Assembly: GCF_004054195.1 (NCBI RefSeq)
Contig: NZ_SBIW01000003.1
Span: forward strand, 62,001-126,000
Length of the DNA stretch: 64,000 bases
Direction of reading: 5' to 3'
Origin: Mucilaginibacter gilvus
GTDB taxonomy: Bacteria > Bacteroidota > Bacteroidia > Sphingobacteriales > Sphingobacteriaceae
Shown here: piece by piece, positions 1-64,000 of the stretch
Numbering within the stretch: the stretch's first letter is position 1
How the letters are laid out: every line of letters starts with the position of its first letter
Notes under the pieces: model-generated
Databases searched by the model: none
What the model was told of the DNA's origin: nothing
What the model saw: the letters and a program-made list of their open reading frames with translations, nothing else
Program-made: the position numbers and the translations under genes

Positions 1-211
1 CTACCCATTCATCAAGTCCGATGATGGTACACTGACTGAAATCGACCTTACCATCATTAGCGTATTGCACTAAATAGCGCAGCATTCCCGATGGTGATTC
101 TCCCGAAGGGAATACAATAAGCGAGTTTGGTTTTTCGGCCAATTGCGCGGCAACCAGGTCGGCTGCTGCTTTAGACATATCGTCGTTGGTTGGGTATATG
201 GATATTTTCAT
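1..211 (-). CDS. NagB-type sugar-phosphate deaminase/isomerase, N-terminal part only
   Basis: Only the first 70 codons are inside the window; the gene runs off the left edge. The protein starts MKISIYPTNDDMSKAAAD and carries PSGESP at residues 35-40, in the place of the phosphate-binding PTGGTP loop of glucosamine-6-phosphate deaminase, and GLDEW at 65-69, matching the MDEY segment of that family. Members convert glucosamine-6-phosphate to fructose-6-phosphate plus ammonia in the cytoplasm, or hydrolyse 6-phosphogluconolactone; the visible part cannot separate these. It points away from the downstream repeat and is separated from the next gene by an intergenic inverted repeat. Confidence 0.8.
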   Translation of the reverse strand, partial: MKISIYPTNDDMSKAAADLVAAQLAEKPNSLIVFPSGESPSGMLRYLVQYANDGKVDFSQCTIIGLDEWV

Positions 212-234
212 TAGATTGTTTTCTTCTTTTTTTG

Positions 235-342
235 TTCCCCTCTCCGAGAGGGGGTGCGCCGGAATGTGTGACGGAGGGGTGTGTTAGACTACATGCATTG
301 CATCTCGGCTAACACACCCCTGCACCCCTCTCAAGAGGGGAA
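235..342. repeat. Long intergenic inverted repeat (cccctctc family)
   Basis: The left arm (235-287) begins ttcccctctccgagaggggg and ends ggaggggtgtgttag; the right arm (309-342) begins ctaacacacccctgcacccc and ends gaggggaa. The arms pair over most of their length, and each also contains its own small cccctct/agagggg hairpin. It lies between two genes that are both read leftwards, so the transcript between them could fold here. It looks like one copy of a dispersed intergenic repeat, but copy number cannot be judged from this window. Confidence 0.7.
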
Positions 343-373
343 TCGCACAAGGGTCGCCGCTTTTTCTTATTGC

Positions 374-408
374 GTGAAATTCGTCTTTATTCGTGCAATT
401 CGTGTTAA
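374..408. repeat. Short repeat, gtgaaattcgt family, copy 1
   Basis: The sequence gtgaaattcgt followed by a T-rich stretch and attcgtg closely resembles the right arm of the inverted repeat near 39718-39753 in this window. It overlaps the stop codon of the oxidoreductase gene that ends at 405. It is probably a partial copy of a dispersed intergenic element. Confidence 0.5.
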
Positions 409-1496
409 TTATCTTTATTATTCAACCACAGATCCACCGGTTTACTAACCTTGGCGGTGAAGGGCAGCATTATCTTTTTACCTGCTCCTGCCGATGCATA
501 GGCGGCGTAGATCATTTCCATTACGGCGCGGCCATCCTCGCCGGTTACCAGCGGGGTTTTGTTTTTGCGTACGCATTCTATAAAGTGCTTTAACTCGTGC
601 GGGTAACCCTGGTTAAACACTTCCTCAAAAACGGTGAAGCTCCAACCAGCGGTGGTATCGGCTTTTTCCATGGCGTAGCCGTAGCCTTCTCTGCTGTAAG
701 TAATAGCGGCATTCCCCATAAACAAGTCGGCATAAATAACGCCGCCGGTGCCGTAGATCTCGCATTTATCGTCCATGCCGCCATGTTTGGCCCAGCTGCT
801 TTCGGCAATGCAGGTTACGCCGTTCTCAAACTCTACGATCACTACGGCATTGTCCTCGCCCTTGGTGCGCCCTTTATGGAAAACGGTATCCATGGTAGCA
901 TAAACGCTTTTCACCTTGGCGTGGTTGGTCATCCAGCGAAACCAGCCTAATGCATGGCAGCCCATATCCATCAGTACGCCGCCGCCCGCCAGGTTAATAT
1001 CGTAAAACCAGTCGGTGTGCGGGCCGCTGTGCTTTTCGGACTGCTTGAGCATATACACTTCTCCAACGGCACCTTCTTTTACCAAATGCCTTGCCCGCTC
1101 ATATTTCGGCGCGAAACAGAGTTCTTCGGCGTACATCAGCTTTACGTTGTTGGCCTTGCAGGTGGCAATCATTTCGTCGGCCTCTTCCAGCGTCACTGCC
1201 AAAGGTTTTTCGATGATAATATGTTTGCCCGCTTTGGCCGCTTTAATGCAGCATTCGGCATGGAGGTAGTTGGGCACGCAGATATCCACCACCTCGCAAT
1301 CGGTTTTGGCCAGCAGTTCATCCACATCACTGAACCATTGCGCAATGTGGTGCTTTTCGGCGAAGGCTTTGGCTTTATCCGGGTTGCGGGCGTAAACGGT
1401 CACTACTTCGGCCTCGGGAATAAAACGGTGGTACGATTCGAGGTGGATGTCCGAGATAAAACCGGCGCCCAATATGGCAACTTTAGTCCTGTTCAT
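405..1496 (-). CDS. Gfo/Idh/MocA family NAD(P)-dependent oxidoreductase
   Basis: A protein of 363 residues, a usual length for the family, which oxidises or reduces sugars, inositols and related polyols with NAD(P). The N-terminal Rossmann fold shows LGAGFIS at residues 9-15. The family EKP motif (IIIEKPLAV) lies near residue 95, and GGGVLMDMGCHALGW in the C-terminal domain matches the GGGxxxDxGxH active-site region. I chose the ATG at 1494-1496; a TTG two codons upstream is a less likely start. The start follows the stop of the SGNH lipoprotein gene by 8 bp, so the two are very likely one transcript. There is no signal peptide, so it is cytoplasmic. The substrate cannot be read from sequence. 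Confidence 0.9.
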   Translation of the reverse strand: MNRTKVAILGAGFISDIHLESYHRFIPEAEVVTVYARNPDKAKAFAEKHHIAQWFSDVDELLAKTDCEVVDICVPNYLHAECCIKAAKAGKHIIIEKPLAVTLEEADEMIATCKANNVKLMYAEELCFAPKYERARHLVKEGAVGEVYMLKQSEKHSGPHTDWFYDINLAGGGVLMDMGCHALGWFRWMTNHAKVKSVYATMDTVFHKGRTKGEDNAVVIVEFENGVTCIAESSWAKHGGMDDKCEIYGTGGVIYADLFMGNAAITYSREGYGYAMEKADTTAGWSFTVFEEVFNQGYPHELKHFIECVRKNKTPLVTGEDGRAVMEMIYAAYASAGAGKKIMLPFTAKVSKPVDLWLNNKDN

Positions 1497-1504
1497 TATC
1501 AATT

Positions 1505-2188
1505 TTATAGGTATTTCATCTTTTTAAGGTAGTCCACCCAAATTACGTAGGCTTCGGGGCGCAGGTGGAGGCCCTCGAAGGTGTATTCATCCTTTAAGCG
1601 TCCATTTTTATCTGTAAAAAGCGGGGTGAGGGCGATGTAGGTATAATTCATCGCGGTGGCGTTTGCTTTTAGCATGGCATTTACAATGGGGATGTGCTGC
1701 GTTTTGTCGTAATGCTGCGGGAAGCCGGCATGTAGGGGGTTCAGCGGCAAAATGCTTTGCACAAATATTTTGGTGCCGGGGCTTTTGGCATGTACCTGCT
1801 TTACAATTTTGAAATAATTGTAAGCGATCACCGAATCGGGGATATCCTTGCCGATATCGTTAATGCCAATGAGGATGAAGAGCTTTTTGGGTTCGCGGTC
1901 GGTAATGTCGTCCAGTCGTTTTAACAGGCCATAGGTAATATCGCCACCGATGCCACGATTGAGTACGGTAGTATCTTTAAGCAGCTTGCCCCAGTTGCCC
2001 ATCTCGGTAATGCTGTTACCCAAAAAGATGATGCCACCCTTAACAATGGGCTGTTTTTGAAAAATGGCAATCCGTTGGGGCGTATGCTCGGGAATAAAGG
2101 GGATGGTATCGAAAAGGTTTTGATTAGTCGGTTTTTTTTGTGCGCATGCCATAAAGGGCAGTAACAGCAGTAGGAAGAAGTATTTCAT
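1505..2188 (-). CDS. SGNH/GDSL-family esterase, predicted lipoprotein
   Basis: A 227-residue protein with signal sequence MKYFFLLLLLPFMACAQ; the cysteine at 15 sits in a lipobox, so an envelope lipoprotein is likely. The SGNH blocks are visible in order: FLGNSITEMGNW (block I, nucleophile Ser), NRGIGGD (block II, Gly), LIGINDIG (block III, Asn) and EGLHLRPEAY (block V, His). This is the platelet-activating-factor acetylhydrolase-like branch often found in Bacteroidota glycan loci, where members deacetylate sugars. It is immediately upstream of, and probably cotranscribed with, the Gfo/Idh/MocA gene, which suggests joint work on a modified sugar. The exact substrate is unknown. Confidence 0.9.
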   Translation of the reverse strand: MKYFFLLLLLPFMACAQKKPTNQNLFDTIPFIPEHTPQRIAIFQKQPIVKGGIIFLGNSITEMGNWGKLLKDTTVLNRGIGGDITYGLLKRLDDITDREPKKLFILIGINDIGKDIPDSVIAYNYFKIVKQVHAKSPGTKIFVQSILPLNPLHAGFPQHYDKTQHIPIVNAMLKANATAMNYTYIALTPLFTDKNGRLKDEYTFEGLHLRPEAYVIWVDYLKKMKYL

Positions 2189-2283
2189 TATAGTTTATAT
2201 TGGCGGTTTAAAAATACAATAAATTGGATTGCTTCGGCAGATGTAGTGGTGATTTTTTTGGTTGGTGCTTTGAACGAACGTTA

Positions 2284-2358
2284 GTCTGTAGCGAGTTTCA
2301 ACCTGTGGTGCGCACTGTAATCAACATAGCGATGGGTTTCAAACCCATCGCTACAGAC
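2284..2358. repeat. REP-like nested palindrome
   Basis: A perfect 13-bp stem with a 1-nt centre lies at 2327-2353 (tagcgatgggttt / aaacccatcgcta). An outer 11-bp arm (gtctgtagcga at 2284-2294, tcgctacagac at 2348-2358) can pair across the whole unit. The element stands alone between divergently transcribed genes. The shape resembles REP/RAYT-associated hairpins; no transposase is present nearby, so that link is inference. Confidence 0.65.
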
Positions 2359-2377
2359 AATATAAAACCGACTCGCC

Positions 2378-3028
2378 ATGAAAATATTAATTTTAGGTGC
2401 CACCGGCCGTACCGGTAAATTGCTTTTACAGGAGGCCTTGCAGCAAGGGTATGAGGTAAATGTTTTGGTTCGCAACAGATCCCGCGTGCCATTGCATCCG
2501 GCGTTAACGGTTTTTGAGGGTTCGCCTGCTGATACTAATATACTGAACAATGCCATGAAAGGCTGCGAAGCCATTTTAAGCGCGCTCAATATCTCCCGAA
2601 ATTCCGATTTCCCCTGGGCTGCGCTGCGTACCCCGCCAGATTTTCTTTCCAAAATAGTAGCGCTTATTATTGAGCTGGCCCCGCAAAATAATATCGCCAG
2701 GATAATAGTTATCTCCGCATGGGGAACAAGCGATACCCGTAACGATATCCCCTGGTGGTTTAAGTGGGTGATCGAACACAGCAACGTGGGCGTAGCGTAC
2801 CGCGATCATGAACGGCAGGAGGGTTTGTTCGCTGCGTCGGCATTAAATTATACTATTGTGCGGCCGGCAGGGCTGGTCAATTCAATCCAAAGCAAGCCCG
2901 TTATTATCAGCCTTAATAATATGCCTAAACCCCGCCTTACTATTAGCCGGGGAGAAGTGGTCAAATTTATGGTGCAGGTGCTGCAAGATGATCTTTTCTT
3001 GCGACAGATGCCTGTGGTATCGACCTGA
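2378..3028 (+). CDS. NAD(P)H-binding atypical short-chain dehydrogenase
   Basis: A 216-residue protein starting MKILILGATGRTGKLLLQEA; the glycine-rich GATGRTG at residues 7-13 is the nucleotide-binding loop of the NmrA/SDR-a5 (NAD(P)H-binding) type. The conserved IVISAWG strand and YTIVRPAGLVNS near the C terminus match the family. It lacks the classical YxxxK catalytic pair, so the role may be an NAD(P)H sensor or flavin-reductase-like enzyme rather than an ordinary dehydrogenase. No partner gene is adjacent: the REP-like palindrome is upstream and a long AT-rich gap follows. Confidence 0.85.
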   Translation: MKILILGATGRTGKLLLQEALQQGYEVNVLVRNRSRVPLHPALTVFEGSPADTNILNNAMKGCEAILSALNISRNSDFPWAALRTPPDFLSKIVALIIELAPQNNIARIIVISAWGTSDTRNDIPWWFKWVIEHSNVGVAYRDHERQEGLFAASALNYTIVRPAGLVNSIQSKPVIISLNNMPKPRLTISRGEVVKFMVQVLQDDLFLRQMPVVST

Positions 3029-3057
3029 AACACTTAACTGAAGTCTGCTAACAAGAA

Positions 3058-3091
3058 ACCAGCAAGCAAAAACACTTTGTGTTTTGCTGGT
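3058..3091 (+). terminator. Possible terminator hairpin
   Basis: accagcaa...ttgctggt and the inner aaacac/gtgttt pair with a small bulge, about 30 nt after the stop of the NAD(P)H-binding protein gene. There is no clear T-tract after the stem, so intrinsic termination is uncertain. Confidence 0.35.
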
Positions 3092-3339
3092 AAACGTGTT
3101 CCTGGCACTGAATATTTAGCTCCCGCGATATCATTTTTCTATCATTACGCTTAAAAAAGGGTGTTTTAGCTGGTTTGGTGTGATCCAAGGAATTAAAGTA
3201 TGTAACGCTTTTTGGTCATAGGTTTCTGTACTTTTAACTATATAAGCGTATTTTTTTCGCTGCTTGATAGCGATATGTATCATGTTTATTACAAAGCAAT
3301 TTTATTGTTATTTATTAAAACTATAATAGTTTAAACATA

Positions 3340-3347
3340 TATATTTG
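3340..3347 (+). promoter_or_regulatory. Candidate Bacteroidota -7 element
   Basis: TATATTTG fits TAnnTTTG, the -7 element of the Bacteroidota primary sigma factor. No good TTG is found 19-21 nt upstream, so support is partial. It would drive the 2060-residue secreted protein gene with a leader of about 145 nt. Confidence 0.3.
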
Positions 3348-3494
3348 AGGCATACAAAGCCATAACCCACTGCTGTTTAAGTCTTTTAAGCCGCGGTATT
3401 ATCACAGTCCCAATATTATGCCTGTAGTTTTTTATCAAAACCGCTGCGGCCGTCATAAGCCAATTATTAGTACGAACACAATTTTAACCATAAG

Positions 3495-6400
3495 ATGAAA
3501 AATCCTGCCTTATCTGCAATTTTATTGCCCAAACTTTCTTATCGGAGGGCTAAAGCAATCACGTTGGCGCTTGCTATTACCTGCGCTGCTGTTTCAGCGT
3601 TTGCCGCTAAACCGATCCCTATTGCCAATGGCCGACACGCCACGGCATTCGCTTCAACCATTACGTCATTTGCGCCAACATCTGGCGCTCCGGGTACGCT
3701 GGTAACCATAACGGGTACCGGTTTTACAGCCGCATCTACAGTTACTGTAGGCGGTAAGCTTGCTATTGTAACATCCTATACCGCTACCCAAATTGTGGGT
3801 ATGGTAATGCCGGGTGCTGCTACCGGTAAGGTAACCGTAAATACCGGCGCTGATGTAAATTCAGCTACCAATTTTACGGTAACGCCAACGTCATTCCCAA
3901 CACAACAGTTGGGCGCTAAGCTGGCGGATACTGCAACTTACCCTAATGCTTATCAACTACAGTATGCTGAATCTCACGGAGGGCTACCACTGCCTGCCAC
4001 AAGCTATAGGTACAAAAATGTAAAACAAGGCAATAACGTAGTGGTAAGCGCCGACGGCAATACAGCCGTTGCAGCATCATTGGTAGGGTTAAATTACGAA
4101 ACACAACAAGCCTACGCTATACCGGGAGGATTAACATTTTATGAAAAGCATAACGGTGCCTGGGTGAAAACCGGCTATTATTTTTTAAATTTCAGTATTG
4201 GCCCTGCGCCATTTGGAAAAGCGCTTGCGTTAAATGCCAATGGAACAGTGCTTTTTGTGACCCATTCCGCAGATTTCGACCCCTACAACGCGCCGATAAG
4301 CATATTTGAAAAGCAAAATGGGGTATGGAAACCCACTACCTTCCAGGGGTATGGTCAGTCGGTTGCGGTAAGCGCCGATGGCAACACCGCGGTAACCGGA
4401 TATGGAGCTCTCAGATACGTTAGGGGTGGTGTTATAGCAACGGAGTTTACAACTGTATACCATCGTATAAACGGCAACTTGACCAAAGACCCAACGTTGC
4501 CGGGCGACGGCTCTTTTAACCTGACCGGGATACCCGATAGTGTAAAAACGGTAGATTTTGGAGAAAATAAACAGGCAGGTGGCAATGTGGCGCTAAGTGC
4601 TGATGGAAAAACGCTGGCCGCAACATCATATTCCAATGGTACTTTTATTATGAAGTTGAATGGTACGCAATGGGTTAAAGAAGAATTGCTGACAGGAGCG
4701 GCTGGCCTTATTTCATTGAGCGCCGATGGTAACGTTTTGGTAAGCACAAACTCAGGTTATCCCGCTAATACCGCACCGGGGTACACAAAACTATTTACCC
4801 GCACCGGCTCTACCTGGAGCAGTGCGCAAATCATTCCAGAGGCGGGCACCGCATCTATTACAGCCGATGGCAACATCATATTGTTTAGCGGTAATTCCGG
4901 CCCCGTAATATATGCACGTAACAACGCGGGTGTGTGGGTAAAGCAAAACTCAGCACTATCCGCAGACCCGGCTACCTCGGTAGCCATTAGTGCCGATGGT
5001 ACAACAGCCTTCTCGGGTAACGTAGATGATAGTAGCGTAGGGCAAGTGCAAACAAAAATTTATACCGGTAATACAGTTTATGAGAACGGCCAATATACTA
5101 CCACAACTGATACGAGTTACCGTACCGACCCTTACGGTTCACTTACGGCGTACAGTGTAGCGCCACCTACTTCCATCGCCTCAGTAAGCCCAACAACCGG
5201 GCCGGTGGGTACCTTGGTGAAAGTAACAGGCGTTAGCCTGAATGGGGCTACCTTAAATATAGGTGGTAAAGATGCCATCGTGGTATCAAACACAGGTACG
5301 GTTATTACCGGTATGGTGATGCCGGGCGCGGTTACCGGCCCGGTAATCGTTACCAAAGGTAGTACGGTTACTGGCGGCAACTTTACGGTAACGGCTACAC
5401 CATATCCAAAACAGCAGCAGGGGCCGATAATGGCCGATTTAAATACCTATAACGGAAGTCGGCCTGTTGGCCAGGGCAGTTCGTTTGCCTTGAGTGCAGA
5501 CGGCAATACCGCTATTGCCGGATCGCTTAACGGCTTAAACGGCGTAGGCAGGGGTGGCCTTACGTTTTATGCAAGAACTAATGGCACCTGGGCGCAATCC
5601 GGCCAGTACTATGCAAGCAGTTCTGAAGATGTACGGCTCGGAGGAAGCATATCTATAAATGCCGAAGGTACGGTGGCTATTTCCGGTTCTAATTACCTCG
5701 GAGAGGCTTCTAATGGCTTAGTATACGCTTTCGAAAAACAAAATGGCTTGTGGAAAAAAACGTCCGAACTTGGACATGGCAGAACATCGTCATTAAGTGC
5801 CGACGGCAATACCGCTGTAGTAGGGTATGCAACGTATGACGGTGTACGCGTTACTGAGGGTATTACGGTTTATCATCGTGTTAACGGTGCTTGGGTAAAA
5901 GACCCTGAAGTAGCTGGTTCACCTATGCCGGCGACCATTGATCTTGGCTCGGGGGTAACGGCAGGCAGCTTAGTAAGGATAAGTGCTGATGGGAAAACCA
6001 TTGCCGCTGTATCGGGGAATGACCGTGGTACGCATGTTTTGATACATAATGGTACAAATTGGGTGGTGCAAACCCATTTACCTTTGGGTGATAATGCAAC
6101 CAGCTTAAGCGCCGATGGAAATATATTATTGATAGCCCGAAATGTGTACATGCGCACCGGCACCGCCTGGAGCCTTGCGCAAACCATAGCAGAACCCGGT
6201 GACGGCGCTATGAGTGCAGATGGTAATAGTATCATATTTACGCGTAATACCGGGCCCGTGGTTTATACACGTAATGGTGCCGGCACTTGGGTAAAACGAA
6301 ATGTTACCTTATCTGAAAAGTTTGCCCCGGCGGTAGCCATAAGCGCCGATGGTACGACCGCATTCTCCGGCGACCAGACTGATTTTACCTTTGGGCTTCC

Positions 6401-9400
6401 AAATGGCCCTGGTGTAGGGTCGGTTACGGCTTATACAACCGGTGATCCAATTACCGTTGCATCGATTAGCCCAACCGCCGGGCCTGTAGGCACTATCATA
6501 AAAGTTACAGGCACGGGTTTCCTGGGCACTACCGTTAAAATTGGTGGTGTAAACGCTGTAAACGTAAGCAATACTGGTACAACATTAACGGCGTTGGTTA
6601 TGCCCGGTACTAATACGGGCGCAGTAACCATTACCGATGGCGATATTTCAGCAGGTAACTTTACTGTAACACCCACACTTTACCCCAACATACAGCAAGG
6701 CCCAGCATTGGCCGATACATCAAAATATATATCACACAACTCTGCAAGGGCACCACTATCATTATATCGCGCACAACAGGGCTATTCGGTAGCCATCAGC
6801 GCTGATGGTAATTCGGCTTTAGCAGGCATGGGCGTTGGCGAAATACAAAATTTTGTAAATGGGGGTGTAATTTTTTATGAACGCCAAAACGGTTCCTGGA
6901 AACAATCCGGAGGAGTGTTTAGCACAGGCTCCCAAAACGGAAACTACGGCCCCAGGGGTTACGAGAGTACCATGAATGCAAATGGCACAATAGCAATTGT
7001 AACCGGGCAAGGAGCCAGAGGCATTAATGCCGGGAGTTTTGCAGCGTTTTATTACAAAGTAAACGGCGTATGGACCGAGGGCGCCGGCATTGGCGGAGGC
7101 CAGACAGCGGCACTTAGTGCAGATGGTAACACTGCTGTGATAGGCGACTACCATACAGGGAAAGGCACTAAAGGAGGAACACCCCAAATTAGAACATTAA
7201 AAGTATATCACCGCATTGGCAGCAACTGGGTGGAGGGGTCAGATATTCCTTTGTCAGCAAATACAACGATCACCGCGGCGGTTACAACGTCCACCGCAGC
7301 TATAAGTGCCGATGCGAAGGTAATTGCCGCAAGTTCGCCTGTCGGGAGCAACCAGTATACTTCCGTATTCGTGAAAACTGATGCTGACTGGGTGCTTGCC
7401 ACCGATCTTCCAAATATAGCTGGTGATAAACTGGCACTGAGTGGCGATGGTGCTTTGTTGCTTATCTCGAATAGTAATACAGGTGCATCAGTGTATAGCC
7501 GTAATGGTGATACCTGGGCGCTTAAACAGCAATTGCCTCAAAATGGCAGAGGCAGCCTCAATATAGATGGCAGCGTAATCATGTTTGCCGAGGGAAGCGG
7601 TACAGTAGTTTATACCCGCAGCGGTAATGCCAATTGGGTAAAACAAACTACAAGTTTTGGGCCATCGGCTGGTTTTGCTGTAGCGGTAAGCGCGGATGGC
7701 GCAACCGCTTTTATAGGCAACCCGCGCGATAGCAGCAAGGTGCCAAACCAAAATGTAATGATAGCTGACGCCAATTACCCTAATGTGGGCGATCTAACCA
7801 AACCGCAGCCTTTGGGTGCAGCCTATGCATTTGTAGCCGGCACGCCATTAAACGCACCAAGCGGTTACGCCAATACATTAACTTTTACCAATACAACTAC
7901 AACAAGCACCACGCTCAGCTGGACAAAAGGCAACGGCGGCTTACGTGCCGTGTTCATCGGTGTAAAAGGCACCGCGGCACCATTGCCGGCAGATTATACC
8001 ACCTACAATGCAAACGCGGCCTATGGCTCGGGCAAGCAATTGGGTACAGCGGGCTGGTACTGCGTTTATAATGGCGACGGCTCATCAGTAAACATATCCA
8101 ACCTACTGGCCGGTACCACTTACCGCGCTGAGGTAATAGAATATAATGGTAGCAACGGTAACGAAAGATACCTGACCACCAGGTTTGCGCCCGCTGATGT
8201 TACCACTGTAAAAGCGGTAGGAACAGTGCAGGCATCGGCTGTAACTTTTGCAGGTACCACGGGCACAACCACCACAGTAAACTGGGTAAACGGTAACGGC
8301 ACAGGCCGTGTGGTATTCATCAGTAATAGCAATAGCGGTTCGCCATTGCCTGCCAATGTTTATTACTCAGCAAACACCAGGTATACATCGGGCAACCAAA
8401 TTGGCACAACCGGCTGGTACTGTATCTACAACGGTACAGGCTCCACTGTAAATGTGGTAGGGCTGGCCAGCGCGCAGAATTACCGTGTAGCGGTTGTAGA
8501 ATATAGCGGCACTATTGCAGCGCCAAAGTACCTTACTACAGGCATAGTGCCTTCAAATTTGGCAACGCCAATTGAAGCGCCAACCGGCTATTCAACAGCT
8601 TTAACATTCAGCAATACTACGGCAACAACAAGCACTTTAAGCTGGACAAACGGCAACGGTGCGGCACGTATAGTATTTATTAAACTGGGCACCAGCGGTG
8701 GCCTTACCCCGGTAGACGGTGTGGGCTACGCGCCAAATAATCCGTTTACGCAGGGATTTCCTATAGACAATGGCTGGTATTGCGTTTACAGGGGTACGGG
8801 CAGTTCTGTAAACCTGTTAGGTTTATCACCTTCTTCTACTTACCGTGTTTCTGTAGTTGAATACAATGGCTCGGGTAACACCGGCGGTGTAGCTTACGGT
8901 AAACGCTTTAACTCAAATAACGTTACTACATTGGCCCAGCCAAGCGTCCCGGCAACGCCGCCAACCGGCTACGCGGTTTCTTTAGCATTCAGCAATACCA
9001 CGGCAACATCAAGCACCCTAAGCTGGGTAAACAGCAATGGCGCAGCACGCGCGGTGTTTGTAAGAATAGGCACCAGCGGCGCGCTTGGCGTTACACAACA
9101 AACCACTTATAGCGCTAATAATACATTTGCATTGGGTACACAGGCAGGCACCAGCGGCTGGTTCTGTGTTTACAATGGCACAGGCAATAGCGTTAATATA
9201 TCTGGCTTAAACCCATCAACAACTTACCGCGCAACAGTTATTGAATATAACGGCGCGGCCGGATTAGAAGGTTACAACCTGAGCAGGTATAATGGTGCTA
9301 ATACAACCACCAGCGCAGCTCCTGTTTTGTTATTAACTACCAACCAAAAACGTATGCTGGTAGAACAGGACGTATTATCAGAGGATATAAATACTGAACT

Positions 9401-9677
9401 GAATGTCCACCAGGGGATGTCGCCAAATGCGGATGGCGTGAATGATGTGTTTACCATTGATGGTATTGGCGCTTACCCGGAAAACACCGTGCAGGTAATG
9501 AACAGCAATGGTGAGTTGATCTACAGCGTTAGCGGCTATAACAACTACAGCAAAGCTTTTGACGGGCACGCCGCCAACGGTACACTACAAAAATCGGGCA
9601 CGTATTTTTATTCACTGGAATATAAAAAGGGTGCCGAAGTGGTTCGTAAAACCGGCTATTTGATTATTAAGTACTGA
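3495..9677 (+). CDS. Giant T9SS-exported protein: 3x (IPT/TIG + propeller), 4x Fn3-like, gliding-motility-type CTD
   Basis: A 2060-residue protein. A long N-terminal signal region (hydrophobic stretch near residues 22-38, ending AFAA) is followed by three large modules. Each opens with an IPT/TIG domain (about 58-117, 563-623 and 989-1053; for example TSGAPGTLVTITGTGF and TAGPVGTIIKVTGTGF). Each continues with a propeller-like region full of LSADGNTAV-type repeats (about 150-545, 640-975 and 1070-1445), resembling FG-GAP/integrin-type blades. Four Fn3-like repeats of about 120 residues follow (about 1454-1945; each has SNTT...STLSW and SGWYCVYNGTG-type blocks). The end, MSPNADGVNDVFTIDGIG to YLIIKY, is a type B (CHU_C) sorting domain recognised by the type IX secretion system. 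It is therefore exported across the outer membrane and may be surface attached. There is no enzyme motif; an adhesive or binding role is inference. It is transcribed alone and ends in a strong terminator. Confidence 0.9.
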   Translation: MKNPALSAILLPKLSYRRAKAITLALAITCAAVSAFAAKPIPIANGRHATAFASTITSFAPTSGAPGTLVTITGTGFTAASTVTVGGKLAIVTSYTATQIVGMVMPGAATGKVTVNTGADVNSATNFTVTPTSFPTQQLGAKLADTATYPNAYQLQYAESHGGLPLPATSYRYKNVKQGNNVVVSADGNTAVAASLVGLNYETQQAYAIPGGLTFYEKHNGAWVKTGYYFLNFSIGPAPFGKALALNANGTVLFVTHSADFDPYNAPISIFEKQNGVWKPTTFQGYGQSVAVSADGNTAVTGYGALRYVRGGVIATEFTTVYHRINGNLTKDPTLPGDGSFNLTGIPDSVKTVDFGENKQAGGNVALSADGKTLAATSYSNGTFIMKLNGTQWVKEELLTGAAGLISLSADGNVLVSTNSGYPANTAPGYTKLFTRTGSTWSSAQIIPEAGTASITADGNIILFSGNSGPVIYARNNAGVWVKQNSALSADPATSVAISADGTTAFSGNVDDSSVGQVQTKIYTGNTVYENGQYTTTTDTSYRTDPYGSLTAYSVAPPTSIASVSPTTGPVGTLVKVTGVSLNGATLNIGGKDAIVVSNTGTVITGMVMPGAVTGPVIVTKGSTVTGGNFTVTATPYPKQQQGPIMADLNTYNGSRPVGQGSSFALSADGNTAIAGSLNGLNGVGRGGLTFYARTNGTWAQSGQYYASSSEDVRLGGSISINAEGTVAISGSNYLGEASNGLVYAFEKQNGLWKKTSELGHGRTSSLSADGNTAVVGYATYDGVRVTEGITVYHRVNGAWVKDPEVAGSPMPATIDLGSGVTAGSLVRISADGKTIAAVSGNDRGTHVLIHNGTNWVVQTHLPLGDNATSLSADGNILLIARNVYMRTGTAWSLAQTIAEPGDGAMSADGNSIIFTRNTGPVVYTRNGAGTWVKRNVTLSEKFAPAVAISADGTTAFSGDQTDFTFGLPNGPGVGSVTAYTTGDPITVASISPTAGPVGTIIKVTGTGFLGTTVKIGGVNAVNVSNTGTTLTALVMPGTNTGAVTITDGDISAGNFTVTPTLYPNIQQGPALADTSKYISHNSARAPLSLYRAQQGYSVAISADGNSALAGMGVGEIQNFVNGGVIFYERQNGSWKQSGGVFSTGSQNGNYGPRGYESTMNANGTIAIVTGQGARGINAGSFAAFYYKVNGVWTEGAGIGGGQTAALSADGNTAVIGDYHTGKGTKGGTPQIRTLKVYHRIGSNWVEGSDIPLSANTTITAAVTTSTAAISADAKVIAASSPVGSNQYTSVFVKTDADWVLATDLPNIAGDKLALSGDGALLLISNSNTGASVYSRNGDTWALKQQLPQNGRGSLNIDGSVIMFAEGSGTVVYTRSGNANWVKQTTSFGPSAGFAVAVSADGATAFIGNPRDSSKVPNQNVMIADANYPNVGDLTKPQPLGAAYAFVAGTPLNAPSGYANTLTFTNTTTTSTTLSWTKGNGGLRAVFIGVKGTAAPLPADYTTYNANAAYGSGKQLGTAGWYCVYNGDGSSVNISNLLAGTTYRAEVIEYNGSNGNERYLTTRFAPADVTTVKAVGTVQASAVTFAGTTGTTTTVNWVNGNGTGRVVFISNSNSGSPLPANVYYSANTRYTSGNQIGTTGWYCIYNGTGSTVNVVGLASAQNYRVAVVEYSGTIAAPKYLTTGIVPSNLATPIEAPTGYSTALTFSNTTATTSTLSWTNGNGAARIVFIKLGTSGGLTPVDGVGYAPNNPFTQGFPIDNGWYCVYRGTGSSVNLLGLSPSSTYRVSVVEYNGSGNTGGVAYGKRFNSNNVTTLAQPSVPATPPTGYAVSLAFSNTTATSSTLSWVNSNGAARAVFVRIGTSGALGVTQQTTYSANNTFALGTQAGTSGWFCVYNGTGNSVNISGLNPSTTYRATVIEYNGAAGLEGYNLSRYNGANTTTSAAPVLLLTTNQKRMLVEQDVLSEDINTELNVHQGMSPNADGVNDVFTIDGIGAYPENTVQVMNSNGELIYSVSGYNNYSKAFDGHAANGTLQKSGTYFYSLEYKKGAEVVRKTGYLIIKY

Positions 9678-9711
9678 TATTAAGGCAGGGAAGTACCCTA
9701 CATTTATAAAG

Positions 9712-9742
9712 AAGGCCACAGGGGATTTCCTTGTGGCCTTTT
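9712..9742 (+). terminator. Rho-independent terminator
   Basis: A stem of about 12 bp (aaggccacaggg / ttccttgtggcctt) with a 5-nt loop, followed by TTTT, 35 nt downstream of the giant secreted protein's stop codon. Confidence 0.8.
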
Positions 9743-9816
9743 GTGTGATTAGTGATGCCGTATTGAGGCGCAACCTATGTTGATGCTGGCCTAACGCTTA
9801 ATTTACCGAATAAGGA

Positions 9817-9999
9817 TTAAGCGTTGTCTTCGCCTTCTTTCTTTAGTAATTCCATCCTTCCGTCCTCGTTAATGCCATAGATAGAATGGATCTGCGTTTG
9901 CTGTTTAAAATCGGGTTCGCGCCGCCGGTTTTTGGGGCCAAACAGCGGCATCAGCACTAAAAAGGCGGTAACAATAACTTGTATAATAACATCTTCCAT
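9817..9999 (-). CDS. 60-residue single-span membrane microprotein
   Basis: It has one hydrophobic segment (VIIQVIVTAFLVLMPLF, residues 4-20), a basic stretch KNRRR, then a polar tail ending YGINEDGRMELLKKEGEDNA. A purine-rich AAGGGGAA lies just upstream of the ATG. It is similar in layout to the 62-residue protein at 16696-16884, which also has a span ending in PLF, a basic linker, and Y-x3-EDG followed by KK. The family is not one I recognise. It is probably real because of this second copy, but short. Confidence 0.55.
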   Translation of the reverse strand: MEDVIIQVIVTAFLVLMPLFGPKNRRREPDFKQQTQIHSIYGINEDGRMELLKKEGEDNA

Positions 10000-10151
10000 A
10001 AATTCCCCTTAAAGCAGTCGCTTCCCTAAAAAAATATAGGCTTAATATAGCTATATATTTTTATAAAAAAGCCAATACGTGTTATAACGCTCTAACGGCC
10101 TGTTTATTGGCGATATTGAGTATTAGTAAAGTTACGCTTAGGCGGTAAGGT

Positions 10152-10646
10152 TTAACCAGCCGATTGTTTGGACCTAACCGGGATCCATATTTCCTCTTCC
10201 GAATCTGCCGACTCGCTTTTATATTTTTCGCCCATGATGGCAAAGTGCAGGCGTTGGTCAACTACGTAAGCCGAGGAAGGCAGCCAATCTGTAAAAATAT
10301 AGCCGTACGTAACGGGGCCGGTACTTGCCGGCCCGTAATGTACAAATACCGCGTATAAGCCCTGGGGCGATAAGAGCGTTTCCATCCCAGCGGGAGTGTT
10401 TTCTAAAGATGATACCTCTACCGCCGCCCATTTCTCAAACTGTGCCGCCGGGTTAAAGCTGGTGAAAAACTGCTCCGGGTAAAGCTCTATCGAATAAAGT
10501 TCGGTGCCAATAGCATTAGCTATCTCCCTCCGCCGGGGCATAAATCTGCGCCACAGTTCGCCCGTTTTGTTATCAGCATAACTCATATTCAGGCGCTTGC
10601 CCACAAACGTTTTTTCGGGCAGTATTTCAAACCGGGGCTGCTGCAT
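10152..10646 (-). CDS. GyrI-like (AraC effector-binding) domain protein
   Basis: A 164-residue stand-alone GyrI-like small-molecule-binding domain. Features of the Bacteroidota branch are KTFVGKRLNMSYADN near the start, ELWRRFMPRR, FEKWAAVEV, PAGMETLLSPQGLYAVFVHYGP, and the C-terminal EEEIWIPVR in which the glutamates line the ligand pocket in relatives. There is no DNA-binding domain. Its ATG shares one base with the stop codon of the M61 peptidase gene (TAATG), so translation is probably coupled. It may bind a hydrophobic or cationic small molecule; the ligand is unknown. Confidence 0.88.
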   Translation of the reverse strand: MQQPRFEILPEKTFVGKRLNMSYADNKTGELWRRFMPRRREIANAIGTELYSIELYPEQFFTSFNPAAQFEKWAAVEVSSLENTPAGMETLLSPQGLYAVFVHYGPASTGPVTYGYIFTDWLPSSAYVVDQRLHFAIMGEKYKSESADSEEEIWIPVRSKQSAG

Positions 10647-12469
10647 TATTTGCCTTCGAGTTTTTTAAGTGCCGCCTGTTGTTCTGCCGATGGGTTAGCC
10701 ATTGGTGCCAGGTAGTTCTTGGTTTTAAAATGGCCGTCAAAGATGGGGCCCTTCATGGTTTTTTCTTTGCCATCCCGTAATACGGTAATCTCAATTTCGG
10801 GGTGTTTGGTGTTCTCGTTAAAATACTCCTCCCAAACGTCATTAAGGTTGGCCTGTGTTATTTCCACGCCATCCATCTTTTTAAAAATATCGCCCTCTTT
10901 TATTTTTAGCGGGTTATCGCCTACGTTGGTAAAAACAAACATGTCGTTCTCAAACTTCAAGCCCATTTTGCCGGGATAAAAGGCCTGTATATCCTTCTGC
11001 GCGGAGTACTCATAGCCAACTTTGGCCAGGTAGTCTCCATACGGAACGGTTTCGGTACCTACAATGTACTTATCAATAAATTGCCTTACATCCGGATGGG
11101 AGGCGGCTACAAAGTCGTTTAAAAAGTCATCGTCGTTAAAGGGTTTACTTGCGCCGTATTTTTGGGTGAGTGAGATGATAACGCCCTTCAGGTCCTTAGT
11201 GCCGCCGGTTTTCTCGCGGATGAACATATCCAGCGCGAAGCCGATGAGCGCGCCCTTATTGTATACGCTGCTGTACTTTTTCTGGAAGCTATCTTCCATT
11301 ACGCGCTTGCTCATTTCCGTCATCGAAAAATTGCCGAACTCTTCCGCGGCGTTCATTTTGCTCCGCATTTCTTTAAAATAACCTTTCTCGTCTACCAGTC
11401 CGTTTTGCAGTTGTATCAGGTGGGCAAAATACTCGGTAACGCCCTCGTACATCCACAGGTGGGCAGACATTTTTGGATCGGTGAAATCAAAGTTCTCAAT
11501 CTCGAAACTGTGCAGATTGAGTGGGGTAAGAATATGCAAAAACTCGTGCGACGATACATCGTTCACCATCGATACCAGGTCTTTCTCGTACTGCACCTCT
11601 GGTAAATAATATAACGACGAGTAGTTGTGTTCCAGCGCGCCGTAGCCACCTTCGCCGTTCTTGCGGTCGGCGAGGGCTTTTTTAGGATCCTCAAAATAAT
11701 AAAGAAACTGGTACGATTTTACCGGCAAGCCATTAAAAAAGGCGCTGAGCGATGCGGCGATAGGTTTTAGGTAGCCTGCCACCTGCGCGCTTTTTACCTT
11801 GCCCGTTGCCGAAAATACAAACACGTTTATTTTGCTTTGGCCCACATAAAACGATGTAGTATCCGGGCGGGAGTAGATCACCGGGTTATCGGCCAGGTAA
11901 ACAAAATCCCGCGCTTTTATTACATCCAGGTTGGCTGCAGGGTGCTCTACATTCAAATGTGTGGCACCAAAAAAATCCTGTGGTTTGCTAATGCTTACTT
12001 CTATCGGTAGTTTTTTATAATCTTCAAAATAGCCGTAAAACGCGTGGTTATTCATCACCACGTTTACACCAGCCTCTATATTGCTGCCACCGGGCTGAAA
12101 GATAAAATCGTCGTGTTTTTGGTCCCAGGTATCGTTCACCTTGTATTTGATGGTAGCAAGGGTGGTAGCATTGTTGATACGATATTGATCCTTATTTAGT
12201 TTTTCGGCCTTTAGTTTTTTGCCGTCTTTATCAAAAGCTTCAAAGTTGACAATGAAGCGCCCAAAATCCTTACGGGCATAAGAGCCGGGGATAGCCTTGG
12301 CGAAGGAGAATACGTTGCTCTCCTGCGAAATAGCGGGTGTGGTAAGCGTTACTGCCACCTGGTCGTTAGTGATGTTTACCAGGTCTACCGCGTAGGCGTA
12401 TTTCTGCTGCGCGTAGCTGCAGATAGAAATGGCAGAGAATAATAAGCTGAAGGGGATGAATTTCTTCAT
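10646..12469 (-). CDS. M61-family metallopeptidase with PDZ domain, secreted
   Basis: A protein of 607 residues from the chosen ATG at 12467-12469, which puts signal peptide MKKFIPFSLLFSAISICSYAQ at the N terminus; longer starts lack a proper leader. The zinc motif HEFLH (HExxH) is near residue 307, with the downstream conserved segment MYEGVTEYFA supplying the glutamate typical of M61 (glycyl aminopeptidase family). A PDZ domain follows at about 500-590 (FTNVGDNPLKIKEGDIF). It likely acts in the periplasm or outside the outer membrane on peptides. It is coupled to the GyrI-like gene downstream by a 1-base overlap. Confidence 0.92.
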   Translation of the reverse strand: MKKFIPFSLLFSAISICSYAQQKYAYAVDLVNITNDQVAVTLTTPAISQESNVFSFAKAIPGSYARKDFGRFIVNFEAFDKDGKKLKAEKLNKDQYRINNATTLATIKYKVNDTWDQKHDDFIFQPGGSNIEAGVNVVMNNHAFYGYFEDYKKLPIEVSISKPQDFFGATHLNVEHPAANLDVIKARDFVYLADNPVIYSRPDTTSFYVGQSKINVFVFSATGKVKSAQVAGYLKPIAASLSAFFNGLPVKSYQFLYYFEDPKKALADRKNGEGGYGALEHNYSSLYYLPEVQYEKDLVSMVNDVSSHEFLHILTPLNLHSFEIENFDFTDPKMSAHLWMYEGVTEYFAHLIQLQNGLVDEKGYFKEMRSKMNAAEEFGNFSMTEMSKRVMEDSFQKKYSSVYNKGALIGFALDMFIREKTGGTKDLKGVIISLTQKYGASKPFNDDDFLNDFVAASHPDVRQFIDKYIVGTETVPYGDYLAKVGYEYSAQKDIQAFYPGKMGLKFENDMFVFTNVGDNPLKIKEGDIFKKMDGVEITQANLNDVWEEYFNENTKHPEIEITVLRDGKEKTMKGPIFDGHFKTKNYLAPMANPSAEQQAALKKLEGK

Positions 12470-12652
12470 GGGAATTGAATAAGGTTTATGGGTATGAAAA
12501 TAGGGGTTTGGCGCGGTTTTACAAAAAGGATATGAGAAAAAAATATCGTCGCGTATCACCCCTTAAATGGCCGTATTTACACCCGCCGGCTTTTTGGCAA
12601 TGGGCGTACCTTTATCATAGCAACCAATTGATAAACATTTGTAATTAACACT

Positions 12653-13159
12653 ATGATACAGCAAGCCATTAACGAGTACAAAACCGCCACCGATAACTTT
12701 TTAAAGGTATTGGGCATGTTTAACCAACAGCAATTTAACACGGTGCCATTTGAGGGCAGTTGGACGCCCGCCCAGGTTGCCGACCATATGCTGAAATCGC
12801 AGTGGGGATTGCCGCAGGTGCTCACCGGTAACACCAAACCCGCCGATAGAAAGCCCGATGCAGGCAATGCGTTTATAGAAAAAATATTTTTGGATTTCAG
12901 CGCCAAATATAAATCCCTGGAATTTATATTACCTACCGAAGAACCGCAGGATAAAACCGAAGTGCTGAGTAAATACAATGCTAAAAGCGAAGAGATCCGG
13001 CAAACCTTTGAACCGCTCGACCCGACCGACATCTGCCTCGATTTTGAGGTGCCCGGCTCGGGGCCTTTCACCAGGTTAGAGTGGCTGCATTTTGTGGCCT
13101 GCCACACCATTAGGCATACACACCAGCTGGAAAATATCCACCAGGTGCTGGTGAATTAG
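12653..13159 (+). CDS. DinB-family protein
   Basis: A 168-residue four-helix protein of the DinB/YfiT superfamily. Metal-ligand histidines are in SWTPAQVADHML (near residue 45) and HTIRHTHQLENI (near 150-160), the usual three-His layout. In other bacteria relatives act as thiol-dependent S-transferases (bacillithiol type); many Bacteroidota copies have no known substrate. It is transcribed divergently from the M61 gene and followed by a dispersed repeat. Confidence 0.88.
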   Translation: MIQQAINEYKTATDNFLKVLGMFNQQQFNTVPFEGSWTPAQVADHMLKSQWGLPQVLTGNTKPADRKPDAGNAFIEKIFLDFSAKYKSLEFILPTEEPQDKTEVLSKYNAKSEEIRQTFEPLDPTDICLDFEVPGSGPFTRLEWLHFVACHTIRHTHQLENIHQVLVN

Positions 13160-13185
13160 GTGTTAGAGAAACCGCTTGCCATGCC

Positions 13186-13275
13186 GAGCGATAGCGAAGC
13201 ATCTGATCGCCGCCCGGTAGCCAACGTGCTTTTGCGGTTATTGTATGGCGTGTAATAGATCCTTCGCTATCGCTC
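13186..13275. repeat. Inverted repeat, gagcgatagcgaag family
   Basis: The left arm gagcgatagcgaagc (13186-13200) and the right arm gatccttcgctatcgctc (13258-13275) are inverted copies around a 57-nt centre. Sequence of this kind (gcgaagcatct / gatccttcgctatcgctcag) is typical of dispersed intergenic elements in Bacteroidota. It sits between convergent genes and may end transcription from both sides. Confidence 0.65.
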
Positions 13276-13334
13276 AGGATGAACTGTGTTTTTAAGCGAT
13301 AAGGATTGCAGTGGATACCACGCACGAAACAAAC

Positions 13335-13964
13335 TTACACCACCAGTTTCCCCTTCATTACCATACTTTTCCAAAAGTAGGGCAGCCGGCCGCAGCCAAC
13401 AAAATTGGTAACCTCAAAGCCGGTTTGGGTAAGCAACTGGCCCAGCGATGCCTTAGACCAGAATTTGATATGCCCGCCAACCGCAACCGCGTTGGTATGC
13501 TTGTCCCACTTGTTAAAAACGCTCAGCATCAAATTTTTAAAATAGCCGTGGTAGGGGGTGGTCAATATCAGTTCGCCGCCGCCATTTTTAGTGAGCACAT
13601 CTTTACAAAGCGCCATGAAAATAAAGGGGTTATAAATATGCTCTATCACCTCGGTAGATACGATGGTATCAAACGGCATGTCGCGTATTTCGGCGGGGAG
13701 TTGGTTGTCGTCAAGGTCCTGGATAAAAAAGCGGCCCGGGTTAACTTTATTGGCAATGGCAATGCCGGTTTGCGAGGCATCAATTCCGTAGGCATTGTAC
13801 CCCTGTGAAATAAGGAAGTTTACCAGGTAGCCGTTGCCGCACCCCAGATCGAGGATGCAACGGTTCTTGTCTTTATTTAAAAGCGAGATCATAGTGGATT
13901 GAACGTATTGCCAAAATGGACGGGCATCTTCGCTGAAGAAACTATGTTCTTGATATTCTGCCAT
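13335..13964 (-). CDS. Class I SAM-dependent methyltransferase
   Basis: A 209-residue protein. Motif I CILDLGCGNGYLV (near residues 36-48) binds S-adenosylmethionine, YGIDAS is motif II, and FDTIVSTEVIEHIYNP is the UbiG/COQ3-like motif region. The substrate is not evident; relatives act on quinones, lipids or polysaccharide ends. It converges on the dinB gene across the inverted repeat and is divergent from the histidine kinase. Confidence 0.88.
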   Translation of the reverse strand: MAEYQEHSFFSEDARPFWQYVQSTMISLLNKDKNRCILDLGCGNGYLVNFLISQGYNAYGIDASQTGIAIANKVNPGRFFIQDLDDNQLPAEIRDMPFDTIVSTEVIEHIYNPFIFMALCKDVLTKNGGGELILTTPYHGYFKNLMLSVFNKWDKHTNAVAVGGHIKFWSKASLGQLLTQTGFEVTNFVGCGRLPYFWKSMVMKGKLVV

Positions 13965-14156
13965 AAATAATTATATATTTTGCTGCAATATAATATATTT
14001 TTCATAACGAATAAGGCCTTTATATAACAAAATTGAATACTTAAAACACACATCAAGATTTTGCGTTATTATACAGAACTTTTATAAATTAGCCTTTTAT
14101 TTTCAGTTCCGCACCGATATTTGCCGCCCTGTTTTAAGAAAATATATTTTTACGGT

Positions 14157-16043
14157 ATGTCTACATCTACCTCCGAGATCGGTTATCAGGATATTTTTAA
14201 ATGCAGCCCGGCTGCCATACTCATTATTGATATAGACGCGCCGTATTATACCATACTGGATGCTAATGATGCCTATTGCAACGCCACCAATACGCAGCGC
14301 TGTGATATGATAGGCACCTCAGTTTTTGGCTCATTCCCGGCCAACCCAACAGATGAGGTGTCGCATAATATCGAAATGACACACTTTTCTTTTCAGCAGG
14401 CTATTCAAACCAAACAATCGCATACTATGTACAACTACCGGTATGATATCCCCATTCGCGGTACCAATGAGTTTGAAGAGCGTTACTGGACAACTACCAA
14501 CACCCCTATATTGGATGCCGATGGCCAGGTAAGGTATTTTATCCATTCGCCCGCCAACGTTACCGAGTTGTATAAGCTAAACCAAAAAGAGCAGGCAGGG
14601 ATAGACGCGCTAAAAAATCAGCGACAGCAGTTATATTCCTCTTTTATGCAGGCACCCCTTGGCATCTGCATCATTAGCGGGGGCGACCTGGTAGTACAAA
14701 TGGCTAACGACAGTTACCTGGAACTGGTGGGTAAAAGCCGTGCCGAGTTGGAGCAGCAGGGTATTTGGGATGCCGTACCCGAAGCCGCCGAGGCTTACGC
14801 GCCGGTATTAAATAAAGTGATTGAAACAGGCGAGGCCTTTTTTGCCAAGGAACACGAGGTTACGATGATCCGCAAGGGCAGGCCCGAAAGAATTTTTATG
14901 GATTTTGTGTACGAGCCGATAAGCGACGTAGCAGGCGTTAACAACGCCGTTATGGTAATTGCCATAGATGTTACCGATAAAGTTGTTGCCCGCCGCCGTA
15001 TTGAAGAAGCTGAAGAGCGCGCCAGGTTGGCCATAGATGCCGCCGAGATAGGAACCTTTGACTTCGACCCCGCTAATGACAATATTGTAACGTCTGATAG
15101 GTTTAACGCTATTTTTGGTTTTGATGGTCCGCGCAGTCGCGACGAGTTCAGGGAGCGCATGCATAAAGATGACCTTGCTTTGCGACAGGCCGCGCATGCC
15201 CGTGCGCCAGAAACGGGTAAAATATTTTACGAAACCCGCCTCATCTGGCCCGATGAAAGCCTGCACTGGATCCGGGTACAGGCCGATGTGTATTTCAATG
15301 GCACCGATAAGCCCTATCGCATGCTGGGTACCGTTTTAGATATCACCGAATTTAAACGCCTGCAGCAGCAGAAGGACGATTTTATAAGTGTTGCCAGCCA
15401 TGAGCTTAAAACGCCCATGACATCGGTAAAAGCATCGATGCAGTTGCTGGAGCGGCTGGTGAAAACGCAGCCCTCGTCTGATAAGATCCCATTGTTTTTA
15501 GATAAGGCCAACACCAACCTTACCAAAATGCAGCACCTGGTTGATGCGCTTTTAAATGTATCTAAAATTGCGGCCGGGCAACTGGCATTGCATAAAACAG
15601 ACTTTGTTGCGGCCGAAATGGTAAACGAGTGTTGCGACCACGTGCGCCTGATGGGTACGCATGAACTCATCCTCAGCGGGGATACCCAATTGCAGGTACA
15701 CGCCGATAAGGAACGGATAGACCAGGTAGTGGTAAACCTGGTTAACAACGCCGTAAAATACGCGCCCGATTCCAATAAAATACTCTTCCACATCGCCCAA
15801 ACGGGCAACATGGCAAAAATATCCGTACAGGACTTTGGGAGGGGCATCCCACCCGAAAAACTGCCGCATTTATTTGAGCGATATTACCGTGTTGACGCCA
15901 GCGGTGTACAATTTAGCGGCCTCGGCTTGGGATTGTATATCAGCGCCGAGATCATTGAGCGCCACGGAGGTAAAATAGGAGTTGATAGCGTAGTAGGCGA
16001 GGGGAGTACCTTTTGGTTTACTCTGCCGTTGAAATCAAACTAA
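14157..16043 (+). CDS. PAS-domain sensor histidine kinase (orphan)
   Basis: 628 residues from the ATG at 14157; a TTG 36 nt upstream is a weaker start. There are no membrane spans, so it is a cytoplasmic sensor. Three PAS/PAC modules come first (about 1-145, 150-290, 290-405; PAC ends such as HSPANVTELYK and MLGTVLDITEFKRL). The dimerisation domain has its phosphoacceptor His in FISVASHELKTPMTSVK. The ATPase domain has N-box NLVNNAVKYAP, DFGRGIPP, and the G-box GLGLGLYISAEI. No response regulator is adjacent. The signal is unknown. Confidence 0.92.
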   Translation: MSTSTSEIGYQDIFKCSPAAILIIDIDAPYYTILDANDAYCNATNTQRCDMIGTSVFGSFPANPTDEVSHNIEMTHFSFQQAIQTKQSHTMYNYRYDIPIRGTNEFEERYWTTTNTPILDADGQVRYFIHSPANVTELYKLNQKEQAGIDALKNQRQQLYSSFMQAPLGICIISGGDLVVQMANDSYLELVGKSRAELEQQGIWDAVPEAAEAYAPVLNKVIETGEAFFAKEHEVTMIRKGRPERIFMDFVYEPISDVAGVNNAVMVIAIDVTDKVVARRRIEEAEERARLAIDAAEIGTFDFDPANDNIVTSDRFNAIFGFDGPRSRDEFRERMHKDDLALRQAAHARAPETGKIFYETRLIWPDESLHWIRVQADVYFNGTDKPYRMLGTVLDITEFKRLQQQKDDFISVASHELKTPMTSVKASMQLLERLVKTQPSSDKIPLFLDKANTNLTKMQHLVDALLNVSKIAAGQLALHKTDFVAAEMVNECCDHVRLMGTHELILSGDTQLQVHADKERIDQVVVNLVNNAVKYAPDSNKILFHIAQTGNMAKISVQDFGRGIPPEKLPHLFERYYRVDASGVQFSGLGLGLYISAEIIERHGGKIGVDSVVGEGSTFWFTLPLKSN

Positions 16044-16055
16044 GGGGCCGTACAC

Positions 16056-16448
16056 CTAAATATTATTGGAGCTCTTTAACGCCCAAAAAACCAGCACCGG
16101 CTGAAAGAACAGCCTGACCAACCTTTTCCTGTCAGTATCCAAACCGAAAGCGCTGCGCTTATTTTGGTATTGCGAAATATTGCCCGGGAAAACACCCACA
16201 AAAAATGCGGCCGCTGCTTTACCAACCGCTTCCTGGTATTTATCAGGCGTAAGCACCAGGGCGCTGCCCAGCGCAATTTCTGCAATGCCGGAGTACACCA
16301 CGGTATCATCTTTATCCAGCGGTACCCAATCCGGCACCTGCGCCCTAAAGTCCTTCCGTGCAAAAGTAAGATGGCTGATGCCCGCGAGTATCAAATTTGC
16401 ACCCAGCACAATCCGCGCCGCTTTCCTTATATGTTTTGCTTTTGCCAT
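16056..16448 (-). CDS. DoxX-family membrane protein
   Basis: A 130-residue protein with four hydrophobic segments. It opens with IRKAARIVLGANLILAGISHL and contains DWVPL and FVGVFPGNISQY, patterns seen in DoxX-like proteins of Bacteroidota. The biochemical role is not established. It converges on the histidine kinase gene with a 12-bp gap. Confidence 0.8.
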   Translation of the reverse strand: MAKAKHIRKAARIVLGANLILAGISHLTFARKDFRAQVPDWVPLDKDDTVVYSGIAEIALGSALVLTPDKYQEAVGKAAAAFFVGVFPGNISQYQNKRSAFGLDTDRKRLVRLFFQPVLVFWALKSSNNI

Positions 16449-16695
16449 GTTGCTTTTAATTGATGGTATGCAAATACTGTTCCAAGGGTGATTGCAGCAA
16501 TTTGAAAAGGTAAATCAGTATTGCTTAGGTTAGGTTCTGCCCCGCTTTCCCTGCAATCCGCCGGTAGAAGCGGGCTTTTCGTACAATCGGGTTTAGTTGG
16601 GTTGGGGTTGCGCACTAATAGCGACACCCAAATTCTCAATCGGTCGCCCCCCTTGACACAAACGCCAGGGAATTTATGCGGTGGGTGTGAAAGGG

Positions 16696-16884
16696 TTAAT
16701 AATCTGTTTTATAGGGGTTGTCGGTCTTTTTCCTCCATTCAATTCCATCTTCACTCACACTATACTCAGAATATGCTTCCGAATCATTCTTTTTTTTATA
16801 AGATGCCTTTCGTTGTCTGCCCGATACAAATAACGGCAGCGAAATTATGCAGAAAAAGACAAAAAGTTTTGCCAGTGTTAACAT
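16696..16884 (-). CDS. 62-residue single-span membrane microprotein
   Basis: It has a hydrophobic segment near the N terminus (LFVFFCIISLPLFV), a basic linker SGRQRKASYKKK, then YSVSEDGIEWRKKTDNPYK to the end. It shares layout and the Y-x3-EDG-x3/4-KK tail motif with the protein at 9817-9999. It may be a lineage-specific small family. No function is recognised. Confidence 0.55.
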   Translation of the reverse strand: MLTLAKLFVFFCIISLPLFVSGRQRKASYKKKNDSEAYSEYSVSEDGIEWRKKTDNPYKTDY

Positions 16885-17201
16885 TCGGAATTTTTTTTGG
16901 TGTTTTTTTAAAATTAAGTTGCAATTTTATAGTATCTATTTATTTTAAGATATAAACTGTTTTTAATTTATAAAAAAAATATCAATTTTCCGTGTTTTTT
17001 TAACTAAAAATCCTATTATGTTATTATTTTAAATAAAAAGTATAAGATATTGCAATATTTTATACTTTTTTATTTTTTTTCTATTAGATTAGCATTTAAA
17101 GAACGGCTATTTAGTTTTTATACCGTTTTTTTGTAAAATTTATCTTTTATTCTCCCTTAAAGCAAACTATTAACAACAACAAATACTTAACCCTCACAAC
17201 T
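16885..17201. other. 317-bp very AT-rich intergenic region upstream of the ammonium transporter
   Basis: Runs of A and T dominate. The only clear structure is the 36-bp palindrome at 17035-17070 (listed separately). No coding sequence is seen. Confidence 0.6.
17035..17070. promoter_or_regulatory. 36-bp near-perfect palindrome
   Basis: aaaaagtataagatattg pairs with caatattttatacttttt across the centre with a single mismatched pair. It lies about 130 bp upstream of the ammonium transporter start and is followed by a T-rich run, so on RNA it could be a terminator for rightward read-through and on DNA an operator. The sequence does not decide between these. Confidence 0.55.
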
Positions 17202-18731
17202 ATGAATTTTAAATTTTTACAAAAAAAGATCCCTTCGTACCTTTTAATAGGTGCGGTAGTAGTTTTATTGCTGATGCTTTTTGAGCCAACGCGCTCTTTC
17301 GCGCAGGATGCTACAGGCGCTAAAACCGGTACTATTAATGATGTACCTGCAGCTACCGCCGGTAAACCAACTGTCAGTGAAGTTGGCGAAGTGGCCGGCC
17401 ACAATAAAATTGCTATCAACATTATGTGGACTTTGCTTGCAGGTTTCCTGGTAATGTTTATGCAGGCAGGTTTCGCCCTTGTTGAAACCGGCTTTACACA
17501 AAAGAAAAACGTAGCACATACAATGGGTATGAACTTTATGGTTTATGCGGTAGGTATGTTTGGTTTCTGGATATGCGGTTTCGCATTTATGTTTGGCGGC
17601 GCGCTTAATGCGGCCACCCTTGGCGGTGCCCCCGGCGTAATAAGCCACGAATATGTGGTACATATGTTTGGCCACGATTTTGGGCTGGCTGGCTCGGTAG
17701 GCTTCTTTTTAAACAGCGATGTTTATGATGTAGGCGTATTTACACTGTTCCTGTTCCAAATGGTGTTTATGGATACTACAGCAACCATCCCTACAGGGTC
17801 CATGGCAGAACGTTGGTCTTTCAAATCCTTCCTCATATTCGGTTTCTTTATTTCCATGTTCGTATACCCTATATATGGTAACTGGGTTTGGGGCGGCGGC
17901 TGGTTGTCGCAGTTAGGTGCCAATTTTGGTTTGGGCCATGGCATGGTTGATTTTGCAGGCTCATCCGTTGTGCATATGGTGGGTGGCGTTGCTGCACTTG
18001 CAGGTGCTATCATCATTGGCCCACGTATTGGCAAATTCAATGCCGATGGTACTACCAATACCATACCGGGGCACAATATACCAATGGCTTTATTAGGTAC
18101 GTTCATCCTTGCATTAGGCTGGTTCGGTTTCAACCCGGGCTCAACTTTGGCCGGTGGCGATTTCCGCATCAGTATAGTAGCTGTGAACACCATGATGGCC
18201 GGTACAGCGGGTACACTTGCCGTATTGATATTGTTATACATCCAAAAAAAGAAACCAGACCCAGGTATGCTGGCTAACGGTATGCTTGCCGGACTGGTGG
18301 CTATTACTGCGCCCTGTGCATTTGTAAATTCCCTATCATCGGTAATTATTGGTGCTATAGCAGGTGCCTTGGTAGTGCTTACCATTTACATAATGGATTA
18401 TAAAGTAAAAATTGATGATCCGGTTGGTGCATTTGCTGTACACGGTGTTAACGGAGCCTGGGGCGTATTAGCAGTAGGCTTATTTTCCGATGGTAGCTAT
18501 GGTGATGGTTGGAACGGTGTTGCAGGGCCCGTAAAAGGATTGTTCTACGGCGATGCGAGCCAGCTTGGTGCGCAAAGCGTGGGTGCTTTAACCTGCCTTG
18601 TGTTTGTGTTTGTAGTGATGTACGCATTCTTTAAAATATCAAATAAAATTACACCTATCAGGGTGAAAGCCGAAGACGAAATTGCAGGCCTCGACATCCC
18701 TGAAATGGGCGTGCAGGGTTATGTAGATTAA
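17202..18731 (+). CDS. amt: Ammonium transporter (Amt family)
   Basis: A 509-residue protein that conducts ammonium across the inner membrane. A cleavable-looking leader (hydrophobic stretch then RSFAQD) and a polar stretch of about 45 residues precede eleven membrane spans. Family hallmarks are GFALVETGFTQKKN at the start of the core, the pore twin histidines in SSVVHMVGG (near 257) and FAVHGVNGAWG (near 413), and DTTATIPTGSMAER. A signal sequence followed by an extra extracytoplasmic segment is common in Bacteroidota Amt proteins. No P-II (GlnK) gene is adjacent, unlike the usual amtB-glnK pairing. The AT-rich palindrome upstream is a candidate control site. Confidence 0.95.
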   Translation: MNFKFLQKKIPSYLLIGAVVVLLLMLFEPTRSFAQDATGAKTGTINDVPAATAGKPTVSEVGEVAGHNKIAINIMWTLLAGFLVMFMQAGFALVETGFTQKKNVAHTMGMNFMVYAVGMFGFWICGFAFMFGGALNAATLGGAPGVISHEYVVHMFGHDFGLAGSVGFFLNSDVYDVGVFTLFLFQMVFMDTTATIPTGSMAERWSFKSFLIFGFFISMFVYPIYGNWVWGGGWLSQLGANFGLGHGMVDFAGSSVVHMVGGVAALAGAIIIGPRIGKFNADGTTNTIPGHNIPMALLGTFILALGWFGFNPGSTLAGGDFRISIVAVNTMMAGTAGTLAVLILLYIQKKKPDPGMLANGMLAGLVAITAPCAFVNSLSSVIIGAIAGALVVLTIYIMDYKVKIDDPVGAFAVHGVNGAWGVLAVGLFSDGSYGDGWNGVAGPVKGLFYGDASQLGAQSVGALTCLVFVFVVMYAFFKISNKITPIRVKAEDEIAGLDIPEMGVQGYVD

Positions 18732-18762
18732 CTATAAAGACCGCGACACTTATATAATAATT

Positions 18763-18795
18763 ACCCGGCGGATTACATTCCGCCGGGTATTGTTG
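18763..18795 (+). terminator. Intrinsic terminator after amt
   Basis: A perfect 10-bp GC-rich stem (acccggcgga / tccgccgggt) with a 6-nt loop, followed by a moderately T-rich tail, 31 nt after the amt stop. It lies just before nhaA, so the two are probably separate or attenuated units. Confidence 0.65.
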
Positions 18796-18821
18796 ATTTT
18801 AAAAAGAGAAATTATATTGCC

Positions 18822-20054
18822 ATGAAAAAGATAATAAACAAAGCCATCAATCCGCTGCGGATGCTGATAAATGATAGCCGTTTTACAGGCATTATGCTTA
18901 TTGTTTGTACGCTTACCTCTATGTTTTTGGCAAACTCGCTGGGTTTTGCAGGTGCTTATAAAAATTTGTGGAACGGCGAGTGGGTTACGGCGGGGCTGCC
19001 TGTTCATTTACCCGATAATTTTGTGAGCCTTATTAATAACTTCCTGATGGCCTTCTTCTTTTTAATGGCCGGTATGGAAATTAAGCGCGAACTGATCAGC
19101 GGCGAATTATCGTCTTTCAAAAAAGCTGTATTGCCCTTTGGTGCTGCACTTGGCGGGATGCTGGTGCCTGCCCTTATATTTGTTGCCTTTAATTTGCACA
19201 CCAGTTATGTGCACGGCTGGGGCATCCCAACCGCTACCGATATTGCGTTTTCGGTTGGTATAGCTTCGTTGTTGGGTAAACGCATACCGGTAGGTCTTAA
19301 AATATTATTAATGGCGTTGGCTATTATCGATGATCTGGGTGCTATTGTGGTTATTGCGTTGTTTTACGGCGGCCATATCAATTGGTTGTTCCTCGGTATA
19401 GGGGCCGCAATTTACGGTTCGTTGTTTGTATTGAATTATTACAAGGTTAAGTTTGGCGCACTGCACATAGTACTTTCACTGGCTATGTGGTATGCCATTT
19501 TTAATTCAGGCGTTGAAGCCAGTATAACAGGTGTTTTAATAGCGTTTGCTACCCCGGTGGCTACCCTCCCAAAAATAGAGAAAGCCATACACCGCTGGGT
19601 GAATTTTATGATACTGCCGCTTTTTGCGTTAGCCAATACAGCCATTTTACTCCCTCAGCACATATTGAGCTCTTTAACCACTACCGTTGGTTTAGGTGTA
19701 ATATTTGGCTTGGTTATCGGTAAACCGTTAGGCATATTTTTATTCAGTAGGGTGCTGGTAGCCTTAAAAATGGCCAGCTTACCCAGCAATGTAAAATGGA
19801 AACAGGTATTTGGCATGGGCATGTTAGCCGGTATTGGCTTCACCATGTCTATATTCACCACTATGCTTGCCTTTAAGCAGGAGGCTTTTCAGGATGTAGC
19901 AAAAGTGGCGGTATTAGTAAGTGTACTGCTATCGCTGGTGTTGAGTATGGCGTACTTCCTTATGATAAGTGTAAATATGACCTTTGAACTTGGTACCGAC
20001 GAAAGGGAACAAAGACCCGATGTTGCCGGTGCATTGGAATTGAACCTAAATTAA
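18822..20054 (+). CDS. nhaA: Na+/H+ antiporter NhaA
   Basis: A 410-residue protein with about 12 spans, the usual size. It shows MEIKRELISGELSSF, GWGIPTATDIAFSVG and AIIDDLGAIVVIA; the paired aspartates near residues 169-170 match Asp163/Asp164 of Escherichia coli NhaA, which carry the ions. It exports sodium in exchange for protons and helps with salt and alkaline stress. It follows amt after a terminator hairpin. Confidence 0.95.
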   Translation: MKKIINKAINPLRMLINDSRFTGIMLIVCTLTSMFLANSLGFAGAYKNLWNGEWVTAGLPVHLPDNFVSLINNFLMAFFFLMAGMEIKRELISGELSSFKKAVLPFGAALGGMLVPALIFVAFNLHTSYVHGWGIPTATDIAFSVGIASLLGKRIPVGLKILLMALAIIDDLGAIVVIALFYGGHINWLFLGIGAAIYGSLFVLNYYKVKFGALHIVLSLAMWYAIFNSGVEASITGVLIAFATPVATLPKIEKAIHRWVNFMILPLFALANTAILLPQHILSSLTTTVGLGVIFGLVIGKPLGIFLFSRVLVALKMASLPSNVKWKQVFGMGMLAGIGFTMSIFTTMLAFKQEAFQDVAKVAVLVSVLLSLVLSMAYFLMISVNMTFELGTDEREQRPDVAGALELNLN

Positions 20055-20516
20055 GTTCTGGATTGATAAAATGGTGGCTCAAGGTAGGTTTAATTAGCAG
20101 CCCTGACGTGATAAGCGGGGTTGCTTTTTTATTGGCTAATGGGGGGGTAATGCCTGGCCACGATTCTTTTCGAAAAGATAAACCGCGAAATACGCCCAAC
20201 TGGCAGCAGTTCAGATGTTCTTCGCCAGATTTTTAAACATTGGTAGGCATTTGAACTTTTAAATATCATCTAATTAGCTAAGGATTAAGAAATAAGCGTG
20301 GACACTTAACCGGGTAGAAGACTAAAAAAATTCTGCAGGCATTTGCCCGCACAGGCTCTCATATAGGATCTTATGGCTTTAACACAGTAAACATCGCGCA
20401 GCTCACGTAACTACCCGCCCCTCCTCCTGTGTAATAAACTCTTTACTTCCCCACGCACAATAACCGGCCGGTGCCGCTGTTAATACCATATCTATTAACA
20501 CATCACAGCCCCCACG
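20055..20516. other. 462-bp intergenic region
   Basis: It holds the nhaA terminator at 20096-20130. The remaining roughly 380 bp shows no convincing coding sequence, RNA fold or promoter. Confidence 0.5.
20096..20130 (+). terminator. Intrinsic terminator after nhaA
   Basis: A ten-pair stem, two of the pairs G-T (agcagccctg / cggggttgct), with a 10-nt loop and then TTTTT, 41 nt after the nhaA stop codon. Confidence 0.65.
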
Positions 20517-21386
20517 ATGAAAACTCCCGTTCATTATCTTTTGCTGGCCGCTTTTGCGCTGCCGCTTGCCGTTTGCGCCCAATCTAAAAATGATAAACCC
20601 GTGCTGCAATTGCCGCCTGCGGCTGTTGTGGTTGATGGTAAGCTCAACGAGTGGGGTGACAGTCTGCGCTATATCAGCGAAGAAAAAAAGATCCCCTACA
20701 CCATTGCTAACGATAAGGATAATATTTACGTGGTGGTGCGCATCAGCGACCGCTCCGAACAGCGCCGCGCGCTGATGGCGGGTATCACTTTCTCTATCGA
20801 CCCGAAGGGGAAGAAAAAAGAAGCCTTTAGCGTAACCTTCCCCTATACCAACCCAGAGGCTATTCCTGCCGAAAGGATAATGCCACAACCCGCAGACGCC
20901 GGCCAACCCCAGCCCGGCAGCGAGGACGACCGGCAGGAGCGGATGGAAGCCAGCCTTACCCGCCTCAAACAAATAAAGGCCACCGGCTTTGCCGATGTGC
21001 TGAATGAGGTAATGACCACCGCGAACCTATACGGCATCAAAACCGCGCTCGGGTTCGATCAAGACAGTTACCTGGTGTACGAAGCCGCGGTGCCTATTGC
21101 CATGCTACACGCCGATAACGCCGATAAGAACGAGTGGGCCTTCAATATTAAGATCAATGGCATTACCCGGCCAAAGCAGGGCGATAAGCCCGAAGGTGGC
21201 GGCATGGGTGGTGGCCGTGGCGGTAGGGGCAGTGGCATGTCTGGCGGCGGTCGTGGCGGAATGGGTGGCGGCGGTGGCCGCAGGGGAGGCGGTATGAGCG
21301 GCGGTGCAGGTGGCAATACTGTCGACCGTAGCGAGATCACCAAAACAGTAGATTTTTGGGAGAAATTTTACCTGGCCGGAAAGTAG
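20517..21386 (+). CDS. Secreted protein with CBM9/DOMON-like domain and Gly-rich tail
   Basis: A 289-residue protein with signal peptide MKTPVHYLLLAAFALPLAVCAQ. The segment VVDGKLNEWGDSL (near 39-51) followed by ANDKDNIYVVVRISD is the start of a carbohydrate-binding-module-9-like / DOMON-like beta-sandwich, which in relatives binds sugars or heme. Residues about 222-268 are almost all Gly, Met, Arg and Ser (GGGMGGGRGGRGSG and similar), a disordered low-complexity stretch. A short conserved end ITKTVDFWEKFYLAGK follows. It stands alone; its role is unknown. Confidence 0.75.
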   Translation: MKTPVHYLLLAAFALPLAVCAQSKNDKPVLQLPPAAVVVDGKLNEWGDSLRYISEEKKIPYTIANDKDNIYVVVRISDRSEQRRALMAGITFSIDPKGKKKEAFSVTFPYTNPEAIPAERIMPQPADAGQPQPGSEDDRQERMEASLTRLKQIKATGFADVLNEVMTTANLYGIKTALGFDQDSYLVYEAAVPIAMLHADNADKNEWAFNIKINGITRPKQGDKPEGGGMGGGRGGRGSGMSGGGRGGMGGGGGRRGGGMSGGAGGNTVDRSEITKTVDFWEKFYLAGK

Positions 21387-21592
21387 TACTGTTAATAAGA
21401 AATTTTCGATTGCAAAAAGGTAGTTGATAAAAACCGCAATAAAGCTCGTTTTTTGCCCTTTTTTTTAGAAAAAACCGCATTTTTTTGGAAATTTTCGATG
21501 CTTTTTTTTGAGTTTTTTGATAAAATGGACCTGAAATGGGCTATTTGCGGGGCATAGTTGGATACTGTTTCCACGGTTTTTACCTCTTGCTG

Positions 21593-21624
21593 TTGTTTGT
21601 TATAGTTTGAATTATGTAACTTTG
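21593..21624 (+). promoter_or_regulatory. Candidate promoter of the AraC-family gene
   Basis: TTG at 21593-21595 and TAACTTTG at 21617-21624 (TAnnTTTG) are separated by 21 nt. The ATG of the regulator starts only 5 nt after the -7 element, so transcription would begin at or next to the start codon and the mRNA would be essentially leaderless. Confidence 0.45.
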
Positions 21625-21628
21625 TATA

Positions 21629-22531
21629 ATGGCAACTACAGAAACACTCGAGGATTTTTACCGGCAAAAGTTTAATTGGCTGCCCGATAACCTGAGCCAG
21701 GATATCGGCCACTTCAACGTTTTCCGCACGGAGGATTGCTACATGCCGGGGGCAAAGCCTGTGGTTTACAGCCGCCGCGATTTTTATAAGGTAAGCCTTT
21801 TCAGGGGTAAGGGCGTTATTCACTATGCCGATAAAAGCATAGAGATGGATGGTAGCGCCCTGGTGTTTTTTAACCCCTTTGTGCCCTATACTTTCGAGAA
21901 TTTAAATAACGAGCATTCAGGGCGGTTCTGTATCTATAAAGAGTCGTTCTTTACCGAAATGATGCGTAGCAATATCCACGAACTGCCTATGTTCGCGCCG
22001 GGTGCAAACCCGGTATATGTGCTTAATAGCGAACAGGATAGCTATGTATTCGCTATGTTTGAAAAAATGCTGGCTGAGATCAATTCCGATTACCGCTTCA
22101 AATACGATCTGCTGCGCAATTACATTACCGAGCTGATCCATTACGCCATGAAGATCCAGCCATCAGACAGGCTCTACCAGCACCCCGATGCCAATTCGCG
22201 CATCACGTCGGTATTCACTGAGTTGCTGGAGCGCCAGTTCCCTATAGAGTCGCCGGCACAGCGCTTCGGGTTGCGTTCGGCTAAGGATTTTGCAGATCAG
22301 TTGTCGGTACACGTAAACCACCTTAACCGCGCCATCCGCCAAACCACGGGTAAAACCACCACCCACCATATTATGGAGCGCCTCGCCAGCGAAGCTAAAG
22401 CCCTCCTCCGCCACACCACCTGGAACGTGTCCGAGATCAGCTACAGCCTGGGCTTTGAAGAGCCGGCCCATTTCAATAATTTTTTCAAAAAACAAACCAG
22501 TAAAACACCATCTTCGTATCGCGTTGTTTGA
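21629..22531 (+). CDS. AraC-family transcriptional regulator
   Basis: A 300-residue protein. The N-terminal half is a cupin-like sensing domain (PVVYSRRDFYKVSLFRGKG and FFNPFVPYTFE). The C-terminal 100 residues form the double helix-turn-helix: FADQLSVHVNHLNRAIRQ is helix-turn-helix 1, and VSEISYSLGFEEPAHFNNFF to KTPSSYR is the AraC signature. It is transcribed in the same direction as two tandem SDR genes that start 82 bp later, making them its likely targets. The inducer is unknown. Confidence 0.92.
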   Translation: MATTETLEDFYRQKFNWLPDNLSQDIGHFNVFRTEDCYMPGAKPVVYSRRDFYKVSLFRGKGVIHYADKSIEMDGSALVFFNPFVPYTFENLNNEHSGRFCIYKESFFTEMMRSNIHELPMFAPGANPVYVLNSEQDSYVFAMFEKMLAEINSDYRFKYDLLRNYITELIHYAMKIQPSDRLYQHPDANSRITSVFTELLERQFPIESPAQRFGLRSAKDFADQLSVHVNHLNRAIRQTTGKTTTHHIMERLASEAKALLRHTTWNVSEISYSLGFEEPAHFNNFFKKQTSKTPSSYRVV

Positions 22532-22583
22532 ATTTTGCAATAATTGGTTTGAATTGCGTAAACGGTAGCCTGTTTTTGCCCCA

Positions 22584-22591
22584 TATCTTTG
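22584..22591 (+). promoter_or_regulatory. Candidate -7 element upstream of first SDR
   Basis: TATCTTTG matches TAnnTTTG and lies 22 bp before the ATG. No well-spaced TTG is present upstream, which would suit an activator-dependent promoter under the neighbouring AraC protein. Confidence 0.35.
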
Positions 22592-22613
22592 TTTTATAAA
22601 AAAAAACAAGCTT

Positions 22614-23453
22614 ATGGACAACAAAAAAACATGGTTTATCACAGGCGCGTCCAAAGGGTTCGGGCTTAGCCTGGTTAAACAATTATTAAAAGCCGGCCAC
22701 AATGTAGCCGCAACTTCCCGTAAGGTAAATGACTTAATATCAGCCGTTGGCGTAACAGCCTCCAACTTTTTACCATTAGAGGTAGAATTAGGCAATGAAG
22801 ACAGCGTTGGCTGCGCCATCCACCAAACAAATGCGGCGTTTAAAAGCATTGACGTAGTTATAAACAATGCCGGCTACGGCATCGGCGGCAGCATAGAAGA
22901 ACTCACCGACCGCGAAACCCGCGACAATTTCGAAGTGAATGTATTTGGCACTCTGAACGTTATTCGTATGGTGATGCCCTACATGAGGTCTCAGCAGTCG
23001 GGGCATATTATCAATATATCGTCTATAGCGGGGATAACGGGAAACACGGGCTGGTCGGTATACGCAGCTACCAAGTTCTCTGTAGTTGGCCTTTCGGAAG
23101 TATTGGCGCAGGATGTTGCCGAGTTCGGTGTAAAGGTAACGGTAGTTGCCCCGGGCGCATTCCGTACCAGTTTCTTGACCGGGGAATCGCTCAATATGGC
23201 CAAACACCCCATTGCTGACTACAGCGCAGTGCGCGATATCCATGCCAAATACTTGCAAATGGACGGCCAACAAAGTGGAGACCCTGAAAAAGCGGCAGCC
23301 GCTATTATAGATGTAGCGCAAATGGAAAACCCACCTTTATACCTACTACTTGGCGAAGATGCCTACGACCGCGCCATGGCTAAGCTCGAAAAGCTGGACA
23401 GGGAGTTTCGTGTGAACGAAGCTATTTCCAAATCCATGGCTTACAACGCTTAA
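22614..23453 (+). CDS. Short-chain dehydrogenase/reductase (SDR), copy 1
   Basis: A 279-residue classical SDR. It has cofactor loop TGASKGFG (residues 10-17), NNAGYG, the catalytic Ser in NISSIAG and YAATK near residue 150. It is closely similar to the next gene (shared KTWFxTGASKGxGLSLVKQLL, NVFGxLNVIRxVMP, RAQQSGHI-type blocks). The pair looks like a tandem duplication, controlled together by the AraC gene upstream. It probably reduces a carbonyl compound with NAD(P)H; the substrate is unknown. Confidence 0.92.
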   Translation: MDNKKTWFITGASKGFGLSLVKQLLKAGHNVAATSRKVNDLISAVGVTASNFLPLEVELGNEDSVGCAIHQTNAAFKSIDVVINNAGYGIGGSIEELTDRETRDNFEVNVFGTLNVIRMVMPYMRSQQSGHIINISSIAGITGNTGWSVYAATKFSVVGLSEVLAQDVAEFGVKVTVVAPGAFRTSFLTGESLNMAKHPIADYSAVRDIHAKYLQMDGQQSGDPEKAAAAIIDVAQMENPPLYLLLGEDAYDRAMAKLEKLDREFRVNEAISKSMAYNA

Positions 23454-23487
23454 TAAATAAAATTCTACTCAACAAAACAATAAAAAA

Positions 23488-24336
23488 ATGAACACTCAAA
23501 AAACATGGTTTGTAACCGGTGCCTCTAAAGGTTTAGGCCTTAGCCTGGTGAAACAATTATTAAATAAAGGATACAACGTAGCTGCCACCAGCCGCAGCAT
23601 CACCAACCTCACCAACGTAGTAGGGGAGCACGAAAACTTCCTTCCTCTTTCCGTAAATATTAAAGCCGAAGACAGCGTTATAAGCGCGATCGACCAAACG
23701 ATCAGCCGTTTCGGTAAAATAGATGTGGTGGTTAACAACGCCGGGTACGGTTTAACAGGCAGTTTAGAAGAATTGAGCGACGAAGAAGCCCGCGAAAACT
23801 TTGATGTAAACGTATTTGGTTCATTAAATGTGATCCGCGCGGTGATGCCGCATTTGCGTGCGCAACAATCGGGGCATATATTTAATGTGTCGTCCATCGG
23901 TGGTTTTACCGGTAACTTCCCGGGCTTTGGTATTTACTGTGCTACAAAATTTGCCGTGCAGGGCTTTACCGAATCGCTGGCTGCGGAGAGCAAATCATTC
24001 GGCGTAAAGGCAACTATCGTTTCGCCGGGTTATTTCCGCACCAATTTCCTCGCCCCGGATTCGTTAAGTACGCCTAAGAACGAGATCCAGGCCTACAAAG
24101 AGGTACGCGCTGTGCAGGCTGCTCACCAAAACGACATCAATGGCAACCAGGCCGGCGATCCGGATAAAGCCGCCCTTGTAATGATAGCCGCAGCCGAATC
24201 TACAGAAGCACCTATGCATTTATTTTTAGGTGCCGACGCTTATGGCATTGCCGCACAAAAAATGGAAGATGTAAAAGCCGACATGGAAGCATGGAGGGAA
24301 CTGGCCACCTCTACCGGTTTTGAAGTAGAAGCATAA
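23488..24336 (+). CDS. Short-chain dehydrogenase/reductase (SDR), copy 2
   Basis: A 282-residue paralogue of the preceding SDR, 34 bp downstream. Cofactor loop TGASKGLG, NNAGYG, catalytic Ser in NVSSIGG and YCATK near residue 150 are all intact, so both copies should be active. The two differ mostly in the C-terminal substrate-side region, which suggests different substrates. It is followed by a strong terminator that closes the araC-SDR-SDR unit. Confidence 0.92.
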   Translation: MNTQKTWFVTGASKGLGLSLVKQLLNKGYNVAATSRSITNLTNVVGEHENFLPLSVNIKAEDSVISAIDQTISRFGKIDVVVNNAGYGLTGSLEELSDEEARENFDVNVFGSLNVIRAVMPHLRAQQSGHIFNVSSIGGFTGNFPGFGIYCATKFAVQGFTESLAAESKSFGVKATIVSPGYFRTNFLAPDSLSTPKNEIQAYKEVRAVQAAHQNDINGNQAGDPDKAALVMIAAAESTEAPMHLFLGADAYGIAAQKMEDVKADMEAWRELATSTGFEVEA

Positions 24337-24355
24337 GCCACATCTTGGCATTGTA

Positions 24356-24387
24356 AAAGCGGATGAGCCACTCATCCGCTTTTTTTG
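24356..24387 (+). terminator. Rho-independent terminator
   Basis: A perfect 12-bp stem (aaagcggatgag / ctcatccgcttt) with a 3-nt loop and a run of seven Ts, 20 nt after the second SDR stop. Confidence 0.9.
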
Positions 24388-24523
24388 TTCGTGATGTATT
24401 AAGAACAAGGCGCTCTGTTATACTTAGGTAATTTTTTTTCATTAAAGTTAATGCCCTCTTTTGGTCCGCTGATTATGTGTATCTTTCATCCGTATTATAA
24501 ATTCCCTAATAATTTATACCGGC

Positions 24524-25765
24524 TTGAGCAATTTATCCTATCCTTTACCAGAAAACGAAGATGAGCGCCTGGAAGCGCTGGCATCGTACGATATTTTAGA
24601 TACCATGCCCGAGAACGATTTTGAGGAATTAACTCATCTGGCATCGGAGATCTGCCAAACATCTGTAGCGTTGATTAGCCTGGTTGATGACAAAAGGCAA
24701 TGGTTTAAATCTATCCTGGGCCACGATGCTAAGGAAACGCCGAGAGAATACGCGTTTTGTTCGCATACCATCCTGAATAAAAACGATATCATGATAGTGC
24801 CCGATGCGCGGAAGGATGAGCGTTTTTTGGCCAATCCCTTGGTTACGGGTAACCCCAACATTGTTTTTTATGCCGGTGTGCCATTGGTGAACGAGGATGG
24901 CTTTGCCCTTGGCTCGTTATGTGTATTAGATACCATGCCGAAGAACCTGAACGCGCGTCAACTGAAATCGTTACGGATATTGGCCAAGCAGGTAATTACC
25001 CAAATGGAGTTACGGCGCAAACTGGCCCGGTTAGAGAAGAGCAATCAAAACCTCCTGGAAACCAATTCTTTTATCCAAAAATTCGCATCTACAGCCGCAC
25101 ACGATATTAAAAACCCGCTGAGCGGTATGCTGCTTACCTCGCAGGCGCTGCAAATGCGTTTAGGCAAAGAAAGCGATGATAAAAGCAAGAGATTGCTGGA
25201 CCTTAACATTACCTCCACAAAAAAACTGTTAACGCTGGTGGATGAAATGCTGGCGTATTCTTCGGCGCCATCGTCCTTGCTTACCAACCAAAATTGTTTG
25301 GATCTAAACACCCTGTTAAAAAACGTAGTTAGCCTGATAGATGTGCCCTACGGTGTAAAAATTAACCTGCCACAGGTAGATCATACACTTACCTGCTCGT
25401 CTGTAGCGCTGGAGCAGATCTTTATTAACCTGCTTACTAATGCCATTCGTTATAACGACAAAGAGGGAGGTGTTATCAATATACAATTCCGGGAGGATAG
25501 CGATTTCTATAACTTTAAAGTAACAGATAACGGGATGGGAATAGCCGAGAAAAACTTAGATAAAATTTTTTACAAAGAACTTACCCTAAATGTTATTGAC
25601 CGGTTTAACCAAAAAGGCACCGGTGTTGGCTTATACACCGTTAAGTCCCTGGTAGAGAAACTACAGGGCAGCATTAAGGTAGAATCGCAGATAGGCTCGG
25701 GCAGCACCTTTATCTTCTCGATAAAAAAGAATGCCGGGGTAGAAGAGGACGACGAGCTATTGTAA
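24524..25765 (+). CDS. GAF-domain sensor histidine kinase
   Basis: A 413-residue cytoplasmic kinase. I use the TTG at 24524 because no in-frame ATG lies between it and the upstream in-frame stop, and the family-conserved NEDERLEALASYDILDTMPE directly follows. The GAF domain spans about 20-165 (VDDKRQWFKS, AFCSHTIL). The phosphoacceptor His is in AAHDIKNPLSG near residue 193. ATPase boxes are NLLTNAIRYND, VTDNGMGIAEKN and GTGVGLYTVKSL. There is no adjacent response regulator. Its stop codon directly abuts that of the convergent hydrolase gene. Confidence 0.9.
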   Translation: MSNLSYPLPENEDERLEALASYDILDTMPENDFEELTHLASEICQTSVALISLVDDKRQWFKSILGHDAKETPREYAFCSHTILNKNDIMIVPDARKDERFLANPLVTGNPNIVFYAGVPLVNEDGFALGSLCVLDTMPKNLNARQLKSLRILAKQVITQMELRRKLARLEKSNQNLLETNSFIQKFASTAAHDIKNPLSGMLLTSQALQMRLGKESDDKSKRLLDLNITSTKKLLTLVDEMLAYSSAPSSLLTNQNCLDLNTLLKNVVSLIDVPYGVKINLPQVDHTLTCSSVALEQIFINLLTNAIRYNDKEGGVINIQFREDSDFYNFKVTDNGMGIAEKNLDKIFYKELTLNVIDRFNQKGTGVGLYTVKSLVEKLQGSIKVESQIGSGSTFIFSIKKNAGVEEDDELL

Positions 25766-26650
25766 CTACCTTTTTATATCCGCCAGTACTTTTTCTAACT
25801 GCGTATTAAACTCTTTTGGTGCTTCTACCATCGGGAAGTGGCCGGTACCATGCACCTGTGTTAGCATAAACGGTATTTTATTTCTCACAAATCCGGTAGT
25901 ATCGGTAGGTTGGTAATCACTATTCACCAGGTAAAGTTTCTTCTTTAGTTTTACGAGGTTCGGCGTTTCTTCATATATGCCTTGCTCTTGTGTGGCCACG
26001 GCAACTACGGTATCGGTATGGGCCACATCATTCAATATCCTGTCCTTAATATCCTTAGGGGTTGTTTTAGAAAATAATTGATGGTTAAACCATTCTAACG
26101 TTATCTTTTTAAAGTTATGCTTCATGGCATTAATGGCGGTTACGAAATCCTTTTTATCGTTTGCACTCATAGGTGGGCTGCCAACCCCTTTAAAATTATC
26201 TACACCTACAATGGCAATCACTTTATCCGGCTGGTTAATGGCTGCTTGCAAAACCACACCGCCTGCCATAGAATGCCCTATCAACACCACGTTTTTTAAT
26301 TTAAGTTGGTCTATCACCGCGTTTACGTCGCTCGCCAAAGTCCAGGTATCCCACTTGCTTCGGTTAGTTCCCGATTCGCCGAAGCCACCCATATCCATCG
26401 CAACTACGCGATAACGCTTTCCGAAGTACACAACCTGATCCGCCCAATAGCTTTTGTTGATAGCCCAGCCGTGTACAAAAAGCAGCGTGGTGTCGCCCTT
26501 GCCGGTATCGGTATAAGCAATTGAAATATTATTATTTTTAATGTGCGCGCGCACAGTGTTATTATTATGCTTATTTTCACGCTGCGGATCGCCGCAGGCG
26601 AACAACAAAGTACATGCGGCAAATAAGTATAGGAGATTGAGCTTTTTCAT
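25766..26650 (-). CDS. Alpha/beta hydrolase, predicted lipoprotein
   Basis: 294 residues from the second of two closely spaced ATGs. The leader ends LLFACGD, a lipobox with Cys near residue 19. The fold is clear: LLFVHGWAINKSYW (oxyanion region), VVLIGHSMAGGVVLQ with the nucleophile Ser in GHSMAG, VAMDMGGFGESG, and a C-terminal HGTGHFPMVEAP with the catalytic His. It probably acts in the periplasm on an ester or amide. The substrate is not evident. It is convergent with the GAF kinase gene with no gap. Confidence 0.9.
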   Translation of the reverse strand: MKKLNLLYLFAACTLLFACGDPQRENKHNNNTVRAHIKNNNISIAYTDTGKGDTTLLFVHGWAINKSYWADQVVYFGKRYRVVAMDMGGFGESGTNRSKWDTWTLASDVNAVIDQLKLKNVVLIGHSMAGGVVLQAAINQPDKVIAIVGVDNFKGVGSPPMSANDKKDFVTAINAMKHNFKKITLEWFNHQLFSKTTPKDIKDRILNDVAHTDTVVAVATQEQGIYEETPNLVKLKKKLYLVNSDYQPTDTTGFVRNKIPFMLTQVHGTGHFPMVEAPKEFNTQLEKVLADIKR

Positions 26651-26767
26651 GTGCATTGATCTGTTGTACGCAAATTAGCGTTAAAAATCTTAACGTTCTA
26701 TTTGCAGCGGATGTTTAACTTTATTTAACAAACGGGCTTAAAACCAGGCCCGGCTTAAAATTTACAA

Positions 26768-27985
26768 TTGAAAACCCATATTCACCCAAACGACGGCCCG
26801 GTAATAGCACCCATAGCAAGCAAGCGGTTAACATCTATAGATGCCTATCGCGGTTTTGTAATGTTACTGATGATGGGGGAGGTGCTGAATTTCAGGCATG
26901 TATCCGAGTCGTTGCCGGGTAACGCGCTTTGGAAATTCCTCTATTTTAACCAGGACCACGTGCAATGGGCGGGCTGCTCCCTGCACGATCTCATCCAACC
27001 ATCTTTCTCATTTATGGTAGGGGTGGCTTTACCTTTTTCTATAGCTGGCCGATTGGCCAAAGGCGACAAGTTCGGCGGCTTACTCAAGCACGCGTTGATC
27101 CGGTCGGTTAGCCTTATAGCACTCGGCATCTTTCTGCGTTCCCTGTGGGCAAACCAAACCTATTTTACCTTTGAAGATACACTGAGCCAGATAGGCCTGG
27201 GTTACACTTTTTTATTTCTGCTTGGCTTTTGTAAACAGCGCGCACAACTCATAGCGCTTGTAGTGATCTTAGCCACTTACTGGCTGGCTTTTGTTATATA
27301 CCCGTTACCAAGTGCCGGGTTTAGCTATGCGGCCAGCGGCGTTACGGCCGGCTGGGAAGGCAACTTTAAAGGTTTCGCGGCACATTGGAATAAGAACACC
27401 AATTTGGCCTGGGCGGCTGATAAATGGTTCCTCAACCTTTTCCCGCGCGAGCAATATTTTAACTTTAATGCCGGTGGCTATTCCACCTTAAGTTTTATCC
27501 CAACATTGGGCACCATGATCATCGGTCTGCTGGCCGGTAATATGCTGCGATCGGGCAACAAGCCTTTTGTATTAGTAAGGCGTTTTGTAACGATAGGGAT
27601 TGCTTTGTTGGTGCTGGCAGGCGCACTTCATTTTACTGGTATAGCCCCGGTTGTAAAACGCATCTGGACACCCGGCTGGGTTATCTTTAGCGGGGGCTGC
27701 TGTTTTTTGCTGCTGGCTTTATTTTATGGCATTATAGATGCCGGGAAGCACCAACGCCGGGCGTTGTTTTTGGTAGTAGTGGGTACCAATTCTATTGTGG
27801 CTTATGTATTGGCGGATGGTTTTGGGAGCTTTATTACCAAAACATTGTACACCCACTTGGGCCAGCATTACGACCAGCTTTTTGGCGATGCCTACAGTAC
27901 CCTAATAAAAGGTGCAGTAATTTTATTGATTGATTGGCTGATACTTTACTGGCTTTACCGTAAGAAGATATTTATAAAAATATAA
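26768..27985 (+). CDS. DUF5009/HGSNAT-like multi-span acyltransferase-family protein
   Basis: About 405 residues with roughly ten membrane spans. The first lines SIDAYRGFVMLLMMGEVL and LHDLIQPSFSFMVGVALPFS match the family related to heparan-alpha-glucosaminide N-acetyltransferase, in which an acetyl group is moved from cytoplasmic acetyl-CoA to an extracytoplasmic sugar. No in-frame ATG exists before the conserved start region, so the TTG at 26768 is a best guess. It stands alone, divergent from the hydrolase lipoprotein. Confidence 0.82.
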   Translation: MKTHIHPNDGPVIAPIASKRLTSIDAYRGFVMLLMMGEVLNFRHVSESLPGNALWKFLYFNQDHVQWAGCSLHDLIQPSFSFMVGVALPFSIAGRLAKGDKFGGLLKHALIRSVSLIALGIFLRSLWANQTYFTFEDTLSQIGLGYTFLFLLGFCKQRAQLIALVVILATYWLAFVIYPLPSAGFSYAASGVTAGWEGNFKGFAAHWNKNTNLAWAADKWFLNLFPREQYFNFNAGGYSTLSFIPTLGTMIIGLLAGNMLRSGNKPFVLVRRFVTIGIALLVLAGALHFTGIAPVVKRIWTPGWVIFSGGCCFLLLALFYGIIDAGKHQRRALFLVVVGTNSIVAYVLADGFGSFITKTLYTHLGQHYDQLFGDAYSTLIKGAVILLIDWLILYWLYRKKIFIKI

Positions 27986-27997
27986 AAGGTAGGGGCG

Positions 27998-28222
27998 CTA
28001 ATCCCACACAATGTACCACGTACTGTCGTCTTTTTTAGCATAGCTTAGGCCATCGCTCATCTGGTACACATCGCGGCCTTCTTGTTGGTTGTAGTAATTT
28101 TTACGCTCGTAGATACTAAGCCCGCCGTTTTCTTTTTGCAGAAATACGAGGAGCGCGTTCATGGATGGGCCGATCTCGTGCAGCCACTGGTTTTCACCTT
28201 CTTTTACAAATGCCGAACTCAT
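27998..28222 (-). CDS. Small conserved hypothetical protein, 74 residues
   Basis: A soluble protein, MSSAFVKEGENQWLHEIGPS at the start and MSDGLSYAKKDDSTWYIVWD at the end. The pattern EGExQWLHEIGPSMxALL, then ENGG and YE-KNYY, looks like a conserved Bacteroidota family I cannot name. There is no signal peptide and no membrane span. It is divergent from alkB. Confidence 0.7.
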   Translation of the reverse strand: MSSAFVKEGENQWLHEIGPSMNALLVFLQKENGGLSIYERKNYYNQQEGRDVYQMSDGLSYAKKDDSTWYIVWD

Positions 28223-28284
28223 AAATTATAGTATTAGTGGCGTTTATTACAACACTTTTTGTGCCGAAATGTTAATTTACCCAC

Positions 28285-28893
28285 ATGGAACAGCTTAGCT
28301 TTTTTGATGGCGGCCCGCACAGCCCTAAACTGCCTGTCGATTTGATGGAATATAAACCCGATTTTTTTACCAGGGCCGAATGCGATACGCTGATTCCCGC
28401 ATTAAAAACCAAGATCCGCTGGAACCAGGAAACCATCCAGATGTACGGCAAATTGCTGAACACGCCCCGGTTGACCGCATGGTATGGAGACAATAGCAAA
28501 ACCTACGCCTTCTCCGGCAAAAAGTACGACCCATACCTCTGGACCGACGAACTGCTCTTCATAAAGCACCGGGTAGATGCTGCGGCTGGTATAACGTTTA
28601 ACAGCGTTCTGCTGAACCTTTACCGCAATGGTAATGATTCCGTGGCCTGGCATGCCGATGATGAACCAGAGCTGGGCATTAACCCCGTGATCGCTTCGGT
28701 AAGCTTTGGGCAGATCCGCAGGTTTGATGTAAGGCACAAAACGGACAAGCAGCAGAAGTACTCCGTGGAACTGGAGAATGGCTCGCTCCTCGTCATGAAA
28801 GGCGACCTGCAACATAATTGGCTGCACCAGGTACCCAAATCAACCAGGGCTTTGGGGGAGCGAATAAATTTGACTTTTAGGGTGATATCGTAA
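28285..28893 (+). CDS. alkB: AlkB-type 2-oxoglutarate/Fe(II) dioxygenase
   Basis: A 202-residue protein that removes alkyl lesions from nucleic acid bases by oxidation. The iron ligands are visible: HxD in WHADDEPELG (near 125) and the distal His in QHNWLHQVPK (near 176). The 2-oxoglutarate-binding arginine lies in GERINLTFR near the C terminus. LLNLYRNGNDSVAWH and SFGQIRRFDVRHK are the family nucleotide-recognition segments. The size and the C-terminal pattern fit the ALKBH2/3-like bacterial branch. Confidence 0.95.
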   Translation: MEQLSFFDGGPHSPKLPVDLMEYKPDFFTRAECDTLIPALKTKIRWNQETIQMYGKLLNTPRLTAWYGDNSKTYAFSGKKYDPYLWTDELLFIKHRVDAAAGITFNSVLLNLYRNGNDSVAWHADDEPELGINPVIASVSFGQIRRFDVRHKTDKQQKYSVELENGSLLVMKGDLQHNWLHQVPKSTRALGERINLTFRVIS

Positions 28894-29089
28894 ATAATTA
28901 ATCTGTTATTCGGATTTCTTTGAAAGAAAATGTTTTTTTTCATCAATAACTAATGTGCGTTATTTAAGTAAAGCTTAAGTTTAACCGATACAGCACCCGA
29001 TCTTTTTATTTGCCGAAATTCCAGTTGCGGGGTGAGCAAACTCATCAGGGGACAACATAAACTATTAGGGAATATATGCCCGATTATCT

Positions 29090-29097
29090 TATTTTTG
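29090..29097 (+). promoter_or_regulatory. Candidate -7 element upstream of DUF4920 gene
   Basis: TATTTTTG fits TAnnTTTG, 37 bp before the ATG. The upstream -33 match is poor (TTA with 22-nt spacing). Confidence 0.3.
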
Positions 29098-29134
29098 TGA
29101 AGCATATCCATCATTAAAAACAAAAATTAACCAT

Positions 29135-29608
29135 ATGAAAGCCATAGCATTGTTCATCATCTGCCTTTGTTTTTCGGTAGTAACTTTTGCGCAGCCAAAT
29201 ATTAAACCAGCCGATGCAGGCGTAACGTACGGCAAAATGGTGACCGCCGATAATGCCTTAACTACCGCGGCTTTGAAAACCACCCTGAGCACCGATACTG
29301 CCTACACCGGCAAAGTTACCGGCACAGTAGTAGAGGTTTGTACAAAGAAGGGCTGCTTTATGAAACTGGCGCAAGAGGATGGCAAAACCATTATGGTGCA
29401 GTTTACAGACTATGCCTACTTTATGCCACAAAATATTGTTGGTAAAACCGTTGTGGTGGAAGGCCTTGCCAAGGTTAAAGAAACCTCGGTTGAACGCCAG
29501 ATCCATTATGCCAAAGACGCTGGTAAAAGCCAGGCCGAAATTGCCGCAATAAAAGAACCTAAAAAAGACATCTCCATTATGGCCGATGGCGTTTTGGTGG
29601 TGAAGTAA
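29135..29608 (+). CDS. DUF4920 secreted protein
   Basis: A 157-residue protein with signal peptide MKAIALFIICLCFSVVTFAQ. It has an OB-fold-like core GKVTGTVVEVCTKKGCFMKL with a Cys-x4-Cys pair, then VQFTDYAYFMPQNIVGKTVVVEG, which matches the DUF4920 family of Bacteroidota envelope proteins. The two cysteines may bind metal or form a disulfide; no function is established. It is followed by a C10-A9 homopolymer tract and a dispersed repeat. Confidence 0.88.
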   Translation: MKAIALFIICLCFSVVTFAQPNIKPADAGVTYGKMVTADNALTTAALKTTLSTDTAYTGKVTGTVVEVCTKKGCFMKLAQEDGKTIMVQFTDYAYFMPQNIVGKTVVVEGLAKVKETSVERQIHYAKDAGKSQAEIAAIKEPKKDISIMADGVLVVK

Positions 29609-29635
29609 TAAAGTATCCCCCCCCCCAAAAAAAAA

Positions 29636-29698
29636 TGTCATTTCGATGAGCAGCGGGAGGAAAGAGTGGGATGCGAAGAGAAATCTTATACGCTATGC
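29636..29698. repeat. Dispersed-repeat remnant, tgtcatttcgatgagc family
   Basis: It begins tgtcatttcgatgagcagcg and ends gagaaatcttatacgctatg, a pattern typical of intergenic elements scattered in Bacteroidota chromosomes. It lacks a clear second arm here, so it is probably a partial copy. Confidence 0.45.
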
Positions 29699-29884
29699 AT
29701 TCGGACTTTGTTGGTCGCCGCAATTTCATATTTGTCCGATATAAACAAACGCCTGTGATAACTTCACCGGCGTTTTTGTTTATCAGGATATGCCGTTCCC
29801 CATTTTCCGGCAACGTTTTCGTAGATAAATTTTTAGTATTTGGCAGATAAACCCTATAATTACAAATCCCGAACTATTAGACCT

Positions 29885-31294
29885 ATGAAGACCTTTCTCG
29901 ACGAGGATTTTTTGCTGCAAACCAATACGGCCAGGCGTTTATACCACGACTTTGCCGCTGATATGCCCATTATAGACTACCATTGCCACCTGCCGCCAAA
30001 CGAAATTGCCAACGATATTAACTTCGACAATATCACATCGGTATGGCTCCACGGCGACCATTATAAATGGCGGGCCATGCGCGCCAACGGGGTTGATGAA
30101 AGTTTCATCACCGGCGGGCGTAGCGATAAAAAGAAATTTGAGCAATGGGCGGCAACCGTTCCCTACACCTTACGCAACCCCCTTTACCACTGGACGCACC
30201 TTGAACTGCAACGCTACTTCGGTATCAACTCCAGGCTGATGCCAGGCACCGCCGATTTTATTTACGACGATTGCAACGCCAAACTGCAAAGGCCAGAATA
30301 CAGCGTGCGCAACCTAATCACCAAAATGAATGTGGAGGTGATCTGCACCACTGACGATCCCATAGACAATTTGGAACATCACCAGAAAATAAAGGCTGAT
30401 AACTGGGGAGTAAAGGTGTTGCCGGCTTTCAGGCCCGATAAAGCCATGAACAGCGATAACATCTCCGCGCTTAATGCCTACATCAGCCAATTGGAGAAAG
30501 TGGTAGATAGCGAGATAGGTGATTTTTACGGTTATATTTCTGCTTTAAAAAAACGCCATAACTACTTTGCTGTCAACGGTTGTACCGTGTCTGACCATGG
30601 GATAGACCAGATGTACGCCGAGGATTGTACCGACAAGGAAGCAAGCGACATATTCGTTAAAATAAGGGGCAACCAGCCCATCAGCAATACCGAAAATATC
30701 AAGTTTAAATCCTTTATGCTGCACCAGTTTGCCATTTGGGATTACGAGAAGGGATGGGTTCAGCAATATCATATAGGTGCCTTGCGCAATAACAGTACGC
30801 GCGGTTTTATACAAAGTGGCCCCGATACAGGGCGGGATTCGATAGGTGATTTTCACCAGGGAAAAAATATTTCTAAATTTTTAGACAAGCTGGATAGCGA
30901 AGATAAACTCGCCAAAACCATTTTGTATAACCTTAACCCGGCAGATAACGAACTGATGGCAACCATGGCGGGCAACTTCCAGGATGGCTCGGTAGCCGGA
31001 AAAATTCAATGGGGTTCGGCATGGTGGTTTCTGGATCAGAAGGATGGTATGACCAAGCAGATCAACGCCCTTTCTAATATGGGGCTTATCAGCCGGATGG
31101 TGGGGATGCTGACCGATTCGCGCAGCTTCCTGTCTTTTCCACGCCACGAATATTTCAGGCGGATCTTGTGCAACCTTTTTGCAGATGATATTGAGAACGG
31201 AGAATTGCCGAACGATATCGACTGGACGGGCAAGATCATCCAGGACATCTGCTACTTTAATGCGAAGAATTACTTTGATTTTGATAAGAAATGA
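29885..31294 (+). CDS. uxaC: Uronate isomerase (glucuronate/galacturonate isomerase)
   Basis: 469 residues from the ATG at 29885 (a TTG 45 nt upstream is less likely). It isomerises D-glucuronate to D-fructuronate and D-galacturonate to D-tagaturonate, the first cytoplasmic step in hexuronate breakdown. The start MKTFLDEDFLLQTNTARRLY is typical, and IIDYHCHLPPNEIA near residue 33 holds the amidohydrolase-fold metal HxH. VICTTDDP and the C-terminal DSRSFLSFPRHEYFRR are further family hallmarks. It is the first gene of a four-gene operon; its stop overlaps the next start (ATGA). Confidence 0.95.
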   Translation: MKTFLDEDFLLQTNTARRLYHDFAADMPIIDYHCHLPPNEIANDINFDNITSVWLHGDHYKWRAMRANGVDESFITGGRSDKKKFEQWAATVPYTLRNPLYHWTHLELQRYFGINSRLMPGTADFIYDDCNAKLQRPEYSVRNLITKMNVEVICTTDDPIDNLEHHQKIKADNWGVKVLPAFRPDKAMNSDNISALNAYISQLEKVVDSEIGDFYGYISALKKRHNYFAVNGCTVSDHGIDQMYAEDCTDKEASDIFVKIRGNQPISNTENIKFKSFMLHQFAIWDYEKGWVQQYHIGALRNNSTRGFIQSGPDTGRDSIGDFHQGKNISKFLDKLDSEDKLAKTILYNLNPADNELMATMAGNFQDGSVAGKIQWGSAWWFLDQKDGMTKQINALSNMGLISRMVGMLTDSRSFLSFPRHEYFRRILCNLFADDIENGELPNDIDWTGKIIQDICYFNAKNYFDFDKK

Positions 31295-32337
31295 GCAAGG
31301 GTTTATCAAAGAATTATAAAGAAGGCGCGGTACTTTCCTTCGGCGAATTACTGTTAAGGCTTAGTCCGGATGACGGCGGGCAATGGCTGGCCGACAATGC
31401 CTTGTCTGTTTTTGTTGGCGGTGCCGAACTGAACGTGGCTTCGGCCCTGTCACTTTGGGATGTACCGTCGCAATACTTTACGGCCTTGCCAAAAAATGGA
31501 ATGTCCGACCAAGTGATCGGCTACGTCAGCCAACAGGGCATCGATACCTCCAAAGTGTTCTATGGCGGCAACAGGATAGGGCTTTACTTCCTCACCAAAG
31601 GAAAAGATCTTAAGCACGACGCGCTAATATATGACCGCGCCGCCTCCGCCTTTGCTGAGCTGACACCCGGTATGGTGGATTGGGATACGGCCTTAGATGG
31701 CGTTACCTGGTTTCATTTCAGCGCGATATGCCCTGCTATTAGTCAGCAAACTGCTGATGTTTGTTTAGGGGTTTTACAAGCGGCATCTGCCAGGGGTATT
31801 ACCATATCGGTGGATCTGAATTACCGCTCTAAATTATGGCAGTACGGCAAACAGCCACAGGACGTTATGACAGAGCTGGTGAAGTACTGTGATGTAATAA
31901 TGGGCAATATCTGGGCGGTCGAAACCATGCTGGGTATCCCGGTTTTAGGTGATATCCACGAGAGCGGCCAGAAGAGTATTTATCTGAAGGAAGCGCTATC
32001 CACATCCAAAAGAATTGTGGAGCAATTCCCGAAATGTAAAGCGGTAGCCAACACCTTCAGGTTTGATGGCAACGGCGAAATTGAATACTACGCAGCCCTG
32101 TATGCCGATGGTGAGTTTTACAGCTCGCAGGAATACAGCGCCAAAGCAATAGTAAGCAAAGTAGGCTCAGGCGATTGCTTTATGGCTGGATTGATATACG
32201 GTTTTTATAACGACCAAACACCGCAGCAAACGCTGGAATATGCGACAGCCGCAGCCTTTAGAAAACTTTTTTTAGCAAGCGATGCTACCACAAATACAGT
32301 TGAAGAAATAACTAATACGATAGAGAATGGCCAATAA
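31291..32337 (+). CDS. kdgK: PfkB-family sugar kinase, probable 2-keto-3-deoxygluconate kinase
   Basis: A 348-residue ribokinase-fold protein. It starts FGELLLRLSPDDGGQWL and ends with the PfkB signature KVGSGDCFMAGLIYGF (near 287-302), whose Asp is the catalytic base. Its place between uxaC and the KDPG aldolase indicates that it phosphorylates 2-keto-3-deoxygluconate at C6. It overlaps uxaC by 4 bp and the aldolase gene by 11 bp, so translational coupling is likely. Confidence 0.9.
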   Translation: MSKGLSKNYKEGAVLSFGELLLRLSPDDGGQWLADNALSVFVGGAELNVASALSLWDVPSQYFTALPKNGMSDQVIGYVSQQGIDTSKVFYGGNRIGLYFLTKGKDLKHDALIYDRAASAFAELTPGMVDWDTALDGVTWFHFSAICPAISQQTADVCLGVLQAASARGITISVDLNYRSKLWQYGKQPQDVMTELVKYCDVIMGNIWAVETMLGIPVLGDIHESGQKSIYLKEALSTSKRIVEQFPKCKAVANTFRFDGNGEIEYYAALYADGEFYSSQEYSAKAIVSKVGSGDCFMAGLIYGFYNDQTPQQTLEYATAAAFRKLFLASDATTNTVEEITNTIENGQ

Positions 32338-32986
32338 AGAGATGGTATTAGACAGCATCCTTACGCAGGGAATGCTCCCCTTATTTTTTTATGAGGACGC
32401 CGAAGTGAGTGTGGAAATTGTACGCACGTTGTACAAAGCTGGCGTGCGGGTATTGGAATATACCAATAGGGGCAAAGAGGCTCTGCATAATTTCCGGTTG
32501 ATAAAAAAAGCGGTGGTTAAAGAAATGCCGGGCCTGTACTTAGGTATCGGCACCATAAAAAACGGGCAGGAAGCCGAGGTTTTTGTGGATGCAGGCGCCG
32601 ATTTTTTGGTGTCGCCAATAGTGGATAACGAGGTAGCCCTGGTGGCATCTAACTATAAAATGCTTTGGATCCCGGGGTGTATGACGCCTACCGAGATCCA
32701 CATCGCGCAGCAGTATAAAGCCATGCTGATCAAGCTTTTCCCTGCCAATATCTTAGGTCCGGCTTTTATGTCGTCAATAAGAGAATTATTTGCCGGGCAA
32801 CTGTTTATCCCAACCGGCGGGGTGGAGATAGAAGCGGGTAATATATCGGGCTGGTTCCGCTCGGGCGTATGCGCGGTGGGGATGGGCAGTAAGTTGATCA
32901 GCAAGCAGGTGCTCGACGAACGCTTGTACAATCAGCTTTATGCAACTACTGTTAAAGCATTGGAATTGGTACAATTAAGTAAATAA
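32327..32986 (+). CDS. eda: KDPG/KHG aldolase
   Basis: A 219-residue class I aldolase that splits 2-keto-3-deoxy-6-phosphogluconate into pyruvate and glyceraldehyde-3-phosphate. VRVLEYTNRGKEAL carries the catalytic Glu (near 45), WIPGCMTPTEI the carboxylate-binding region, and MLIKLFPANILGP the Schiff-base Lys (near 136). PTGGVE is the phosphate-binding loop. It completes the lower part of the hexuronate route with the kinase encoded just before it. Confidence 0.94.
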   Translation: MANKEMVLDSILTQGMLPLFFYEDAEVSVEIVRTLYKAGVRVLEYTNRGKEALHNFRLIKKAVVKEMPGLYLGIGTIKNGQEAEVFVDAGADFLVSPIVDNEVALVASNYKMLWIPGCMTPTEIHIAQQYKAMLIKLFPANILGPAFMSSIRELFAGQLFIPTGGVEIEAGNISGWFRSGVCAVGMGSKLISKQVLDERLYNQLYATTVKALELVQLSK

Positions 32987-32999
32987 TTACCGGTAAATA

Positions 33000-34307
33000 A
33001 TGGCACAACCCAAAAGTGTTACTTATAGGTGGGGCGTGGTGGCGCTGCTTTTTTTTGCAACCAGCATCAACTACCTCGACAGGCAGGTTATAGGCTTGCT
33101 GAAGCCCACGCTGGAAATCGAATTTCATTGGACGGAAACCGACTACGGGCACATAGTGATGGCGTTCCAGGCGGCATACGCGCTTGGTTTATTAGCTTTT
33201 GGTAGCATTATTGATAAGTTGGGTACAAAGGTGGGTTATACCATCTCTATCATCTTTTGGAGTTTATCTGCCGTACTAACAGCAGCCGTTAAAACAACTT
33301 TTGGCTTTATTGCCGTAAGGGCCGCTTTGGGCCTGGGCGAATCGGGCAACTTCCCGGCGGCTATTAAAACCGTGGCCGAGTGGTTCCCCAAACGGGAGCG
33401 GGCGCTGGCAACTGGGATATTTAATTCCGGCGCTAACATAGGTGCCGTGGTTGCCCCGGTGATGGTACCCTGGATTTTGGGTGTTTATAGCTGGCAGATG
33501 GCCTTTATCATTACCGGGGCCATCGGTTTTGTGTGGCTGATATTTTGGCGCATCTTCTACGAAACACCGGCCAAACACAAAAAAATATCCGCCGAAGAAT
33601 TTGAGTTCATCAACAGTGATACTGCCGAAGCGACTGCTGCAGGCGTACCCGAAACTAAAATAAAATGGCTGGAACTTTTCGGCATTCGCCAAACATGGGC
33701 CTTTGTAGCGGGTAAATTATTAACCGATCCTATCTGGTATTTCTTCCTGTTCTGGCTGCCATCGTATTTCGCCACTACCTTCAACCTCGATCTTAAAAAG
33801 CCGAGCCTGCCCCTGGTGCTGGTTTATACGGCAACTACGGTAGGCAGTATTGGCGGCGGGTATTTGTCGTCATGGTTCATTAAACGGGGGATGCCCATCT
33901 TCAGGGCGCGCAAAACGGCGATGCTTTTATTTGCCCTGTGCGTGCTGCCCATATTCGCGGCGAGGTATGCCACCAATATATGGCAGGCTGTAGCGCTTAT
34001 TAGCCTTGCTGCAGCCGCGCACCAGGCGTGGAGCGCCAATATCTTCACCACAGCGTCAGATATGTTCCCTAAGCAGGCCGTAAGCTCTGTGGTAGGCATT
34101 GGTAGTATGGCGGGTTCGGTAGGTGGGATATTTTTCCCGCTACTTATCAGTTATATTTTGGAAGTGAATAAGGAGGCCGGGCATATTACCGCCGGTTACA
34201 ATATTATATTTTCGATATGTGCGTGCGCGTATTTAGCGGCGTGGCTCATCATGCACCTGCTTACGCCCACCATGAAACCGGTGCAATTGCGTGGCAAGGA
34301 TGTATAA
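33000..34307 (+). CDS. exuT: MFS hexuronate transporter (ExuT type)
   Basis: A 435-residue, 12-span major-facilitator protein. SINYLDRQVIGLLKPTLE, RAALGLGESGNFPAAIKTVAEWFP and ATGIFNSGANIGAVVAP are signatures of the anion:cation symporter branch that imports galacturonate and glucuronate. It sits 13 bp after the aldolase gene as the last member of the operon. Genes for tagaturonate/fructuronate reductases and altronate/mannonate dehydratases, needed between UxaC and KdgK, are not in the window. Confidence 0.92.
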   Translation: MAQPKSVTYRWGVVALLFFATSINYLDRQVIGLLKPTLEIEFHWTETDYGHIVMAFQAAYALGLLAFGSIIDKLGTKVGYTISIIFWSLSAVLTAAVKTTFGFIAVRAALGLGESGNFPAAIKTVAEWFPKRERALATGIFNSGANIGAVVAPVMVPWILGVYSWQMAFIITGAIGFVWLIFWRIFYETPAKHKKISAEEFEFINSDTAEATAAGVPETKIKWLELFGIRQTWAFVAGKLLTDPIWYFFLFWLPSYFATTFNLDLKKPSLPLVLVYTATTVGSIGGGYLSSWFIKRGMPIFRARKTAMLLFALCVLPIFAARYATNIWQAVALISLAAAAHQAWSANIFTTASDMFPKQAVSSVVGIGSMAGSVGGIFFPLLISYILEVNKEAGHITAGYNIIFSICACAYLAAWLIMHLLTPTMKPVQLRGKDV

Positions 34308-34334
34308 GCGATTGTAAATAGCTAAATTTGTCCA

Positions 34335-34571
34335 ATGGAGCAAAAACCGAAAGACCCGTTGCACGGCAAAACATTAGAAGCCATCATTAATGCTTTGGTG
34401 GCGCATTTTGGCTGGGAGGAACTGGGTTACCGCATCCGGATCAACTGCTTTTTGGAAGACCCAAGCGTTGGCTCCAGCCTTAAATTTTTGCGTAAAACCC
34501 CATGGGCACGCAAAAAGGTGGAGGATCTTTACGTCAAATTCTACAAGAAAATGCCCGTGGACGAAGCTTAG
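34335..34571 (+). CDS. VF530 (DUF2132) family small DNA-binding-like protein
   Basis: A 78-residue protein, [20 protein letters not shown] at the start, with [33 protein letters not shown] and VEDLYV. These match the compact VF530 family, first known from Vibrio and predicted to bind DNA; its role is not established. Its stop codon overlaps the stop codon of the convergent helicase gene. Confidence 0.9.
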
Positions 34572-35878
34572 TGATTCTTCTTCTTGTTCATCTTCGCCTT
34601 TTTGTTGGCGCTGATGTTGTAAGTTTTGGCATTCTCCGGTTTCTTCTCGTGGAAAGCCTCGCCCGGTATATGCTTGTTAGGGTCAACCCTGGTTGGTTTT
34701 ACTACTTTCTCGCTTTCTTTCTGCTTACGCGTTTTCTCAATCACCAATTCCTCCGGTAATTCCACGCTCTGCATTTTTTGCCCGGTAGCTTGTTCTATCT
34801 TACGCACCTGGTCCAGCTCAATATCGGTAGCAAAAGTAATGGCCAGGGTTTCGTCTTCGGCGGTAGGATCAGTGTTGATGATATGGGTGATGAACACTTC
34901 CTTCTCCAACGGCAGATCGAAATGCAGGATGAATGGGATCTCCGTTAAGTCGATAGATTCAACACTCTCATTTGCTACGATCAATACCCTTAAAGTATCG
35001 TTCGCCTTAAATTCGCTGATATCCTTTACCTGGTTATGTTCAAAAAAGGCAGGGCTTAATAACGCTACCGATTTACGCAAACGATTCTCCAGGCTCTTGT
35101 AAAGCGTCTCTGCCGTGGTTTTTGTATTGGCGAACACAACCGTTTTGGTAAATAGTTCTTCATCGTACATAAACAGGCTCAGCAGGTTTAGTTTGGTACC
35201 AAAGTTGGGCACATGGTAAACCATCTGCGGGTGAGTGGCTACCGTTTCTTCGGGCAGTTCGTCCACTTCTACAGTAGCGGGGTTCACCATAAATGGCGCT
35301 ATCATTTTGTGCAGTTTATCGTGCAATACCTCGCTGAAAACGATGTGCTGGCCTTTATCTATACTGTTAGCCAGTTCAACAACAGGGAGTTGCAGGCCTT
35401 GCTTAACAATAAGGTGCGCATCATCTACCACCAAAAATTTTACCTTGTTCAGGTTCAAACCAAGTTTTAAATAGATGGCGCGGGCGCGGTCGGGCGTGGC
35501 AACAACAATATCGGCACCATCGGCCAGGTCGTCCATTTGTTGGTCTACCGGCGTACCGTTGTGCAGACTTACAATGCGGATAGACGTATTGCGGTTGAGG
35601 CGCTCAAATTGTGTTACTATATCAAAAACGCGTTCCTGGTCGGGAGCCAGGATCAAAGCTCCCGGCACGCCGTCTGCTTTGTGGTTAAAACGGTTAAGGG
35701 TAGCCAACACCAGTGTGGTGGTTTTACCCGCACCTTCGGGACCGATGCCAATAATATCCTGCCCGCCGGTAATGCGTGTGAGCGTTTTTAACTGTATCTC
35801 TTTAGGTACCTCGAAGCCAGCTTCGGCCACCGCTTTTACCAATTGTCTATTCAGCTTAAATTTTTCTGCCCACACCAT
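34568..35878 (-). CDS. DEAD-box-like RNA helicase with degenerate motifs
   Basis: 436 residues from the ATG at 35876-35878; a TTG further up is less likely. The two RecA-like domains are present, as is the Q-motif region ([12 protein letters not shown]). The Walker A is GPEGAGKT, so ATP binding is plausible. Motif II reads DDAH, not DEAD. The SAT motif III is replaced by SEV, and where HRIGRTGR (motif VI) should be the sequence reads HIINTDPT. The arginines that complete ATP hydrolysis are therefore missing. The C terminus is Lys-rich ([11 protein letters not shown]), as in RNA-binding tails. It may be an RNA-binding ATPase-impaired paralogue. It ends overlapping the VF530 stop. Confidence 0.82.
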
Positions 35879-35923
35879 TATTTCCGTTTTTTGAGGGTGC
35901 AAAGATACGATTTTTTAGTTTGT

Positions 35924-36125
35924 TGTAGCAGAAGCAGTTGAGGCGGTGAAGTTTATAGTAGCAGTTGCAGTGGCGGTAGCAGTTGTAGTCTGTTTAAATT
36001 TAATGTAGCAGTTAAAGTTTACTGTATCAGTGGCAAAAACAGTCTGATAGGTTTTTACTTCTGATGCTCAATATCAATTAACTGATATTGCCAACTGCTA
36101 CTGCTACTACTTCTGCTACCGCTAC
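35924..36125. repeat. Inverted repeat built of GTAGCAGTTG-like units
   Basis: The left side has at least four direct units (gtagcagaagcagttg at 35924, gtagcagttg at 35958 and 35976, gtagcagtta at 36005). The right side (36091-36125, ccaactgctactgctactac onward) is their inverted form. A separate 8-bp hairpin (caatatca / tgatattg, loop attaac) lies at 36069-36090. On RNA this would make a long imperfect stem upstream of the GH172 gene. Confidence 0.55.
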
Positions 36126-36131
36126 GCTCCA

Positions 36132-36161
36132 TTGCATCTCCCCATTATTTTCCTACATTTA
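36132..36161 (+). promoter_or_regulatory. Candidate promoter of the GH172 operon
   Basis: TTG at 36132-36134, a 19-nt spacer, then TACATTTA (one mismatch to TAnnTTTG) at 36154-36161, 18 bp before the ATG. Confidence 0.4.
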
Positions 36162-36179
36162 TTTTTATAAACCTCAATT

Positions 36180-37343
36180 ATGAAGAAGCAATTGTTTTTA
36201 GCGGGGATGCTATCCATCCTGGCCCTCACTGTGCGTGCGCAGCAAAAATACGATGGGTTAAACAACAATATGGGCAACATTTTCCGTACATCGGATGCTG
36301 TTAGCCGCTCCATCAGTCCCGAAAATTTTAACGGCGAAAAAGGTAAGGGCGGCATGGCCACCATGGGTACGGGCGCAGGCGCTTCGCGTGAATTGGGCCA
36401 AACCTGGAAAGTGAGCCCGAGCGTCGTTATCAAAAAACATACAACTTACACCGTTGCCGAAATAGATGGCCCGGGTGCCGTGCAGCATATCTGGATGACG
36501 CCTACCGGTAACTGGCGCTATTCCATCATTCGTTTTTATTGGGATGATGAAACAACCCCGTCGGTAGAAGCGCCCGTTGGCGATTTCTTTTGCATGGGCT
36601 GGGGTAAGTACGCGCCCATCAGTTCGCTTGCTGTGGTGGTAAACCCGGGCAGCGCTTTCAACTGTTACTGGCCAATGCCGTTCAAAAAAAAGTGCCGCAT
36701 TACCATGGAAAATATAAATGATGAGGATATGGTGCTGTATTACCAGGTAGATTATACGCTGACTAAAGTGCCCGAGGATGCCGGCTATTTCCACGCGCAG
36801 TTCCGCAGGATAAACCCGCTGCCTTATAAAAAAGACTATGTTTTGGTGGACAGCATCCAAGGTAAGGGGCAATACGTGGGTACGTACCTGGCCTATGGCT
36901 CTAACAAAAATGGCTGGTGGGGCGAGGGCGAGATCAAATTTTTTATGGATGGTGATACCAAGTTCCCAACCATTATTGGCACTGGTACGGAGGATTATTT
37001 CTGCGGATCGTACAATTTTGATACCCGCCGTAAAAATCCGGATGGCTCCGAGACCCATGCTTACACCGAGTTTACCGGCCCATACACTGGTTTGGCGCAG
37101 GTGATAAAAGGCGACGGACTGTACAATGTAGCCCAGCGATTTGGACTGTACCGCTGGCATATTGCCGACCCGGTTCGTTTTGAAAAGAACCTGAAAGTAA
37201 CCTTGCAGGCGCTGGGCTGGCGCAACGGTGGCCGGTATTTGCCACTGCAGGACGACCTTGCATCGGTAGTGTTCTGGTACCAAACAGGGCCGCATGGCGC
37301 GTTCCCTAAACTGCCATCAAAGGATGAACTGGAGGTAAACTAA
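36180..37343 (+). CDS. GH172 (DUF2961) glycoside hydrolase, secreted
   Basis: A 387-residue protein with signal peptide MKKQLFLAGMLSILALTVRAQ. It matches the DUF2961 family, now glycoside hydrolase family 172: IDGPGAVQHIWMTP, RFYWDDE, FKKKCRITMEN and GTGTEDYFCGSYNF (near 268-281), where the Glu of TEDYF is a conserved active-site residue. Known members act on alpha-D-fructofuranosides and on alpha-D-arabinofuranosides of D-arabinan. It is the first gene of an operon with an FAH-family enzyme (1-bp gap) and a FucP-type symporter. Confidence 0.9.
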   Translation: MKKQLFLAGMLSILALTVRAQQKYDGLNNNMGNIFRTSDAVSRSISPENFNGEKGKGGMATMGTGAGASRELGQTWKVSPSVVIKKHTTYTVAEIDGPGAVQHIWMTPTGNWRYSIIRFYWDDETTPSVEAPVGDFFCMGWGKYAPISSLAVVVNPGSAFNCYWPMPFKKKCRITMENINDEDMVLYYQVDYTLTKVPEDAGYFHAQFRRINPLPYKKDYVLVDSIQGKGQYVGTYLAYGSNKNGWWGEGEIKFFMDGDTKFPTIIGTGTEDYFCGSYNFDTRRKNPDGSETHAYTEFTGPYTGLAQVIKGDGLYNVAQRFGLYRWHIADPVRFEKNLKVTLQALGWRNGGRYLPLQDDLASVVFWYQTGPHGAFPKLPSKDELEVN

Positions 37344-37344
37344 T

Positions 37345-38202
37345 ATGAAACTTTATAGAACTAAAAAAGGTAACCTGTTGCAGAAGGGCGAAGATTTTTT
37401 TGCGATAAACGGCGATTGGGATGCCCTTATCAACCGTGACAGACTGGAAAGCTACCTGGGTAGCCTCAGCGGACTTAGCGCCATATCCGAAGAGGAAAAA
37501 AATAGCTGGCTAAGCGCCGAAAATATTTTGCCGCCGATAGGACAGCAGGAGGTTTGGGCGGCGGGTGTTACGTACCTCAAAAGCCGGGATGCAAGGATGG
37601 AAGAATCGCAAAGCTCGGGCGGGGCAAGCCTTTACGACAAGGTTTATGATGCCGAACGACCGGAACTTTTCTTTAAAGCTACAGCCGCGCGGGTATCCGG
37701 CCATTTAGGGGAAGTTTATATCCGCAAGGATTCCACCTGGGATGTGCCCGAGCCGGAATTGGCCTTATTCGTTAACAACAACGGTAATATCCAGGGCTAC
37801 ACCATTGGCAACGATATGAGTTCGCGCAGCATTGAGGGCGAAAACGCTTTGTACCTGCCGCAGGCCAAGATCTATGAAAAGAGCGCTGCACTTGGTCCCT
37901 GTTTGTATGTAAGCGAAGCGCCTATAGATAAGGAATCGGCAATAAAACTGAAGATAACACGGGATGAGGTAGAAGCTTTTAGCGACGAAACCACCGTATC
38001 CCGCATCAAACGCAGCTTCACCGAGTTAACCGGTTACCTGTACAGCGAACTGGATTTCCCGAACGGCTGCTTTCTGATGACCGGTACCTGCCTGGTACCG
38101 CCGCCAACATTTACCCTGCAGGTGGGCGATGTGGTAGAAATGAGCATCGATAGCATCGGCACCATGGTAAATACCATCGGCATCAACCCAAAACACAAAT
38201 AG
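37345..38202 (+). CDS. Fumarylacetoacetate-hydrolase-family enzyme, possible 2-keto-3-deoxy-sugar-acid dehydratase
   Basis: A 285-residue cytoplasmic protein. The C-terminal FAH domain carries DVPEPELALFV, supplying the metal-binding ExE (near 136-138), and GYTIGNDMSSRSIEGEN with the third ligand Asp (near 157). AERPELFFKATAARVSG and LPQAKIYEKSAALGP are typical of the sugar-acid branch rather than of fumarylacetoacetate hydrolase itself. In Sulfolobus an FAH-family protein is the 2-keto-3-deoxy-D-arabinonate dehydratase. Here the gene is one base after the GH172 gene, so a sugar-acid substrate is inferred; the exact one is open. Confidence 0.8.
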   Translation: MKLYRTKKGNLLQKGEDFFAINGDWDALINRDRLESYLGSLSGLSAISEEEKNSWLSAENILPPIGQQEVWAAGVTYLKSRDARMEESQSSGGASLYDKVYDAERPELFFKATAARVSGHLGEVYIRKDSTWDVPEPELALFVNNNGNIQGYTIGNDMSSRSIEGENALYLPQAKIYEKSAALGPCLYVSEAPIDKESAIKLKITRDEVEAFSDETTVSRIKRSFTELTGYLYSELDFPNGCFLMTGTCLVPPPTFTLQVGDVVEMSIDSIGTMVNTIGINPKHK

Positions 38203-38350
38203 CAGGTGGGCGACCATTTTACCGGAGAAAAATCAGCGTTAAACGCAATCTGTTTAAAAATATTGGCAATATCGCTGAAAGACATACAAGCTGTGTTTAA
38301 ATAATATATATTGGGCCACCAATTTCGTCTTGATCTATTAAAATCTAACA

Positions 38351-39634
38351 ATGCAAAAAAACAGCAACGTAATCGCAGTAGCACTTATAACGTCCCTTTT
38401 CTTTTTATGGGGATTCGCACTGAATCTTAACCCTATACTTATTCCGCACCTTAAAAAAGCCTGTCAGCTAACTGATTTTCAATCCTCGCTTATTGACTCC
38501 GCATCTTATTTCGCATACTTCCTGCTGCCTATCCCGGCTGCTTTGTTTATGAAGAAATACGGTTATAAAGGGGGTATTATATTGGGCTTGCTGTTGTTTT
38601 CATTTGGCGCAATGCTTTTTGTTCCTGCCGCAGCCGCGAGGAACTACGCGTTTTTCCTGGGCGCTTTGTTCATCGTGTTTTCTGGTATGGCGTTTTTAGA
38701 GACAGCCGCTAACCCGCTCATCACCGTACTGGGCGATCCGGATAAAGCCACGCAACGCATCAACTTCGCGCAGTCGTTCAACGGGCTGGCAGCAACGGTT
38801 GGCCCATTGCTTGGCGGCCTGTTTATCCTCTCGGGAAAAAATTTGACAGCAGCTGAAGAAAATGCAATGTCGCCGGAAGTTTTAAAACAATACCTTGATA
38901 AAGAGGCTTCATCCGTACAGATCCCTTACATAGTGATAAGCCTGGTAGTACTTACCGTAGCCATTTTGGTATGGCGTACAGCCTTCCCGGTAATAAATGA
39001 AGAGAGCGGCGAAGAAATCAACGACGAACGCCGCCCGTTATCAGCGCGCATTGCCGAGTTGTTAAAAAATAAACAATTGATGAGTGGCGTGTTAGCCGAG
39101 TTCTTTTATGTTGGCGGTCAGGCTTGTGTAAGCAGCTTCTTTATCCGCTTTAGCGAAAAGGTGGCGGGCTTATCCGAAAAAGATGCCTCCACCATTTATT
39201 TACCACTGGCGTTCCTGGGCTTCATGTCGGGGCGGTTTATTGGTACTTTACTGATGCGGTTTTTTAACCCGGTAAAATTGCTGGTTACCTATGCGGTTAT
39301 CAATATCATCCTTATCATCTCGGCGGTGAACCTAAGCGGCAGCGCTGCTGTTTACACGTTGATGGCGGTGTGGTTCTTTATGTCAATCATGTTCCCAACC
39401 ATATTCTCGCTCAGCATCCGCGATCTTACGGCCAAAACCAAAAAGCTTGGCTCATCGCTGGTAATCATGGGGATTGTGGGTGGCGCTATTATGCCGCCAA
39501 TAATGGGCCGCGTGTCCGATATGTTTAACATACAAGTAGCCTATTTGGTGCCGGGTATAAGTTTTGTGGCCATCCTTTGGTTCGCCTTAAAAAATTTGAA
39601 GGTGAAGAAGGTGGCGATCGTAGCGGGGCATTAA
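38351..39634 (+). CDS. MFS sugar symporter, FucP family
   Basis: A 427-residue, 12-span protein. FFLWGFALNLNPILIPHLKK, FLETAANPLITVLGDP and QSFNGLAATVGPLLGG are hallmarks of the L-fucose:H+ symporter / glucose-galactose transporter group. FucP-type carriers also accept D-arabinose, which resembles L-fucose. It lies 148 bp after the FAH-family gene in the same direction and probably imports the sugar released by the GH172 enzyme. It could equally serve another hexose. Confidence 0.9.
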   Translation: MQKNSNVIAVALITSLFFLWGFALNLNPILIPHLKKACQLTDFQSSLIDSASYFAYFLLPIPAALFMKKYGYKGGIILGLLLFSFGAMLFVPAAAARNYAFFLGALFIVFSGMAFLETAANPLITVLGDPDKATQRINFAQSFNGLAATVGPLLGGLFILSGKNLTAAEENAMSPEVLKQYLDKEASSVQIPYIVISLVVLTVAILVWRTAFPVINEESGEEINDERRPLSARIAELLKNKQLMSGVLAEFFYVGGQACVSSFFIRFSEKVAGLSEKDASTIYLPLAFLGFMSGRFIGTLLMRFFNPVKLLVTYAVINIILIISAVNLSGSAAVYTLMAVWFFMSIMFPTIFSLSIRDLTAKTKKLGSSLVIMGIVGGAIMPPIMGRVSDMFNIQVAYLVPGISFVAILWFALKNLKVKKVAIVAGH

Positions 39635-39642
39635 TCAATTGA

Positions 39643-39753
39643 CACGAATTTCACGAATTGAGTCGAATTTCACGAATATCCGGCGGCTGTTAGATTTTTA
39701 AATCGACAGGTCCTAAAATTCGTGAAATTCGTTTTTGTTCGCGAAATTAGTGT
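39643..39753. repeat. Inverted repeat, acgaatttcacgaat family
   Basis: The left arm cacgaatttcacgaattgag (39643 onward, duplicated as gtcgaatttcacgaat) and the right arm attcgtgaaattcgtttttg (39718 onward) are inverted copies. The right arm resembles 374-408. It separates the convergent symporter and esterase genes and ends exactly at the esterase stop codon. Confidence 0.65.
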
Positions 39754-40428
39754 TTATAAGATCCCTTTCAACTCTGCCCAAACATTAGCGGCGACAATTT
39801 TAGCGCCTTCTTCGGTTGGGTGAATGCCATCCGCCTGGTTTAGTTTGCGTACACCGCCCACGCCTTGCAGCAGAAAGGGCACCAGCGTCATGTTATTTTT
39901 GGTAGCCAGCTTTGGGAAGATGTTTTTAAAATCGGAGGAGTAGGTAGCGCCCATATTGGTGGGTACCTGCATCCCCAGCATGACTAACTTTGCCTGCGGA
40001 TACTTGGCTTTTACTTTATCAATAATGGCCTGCAGGTTTTCAGCAGTAGAGGCTACGGGGAGGCCACGCAGCCCGTCGTTAGCGCCAAGTTCCAGCACAA
40101 AAATATCGAAGGGCTGTTTCAGCAGCCAATCTATCCGGCTTCTTCCGCCGGCAGAGGTTTCGCCGCTTAATCCACCATTCACAATAGTATAAGGCAATTT
40201 TGCCGAATCTATCTTATCCTGCACAACGCCAGGGAAAGCTTCCGTTGCATCGTCTAAACCATAGCCTGCGGTTAAGCTATCGCCAAAAAATAAAATAGTT
40301 TTTTTAGGTTGAGCGTTGCCCGCCGCCGTGGAGGTACTATCGCTTTCGGCTGGCTTTTTATCGCCCCCGCATGCCGCTAAAAAAACGATTAAGGCCAGTA
40401 CAGGTATTATTTTTAATGGATGTTTCAT
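39754..40428 (-). CDS. SGNH-family esterase/lysophospholipase, TesA-like, lipoprotein
   Basis: A 224-residue protein whose leader ends VFLAACGG (lipobox Cys near residue 20). It carries ILFFGDSLTAGYGL (nucleophile Ser), NGGLSGET, LELGANDGLRGLP and DGIHPTEEGA (Asp and His), the TesA/arylesterase form of the SGNH hydrolases. It follows the ABC permease gene by 7 bp on the same strand. The same trio (tesA next to ybbA-ybbP) is known in Proteobacteria, where the genes are divergent; here they form one operon. Confidence 0.92.
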   Translation of the reverse strand: MKHPLKIIPVLALIVFLAACGGDKKPAESDSTSTAAGNAQPKKTILFFGDSLTAGYGLDDATEAFPGVVQDKIDSAKLPYTIVNGGLSGETSAGGRSRIDWLLKQPFDIFVLELGANDGLRGLPVASTAENLQAIIDKVKAKYPQAKLVMLGMQVPTNMGATYSSDFKNIFPKLATKNNMTLVPFLLQGVGGVRKLNQADGIHPTEEGAKIVAANVWAELKGIL

Positions 40429-40435
40429 GTTTGAA

Positions 40436-42988
40436 TTATGCGTTTGAACGTAACACCTCCAGCGGAGGTTTGTTTAAAATGCCCCGGCTGTTTAACAAAC
40501 CGATGATAACCGTTAGCGCCGTAATGGCAAAAAACATAGCGGCAACCGGCCACAGGTTAACATGATAGGGCATATCGAACCGGTACTTGGCCAGCAGCCA
40601 GCTCGACCCGATGGCGATAACGATTCCTGTCGATGCCGATAAAGTCCCCAAAAACAGGTACTCCAAAGCGGTGATAGAAAATATCTGCCTGCGGCTTGCA
40701 CCCATGGTACGTAATAAAACGCTTTCTTTTATCCGCTGGTATTTGCTGATGCGGACCGAGGAGATAAGCACGATAATACCGGTGACGATACTAAAGCCGC
40801 TCATGAATTTGATCACGTAGCCTATTTTATCCAGCAATTCGTCTAATACGGTTAGTACCAGCCCGAGATCGATGATAGAAATATTGGGGAACTGCTTTAC
40901 CACCGCCTGCTGGTACGCTGCCGATACAGGTTGTGATGGCACATGGGTAAGTAAAACATGAAACTGCGGCGCGTCTTCCAACACCCCGGCGGGAAACACT
41001 ACCTGAAAATTGGTCTGTATCTTGTTCCAGTTTACCTTGCGGATGCTGCTTACATAGGCATTCATCATTATGCCCTGTACGTTAAACACCAGCTTATCAC
41101 CAACTTTTACGTTGATCCTGTTGGCAAAACGCTCCTCTGCTGATACAGGTATATCCCTGCCCGGCGCGGCCTTGCCTATGAATTTACCCGAAGTGATCTG
41201 TTCCGAATTGGTAAGCGAATCGCGGTATGTAACGCGGTATTCCCAGGCAAATGCCCGGGGAGAAATATGCAGGGTACTGTCCTTCTTTGCATCGGCGGCG
41301 GTTTTGCCATTCACCTTATCCAGCCGCATGGTAATGATGGGCACTTGCGATAACACCGGAAGACCCTGTTTGCGGGTGAGTTCGGCAAGTGGTTTTTCCT
41401 GGCTGGTTTGGATATCAAACAAGATCATATTGCTCTGGTTGCCGCTGGATGACAGCGATACCTGGCTAATAAGCAGTTGCTGGATCAAAAACAGCGTACA
41501 AATAAACGCCGTACTTAAACCGATAGATACCGTGAGGATAATGGTTTGGTTATTTGGCCGGTATAAATTGGCAAAACCCTGCCGCAAAATATAGCTCCAG
41601 CTGCTCATGATAAGCACCCTTGTAAAGCGGATCAGCAGCCAGGCAATGGCCGTTAGGATCAGAAACGCTACCAGGATACCGATGGTGAATACTCCGGCAC
41701 CCAGCCAGTCGCCCAGTTGTAAATACGAGAAGCCGATTATAAAGCCAACTACCAGTAAATAAACAAGCCAGCGGAAAGGGTCGCGTTTTGTGGCGGTTTC
41801 CTCGAACGACATGCGCAGCGTATTCAGCGGCGATATGTTGCGGATATTAATGAGCGGCAGCAGCGCGAACAGCACCGAAATGATGATACCTAATCCAATA
41901 CCCTGCAAGATAGCCATCCACGAGATGCTTACTGATATGGTTATCGGTAAAAAGTCCTTCAAAACATAAGGCAATAAATGCTGTACCGAGGTGCCTAAGA
42001 TGGCACCCGCAACGGAGCCAATAAGCCCGATACCTGTTATCTGGATCAAATAAATTAAAAATGCTTCGGAGGCTTTTACACCCATGCAGCGCATAATGGC
42101 TATGGAAGCGATCTTCTCACGGATGTAAATGTTGATAGCGCTTGCTACACCAACACAACCCAGCAGCAAAGCAATAAAGGCCACCAGTGATAAAAACCGC
42201 GACAGGTCGCCAAAGGAGCGGCCGGTATTTTCTTTACGGTTTTCTACGGTATCAGAACCGTATTCAGCTTTGTCCAGCGCAGGGTCTATTTTCTTGGCCA
42301 ATTTTTCTACGTTAAAACCCTGCGGGAATTTATAATAGTATGCGAAATTGATGCGGCTGCCGGTTCCAATAAGCTTGGTATCGGCCAGGTATTTAAACGG
42401 GATGTAAACGATAGGGGCAATGCCCGATGCGATGCCGGTTTGCCCCGGCGCTTTATTCAATACGCCCGCTATTACAAAAGTAGCATTGCCAACTTTAATG
42501 GAGTCGCCCACACGGGCGTTAAATTGCAGCATCAGCGTTTTATCCACCAAAGCATATCTGCCGTTTTTAAAATCGGTTCCTGCCTTTAATGGCGTGGTTT
42601 CTAAACTGCCATAGTAGGGGAATGCGCCTTTTAACGCTTTTATGTTGACCAGCCTGGTGCCTTGGGTGCGGGTAAAATAGATCATGGAGGCAAAACTGCG
42701 CTCCTCAGACCGTTCGCCGCCGATGGAATCCAGCAGCGTTTGCAGTTTTTTATCGGGTTCTTTATTGCCGGTGATGCTTAAATCGGCACCAATTAAAGTA
42801 GCGGCCTGCCCGTTAATATCATTTTGGATATTGTACTTAAACGAATAAATAGCAACCAGCGCCGCTATCCCAAACACGATGGAGGAGATAAACAGGAGTA
42901 ACCTTGCGCGGTTACGGCGACTATCGCGCACAGCCATTTTAAACAGCCAGCCGAAATTTATTTTGCGGTTATAATTTACGTTATCCAT
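40436..42988 (-). CDS. ABC transporter permease, YbbP/FtsX type
   Basis: An 850-residue integral membrane protein. The first span is near residues 28-46 (LLLFISSIVFGIAALVAIYS), then a large extracytoplasmic MacB-like domain, a first FtsX domain of three spans (LVAFIALLLGCVGVASAINI), further spans and a second extracytoplasmic region, and a second FtsX domain at the end (ITGIIVLISSVRIS to MFFAITALTVIIGL). This duplicated layout is that of YbbP and relatives, which move lipophilic or envelope substrates rather than importing nutrients. It overlaps the ATPase gene by 8 bp. The substrate is unknown. Confidence 0.92.
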   Translation of the reverse strand: MDNVNYNRKINFGWLFKMAVRDSRRNRARLLLFISSIVFGIAALVAIYSFKYNIQNDINGQAATLIGADLSITGNKEPDKKLQTLLDSIGGERSEERSFASMIYFTRTQGTRLVNIKALKGAFPYYGSLETTPLKAGTDFKNGRYALVDKTLMLQFNARVGDSIKVGNATFVIAGVLNKAPGQTGIASGIAPIVYIPFKYLADTKLIGTGSRINFAYYYKFPQGFNVEKLAKKIDPALDKAEYGSDTVENRKENTGRSFGDLSRFLSLVAFIALLLGCVGVASAINIYIREKIASIAIMRCMGVKASEAFLIYLIQITGIGLIGSVAGAILGTSVQHLLPYVLKDFLPITISVSISWMAILQGIGLGIIISVLFALLPLINIRNISPLNTLRMSFEETATKRDPFRWLVYLLVVGFIIGFSYLQLGDWLGAGVFTIGILVAFLILTAIAWLLIRFTRVLIMSSWSYILRQGFANLYRPNNQTIILTVSIGLSTAFICTLFLIQQLLISQVSLSSSGNQSNMILFDIQTSQEKPLAELTRKQGLPVLSQVPIITMRLDKVNGKTAADAKKDSTLHISPRAFAWEYRVTYRDSLTNSEQITSGKFIGKAAPGRDIPVSAEERFANRINVKVGDKLVFNVQGIMMNAYVSSIRKVNWNKIQTNFQVVFPAGVLEDAPQFHVLLTHVPSQPVSAAYQQAVVKQFPNISIIDLGLVLTVLDELLDKIGYVIKFMSGFSIVTGIIVLISSVRISKYQRIKESVLLRTMGASRRQIFSITALEYLFLGTLSASTGIVIAIGSSWLLAKYRFDMPYHVNLWPVAAMFFAITALTVIIGLLNSRGILNKPPLEVLRSNA

Positions 42989-43685
42989 TTACCGCCTGTT
43001 CGTTACCGGTTTTTTCATCAGACACCAGCTTGCCGCCTTTTATTTTCAAGATGCGGTGTGTTTTGGCCGCCAGTTCCAAATCGTGTGTTACCAAAACAAG
43101 GGTAGTACCCGCTTCGGTATTCAAATCGAAGATCAGCTTCACTACTTTTTCGCTGGTTTCTGCATCCAGGTTCCCTGTTGGCTCATCGGCGAATAATATT
43201 TTTGGTGAATTGGAGAAAGCCCTTGCTAAGGATACCCTCTGCTGTTCGCCGCCCGAAAGCTGGGCAGGGTAGTGGTGGCCACGGTCGGCAAGGCCAACCT
43301 TATCAAGCAGGTCTAAAGAACGCGCCTTAATATTTTTCTCTCCGCGAAGCTCCAGCGGAACCATTACGTTTTCCAGGGCGGTTAAAGTAGGCAGCAGTTG
43401 AAAATTCTGAAAGATAAAGCCCACGTACTGGTTGCGTACCTGGGCGCGTTTATCCTCGCCCAGCGAGCCAAGATTAACACCATTTAACTCCACGATGCCC
43501 GATGAGGCACTATCCAGCCCGGCGCAAAGGCCAAGCAATGTAGTTTTGCCGCTGCCCGATGGGCCAACTATGGCATTGGTGCTGCCTGCAGCGATGGCGA
43601 AATTAATATTATCTAAAACCGTTAGGGTGCGCCCGGCGCTCTTATAAGTTTTATTAAGGTTGGATATGTTTAAGATAGTTTCCAA
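42981..43685 (-). CDS. ABC transporter ATPase, YbbA/LolD type
   Basis: A 234-residue protein with Walker A GPSGSGKTTLL (near 40-50), signature LSGGEQQRVSLARAF, Walker B LFADEPTGNLD and switch His in VLVTHD. The Q-loop VGFIFQNFQLLPTLTALENV is of the MacB/LolD/FtsE group. It powers the neighbouring permease. It is the first gene of the ATPase-permease-esterase operon. Confidence 0.95.
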   Translation of the reverse strand: METILNISNLNKTYKSAGRTLTVLDNINFAIAAGSTNAIVGPSGSGKTTLLGLCAGLDSASSGIVELNGVNLGSLGEDKRAQVRNQYVGFIFQNFQLLPTLTALENVMVPLELRGEKNIKARSLDLLDKVGLADRGHHYPAQLSGGEQQRVSLARAFSNSPKILFADEPTGNLDAETSEKVVKLIFDLNTEAGTTLVLVTHDLELAAKTHRILKIKGGKLVSDEKTGNEQAVNG

Positions 43686-43837
43686 ATTTTATGTATATTT
43701 TGCTGAGCTAATGTAAATATCAAAGTATTATTAAGAATGTTGGGCGCTAATAGTTTTACTTACAAACGCATTACATTTTGGTAGTTTCTTTTTAAATGGT
43801 GATATTATTTTTACACTTGTAAATAAAAGTACTTCGC

Positions 43838-44542
43838 ATGCATGAATATCCCGGGCAACATCGAATTTTAGTTGCTGTAGACTGTATCATATTTGGTTTT
43901 GATGGTGTAAACGTTAAATTGTTACTGGTAAAACGCAGTTTAACCCCCGAGCAGGGTAAATGGAGCTTAATGGGTGGTTTTATCAATCCATCAGAAAGCC
44001 CGGATGATGCGGCCAACCGCGTGCTGGAAGAGCGTACCGGGCTTAAAGACGTTTATATGGACCAGTTTATGGTGTTTGGTAACCCCAAACGCGATCCGGT
44101 GGAACGAACCCTGTCTGTAGCTTACTTTGCCCTTATCGATATTCATCAGTACGAAGAGCAGATAAGCGGAGAACACAGCCCGGAGTGGTTTTTGCTCGAT
44201 GATATGCCGGACATGGTTTTCGACCATCCCGAAATGGTAACAATTGCCCTGAAACAATTGCGTTACAAAGCCGCGCTGCATCCTATTTTATTCCAGCTAT
44301 TGCCGGGTAAATTTACTATCCCGCAATTGCAGTCTTTGTACGAAGGCGTATACCAAACAGAGTTTGACGACCGTAATTTCAGCCGGAAGCTACTTTCTAC
44401 AGGGCTTTTGGTGAAACTGGCCGAAAAAGACAAGCAGTCGTCAAAAAAAGGTGCTTTTTATTATCGGTTGGATCAATCGCACTACGAAGAGAATTTTGAG
44501 AAATTTTTAAACTTGGTACCCAATCCCGATAAGTTTTTTTAA
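43838..44542 (+). CDS. Nudix-domain transcriptional regulator, NrtR-like
   Basis: A 234-residue protein. The N-terminal Nudix fold (about 8-145) has GKWSLMGGFINPSESPDD and a Nudix box that starts GGFINPSE but reads RVLEERTGL where REUxEExGU is expected: two catalytic glutamates are replaced (Val and Arg), so hydrolysis is doubtful. The C-terminal winged helix (about 155-225: FTIPQLQSLYEGVYQTEFDD, NFSRKLLSTGLL) is that of the NrtR family. In Bacteroidetes, NrtR-family proteins with non-catalytic Nudix domains act as sugar-responsive regulators (AraR, arabinose). The target here is unknown. Confidence 0.88.
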   Translation: MHEYPGQHRILVAVDCIIFGFDGVNVKLLLVKRSLTPEQGKWSLMGGFINPSESPDDAANRVLEERTGLKDVYMDQFMVFGNPKRDPVERTLSVAYFALIDIHQYEEQISGEHSPEWFLLDDMPDMVFDHPEMVTIALKQLRYKAALHPILFQLLPGKFTIPQLQSLYEGVYQTEFDDRNFSRKLLSTGLLVKLAEKDKQSSKKGAFYYRLDQSHYEENFEKFLNLVPNPDKFF

Positions 44543-44688
44543 TCGCAAAAAACAATATATTTACCTACCAATTTGGTGTTTTGCAACATGCTAAATGCCT
44601 AAGCTATATTTATTTAAATAAATGGCTGCTTTAAGTTACTCTGGCAGGCTGTTACAGGTAGTAGAAATTATAAAAACAAGCGATTAAA

Positions 44689-47600
44689 TTGAATAGGGTA
44701 AAGGCGATAGGTGCGGTAATAGCATTCATTTTAATTTGTTGCGCCTACACAGGTTTAGCCCAATCTAACCAGGGCAAGGAGTTTTGGACGGCCTACATGT
44801 CGCACATAGAGAGTACCGGCCAAAGTCAAATGAGCCTTTACATCACCGGCGGTACCAACACTACCGGCAAAGTAGAGATTGCCGATGGCAGTTACTCCAT
44901 TCCCTTTACCGTAAATGCAAACGAGGTTACCACCGTACAAATTCCCCGCAGCGCTTATTTAAAAAACCAGGGCCAGTTTTTAAAAGGCGTACATATTACG
45001 GCGTTAAAAAGCGTAGCCGTGTACGCGCATATTTACGCAAGCAGTGTATCCGGCGCAACGCTTTTACTACCGGTAAATGCTTTGGGCAAAAATTATTACT
45101 CTATCAATTACACGCAACAGTCTAATTCCGAAACGGATAACCTGCACTCGTATTCCAGCTTTATGGTGATTGGCACAGAGGATGATACCATTGTTGAGGT
45201 AATACCCACGGCCAATCTTTTAGATGGATCGATTGCGGGGCAAGTTTTAACGCTTACGCTAAAAAAAGGGGAAGTTTACCAGGGGCTTGCGCTCGCCGAT
45301 CTTACGAATACCATCATCCGCACCAAAAGCAATAATGGCGATTGTAAACGCATAGCGGTTTTCTCTGGCAGTACAAAAATTGGGATAGGCTGCCGCGAGG
45401 CAGGTTTTACTTCCGATAACCTTTTTCAGCAGGTTTATCCAACCGCGTCCTGGGGGAAAAGCTATATCACGGTGCCGCTTAAACACCGCAATTATGATAT
45501 TTTTAGGGTGATATTGAGTGACGATAAGACCAACCTGACGGTTAACGGCGAAAAAACTTATTTTCCGGTCCGTGGCTTATATAATTACGAGATCAACTCG
45601 CAGGAACCTAATATTATAACCGCCGATAAACCTATACAGGTTGTACAGTATGCGGTATCGCAAGGCCAGCAGCTTAATAGCTGCCAAACCGATTTTTTTG
45701 ATCTGGGCGACCCCGAAATGATTTTTTTAACGCCGACTGAGCAAACGCTGGATCATGTTACCCTTTACTCCAGCCCATATTATGGGATAGCGTCACATTA
45801 CATAAACGTGGTTATTAAGGATGCCCAAAAATCAACTTTTACGCTTGATGGAAAGCCCTATACCAATTTTACTCAGCTCAGCAGGGATCCTACGTATGCT
45901 TACGCGCAGATAGATGTCTCCAGCGGCACCCATAATATAAGAGCGGCAGATGGCTTTAATGCCATTGCTTATGGCTTTGGCCAACACGAATCTTACGGCT
46001 ATGCAGCCGGGGCCAGCCTTAAAAATTTAAATCAGTTTATAGCATTGCAGGATAACAAGCCAAACAGCCCCACGCAAATTAGCGGCTGCAAGGATATTGA
46101 ATACAAGATGCAGCTAACCTTACCTTACGCTACAACAAAAATAGAATGGGATTTTAAAAACGGAAACCCGGTACTTACAGTTAATAACCCTGTGGTTTCC
46201 TCAACTACGGTTAAGGATGGGAAAACGCTGTATAATTATGAGTACTATAAAACGGTAAAATTTGCAGTAGGCGACTACAGCGTAACTGCCACCGTTATAA
46301 ACCCCAACGGTGATGTGTGCGGTATAACTACTGATATAGATTTTGATTTTAACATTACTGATTACCCCGACGCTAAGTTTACCTATGCGGGTAATTGCCC
46401 CGGTGAGCCTGTACAGTTTACAGATGCAACCGACGCCAAAGGGAGTGAGTTGAAAACCTGGTTGTGGGATTTTGGCGATGGTAAAACCAGTAGCCTGCAA
46501 AACCCCGAACATATTTACGCGGCATCTGGCGATTACAACGTGATCTTAACAACCCAAAATATAAACGATTGCTCCAATACATCCGGAGCGATGAAGGTGC
46601 ATATCTCCAAGCCACCGGTTGCCTTGTTTAAGGTGAGTGCGCCCCTTTGTGCTGATAAGGAAGTGACCATTACAGATGTGTCTGCGCCGGGAGACGGCAC
46701 CATTGTAAAATGGCTTTATGATTTTGGCGACGGAACTACCGATACGCGGACAGATAAGCTACCATTTACGCATTTGTATGCTGCTACGGGTACCTACAAA
46801 ATAAAACTTACACTAATAAACGATAAGGAATGCAGCAGTGCAGTCGCCGAAAAAAGCATCACGGTTAGCCCTATACCGGTTGTGGCTTTTTCGCTACCGG
46901 ATGTGTGCATATCTGATGCTGCAAAGTTCACCGATAAAAGTACGATAGCTGATAACAGCGAAAACGGCTTTACCTATTTATGGAACTTTGGCGATGGCAC
47001 CGCGAACGCGGGCAACCCTAATACGTCTACAGCTAAAGATCCGCAGCACAGGTATTCGGTGGCTGCTGTTTACACGGTTAGCTTGACGGTTACATCGGCA
47101 AGCGGCTGCTCGTTTACCAAATCGCAACAGTTTACGGTGAACGGTGCTGTCCCAAAGGCTATTTTTAATGTGCAGGATAAAGATAACTTATGCAGCAGCA
47201 ACCCGGTAACCATTAATGAAGCATCAACAGTGGATTTTGGCAACATTACCAAAATAGTGTTGTACTATGATTACAATGGCGACAGGCAAAATTCAGAAAC
47301 GTTTACGAAGGAAAATTTCCCGGCCGGGCATATTTACCGCCATAGTTACCCGGTGTTTAATGGGCCCGCTACCAAAACATACACCATATATATGGAAGCG
47401 TTCTCGGGAGATGCATGTGGTAGTGCTACCGAGCACGATATTATTATTAAGGCTAACCCTGTAATTCAAGTGGCTCAAATTGGGAGTGTTTGCCGGGAGG
47501 TGCCACCTATTCAGATAGCGGTTAATAAAAACGGGTTTGCCGGCACGGGTGTTTTTAGCGGCAAGGGTGTAAGTGCTACCGGATTGTTTAGCCCCGCCGC

Positions 47601-48192
47601 GGCCGGAGTAGGTGCTTTTACTATTACGTATACCTTTACGGCGCAAAACGGATGCGATTTTACTACATCGCAGGATATAGTGGTGAACCCTACACCAACA
47701 GTTGATGCAGGTGGAAACACCGGGCTGCTGGAAGGAGGGACTGTACTGATAAAAGCTCAGGCATCGGGTAAGAATTTAAGCTATAAATGGACCCCGGCTA
47801 TCGGGCTGGATCATGATGATGTTTTAAACCCCGTATGCGCTGCAGCTGACGACATAAGCTACACCTTAACGGTAACCAGCAGCGACGGATGCCAGGCCTC
47901 TGACGAAATTTTTGTTAAAGTGCTGAAAAAGTTGGGCGTAATAAATACCTTTACGCCTAACGGCGACGGCTTTAACGATACCTGGACCATAAAATACTTA
48001 GAAAGCTACCCCGGAAACACAGTTGACGTATACAACCGATATGGAGAAAAGGTATATTCGTCTACTGGTTATGGTATTCCATGGGACGGAACGTACAAGG
48101 GCGCCAACTTACCTTCAGGAACATATTATTATATTATAAATCCTAAAAATGGCCGTAAGGTTGTCTCGGGAAGTGTCACAATTATCAGATGA
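44689..48192 (+). CDS. PKD-repeat T9SS substrate with IgGFc-binding-like N-terminal region
   Basis: A 1167-residue protein, TTG start; it begins with signal peptide MNRVKAIGAVIAFILICCAY and no ATG is available in that region. The N-terminal half (about 25-440) resembles the IgGFc-binding-protein-like domain of Bacteroidota (GKEFWTAYM, EDDTIVEVIPTA). Three PKD domains follow (about 557-625, 640-727, 727-812), each with the WDFGDG or similar motif. Two further beta-rich segments lead to a type B gliding-motility CTD (about 1081-1167: FTPNGDGFNDTW to SGSVTIIR). It is exported by the type IX system. Its stop overlaps the PorP/SprF start by 4 bp. Confidence 0.9.
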   Translation: MNRVKAIGAVIAFILICCAYTGLAQSNQGKEFWTAYMSHIESTGQSQMSLYITGGTNTTGKVEIADGSYSIPFTVNANEVTTVQIPRSAYLKNQGQFLKGVHITALKSVAVYAHIYASSVSGATLLLPVNALGKNYYSINYTQQSNSETDNLHSYSSFMVIGTEDDTIVEVIPTANLLDGSIAGQVLTLTLKKGEVYQGLALADLTNTIIRTKSNNGDCKRIAVFSGSTKIGIGCREAGFTSDNLFQQVYPTASWGKSYITVPLKHRNYDIFRVILSDDKTNLTVNGEKTYFPVRGLYNYEINSQEPNIITADKPIQVVQYAVSQGQQLNSCQTDFFDLGDPEMIFLTPTEQTLDHVTLYSSPYYGIASHYINVVIKDAQKSTFTLDGKPYTNFTQLSRDPTYAYAQIDVSSGTHNIRAADGFNAIAYGFGQHESYGYAAGASLKNLNQFIALQDNKPNSPTQISGCKDIEYKMQLTLPYATTKIEWDFKNGNPVLTVNNPVVSSTTVKDGKTLYNYEYYKTVKFAVGDYSVTATVINPNGDVCGITTDIDFDFNITDYPDAKFTYAGNCPGEPVQFTDATDAKGSELKTWLWDFGDGKTSSLQNPEHIYAASGDYNVILTTQNINDCSNTSGAMKVHISKPPVALFKVSAPLCADKEVTITDVSAPGDGTIVKWLYDFGDGTTDTRTDKLPFTHLYAATGTYKIKLTLINDKECSSAVAEKSITVSPIPVVAFSLPDVCISDAAKFTDKSTIADNSENGFTYLWNFGDGTANAGNPNTSTAKDPQHRYSVAAVYTVSLTVTSASGCSFTKSQQFTVNGAVPKAIFNVQDKDNLCSSNPVTINEASTVDFGNITKIVLYYDYNGDRQNSETFTKENFPAGHIYRHSYPVFNGPATKTYTIYMEAFSGDACGSATEHDIIIKANPVIQVAQIGSVCREVPPIQIAVNKNGFAGTGVFSGKGVSATGLFSPAAAGVGAFTITYTFTAQNGCDFTTSQDIVVNPTPTVDAGGNTGLLEGGTVLIKAQASGKNLSYKWTPAIGLDHDDVLNPVCAAADDISYTLTVTSSDGCQASDEIFVKVLKKLGVINTFTPNGDGFNDTWTIKYLESYPGNTVDVYNRYGEKVYSSTGYGIPWDGTYKGANLPSGTYYYIINPKNGRKVVSGSVTIIR

Positions 48193-49202
48193 AGAAAAAC
48201 TTACTTTTATTCGTATTGCTTTCATTTTGTACGGCTGCATCTGCGCAACAGCGGCCACAATACACGCAATATGTTTTTAATAACTACCTGTTAAACCCGG
48301 CAGTAACCGGTATAGAGAACTACACCGATGCCAAATTGGGGTACCGCAGCCAGTGGACCGGCCTGCAGGGCGCACCGGTAACCAGCTACTTTAGCATAAA
48401 TGCACCAATAGGCGATAATTTTGTACAGGGCGATGCAACCGCATTCCCGGCATCGGGTGGCGAAAACCCATCAAGCAGATTGTTTACACAATACTACCGC
48501 GCTGCCGAACCTCACCACGGTATCGGCTTCATGATCGTATCTGATAAAGCGGGCCCCATTACGCAAACCAATATCGATGCTACCTACGCTTATCATTTAG
48601 GTATCACCGATCAGCTTAACGTTTCCGTTGGTGTTTCGGCAGGGGTGAGCCATATTAACCTTAATACGGATCTGATTACGCTGGAGAACTCTAATGACCC
48701 GGTGTTGAACAATATTAACAATAGCCAGTGGAAACCAGACCTGGGTGTTGGTGTTTGGGCCTATTCTTCAAGGTTTTACTTCGGGATATCGGCACAGCAA
48801 ATACTGCCGCAAAACCTTTACATTACTACCGGGAATACCGCGAACCAAAGTAAAACGGTACCACACTTCTTCGCCACAGGCGGATATAAGATCTTCTTAT
48901 CAGATGACGTTACCTTGTTGCCTTCGGCATTATTAAAATTTATCGACCCCGCGCCGGTAACCTTTGATGTTACCATGAAGTTATCCTTTCGTGACAGGTT
49001 TTGGTTCGGCGGTTCTTTCCGCAAGGACGATTCTTACGCGGTGCTGGCAGGCTTTAACCTCAGCAGCGTTGTAAACGTTGGCTACTCTTATGATGTTACT
49101 ACATCGGCCCTGCGCACCGTAAGCAACGGCTCGCACGAAATTGTATTGGGCATCCTATTGAATAATCGCTACAATTTAAAGAGCCCGCAGCACGGGTTTT
49201 AG
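48189..49202 (+). CDS. Type IX secretion PorP/SprF-family outer-membrane protein
   Basis: A 337-residue protein with signal peptide MKKNLLLFVLLSFCTAASAQ and the family start RPQYTQYVFNNYLLNPAVTG. Later blocks are GLQGAPVTSYFSINAPIGD, HHGIGFMIVSDKAGPI and GISAQQILPQNLY. PorP/SprF proteins form a beta-barrel that pairs with type B CTD substrates during secretion and surface attachment. Its ATG overlaps the stop codon of the large PKD protein gene (ATGA), which supports a dedicated partner role. Confidence 0.93.
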   Translation: MKKNLLLFVLLSFCTAASAQQRPQYTQYVFNNYLLNPAVTGIENYTDAKLGYRSQWTGLQGAPVTSYFSINAPIGDNFVQGDATAFPASGGENPSSRLFTQYYRAAEPHHGIGFMIVSDKAGPITQTNIDATYAYHLGITDQLNVSVGVSAGVSHINLNTDLITLENSNDPVLNNINNSQWKPDLGVGVWAYSSRFYFGISAQQILPQNLYITTGNTANQSKTVPHFFATGGYKIFLSDDVTLLPSALLKFIDPAPVTFDVTMKLSFRDRFWFGGSFRKDDSYAVLAGFNLSSVVNVGYSYDVTTSALRTVSNGSHEIVLGILLNNRYNLKSPQHGF

Positions 49203-49204
49203 TT

Positions 49205-49628
49205 AGTTCATGGCTGATAGTTTATAGATCATAGTAAGAGAGATGGCGTTTAGGTTTGAAAGTTTGCCGGTATGGCAACGGGCGCTTGTCACCAAAACAT
49301 TTCCTAAAGACGAAATATACGTTTTGTCGTCGCAGATGAAACGCGCTGCTGATTCAGTTGTGCTGAATATTGCCGAAGGATCGACCGGACAAACCAAAGC
49401 CGTTTTTAAGGTGTTTCTTACTTATTCCTTCCGCTCAGGTATTGAAGTAGTTAGCGGATTATTTATTGCCAAAAAAACGTGGCTATATTGATGATGAGTT
49501 ATTTACAGATTTATATAATGAATACGAAATATTGGTTAAAATGATCACAGCATTAAAGAACTCGCTGTGATTTTTTAATATGAACTATCAACTCATGGCT
49601 ATGATCTATGAACCATCAACTATGAACT
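49205..49628. mobile_element. IVS-like element: four-helix-bundle gene with 30-bp imperfect terminal inverted repeats
   Basis: The left end (49205-49234, starting agttcatggctgatagttta) and the inverted right end (49599-49628) match at 26 of 30 positions. Between them lies a broken gene of the four-helix-bundle family, which is named for the intervening sequences of 23S rRNA. The element sits between porP/sprF and rpoN, not in an rRNA gene. The mobility mechanism is unknown. Confidence 0.55.
49243..49570 (+). pseudogene. Four-helix-bundle (23S rRNA IVS-type) protein, frameshifted
   Basis: Frame 1 gives MAFRFESLPVWQRALVTKTF, then DEIYVLSSQMKRAADSVVLN and IAEGSTGQTK, all family hallmarks, but stops at 49491. 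The missing C-terminal part (RGYIDDELFTDLYNEYEILV to ALKNSL) continues in another frame to a stop at 49570. The break is at an A7 run (49471-49477); removing one A restores the frame. Compared with the usual length of about 115-120 residues, roughly ten residues are also absent between ALV and TKTF. It is either decayed or affected by a base-call error in the A7 run. Family members are small helical proteins that may bind nucleic acid. Confidence 0.8.
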
Positions 49629-49631
49629 AAC

Positions 49632-51107
49632 CTACAGTTCCTTTCTCAACCTCGCTACCGGGATATTCATTTGTTCGCGGTATTTGGCAACGGTGCGGCG
49701 GGCAATGTTGTAGCCTGCTTCTTTAAGGATGTCGGTTAGTTTTTCGTCTGCAAGAGGGTGGCGTTTATCTTCCTCGCCAATGTGCTCTTCCAGGATCTTC
49801 TTTACCTCTTTATTTGAAACCTCTTCGCCGCTTTCTGTTTGGATGGCTTCGCTAAAGAAGGATTTTAGCAGGAAAGTGCCGTGTTCGGTTTGTACATATT
49901 TGGAGTTTGCCACGCGCGATACAGTGGAAATATCCATGCCAATACGGTCGGCGATGTCTTTTAAGATCATCGGCTTCAGATTTTTATCGTCGCCGGTTAA
50001 AAAGAAATCGTACTGATACTGCATAATGGCGTTCATGGTCTTCAGCAGGGTTTGCTGGCGCTGTTTGATGGCATCAATAAACCATTTGGCCGAATCGAGC
50101 TTTTGCTTTACAAACTGCACCGCTTCTTTCATCTTCTTATCCTTTTGCGACGCCTTATCGTAATGCTGGAACATTTCCTGGTAGGAGCGGCTCACTTTGA
50201 GTTCGGGCGCGTTTTTGGAGTTGAGCGTAAGTATCAGCGTACCATCATTGTTACTGATGTGGAAATCTGGGATCACCTGCATTTGCTTGGTGCTTACCTC
50301 GTTGCTATCGCCTGGTTTTGGGTTAAGTTTTAATATTTCGTTTACAACGCCGCGCAGCTCAATAGAGTTCATGTTTAACGAGCGCTCCAGTTTATCGTAA
50401 TGCTTGCGGGTAAATTCGTCCAGGTAATCCTCAACCACCGTTATCGCTTTTTTGATGATAGGGTCGTTAGCGTCTTTTTTGCGAAGCTGGATCAACAGGC
50501 ATTCCTGCAGGCTGCGGGCGCCAACGCCCGGAGGGTCGAAGCTTTGGATCACTTTTAGCATATCCTCAACCTCTTCGTCTTCGGCCATTACGTTTTGCGA
50601 AAAGGCCAGGTCGTCGGTTAACGACATGATGGGTCTGCGCAGGTAGCCATCATCATCTAAACTGCCGATGATCTGCTTACCAATGGAAAAATCTTTATCT
50701 GATACCGGCAGCAGGTCAAGCTGCGATTGCAGACTCTCAAAAAACGAGCTTTGCACGGCAATAGGGATCTCTTTACGTTCGTCCTCATCATCCCCGTTCT
50801 GGTCGTAACGCGAACCGTAATCGTTTACGTTGTCTTCCTGCAGGTAATCGTCAATATTAAACTCGTCCATCTCGCCCTTTTCGTCGTCACTGTTGTAGGT
50901 GTCTTCGTCAGGGTCGCGGTCGGGGTATTGTTCCTCGGGTTCGTTTATATTAGTTAGGCTGATATCTTCAAGCGCGGGGTTTTCTTCCAATTCTTCTTTA
51001 ATACGCGTATCAAGCGACACGGTAGGCACCTGCAGCAATTTTATAAATTGTATTTGCTGCGGCGAAAGTTTCTGTAAAAGTTTTTGTTGAAGGTTCTGTT
51101 TAAGCAT
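49632..51107 (-). CDS. rpoN: RNA polymerase sigma-54 factor
   Basis: A 491-residue protein. The Q-rich region I is at the N terminus (LKQNLQQKLLQKLSPQQIQF). Region II is a strongly acidic linker (about 50-115, rich in Asp and Glu). The core-binding and DNA-binding parts follow, and the RpoN box ARRTVAKYREQ lies near residue 470, typical of the -24 element reader. It directs transcription from -24/-12 promoters with enhancer-binding proteins. It is read away from mscL and towards the IVS-like element. Confidence 0.96.
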   Translation of the reverse strand: MLKQNLQQKLLQKLSPQQIQFIKLLQVPTVSLDTRIKEELEENPALEDISLTNINEPEEQYPDRDPDEDTYNSDDEKGEMDEFNIDDYLQEDNVNDYGSRYDQNGDDEDERKEIPIAVQSSFFESLQSQLDLLPVSDKDFSIGKQIIGSLDDDGYLRRPIMSLTDDLAFSQNVMAEDEEVEDMLKVIQSFDPPGVGARSLQECLLIQLRKKDANDPIIKKAITVVEDYLDEFTRKHYDKLERSLNMNSIELRGVVNEILKLNPKPGDSNEVSTKQMQVIPDFHISNNDGTLILTLNSKNAPELKVSRSYQEMFQHYDKASQKDKKMKEAVQFVKQKLDSAKWFIDAIKQRQQTLLKTMNAIMQYQYDFFLTGDDKNLKPMILKDIADRIGMDISTVSRVANSKYVQTEHGTFLLKSFFSEAIQTESGEEVSNKEVKKILEEHIGEEDKRHPLADEKLTDILKEAGYNIARRTVAKYREQMNIPVARLRKEL

Positions 51108-51205
51108 AATTAAGACAAAGGCAAAAGTACATCAATTACCTTAACTTATAAAATAAAGAAGCGGTAAGCAGTGTAAAGGTGTAAATGCTATTAACTTTAT
51201 TTTGT

Positions 51206-51236
51206 TTGGGTTGATTATTAAATATTGATAACTTTA
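51206..51236 (+). promoter_or_regulatory. Candidate promoter of mscL
   Basis: TTG at 51206-51208, 20-nt spacer, TAACTTTA (one mismatch to TAnnTTTG) at 51229-51236, 21 bp before the ATG. Confidence 0.45.
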
Positions 51237-51257
51237 AAAATATCTTAATACTGAATT

Positions 51258-51668
51258 ATGGGATTTGTAAGAGAATTTAAGGAGTTTGCCGTTAAAGGCA
51301 ACATGGTTGACTTGGCTGTCGGTGTAATTATCGGCGCGGCTTTTGGTAAGATAGTCACCTCTTTAGTATCTGATGTAATCATGCCACCTCTCGGGTATCT
51401 TATCGGCGGTGTAGATTTTGCAGATAAAAAGATTGTACTAACCCCTGCGGATACCACGGCGAAAGTGGCCGAGGTAGCCATTCATTACGGCCTGTTCATC
51501 AACGCTATTATCCAGTTCCTGATCATCGCGCTTTGCATCTTTGTTGCAATTAAGGCTATAAACGCAATGAAAAAGCAAGAAGAAACAGCACCTGCCGCAC
51601 CGCCTGCACCAAGTAAGGAGGAAGTTTTACTGGCTGAGATACGGGATATTTTAGCTGCGAAAAAATAA
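51258..51668 (+). CDS. mscL: Large-conductance mechanosensitive channel
   Basis: A 136-residue inner-membrane channel that opens on hypo-osmotic shock. [22 protein letters not shown] and [20 protein letters not shown] are the amphipathic N terminus and pore helix. The second span is [20 protein letters not shown], and the cytoplasmic helix LLAEIRDIL closes the protein, with a Pro-Ala linker between. The length is normal. Confidence 0.97.
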
Positions 51669-51713
51669 TTTACTGTGGGGGATCCTGGATATAGCCGCGA
51701 AGATACGAAAGCT

Positions 51714-52076
51714 ATGTTTTACGTGTATTCTATATTGGGAGTTATTATAACTGTTTGCTGTTACTTTTGTGTTCAATACAACGATAAGCAAGTTGCGAAA
51801 AAGCTGGAGGCCGACGGCATTACGGTATACTGCCGTATTGATTCGGTTTCTGAGGAAAGTACAGGAAAAGGCAGTTTATACTTTATAAATGTAGATTATA
51901 CCAGTTTAAGCATTAATCATAAGCTTACTCTGAAAGTTAACGAAGCAGAGTTCAAATCGGCCAAATATGATGATACCTTAATTTTACGGCGCCTGGCCGA
52001 CAATGCGCCCAGTTTTATGAAAATATTAGGTTTTAGAAACAGGGGTGTGGATTATGTAAATAAATTTAGGAAATGA
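51714..52076 (+). CDS. Single-span membrane protein of unknown function
   Basis: 120 residues from the ATG at 51714; a GTG at 51675 would add 13 residues and cannot be excluded. An N-terminal span (VYSILGVIITVCCYFCVQY) leads to a beta-rich extracytoplasmic part (ADGITVYCRIDSVSEES, KGSLYFINVDYTS). It is probably cotranscribed with mscL and overlaps the YjbR gene start by 4 bp (ATGA). I do not recognise the family. Confidence 0.7.
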   Translation: MFYVYSILGVIITVCCYFCVQYNDKQVAKKLEADGITVYCRIDSVSEESTGKGSLYFINVDYTSLSINHKLTLKVNEAEFKSAKYDDTLILRRLADNAPSFMKILGFRNRGVDYVNKFRK

Positions 52077-52417
52077 TAACCGTCGATACCTTTCGCCAAA
52101 TTGCGCTTTCGCTGCCGGAGGCGGTTGAAGACGCGCATTTCGAGAACCGGTCGTTTAAAGTGAACAAAAAGATCTTCGCCACACTCAATGCTACGGAAAA
52201 CCGTGCTACGCTAAAACTATCGGCTATCAATCAGGATGTGTTTTGCGCCTTCGATAGAACTGTAGTTTACCCAGTACCTAACAAATGGGGCAAACAAGGC
52301 TGGACGCACGCCAACCTCCTCACCGTGCGCGAAGAAATGTTAATTGATCTATTAAAAACCGCTTACCGCGCAGTAGCACCAAAAAAGCTTGGCGACCTGG
52401 TAACTTTCGACGAATAG
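52073..52417 (+). CDS. MmcQ/YjbR-family protein
   Basis: A 114-residue protein with the family pattern FRQIALSLPEAVEDAHFENRSFKV, KKIFATLNATEN and WGKQGWTHANL. YjbR proteins have a double-wing fold that suggests DNA binding; the role is not established. Its start overlaps the upstream membrane protein gene. Confidence 0.9.
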   Translation: MITVDTFRQIALSLPEAVEDAHFENRSFKVNKKIFATLNATENRATLKLSAINQDVFCAFDRTVVYPVPNKWGKQGWTHANLLTVREEMLIDLLKTAYRAVAPKKLGDLVTFDE

Positions 52418-52451
52418 TAATTAAAACATAGTGCCATTTAGGCAATTCCAA

Positions 52452-52493
52452 CTACTCACTACTCACTACTCACTACTCACTACTCACTACTCA
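52452..52493. repeat. Six tandem copies of a 7-bp unit (CTACTCA)
   Basis: Six exact CTACTCA units in a row, just before the stop codon side of the ChaN-like gene. The unit length is not a multiple of three but the tract is non-coding. It may vary in copy number. Confidence 0.85.
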
Positions 52494-52500
52494 AACTCAC

Positions 52501-53373
52501 TTAAAATGTCTTAGCCAATTTAGGGTCGGTTAAAATAATATAGTCGCCAAATTTTGAGAACTTACTCCAGTCGGGGCTTTCAAAACTGTCGTCGGCATAG
52601 GCCTGGATATTGATGACTTTGATGTTAGGCGCATATTTTTTTAGCTGCGCAACAGTGCCCAGTTTTTCTTCGCTGTGGAAGCCGCCGTTCACCTGGAAGA
52701 TCTTGCTACCCTTATTGGCCTTGTAAAACTTAGCTATGGAGTAGCCCATGGTTGCATCCCACAGGTTTTGCGATTGGTAGATCTTCATTGGCCCGGCGTG
52801 GCCACCCATTATTTCGCCAAACTTTTCGTAATAACGGCCGGTGGCGGTATCAATAGGCAGGGGAGGAAGCCAGCTTTTGGCCGTGGCATCCAGCTTTTGC
52901 AGGTCGCCCAGGCCAACACGGGTAACCATATTGGTATAGCGGGTAGGGGCGTTGGCGGCAATAACCGGTAGGTGGTTATCTTTGGCGGATTCAACCATGG
53001 CACGGTAATCTTTATAGTTTTTCCAGGCGCGGCCCTCGCTAATCAAATTCTTCTCGCGGATAAACCCTGCAAGGTATTCATTCAAAACGGTTTGGCAATC
53101 TGTTTGGAACATCTCCATCGATAGCGCCATTTTTGCCGGGTATTTCTCTATCAGTTTTTTAAATATCAACGCCTCCAGGTAATGCCCGGTGCTGTCGTTA
53201 TGCTCCTCGCCAAAGAAAAGTACGTCGGCTTTTGCCATATCATTCACTACATCGTCTATGGTAGCCGGGGTGTTTTTAGCTGTATTATATACCTTATAAT
53301 ACGCGGCCATAGGGTCCTGGCACAGGGCGGTGAAGGGTGATAACAGCATGAATGCGATAACGGTAAATTTCAT
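52501..53373 (-). CDS. ChaN-family heme-binding-type protein, secreted
   Basis: A 290-residue protein with signal peptide MKFTVIAFMLLSPFTALCQ. ADVLFFGEEHNDSTGHYLEA, MALSMEMFQTDCQTVLNEYL and IFQVNGGFHSEEKLG are the ChaN/haem-binding uptake domain blocks. The first has the His-containing motif (GEEHN) and the last the second conserved His. Relatives bind heme and are linked to iron uptake. There is no iron gene next to it here. It is divergent from rpmH. Confidence 0.87.
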   Translation of the reverse strand: MKFTVIAFMLLSPFTALCQDPMAAYYKVYNTAKNTPATIDDVVNDMAKADVLFFGEEHNDSTGHYLEALIFKKLIEKYPAKMALSMEMFQTDCQTVLNEYLAGFIREKNLISEGRAWKNYKDYRAMVESAKDNHLPVIAANAPTRYTNMVTRVGLGDLQKLDATAKSWLPPLPIDTATGRYYEKFGEIMGGHAGPMKIYQSQNLWDATMGYSIAKFYKANKGSKIFQVNGGFHSEEKLGTVAQLKKYAPNIKVINIQAYADDSFESPDWSKFSKFGDYIILTDPKLAKTF

Positions 53374-53433
53374 AGCTGAAACAGGGATTTTAATATGTTA
53401 ATAAATACGCCTTATCAAATTACAACATTTCTA

Positions 53434-53464
53434 TTGGAAAAAACTAAAATATACGCTACATTTG
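53434..53464 (+). promoter_or_regulatory. Bacteroidota-type promoter of rpmH-rnpA
   Basis: TTG (53434-53436), a 20-nt spacer and TACATTTG (53457-53464) give a full match to the consensus TTG-N20-TAnnTTTG, 52 bp before the rpmH ATG. This is the best promoter match in the window. Confidence 0.75.
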
Positions 53465-53516
53465 CACTCTTGTTTTTTAAAAGGAAGATTAAGGATAATA
53501 AGAATAAAATATAGCC

Positions 53517-53675
53517 ATGAAAAGAACGTTTCAGCCCTCACAAAGGAAAAGAAGAAATAAACACGGTTTCCGTGAGCGCATGTCAACTGCTAACGGCAGA
53601 AGGATATTAGCAGCAAGAAGAGCCAAAGGCCGCAAAAGACTGTCAGTTTCTGACGAGCGCAGCCACAAAGCTTAA
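53517..53675 (+). CDS. rpmH: 50S ribosomal protein L34
   Basis: A 52-residue protein [20 protein letters not shown] at the start and [19 protein letters not shown] at the end. All L34 hallmarks are present (KRTFQPS, HGFRxRM, GRxxLxxRRxKGRxxL). It is followed by rnpA 76 bp later and yidD, the classical order. The gene is too short for a 60-residue cutoff and is easily missed. Confidence 0.97.
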
Positions 53676-53751
53676 TATACTGGTTGTTTCTCCTTATTAA
53701 ATAAGGGGCCGAACCGGTTACAAGCTTAATTTAGGTTCAGCACTAACAACT

Positions 53752-54135
53752 ATGCATACTTTTAAAAAAGAAGAACGGTTATGTAACAAGAAGCTTATCG
53801 ACGGGCTTTTTCATAGCGGTTCTTCTTTTTTATGTTACCCCTTCAGGGCCTCCTGGATGCTCTCAGGTGCTGAGCAGCAATTTCCTGTGCAGGTATTATT
53901 TGCGGTGGCTAAGAAGCGCTATAAACGCGCTGTGGACCGTAATTTAATAAAGCGCCTCATGCGCGAAGCCTACCGCTTAAATAAACAATCGCTTTTATAC
54001 TCCCCGCTTACCGATGTTGATAAACGCATCGTTTTATCCATTGGCTATATTGGCAAAGAGATAGGAGATTTTGCGTTCGTGGAAAAAAAGATGCTGAAAC
54101 TTTTGGGCCAACTTGGGACGGAGGTATCCAAATGA
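53752..54135 (+). CDS. rnpA: Ribonuclease P protein component
   Basis: A 127-residue protein, [20 protein letters not shown] at the start, with the RNR motif [20 protein letters not shown] (near 62-81) that contacts P RNA. It helps process the 5' ends of tRNA precursors. It overlaps yidD by 4 bp. Confidence 0.96.
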
Positions 54136-54374
54136 AATTTTTGTGGGATCTGTTCAAAGGCCTTATAGGGAGCGTTTTTTTGCTGCTGATAAAATTTTAC
54201 AGGTACTTTATTTCGCCACTAACAGGTGCATCCTGCCGTTACACGCCAACCTGTTCGCAATATGGGTTAGAGGCTGTTAAAAAGCACGGTCCGTTTAAAG
54301 GCGGGTGGCTAACTATAAAGCGGATAGCCAGCTGTAACCCCTGGGGTGGACACGGGCATGATCCGGTACCTTGA
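54132..54374 (+). CDS. yidD: Membrane protein insertion efficiency factor YidD
   Basis: An 80-residue membrane-associated protein. It reads [20 protein letters not shown], then [20 protein letters not shown] and [10 protein letters not shown], the family signature. It acts with the YidC insertase and is usually found after rnpA, as here; yidC is not in the window. Confidence 0.96.
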
Positions 54375-54376
54375 AT

Positions 54377-54486
54377 AAGTCAAAAGTTTAAAGTCAAAAG
54401 TGAAAAGTTAGCCGCCTTGGTTGGGTAACTTAGAACTAACGGCTTTCTGTTTTTGACTTTCTACTTTTAACTTTCTACTTTTAACT
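54377..54486. repeat. Inverted repeat of AAGTCAAAAGT / ACTTTCTACTTTTAACT units
   Basis: The left part reads aagtcaaaagtttaaagtca and aaagtgaaaagttagccg; the right part, cggctttctgtttttgactt then ctacttttaactttctactt, is its inverted form. It fills the gap between yidD and tsaB. Confidence 0.6.
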
Positions 54487-54489
54487 CAA

Positions 54490-55167
54490 ATGATCATTCT
54501 ACAAATAGAAACCGCCACAACATCATGTTCTGTAGCGCTTGCGCGTAACGGCGAGGTATTGGGTTTTAAAGAGATAGACCAACGCAACATACATGCCGAG
54601 GTGGTAACCGTTTATATTGATGGTTTAATAAAAGCTGCCGATATTACTTACGCGGATATTGATGCTGTTGCGGTAAGCTGCGGGCCGGGCTCGTATACAG
54701 GTTTACGTATAGGAGTTTCTACAGCAAAAGGCCTATGCTTTGCGCTGGATAAACCGCTGATAGCCGTAGAAACTTTGGCTGCCATGGCCAAAGGCGTTGT
54801 GCAAACCGACGCAGAAATGTTGCTATGCCCAATGATTGACGCACGCCGTATGGAAGTGTTCACCGCCATATTTGATGCACAGGGTAATACAATTAAACCC
54901 ACAGCTGCCGAAATTGTAGACAGCAATAGCTTTGCCGATGTTTTGGCTGATCATAAGATCCTGTTTTTTGGCGATGGTGCGGAAAAATGCATAGAAGCCC
55001 TTGGGCAGAACCCAAACGCACACTTTTTGCCCGGCTTTACAAACTCGGCGGTTTACCTTACCGATATAGCCCTTAATAAATTCAATAAAAAAGATTTTGT
55101 TGATGTGGCTTATTTTGAACCCTATTACCTTAAAGACTTTATCGCAGGTAAAAAAGCAAATGCCTAA
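54490..55167 (+). CDS. tsaB: tRNA threonylcarbamoyladenosine biosynthesis protein TsaB
   Basis: A 225-residue ASKHA-fold protein. It starts ILQIETATTSCSVAL, then NIHAEVV, and VAVSCGPGSYTGLRIGVSTAKG, the classical TsaB motif. It dimerises with TsaD, which with TsaE and TsaC makes the t6A modification in ANN-decoding tRNAs. Its stop overlaps the stop of the convergent DUF5723 gene by 3 bases. Confidence 0.95.
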   Translation: MIILQIETATTSCSVALARNGEVLGFKEIDQRNIHAEVVTVYIDGLIKAADITYADIDAVAVSCGPGSYTGLRIGVSTAKGLCFALDKPLIAVETLAAMAKGVVQTDAEMLLCPMIDARRMEVFTAIFDAQGNTIKPTAAEIVDSNSFADVLADHKILFFGDGAEKCIEALGQNPNAHFLPGFTNSAVYLTDIALNKFNKKDFVDVAYFEPYYLKDFIAGKKANA

Positions 55168-56603
55168 TATTCGTCGTCTTTCCCAAAGATGCGGCTGAAG
55201 ATCCTTTTAAAGAAACCAGGCTTACTGTCGATAGGGATATAGCTGGCGTTAAGCGGATGCTCTATTAGCGGGCCAAATTTAAAGGTAACCCCTAAAAACA
55301 TATCAGCGCCGGTGTAGGATGCGCTGCGGTTTATCTGTCCCGCGCTTTTTGTTGCAGCGAAAAGAAGCCTGCCCGTTGGGAATAGTCTTTCGCTGCCGAT
55401 AAAAAACTCCGCGTTTGGCGTTTTGATCATAAACTGCCCGCCTACACTTAAAATTTTGTAATTGTTATAGGCCGTGGTAAGCGTAAGCGTATAATTACCA
55501 TGCGTTATGGGATTAACCAATGCGGCGGTGACGCCATCAAAAAACATTTCCTTTGATAGGATAAGAGTAGGAGAGTACCTGTACTGGCTGTTATAATCTA
55601 ACCAGTATGTTTTATTGGCGCTAATTTCAATTTTAGCATTTGTTGGGGTAACAAATGATCCTAAAACATTATTGGTTTTTGCCACATTTTTTGCTGCTTC
55701 GTAAATATTGCGTTCGCGCCTGTTCGAGGAAAAATCAGAGATGACATCTATTGATGCAAAATTATAGCTATTCGATCGGCTGCTCCAGCGGATCAAACCA
55801 AGATCCTTGAGGTTGAATTGCAGGTTGAAGGCATCGCGTGTACGCAGCGAAACTCCCGCGCCGATGGCAGCTCCCGGGTTTCTGAAGGTGGGCAGATAAT
55901 CGTGCGTGGTGAAAGTGCCGGGGATATAGTTTAATTTGTATTTACCGGTCATAGACAAAAATGCCTGGTCGTTTGGCCGGTCAATATCCAGTGCAGACGT
56001 CGCCACATCTATTTTTTGGTAGCGGATGCCCATTAAAGCGCTTAGCTTAACGCCCACCGCAATTTGCCGGTTAATTTTTTCGCGGTAGGTAAAACTAACC
56101 TGGTGATAGGCCTGGTAAGTACTGCTGTTGTTGAAAATATCATCGTAATGATCGTTTTTAAAGGCGGTGGGGCCATTAAACAGGGCCACAGATTCGTCAC
56201 TGAAAATACCCCTTCCTTCTATCTTGGTTTGCATGGATAGACCAATCTCTGCATTACCATCAAGGTTTGTGAAAGCCTTGTACATAATGGAGTAGTAATT
56301 AAGGTTGGCATTGATGCGGTTAAGCCTGTTCTGGCCAAATACTAAATTAGTAGTAGTATAGTTCCCTAAAAACGCCCTTGATTTTAATGGTACCTGTGAA
56401 TTGCCTGTTAAAAATGAATTTACCGAAAAGTTGGGTAAAAAGAAATTAAAGGCATATTTTCTGCTGGAATCGGGAGTGAAGGAGGCGCGTGATGGGTTTT
56501 CGAATGAATCGTAAAGGGTGCCGGTGTTGTACTGAGAAAATTGTTGGCCAAAAGAATGGAGTGTAAAAAGGAGTAAGGAAAATGCCAATAAAAATTTCTT
56601 CAT
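55164..56603 (-). CDS. DUF5723-family outer-membrane beta-barrel-like protein
   Basis: A 479-residue protein with signal peptide MKKFLLAFSLLLFTLHSFGQ. The pattern GTLYDSFENPSRASFTPDSS at the start and repeated amphipathic strands (YTLTLTTAYNNYKILSVGGQ, YTGADMFLGVTFKFGP) fit DUF5723 barrels of Bacteroidota, distant relatives of PorP/SprF proteins. It probably sits in the outer membrane; the role is unknown. It is encoded 121 bp after an unrecognised large membrane-anchored protein on the same strand. Confidence 0.8.
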   Translation of the reverse strand: MKKFLLAFSLLLFTLHSFGQQFSQYNTGTLYDSFENPSRASFTPDSSRKYAFNFFLPNFSVNSFLTGNSQVPLKSRAFLGNYTTTNLVFGQNRLNRINANLNYYSIMYKAFTNLDGNAEIGLSMQTKIEGRGIFSDESVALFNGPTAFKNDHYDDIFNNSSTYQAYHQVSFTYREKINRQIAVGVKLSALMGIRYQKIDVATSALDIDRPNDQAFLSMTGKYKLNYIPGTFTTHDYLPTFRNPGAAIGAGVSLRTRDAFNLQFNLKDLGLIRWSSRSNSYNFASIDVISDFSSNRRERNIYEAAKNVAKTNNVLGSFVTPTNAKIEISANKTYWLDYNSQYRYSPTLILSKEMFFDGVTAALVNPITHGNYTLTLTTAYNNYKILSVGGQFMIKTPNAEFFIGSERLFPTGRLLFAATKSAGQINRSASYTGADMFLGVTFKFGPLIEHPLNASYIPIDSKPGFFKRIFSRIFGKDDEY

Positions 56604-56724
56604 AAAATCTCGCCGTATCTATGCTCGCGCTTAACGCCCTTAAATATATAATTCAAATTCGACTTAGGGGTACGCTTACCAAACATTATAACCTTTTAAC
56701 GTAATTAAACGCTCAGAGTTGTAT

Positions 56725-58335
56725 TTATTGGAGGTTTTTGGTTGCTTTAACACTACCGGTTGTATCAATTGCGTTTTGCAACATGCAAAAGTTGGTATAA
56801 AAGTTATTATCGGTAGCGGTAAGCTGGTATGACGCGCCGTAAAAATTTTCCAGCGATAGTTTGTTGCCCCTGTAGGCATTAAAGAAATTGTCTTTCAGAT
56901 CGTTCTTTAATATAGGTTGCGCGTTTTTAAAGTTGATGAAGAAAGTAACGTTGCTACGCTCGCCTACCAAATTATCAAAACGGCTGTATTGCGCGGTTTT
57001 GTTTAAAAATTTGCGGTTAAGGTAACTATCGCTGTAGCTATCCAGTTCTTTTATGCTGTTTGCAAGCACCAGGTAGTTATCAATTATGCGGAAGTAAGGG
57101 CGTTTGAAGGAATTAAAAGCATCGCCCAATAAAAAGTAAGGAAGTTTATTGTAATTAAATTCACCGGTGTCATCATTTACCATGGTGCTGATGTTGATCA
57201 TTGCCGGGCGCAGCTTAGAACCGTCTTTCACAGCAATCAAGGCAAACCGCTCCCGGTAGCGCGTGGTGACGACAGCAAATTCGTTACTTAGGGCCTTGTT
57301 TAACTCTGTTCGCAGATCGATCCCAGTTTCTGCTTTTATACGGGCAAAAAGGGTATCCTTCTCGGTTTTTAAACCGGCTTTATCATGAAATACGGAAAGG
57401 TCGGAAAGGAACTTAACAGGGTTGGAAACAGCCATATCCATCGAATAAGCAACCGTTGAAGGAAATATCTCCTTCAGGCTGTTTAATACCGGTAACTGGC
57501 TGGTAAACAGGTTAAGGTAGCTGGCCGGTTTATCGGTTTGTATATTGGTGTACCCGTTAAACATTAATGCATCCGTTTTATAATTGAGGTTTAACGCGGC
57601 AGATGCAGGCAGCAGCCGGAAGCTTTTAAACAGGTCGTGGTTTTTGGTTTTAAATAACTGATCGAATAGGGGGGATAACTGGCTGTAGTTAATATATAAA
57701 TTGGCCAGTGAGTTTGAGTTCTGCTGATCTGGAAGGGGGGTAAAGGCTTCGGTCTCTTTATCATTTTTATACAGGGCGGCCCTGGTCAATAATCCTTTGG
57801 AGAAACTTGCCGAGTAGATGTTTTCGTCGGTATTAATGATGTAAAAGCGTTTTTTTAACTGCGCGAAGAAAATAGTGTACCCTTTTTTTTCATCGATGGT
57901 TAAAGGGGTTATCAGCATGCCGGTTTTCTTCAGTTTGGCCAGGGCATCAAATGCGCCGGCGTCGGTATCTTTAGTGGCGGCGGCTGTAAGCAATAATTCT
58001 GTTTCGGGCTGGTTGGATGCATGGAGGGAGATGAAAATATTGCTGCCATCAAAAAGCCGCTGTAAGAGGGGATTGGCAAAAAGTATCTTCCTTACAGTGT
58101 CCAGTTCGCCCAGCTTTTGCTCACCAACCAGGCTACCTAATAAGGTGTTGCCAGTGAATATATCGTAAAAGCCCTTATCGTTGCTAAACTCAAAAATGGC
58201 CACCGCGTTATCCGGAATGGTGCGCATAATGTTGCCTGCGTGCATACCAGACGACTTTAAATTTTTAAAGTACTTAACGGTAATGTATCCTGTTGCGGCA
58301 ACTAAAATAAGTGTAAATAGAATGAGTTTTTTCAT
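56725..58335 (-). CDS. Large membrane-anchored protein of unknown function
   Basis: 536 residues from the ATG at 58335 (a TTG further up is less likely). One N-terminal membrane span (LILFTLILVAATGYITVKYF) anchors a large soluble, periplasm-side domain with TIPDNAVAIFEFSNDKG near the start and many alternating beta and helix stretches. I do not recognise a family; the start faintly resembles DUF3352-like proteins. It is upstream of, and same strand as, the DUF5723 gene and may share a transcript with it. Confidence 0.72.
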   Translation of the reverse strand: MKKLILFTLILVAATGYITVKYFKNLKSSGMHAGNIMRTIPDNAVAIFEFSNDKGFYDIFTGNTLLGSLVGEQKLGELDTVRKILFANPLLQRLFDGSNIFISLHASNQPETELLLTAAATKDTDAGAFDALAKLKKTGMLITPLTIDEKKGYTIFFAQLKKRFYIINTDENIYSASFSKGLLTRAALYKNDKETEAFTPLPDQQNSNSLANLYINYSQLSPLFDQLFKTKNHDLFKSFRLLPASAALNLNYKTDALMFNGYTNIQTDKPASYLNLFTSQLPVLNSLKEIFPSTVAYSMDMAVSNPVKFLSDLSVFHDKAGLKTEKDTLFARIKAETGIDLRTELNKALSNEFAVVTTRYRERFALIAVKDGSKLRPAMINISTMVNDDTGEFNYNKLPYFLLGDAFNSFKRPYFRIIDNYLVLANSIKELDSYSDSYLNRKFLNKTAQYSRFDNLVGERSNVTFFINFKNAQPILKNDLKDNFFNAYRGNKLSLENFYGASYQLTATDNNFYTNFCMLQNAIDTTGSVKATKNLQ

Positions 58336-58420
58336 CTCGGTTTGCGAACGCAAGTTAGAATTTTACCGTACCACAATAAAGTAATACTTTCATTTGGTTA
58401 ACTTAGCCTTTTATATCTGC

Positions 58421-58807
58421 ATGAACAAACAAATTATAATTACCGCGGCGCTGTTTGGCGCAATTGCTGTTATTTGCGGCGCTTTTGGGGCTCATGCCTT
58501 AAAGGCATCGCTCGAACCACGACAATTGGAAGTGTGGCAAACCGCGGTGCAATACCAGTTTTATCACGTTTTCGGCTTGCTGTTTCTATCAACCTTTACC
58601 AGGTTTAAAAATGGACTTGTAACCGCCACTTATTATTTGTTCACATTTGGTATCGTCCTTTTCTCGGGCTCGCTTTATCTACTGGCTTGCCGCGACCTGC
58701 TAAAAATGCCCGGCTTAACGGCCATTGGCCCGGTTACCCCTGTTGGTGGCTTGTTATTTATAATTGGCTGGATAACACTTGCACTCGCCGCTTTCCGAAA
58801 CAAATAA
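58421..58807 (+). CDS. DUF423-family membrane protein
   Basis: 128 residues from the ATG at 58421; earlier starts lack the conserved N-terminal region. IICGAFGAHALKASLEP-like (VICGAFGAHALKASLEPRQL), VWQTAVQYQFYHV and PVGGLLFIIGWITLA are the signature of the YgdD/DUF423 family. It has about four spans; the function is unknown. It ends 4 bp before the priA start. Confidence 0.92.
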   Translation: MNKQIIITAALFGAIAVICGAFGAHALKASLEPRQLEVWQTAVQYQFYHVFGLLFLSTFTRFKNGLVTATYYLFTFGIVLFSGSLYLLACRDLLKMPGLTAIGPVTPVGGLLFIIGWITLALAAFRNK

Positions 58808-58811
58808 CCTG

Positions 58812-61301
58812 ATGTTAGAATTTGCCGAAGTGCAGCTGCACAACCGTAAAACGCTTTTTGTTGAGGTGATATTGCCTTTGGCTATCAGCCGCAACTATAC
58901 TTACCGCGTGCCATTCGAGATGAATAATGGCGCTGTGGTGGGAAAGCGCGTGGTGGTGCAATTTGGTAAAAGTAAGCTCTACACCGCCATTATCGAATCC
59001 ATTAGCGAACATGCGCCCGAGAAATATGAGGCAAAGTACATCATCGAAATATTGGACGATGCGCCCGTAGTTACCAGCCGACAGCTGCAGTTTTGGCACT
59101 GGCTGGCCGAGTATTATATGTGCAACGAAGGTGAGGTAATGAATGCCGCCCTGCCTTCGGCACTAAAACTGGCCAGCGAAACCAAGGTAATGCTGAACCG
59201 GGAATACGAATACGATAAAACACAGCTAAACGATAAAGAGTACCTCATCACGGAAGCGCTGGATATTCAGCCGGAATTAACGGTAAGCGATATTGTAAAA
59301 CTGCTGGGTCAAAAAACGGTAATGCCGATATTGAAGTCGCTCTTCGAGAAAAATATCATTACCATATCCGAAGAAGTGAGCGAGCGGTATAAGCCGCGTA
59401 AGAAAACCTATATCACTTTAAATCCCGTTTACCAAAACCCGGATAACCGCAGGGAGCTTTTTGAGATATTGGAAAAGCGTGCCCCAAAACAGGCCGACGC
59501 ATTGCTTACCTATTTGAAATTATCGCGCCAGCAAAAAGCGGTTGCCAAAAATGAGTTGATAGAAGAAAGCGGGGCGGGTGAATCGAGCATAAAATCGCTG
59601 ATAGAAAAAGAAGTGTTTTTTGCCGAGCATAAAACCGTTAGCCGCCTGGGCTATGAAGAGGACGACGAGTCGATAAGCAATTTTACGCTGAGCGGGGCAC
59701 AGCAACTTGCTTTGGATGAAGCGCGCTTGCATTTTGAAAAGAAAGATGTGGTACTGCTGCATGGTGTAACCGCATCGGGCAAAACCCAGATCTATATTAA
59801 GTTGATAGAGGAGATGGTAGCCACCGGCAGGCAGGTGCTTTATTTGCTGCCGGAGATCGCGCTAACCACCCACATCATCGAACGGTTACGCATCTATTTT
59901 GGCGGGACTATCGGTGTTTACCATTCCCGTTTTAATGATAACGAGCGGGTGGAGGTTTGGCAAAAAGTGTTGCGTAGCGAGTATAAGGTGGTGCTTGGCG
60001 CAAGGTCGTCGATATTTCTGCCGTTCCATGATCTTGGGCTGCTGATCGTAGATGAGGAACACGAAACATCCTACAAGCAATACGACCCTGCACCCCGCTA
60101 TAATGCCCGCGACGCTGCTATTTATTTAGCCAATATGCACGGCGGTAAAGTGCTGTTAGGTTCGGCTACGCCGTCTTTTGAAACCTATTACAACGCGCGT
60201 ACCCACAAGTATGGTTTAGTAACACTGACCGAACGTTACGGCGGCGTGCAGCTGCCATTAGTGGAGGTGGTGAGCATATCCAAAGAGTTGAAGCAAAAAA
60301 CCATGCAGTCGCACTTTACCAGTGTGCTGATGGCGGATATGCAGCTTGCGCTGGAGAATAAGGAGCAGGTGATCCTCTTCCAAAACCGCAGGGGGTACGC
60401 GCCGGTGCTGATGTGCAGGGTTTGCGCATACACGCCAAAATGCATTAACTGCGATGTAAGCCTTACCTATCATAAACATACTACCAAGCTGCATTGCCAT
60501 TATTGTGGCTATAAAGAAGATACGCCATCGGTTTGCCCGGCCTGCGGTTCTACCCATTTAGAATATAAGGGATTTGGCACCGAGAAAGTGGAGGATGAGC
60601 TCTCCGTTTTAATGCCCGATGTGCGCCTGGCGCGAATGGATCTGGACACCACCCGCTCGCGAAATTCGCTGCAAACTATTCTGAATAACCTTGAAGAAAA
60701 AAAGATAGATATATTGATAGGTACCCAAATGGTTGCCAAAGGGCTCGATTTTGCAGATGTTACCGTAATTGGTATCATCAATGCAGATAGTCTTTTAAAA
60801 TATCCCGACTACCGCGCCAACGAGCGCAGCTTCCAGATGCTGGCGCAGGTAAGCGGCAGGGCAGGCCGCAGGGGCAAACAGGGTAAAGTTGTGATACAAA
60901 CCTACGACCCCGGCCACCGCGTAATAAAACAGGTGATAGAGAACGATTACGCCGACCTTTATTTCACCGAAATGGAGGAGCGTAAAAGCTTTAAATACCC
61001 GCCTTTTTTCCGCATCATCAGTATAGATATAAAGCACAAGAACCCCGAGATACTTTATAACCAGGCAGAATATTTCACCAATGAACTCCGTAAACACTTC
61101 GGCGACCGGGTGATCGGCCCCGAGGCACCGCTTGTCAACCGCATCCGCAATTACTACATCAAAACCATTATGCTGAAATTTGAACGGGATGGCGTATCGG
61201 TAGTAAAAGCAAAAGCCCTGATGAGAGATGTGATCACGCAATTCCAAACCACCAAATTGAGTAAGGGCAGCGTTGTTCAACCTGATGTAGATCCTTACTA
61301 A
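58812..61301 (+). CDS. priA: Primosomal protein N' (replication restart helicase PriA)
   Basis: 829 residues from the ATG at 58812. The 3'-DNA-binding domain is at the N terminus. The helicase has Walker A GVTASGKTQIY, VDEEHETSYKQYDPAPRYNA (DEEH box) and GSATPSFE. The zinc-binding insertion shows eight cysteines in CRVCAYTPKCINC and CHYCGYKEDTPSVCPACG. QVSGRAGRRGKQGKVVIQTY is motif VI. It restarts stalled replication forks and loads the replicative helicase. The length is normal. Confidence 0.96.
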   Translation: MLEFAEVQLHNRKTLFVEVILPLAISRNYTYRVPFEMNNGAVVGKRVVVQFGKSKLYTAIIESISEHAPEKYEAKYIIEILDDAPVVTSRQLQFWHWLAEYYMCNEGEVMNAALPSALKLASETKVMLNREYEYDKTQLNDKEYLITEALDIQPELTVSDIVKLLGQKTVMPILKSLFEKNIITISEEVSERYKPRKKTYITLNPVYQNPDNRRELFEILEKRAPKQADALLTYLKLSRQQKAVAKNELIEESGAGESSIKSLIEKEVFFAEHKTVSRLGYEEDDESISNFTLSGAQQLALDEARLHFEKKDVVLLHGVTASGKTQIYIKLIEEMVATGRQVLYLLPEIALTTHIIERLRIYFGGTIGVYHSRFNDNERVEVWQKVLRSEYKVVLGARSSIFLPFHDLGLLIVDEEHETSYKQYDPAPRYNARDAAIYLANMHGGKVLLGSATPSFETYYNARTHKYGLVTLTERYGGVQLPLVEVVSISKELKQKTMQSHFTSVLMADMQLALENKEQVILFQNRRGYAPVLMCRVCAYTPKCINCDVSLTYHKHTTKLHCHYCGYKEDTPSVCPACGSTHLEYKGFGTEKVEDELSVLMPDVRLARMDLDTTRSRNSLQTILNNLEEKKIDILIGTQMVAKGLDFADVTVIGIINADSLLKYPDYRANERSFQMLAQVSGRAGRRGKQGKVVIQTYDPGHRVIKQVIENDYADLYFTEMEERKSFKYPPFFRIISIDIKHKNPEILYNQAEYFTNELRKHFGDRVIGPEAPLVNRIRNYYIKTIMLKFERDGVSVVKAKALMRDVITQFQTTKLSKGSVVQPDVDPY

Positions 61302-61400
61302 AAGAATTAGCCTCTAAATCAGCCGAATAATTTAGCTCTTAGCTAAATCAATCGTGTTAATCGCTAAATCCCTAAATCGTGTATTATCTTAGCATCTTGT

Positions 61401-62057
61401 ATGGCGTATAAGTTTATAGATAATTACAGAGAACAGGGTGCGCGTAAGCGATTGGTTGAGGTTTTGCGAAAAAAAGGGATTGAAGACGAACGGGTTTTAG
61501 CTGCCATTGGTAAAATACCCCGCCACTATTTTTTCGATGAAACTTTCTGGAACCAGGCTTACAAGGACATTGCTTTCCCGATAGGTGCCGGGCAAACTAT
61601 TTCTCAGCCCTACACCGTAGCCTATCAAACCGAACTGCTCCACATCCGCAAGGGGGATAAAGTGCTGGAAATTGGTACTGGCTGCGGTTACCAAACATGT
61701 GTATTAATGGAGGTTGGCGCCAAAGTGTTCACCATAGAGCGCCAGGAAAAACTTTACGAACGCGCCATACAGGTGTTGCCCTACATGGGTTACAAACCTA
61801 AATTCTTTTTAGGCGATGGCTCTGTAGGCATTGCCAGCGATGCACCATACGACAAGATCATTGTAACCGCCGGCGCCCCAACCGTTCCCGACCTGCTGCT
61901 GAAACAACTCAACATTGGTGGTATCCTGGTTATCCCGGTAGGCGACGAAAAATCCCAAAAAATGGTTACCGTATTAAAAACCAGCGAAAACGATTACGAA
62001 AGGCACGTGCTGGACACGTTCAGGTTTGTGCCGCTGGTAGGGGATAGAGCCTGGTGA
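61401..62057 (+). CDS. pcm: Protein-L-isoaspartate O-methyltransferase
   Basis: A 218-residue protein that methylates isoaspartyl residues in damaged proteins. VLEIGTGCGYQTCVL is the SAM motif (the typical form is GSGxGYQ), and IGAGQTISQPYTVAYQTELL is the family's substrate region. FTIERQEKLYERA and IIVTAGAPTVPDLL follow. The gap between it and priA holds repeated ctaaatc units and a small hairpin. A short inverted-repeat arm begins at its stop codon. Confidence 0.95.
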   Translation: MAYKFIDNYREQGARKRLVEVLRKKGIEDERVLAAIGKIPRHYFFDETFWNQAYKDIAFPIGAGQTISQPYTVAYQTELLHIRKGDKVLEIGTGCGYQTCVLMEVGAKVFTIERQEKLYERAIQVLPYMGYKPKFFLGDGSVGIASDAPYDKIIVTAGAPTVPDLLLKQLNIGGILVIPVGDEKSQKMVTVLKTSENDYERHVLDTFRFVPLVGDRAW

Positions 62058-62087
62058 GCCCCCCAGCCCCCTGAAGGAGGAGTTTTT
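62057..62087. repeat. Repeat arm, gccccccagccccctgaagg family
   Basis: This begins in the pcm stop codon. Its inverted counterpart lies at 62533-62565 on the other side of the gene at 62139-62498. Confidence 0.6.
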
Positions 62088-62138
62088 GAATTGCTTATTT
62101 GACTAACAATCCTTATACCGGCAATTGGCGATGATTTA

Positions 62139-62498
62139 TTACCACTTGAGCAGCTTAATATAATTTGCGAACTTTTCGACGCCCTGTTCTACGGGATAAG
62201 CTCTTTCAAATTCTACAACTTCGTATGGTTTAGGGAAATATTGAAAAAGCCAGGTTTGCGTAACCTGGTCTAACCTAATATGTAAGGTTTCCCGGTGCCA
62301 TTCGGCAGGGTAGTAGATAGTAATTATTAAAGTATCGAGGGATGTGTATGCAAATAGCCTCTCATGCAAATCGTTGCTGCGAATAAATCTAACCAGGGAC
62401 AACATGCCGTTTAGCGACCATCCATATTTTTCAATAAGGTTTAAATAACGCGATTCAATTTTATCCCAGGAGACAATTTTAGTTGAGTTTGGTGCCAT
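62139..62498 (-). CDS. Hypothetical protein, 119 residues
   Basis: I use the ATG at 62496-62498; longer versions would run into the repeat arm. The protein is soluble and reads SWDKIESRYLNLIEKYGWSL at the start and QTWLFQYFPKPYEVVEFERA later. I do not recognise the family. It is enclosed by inverted copies of a dispersed repeat, a layout seen for small inserted cassettes. Confidence 0.65.
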   Translation of the reverse strand: MAPNSTKIVSWDKIESRYLNLIEKYGWSLNGMLSLVRFIRSNDLHERLFAYTSLDTLIITIYYPAEWHRETLHIRLDQVTQTWLFQYFPKPYEVVEFERAYPVEQGVEKFANYIKLLKW

Positions 62499-62532
62499 AA
62501 TCTTTACAACCAATATATAAATTATGCTAATC

Positions 62533-62565
62533 AAAAGTTCCCCCTTCACGGGGCGCAGGGGGCTC
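62533..62565. repeat. Repeat arm, inverted copy of 62057-62087
   Basis: It runs aaaagttcccccttcacggg to cgcagggggctc, ending one base before the smpB stop codon. Together with the left arm it encloses the 119-residue hypothetical gene. Confidence 0.6.
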
Positions 62566-63015
62566 CTACCTTTTCATCGCCCTGTCCATTTCAATTTTAG
62601 TATCGCGCTCTTTCATGGTTTCGCGCTTGTCGAAGGTCTTTTTACCCTGGGCAAGGCCTATCTCTACCTTGGCAAAGCCACGCTCACTGATGAAGAGGGC
62701 AAGGGGGATAATAGTTAATCCTTTTTCTTCGCCACGGGTAAGCAGTTTTTTTAATTCCTTTTTATTCAACAGCAATACACGATCCCGTTTAGCTTCGTGG
62801 TTGTAGAACGAACCGAAGGAATACTCGGAAATATGCAGATTGCGGATGTAAAGCTGGTTGCCAATAAAAGTGCAAAAAGCATCGTTCACGTTGGCTTTAC
62901 CTTCACGGATGGACTTTATTTCGGTACCGAGCAGTTGTATGCCCGCTACGTATTTGTCCAGTATGTGATACTCAAAGTATGCCTTTTTATTCTTGATGTA
63001 GATATCCTGCTTCAT
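62566..63015 (-). CDS. smpB: SsrA-binding protein
   Basis: 149 residues from the ATG at 63013-63015; the 14 residues before it are not family-like. KNKKAYFEYHILDKYVAGIQ, LLGTEIKSIREGKANVNDAF and IRNLHISEYSFGSF are the SmpB barrel, and the basic tail KTFDKRETMKERDTKIEMDR contacts tmRNA. It delivers tmRNA to stalled ribosomes. Confidence 0.96.
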   Translation of the reverse strand: MKQDIYIKNKKAYFEYHILDKYVAGIQLLGTEIKSIREGKANVNDAFCTFIGNQLYIRNLHISEYSFGSFYNHEAKRDRVLLLNKKELKKLLTRGEEKGLTIIPLALFISERGFAKVEIGLAQGKKTFDKRETMKERDTKIEMDRAMKR

Positions 63016-63034
63016 TACGCTGCAAATATGCAAA

Positions 63035-64000
63035 TTATTTTGCGGCCGGTTTAACAACCAGCACAGGTACGTTTACCTTATGTCTCACGGTATTAACCGT
63101 GGTCCCAAAAATAAGGTCCTTAATTGCCTTGTGCCCGTGCGAACCCATGACAATAAAATCGATGCCTTCGCTGTTCACAATTTCGGCAATAGCATTGGCA
63201 GGGCCACCGTAGCCAATTTTCGCCTCGGCTTTGTAGTTTAGCTTGGTCAGTGCCTCCACATACTTTTCCAAATTGTTTACATCGCTTTGGGTTTCGTTAT
63301 CCATCACCTGCTTGCCGTAATACCGCGCCCCGGCTGTTTCTACCACGTGGATGAGGCTGTATTTGGCTTTCTTGCCGCCCTGCATTAAAGCGTGACGGAT
63401 GCAGTCCTGGTCGTTTTTAGAGAAATCTATCGTTACCGCTATATGGTTATAATGCACAGGCTCTAAATTATCAAGCGATGCTGCAATACCATGCGGAATG
63501 TAAATCGGCTGGTCAGTATGTTTGTATAATAGCGGACGGAGGAAAATATACACCAGCAACGCGGCAATGGCTACGGCGATAGGTGTTATTACAAAATGCA
63601 CCAAATTGGCCGAACCCTGGTTGGCATCTGCCCAGGTGCCAATTTCCTGGATCACCAGGCGCACGTTCAATCCTACTATCAGCACAGCGAAGATCCAGGC
63701 CAGTATTCTTAAAGGCAACCCGGTGGCAAATTTACCCATGCGTTTTTTATCAGATGTAAAATGGATGAGCGGGATAATAGCAAAACCTAACTGCAGGCTT
63801 AATACTACCTGGCTTAATATCAATAGTTTGCCCAGACCTTCTTCCCCCGCATGGAGGATGGTAAAAAAAGCGGGCACTATGGCAAATATCCGGGTGAGCA
63901 AACGCCTCAGCCATGGTGCTATACGCAGGTTAAGATGGCCTTCCATAATAATTTGCCCTGCAAGTGTGCCGGTTACGGTAGAGCTTTGCCCGGCAGCAAT
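63035..64000 (-). CDS. NRAMP-type metal transporter with C-terminal universal-stress domain, N-terminal part outside window
   Basis: This is the C-terminal 321 residues of a longer gene that runs off the right edge. The frame is open to base 64000 and begins IAAGQSSTVTGTLAGQIIME, the NRAMP transmembrane region with its conserved glutamine. Further spans follow to about residue 145 of the visible part. A UspA-type domain then begins (HYNHIAVTIDFSKNDQDCIR) and ends GSHGHKAIKDLIFGTTVNTV with RHKVNVPVLVV, whose glycine-rich GxxGH motif binds nucleotide in relatives. The transporter would import Mn or Fe with protons. The added domain may sense ATP or stress. Confidence 0.88.
   Translation of the reverse strand: MAAGQSSTVTGTLAGQIIMEGHLNLRIAPWLRRLLTRIFAIVPAFFTILHAGEEGLGKLLILSQVVLSLQLGFAIIPLIHFTSDKKRMGKFATGLPLRILAWIFAVLIVGLNVRLVIQEIGTWADANQGSANLVHFVITPIAVAIAALLVYIFLRPLLYKHTDQPIYIPHGIAASLDNLEPVHYNHIAVTIDFSKNDQDCIRHALMQGGKKAKYSLIHVVETAGARYYGKQVMDNETQSDVNNLEKYVEALTKLNYKAEAKIGYGGPANAIAEIVNSEGIDFIVMGSHGHKAIKDLIFGTTVNTVRHKVNVPVLVVKPAAK

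Follow-up and report, generated by a model that had tools for sequence, protein, structure and literature searches.

Why does a gene of the family known from intervening sequences (IVSs) inside 23S rRNA genes stand, at positions 49205-49628 of the window, where there is no rRNA gene, and to what kind of element does it belong? By the window we mean the whole stretch of DNA analysed here, 64,000 nucleotides long. We consider it probable that the element is the decayed remnant of a mobile intercistronic cassette belonging to a widespread class, with a ring-shaped IVS protein (IVP) that reads short-repeat arrays as the proposed basis of the class. The features of the locus are as follows.

48189..49202, + strand: upstream host gene, an open reading frame (ORF) co-directional with the IVP gene.
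49202..49234, + strand: left (5') arm, a degenerate 7-nt array, GTTAGTTCATGGCTGATAGTTTATAGATCATAG, delimited by comparison of the inverted ends and starting at the stop codon of the upstream gene.
49243..49491, + strand: first frame (82 aa) of the IVP (S23, four-helix-bundle) gene, from PF05635 and TIGR02436 profile matches and alignment with intact relatives.
49471..49477, + strand: A7 run at which the reading frame shifts, from the sequence and alignment with intact relatives.
49466..49570, + strand: remainder of the IVP gene in a second frame, with the C-terminal end ...KMITALKNSL, from alignment and a weak PF05635 match (profile 80-105).
~49578..49631, - strand: right (3') arm, an inverted array of the left-arm type, its outer limit being the stop codon of the converging gene.
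49632..51107, - strand: downstream host gene, a convergent ORF.

The gene matches PF05635 (23S_rRNA_IVP) at 2.8e-17, with 63.3 bits against a curated cut-off of 33.8, and TIGR02436, the family that NCBI names 'four helix bundle protein', at 4.5e-15 (55.8 bits; cut-off 24). The original prediction of an IVS-protein gene outside any rRNA gene is thus upheld, the focal copy lying between two protein genes and not within a 23S rRNA gene; judging from their sequences, we take the upstream neighbour to be PorP/SprF-like and the downstream one, with an orthologue in almost every genome of the genus, to be RNA polymerase sigma-54-like. The inverted termini that had been described are also real, agreeing at 26 of 30 positions over the span first proposed and at 29 of 33 when 49202-49234 is compared with 49599-49631; chance similarity is ruled out by their local score of 25, where 5000 shuffles of both 100-nt flanks reached at most 16. 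The inverted match therefore stood, but the ends are not simply a 30-bp repeat: they are arrays of a 7-nt motif, with degenerate, inward-pointing units of the AGTTCAT/AGTTGAT type, and the right array has more units inward of 49599-49631, to about 49578. These ends are capable of pairing and enclose the S23p ORF, and they place on both sides of the IVP gene one type of inverted 7/8-nt array, which is what defines the class. Against intact relatives (L152, L170 and L173; 72-73% amino acid identity to the focal protein), the gene is broken as had been proposed, by the A7 frameshift and by a 24-nt loss near 49287 that removes 8 residues after WQRAL. The orthologous site in one related species (G099, locus L046), where the PorP/SprF-like neighbour is found as it is in other species of the genus, carries the same type of element with its gene likewise broken, and these three observations together make the focal copy an old, dead insertion. 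The prediction had read the damage as that expected of a unit no longer needing its product, and this we do not retain, because intact IVP genes are under strong purifying selection (dN/dS 0.01-0.13 for pairs with measurable dS), so that the focal copy is simply dead. AGTTCAT-type arms also frame the intact relatives L149, L152, L154, L160, L167, L170 and L173, and they are present at all seven of the best seven protein matches of the focal gene.

Across loci, the gene has evolved as one unit with its two arms. The arm types of two loci are alike where their proteins are alike (Mantel r = 0.76; maximum 0.10 in 2000 permutations), the same arm type being found in 97-100% of pairs above 70% protein identity and in at most 6% of pairs below 60%. 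Many loci of the same type are orthologous, yet in 100 pairs with more than 70% identity the outer flanks are unrelated, and the arm type is still shared in 96% of those pairs. The cassette thus exists as a unit at unrelated sites, where it is gained, lost and swapped, and it fits gaps between genes. At three sites, different cassettes lie between the same pair of genes in different species: metH|metF (AGTATCA versus GTTGTGT cassettes, protein identity 0.38-0.47), argC|argD (AGTTGAA versus AGGTAAA, L043/L136 versus L171, flanks 85-90% identical) and a gap between genes that we read, from sequence, as thiolase-like and acyl-CoA-dehydrogenase-like (GTATTGC versus GGATAAA). Locus L153 has a residual AGTATCA arm outside its GTTGTGT arm. 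The argC|argD gap is empty in several species, with ~10-12 nt between the genes; in a close relative with 90% identical flanks (L295) the right-arm end alone is left there, and L303 still has the right arm together with the last part of the gene. The argC|argD junctions show no target duplication, and a profile search found no transposase domain in the cassette ORF, so that the element does not qualify as an insertion sequence or MITE. The shared ends with different flanks and the empty sites in relatives that had been named as checks were found, and the target duplications were not; of the suggestion that this is a transposing or helper-spread unit, mobility of the class stands, as seen at unrelated, empty and swapped sites, but no target duplication or helper was identified.

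At 114 of 122 genus and phylum loci both neighbours are co-directional with the cassette gene; the same holds for 82 of 198 control ORFs (p = 7e-23), and world-wide the bias is weaker (48 of 73 loci). The arms start a median of 1 nt past the upstream stop and end 5 nt ahead of the next start, and 87% of cassettes are tight on both sides; gaps with NCBIfam names that are occupied include metH|metF, argC|argD, sdhA|sdhB, nuoC|nuoD (own genome, L011) and accB|accC (L205). The focal cassette is tight between its neighbours, but, with a co-directional gene upstream and a convergent one downstream, it is an exception to the placement of its class.

The IVP family is present in 99 of 100 genus genomes and in 153 of 198 genomes sampled across the phylum. 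Inverted arrays were found at 77 of 93 genus IVP ORFs (83%) versus 4 of 198 control ORFs of comparable length (2%), one of the four being the focal gene itself; these percentages are approximate, because arm detection used one score threshold, and the control gene calls are simple ORFs. Control ORFs were used as the null because unrelated loci share array types, which makes a cross-locus shuffle unsuitable; the genus genomes are related, and the unrelated-flank and nonredundant tests correct for this in part only. Among the 77 array-framed genus loci, 71 fit a period of 7 best. The same architecture was seen at 20 of 30 phylum-wide IVP loci, at 9 of 10 cyanobacterial plasmid loci, and at 58 of 80 loci in a set whose sources include Proteobacteria, Planctomycetota, Acidobacteriota, Clostridia, candidate phyla and Methanophagales archaea. 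IVP genes lie on two contigs titled Methanophagales archaeon (L274 and L275), and the array ends on L275 suggest that the class extends to archaea. None of 18 scanned loci whose IVP genes have weak or absent arms had a 23S rRNA context, and a PADLOC search for a defence role gave no match.

Over 864 kb of the contig that contains the window, intergenic arrays of 7-nt period number 25 versus 1 in shuffled sequence and those of 8-nt period 4 versus 0, the remaining periods from 3 to 12 being near chance; many of the contig arrays are halves of gene-less inverted pairs, which are of several sequence types and all inward-pointing. Among 67 loci with protein identity below 60%, the period is 7 in 95 arms and 8 in 18, with two exceptions, array length has a median of 4.5 units, and the anchor ladder has its mode at 5, a value seldom reached by shuffles; ladders of 4, 6 and more are also present. 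The sole clear 6-nt case is an IVP copy in the own genome, before a folC-like gene (L009, G000:C20:315254-315565), with GTNGCA ends. Polarity is fixed, the 5' arm being richer in G than in C at 151 of 155 loci, and the order of units differs between the two arms of a cassette.

One could envision a protein that reads such arrays. There are five chains in 2GSC, the structure of XCC0516, and in 2RLD, and one paper describes XCC0516 as a homopentameric toroid (PMC4990558); by homology to 2gsc and 2rld, the focal protein family would form a pentameric ring. From the strict 7/8-nt spacing, the five-anchor mode and the five subunits we infer that the ring binds the array through its subunits, each of which would contact one anchor dinucleotide (AG, GG or similar). 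A cassette consists of ~470 nt, with one S23/IVP gene between inverted, inward arrays of about five units set 7 (in some cases 8) nt apart, and on this view the array would be the address of its own protein. Rings on the two ends might hold the unit together while host enzymes copy or insert it, and the symmetric inward arrangement would fit a pair of rings, one to each DNA end. Lying in the sense orientation in an operon gap, a cassette would gain transcription without harm to either neighbour, as for 23S rRNA IVSs in rRNA. The number of arrays per genome has a median of 13 where a matching protein is encoded versus 3 where it is not, which is in line with action of the protein in trans. We had to reject a resident matching protein for every array, the association being statistical only, with clear exceptions: G044, G104, G095, G118 and G089 each contain 60-102 exact AGTTSAT-triplet matches but, under the limit applied, lack an IVP protein that matches closely.

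These array-rich genomes count against the mobile-cassette reading, as does the finding of neither a target duplication nor an insertion enzyme; many copies, moreover, are orthologous and stable, which is also compatible with a host function, and the ladders of 4, 6 and more count against the reading of five anchors. A further difficulty lies in gene-less pairs, whose interiors are unlike one another. In the PorP-like/rpoN-like gap of L047, L049, L053, L054, L055, L056, L072 and L073, gene-less AGAATCA-type inverted arrays flank a host terminator hairpin, and because the same terminator is present without them in L050 and L062, it seems that the AGAATCA arms came to lie on either side of host DNA, which goes beyond a simple moving unit. 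Such pairs, of several types and in other species at the focal spot itself, would be accounted for if tandem arrays spread independently and the IVP gene merely tended to become caught between them, but this is highly improbable: arrays frame 83% of IVP genes versus 2% of other small ORFs, their type tracks the protein even across unrelated sites, and the G-rich 5' arm gives them a fixed polarity.

Alternatively, the cassettes might be the mRNA counterpart of the 23S rRNA IVS, their arms forming an RNA stem that RNase III cuts from the operon transcript, with the protein a passenger or RNA partner and spread through RNA copying or recombination. The Coxiella 23S rRNA IVS is 428 nt long, has a 28-bp stem and is associated with RNase III (PMC4990558), so that protein family, size and stem length all agree. 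IVSs with an S23p/IVP ORF share with the cassettes a length of ~430-470 nt, pairing-capable inverted ends around the ORF, sense orientation inside a host transcript and the commonness of decayed copies, and in predicted folding the cassette arms pair over a median of 84% of the 5' arm. Unlike those IVSs, the cassettes stand outside rRNA, in protein-gene gaps, and the 7/8-nt array ends are an observation on the cassettes alone. A stem would need neither the strict period nor a different unit order in its two arms, and arm-to-arm differences show no preference for G-U-compatible changes (108 versus 115, p = 0.69), which argues against selection for an RNA stem as such; since the ORF is also under purifying selection, we regard this explanation as unlikely. 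Long-term occupation of the same sites in many species, the low dN/dS and arms often only a few nt from the start codon would suit a host-beneficial regulator, which controls its own operon through the nearby arrays and is exchanged by ordinary recombination between homologous operons only. Against this stand the recurrence of one cassette at sites that are unrelated, the many species in which an operon gap occupied elsewhere is empty, and the use of wholly different operons, and we consider a regulator of this kind quite unlikely. The mobile cassette with an array-reading ring thus remains our preferred reading.

Several known systems resemble such a cassette in part. REPIN/RAYT systems consist of short inverted repeat pairs with many gene-less copies and one gene flanked by the same repeats, all of which they have in common with the cassettes; RAYT, however, is a Y1 HUH transposase, whereas the IVP protein has no such domain and its repeats are 7/8-nt arrays. 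TRAP, the trp RNA-binding attenuation protein, is a ring protein that binds regularly spaced AG-containing sites, one per subunit. It is analogous in its proposed working only, binding by an IVP ring being our proposal, and it differs in its unrelated fold, its 11 subunits and its spacing. Avd, of diversity-generating retroelements, is a remote homologue (NF033474, E 8e-4; PHROG Avd, 1e-8), but the cassette protein is not Avd: the intact relative L152 scores 19.7 bits against a curated cut-off of 80, and the cassette has no reverse transcriptase.

Heptamer repeats have been described independently. Those of Xanthomonas (GGGAATC) and Nostoc (GGGGA(T/C)T) are, according to PMC4692102, abundant, intergenic, preferentially of four units, often in convergent pairs, G-quadruplex-forming and of unknown role. 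They resemble cassette arms as intergenic heptamer arrays in convergent inverted pairs; the text searched (PMC4692102) draws no link to a protein, whereas here GGGAATC arrays frame the XCC0516 orthologue. The latter, in Xanthomonas vasicola (L205), is 84% identical to XCC0516 over 94 residues, and its gene lies between accB and accC with arms consisting of GGGAATCGGGAGTGGAGAATCGGGAATCGG and the inverse array. Arms of Nostoc plasmid cassettes are of GGGAGTA, GGGAACA and similar types. TAACTGA heptamers, 7-nt intergenic arrays like the cassette arms, are known from Beggiatoaceae, Cyanobacteria and Bacteroidetes, where they are mostly direct, upstream of genes and reported with no IVP link (PMC4679880), in contrast to the inverted arms; arrays of the reverse complement, TCAGTTA, frame an IVP gene in a Phycisphaerae contig (L246). 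To judge from agreement in sequence and layout, such orphan heptamer repeats may derive from cassettes, the direct test being that in Xanthomonas alone. Our search of the open-access literature, with subscription journals mostly outside it, gave no report linking IVP genes with heptamer arrays, and the array-bounded IVP cassette is apparently a very common, undescribed kind of mobile cassette.

A bolder generalization, which we advance tentatively and hold to be somewhat short of an even chance, is that S23/IVP proteins constitute a novel type of ring that reads arrays, each pentamer reading five anchors 7 or 8 nt apart in an array type set by the protein, and that they drive nearly universal, transposase-free operon-gap cassettes that seeded the heptamers of Xanthomonas, Nostoc and Beggiatoaceae. 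The cassette class as such suggests a role, open to test, for a large protein family that lacks an assigned function, and an origin for heptamer repeats known from unrelated bacteria, and it extends the term 'intervening sequences' from rRNA to ordinary operons, in bacteria generally and in some archaea. Should the ring read spaced anchors, the many natural pairs of protein and array would amount to a recognition code already at hand, and the function of the IVS protein would reduce to a simple binding question.

Some individual loci deserve mention. A second 7-nt array in the window, AAGTCAAAAGTTTAAAGTCAAAAG at 54377-54408, has an inverted partner and no IVP gene, and is probably a gene-less pair of AGTTGAA-like type. 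A near-perfect ACTACTC tandem run of 43 nt lies between convergent ORFs at 52451-52493 of the window, without an inverted partner, and a 92-nt run of ACTACTC units occurs at C25:879106-879197. Another inverted repeat family, CCCCCTGAAGGGGG, frames terminators in the genus (L047, L048, L050 and L052) and is the source of two of the control positives. A gene-less AGTTCAT-type inverted pair (L003, G000:C25:757403-757493) directly adjoins the end of an apparent RNase P RNA gene, as we take it to be. On an Anabaena plasmid, an IVP cassette (L285, 1186-1554) sits inside a type I-D CRISPR operon, annotated cas6|cas4, and a Nostoc plasmid cassette with perfect GGGAGTA arms (L286, 1186-1554) departs from the sense rule by its antisense position between the genes for ribonucleotide reductase beta and alpha.
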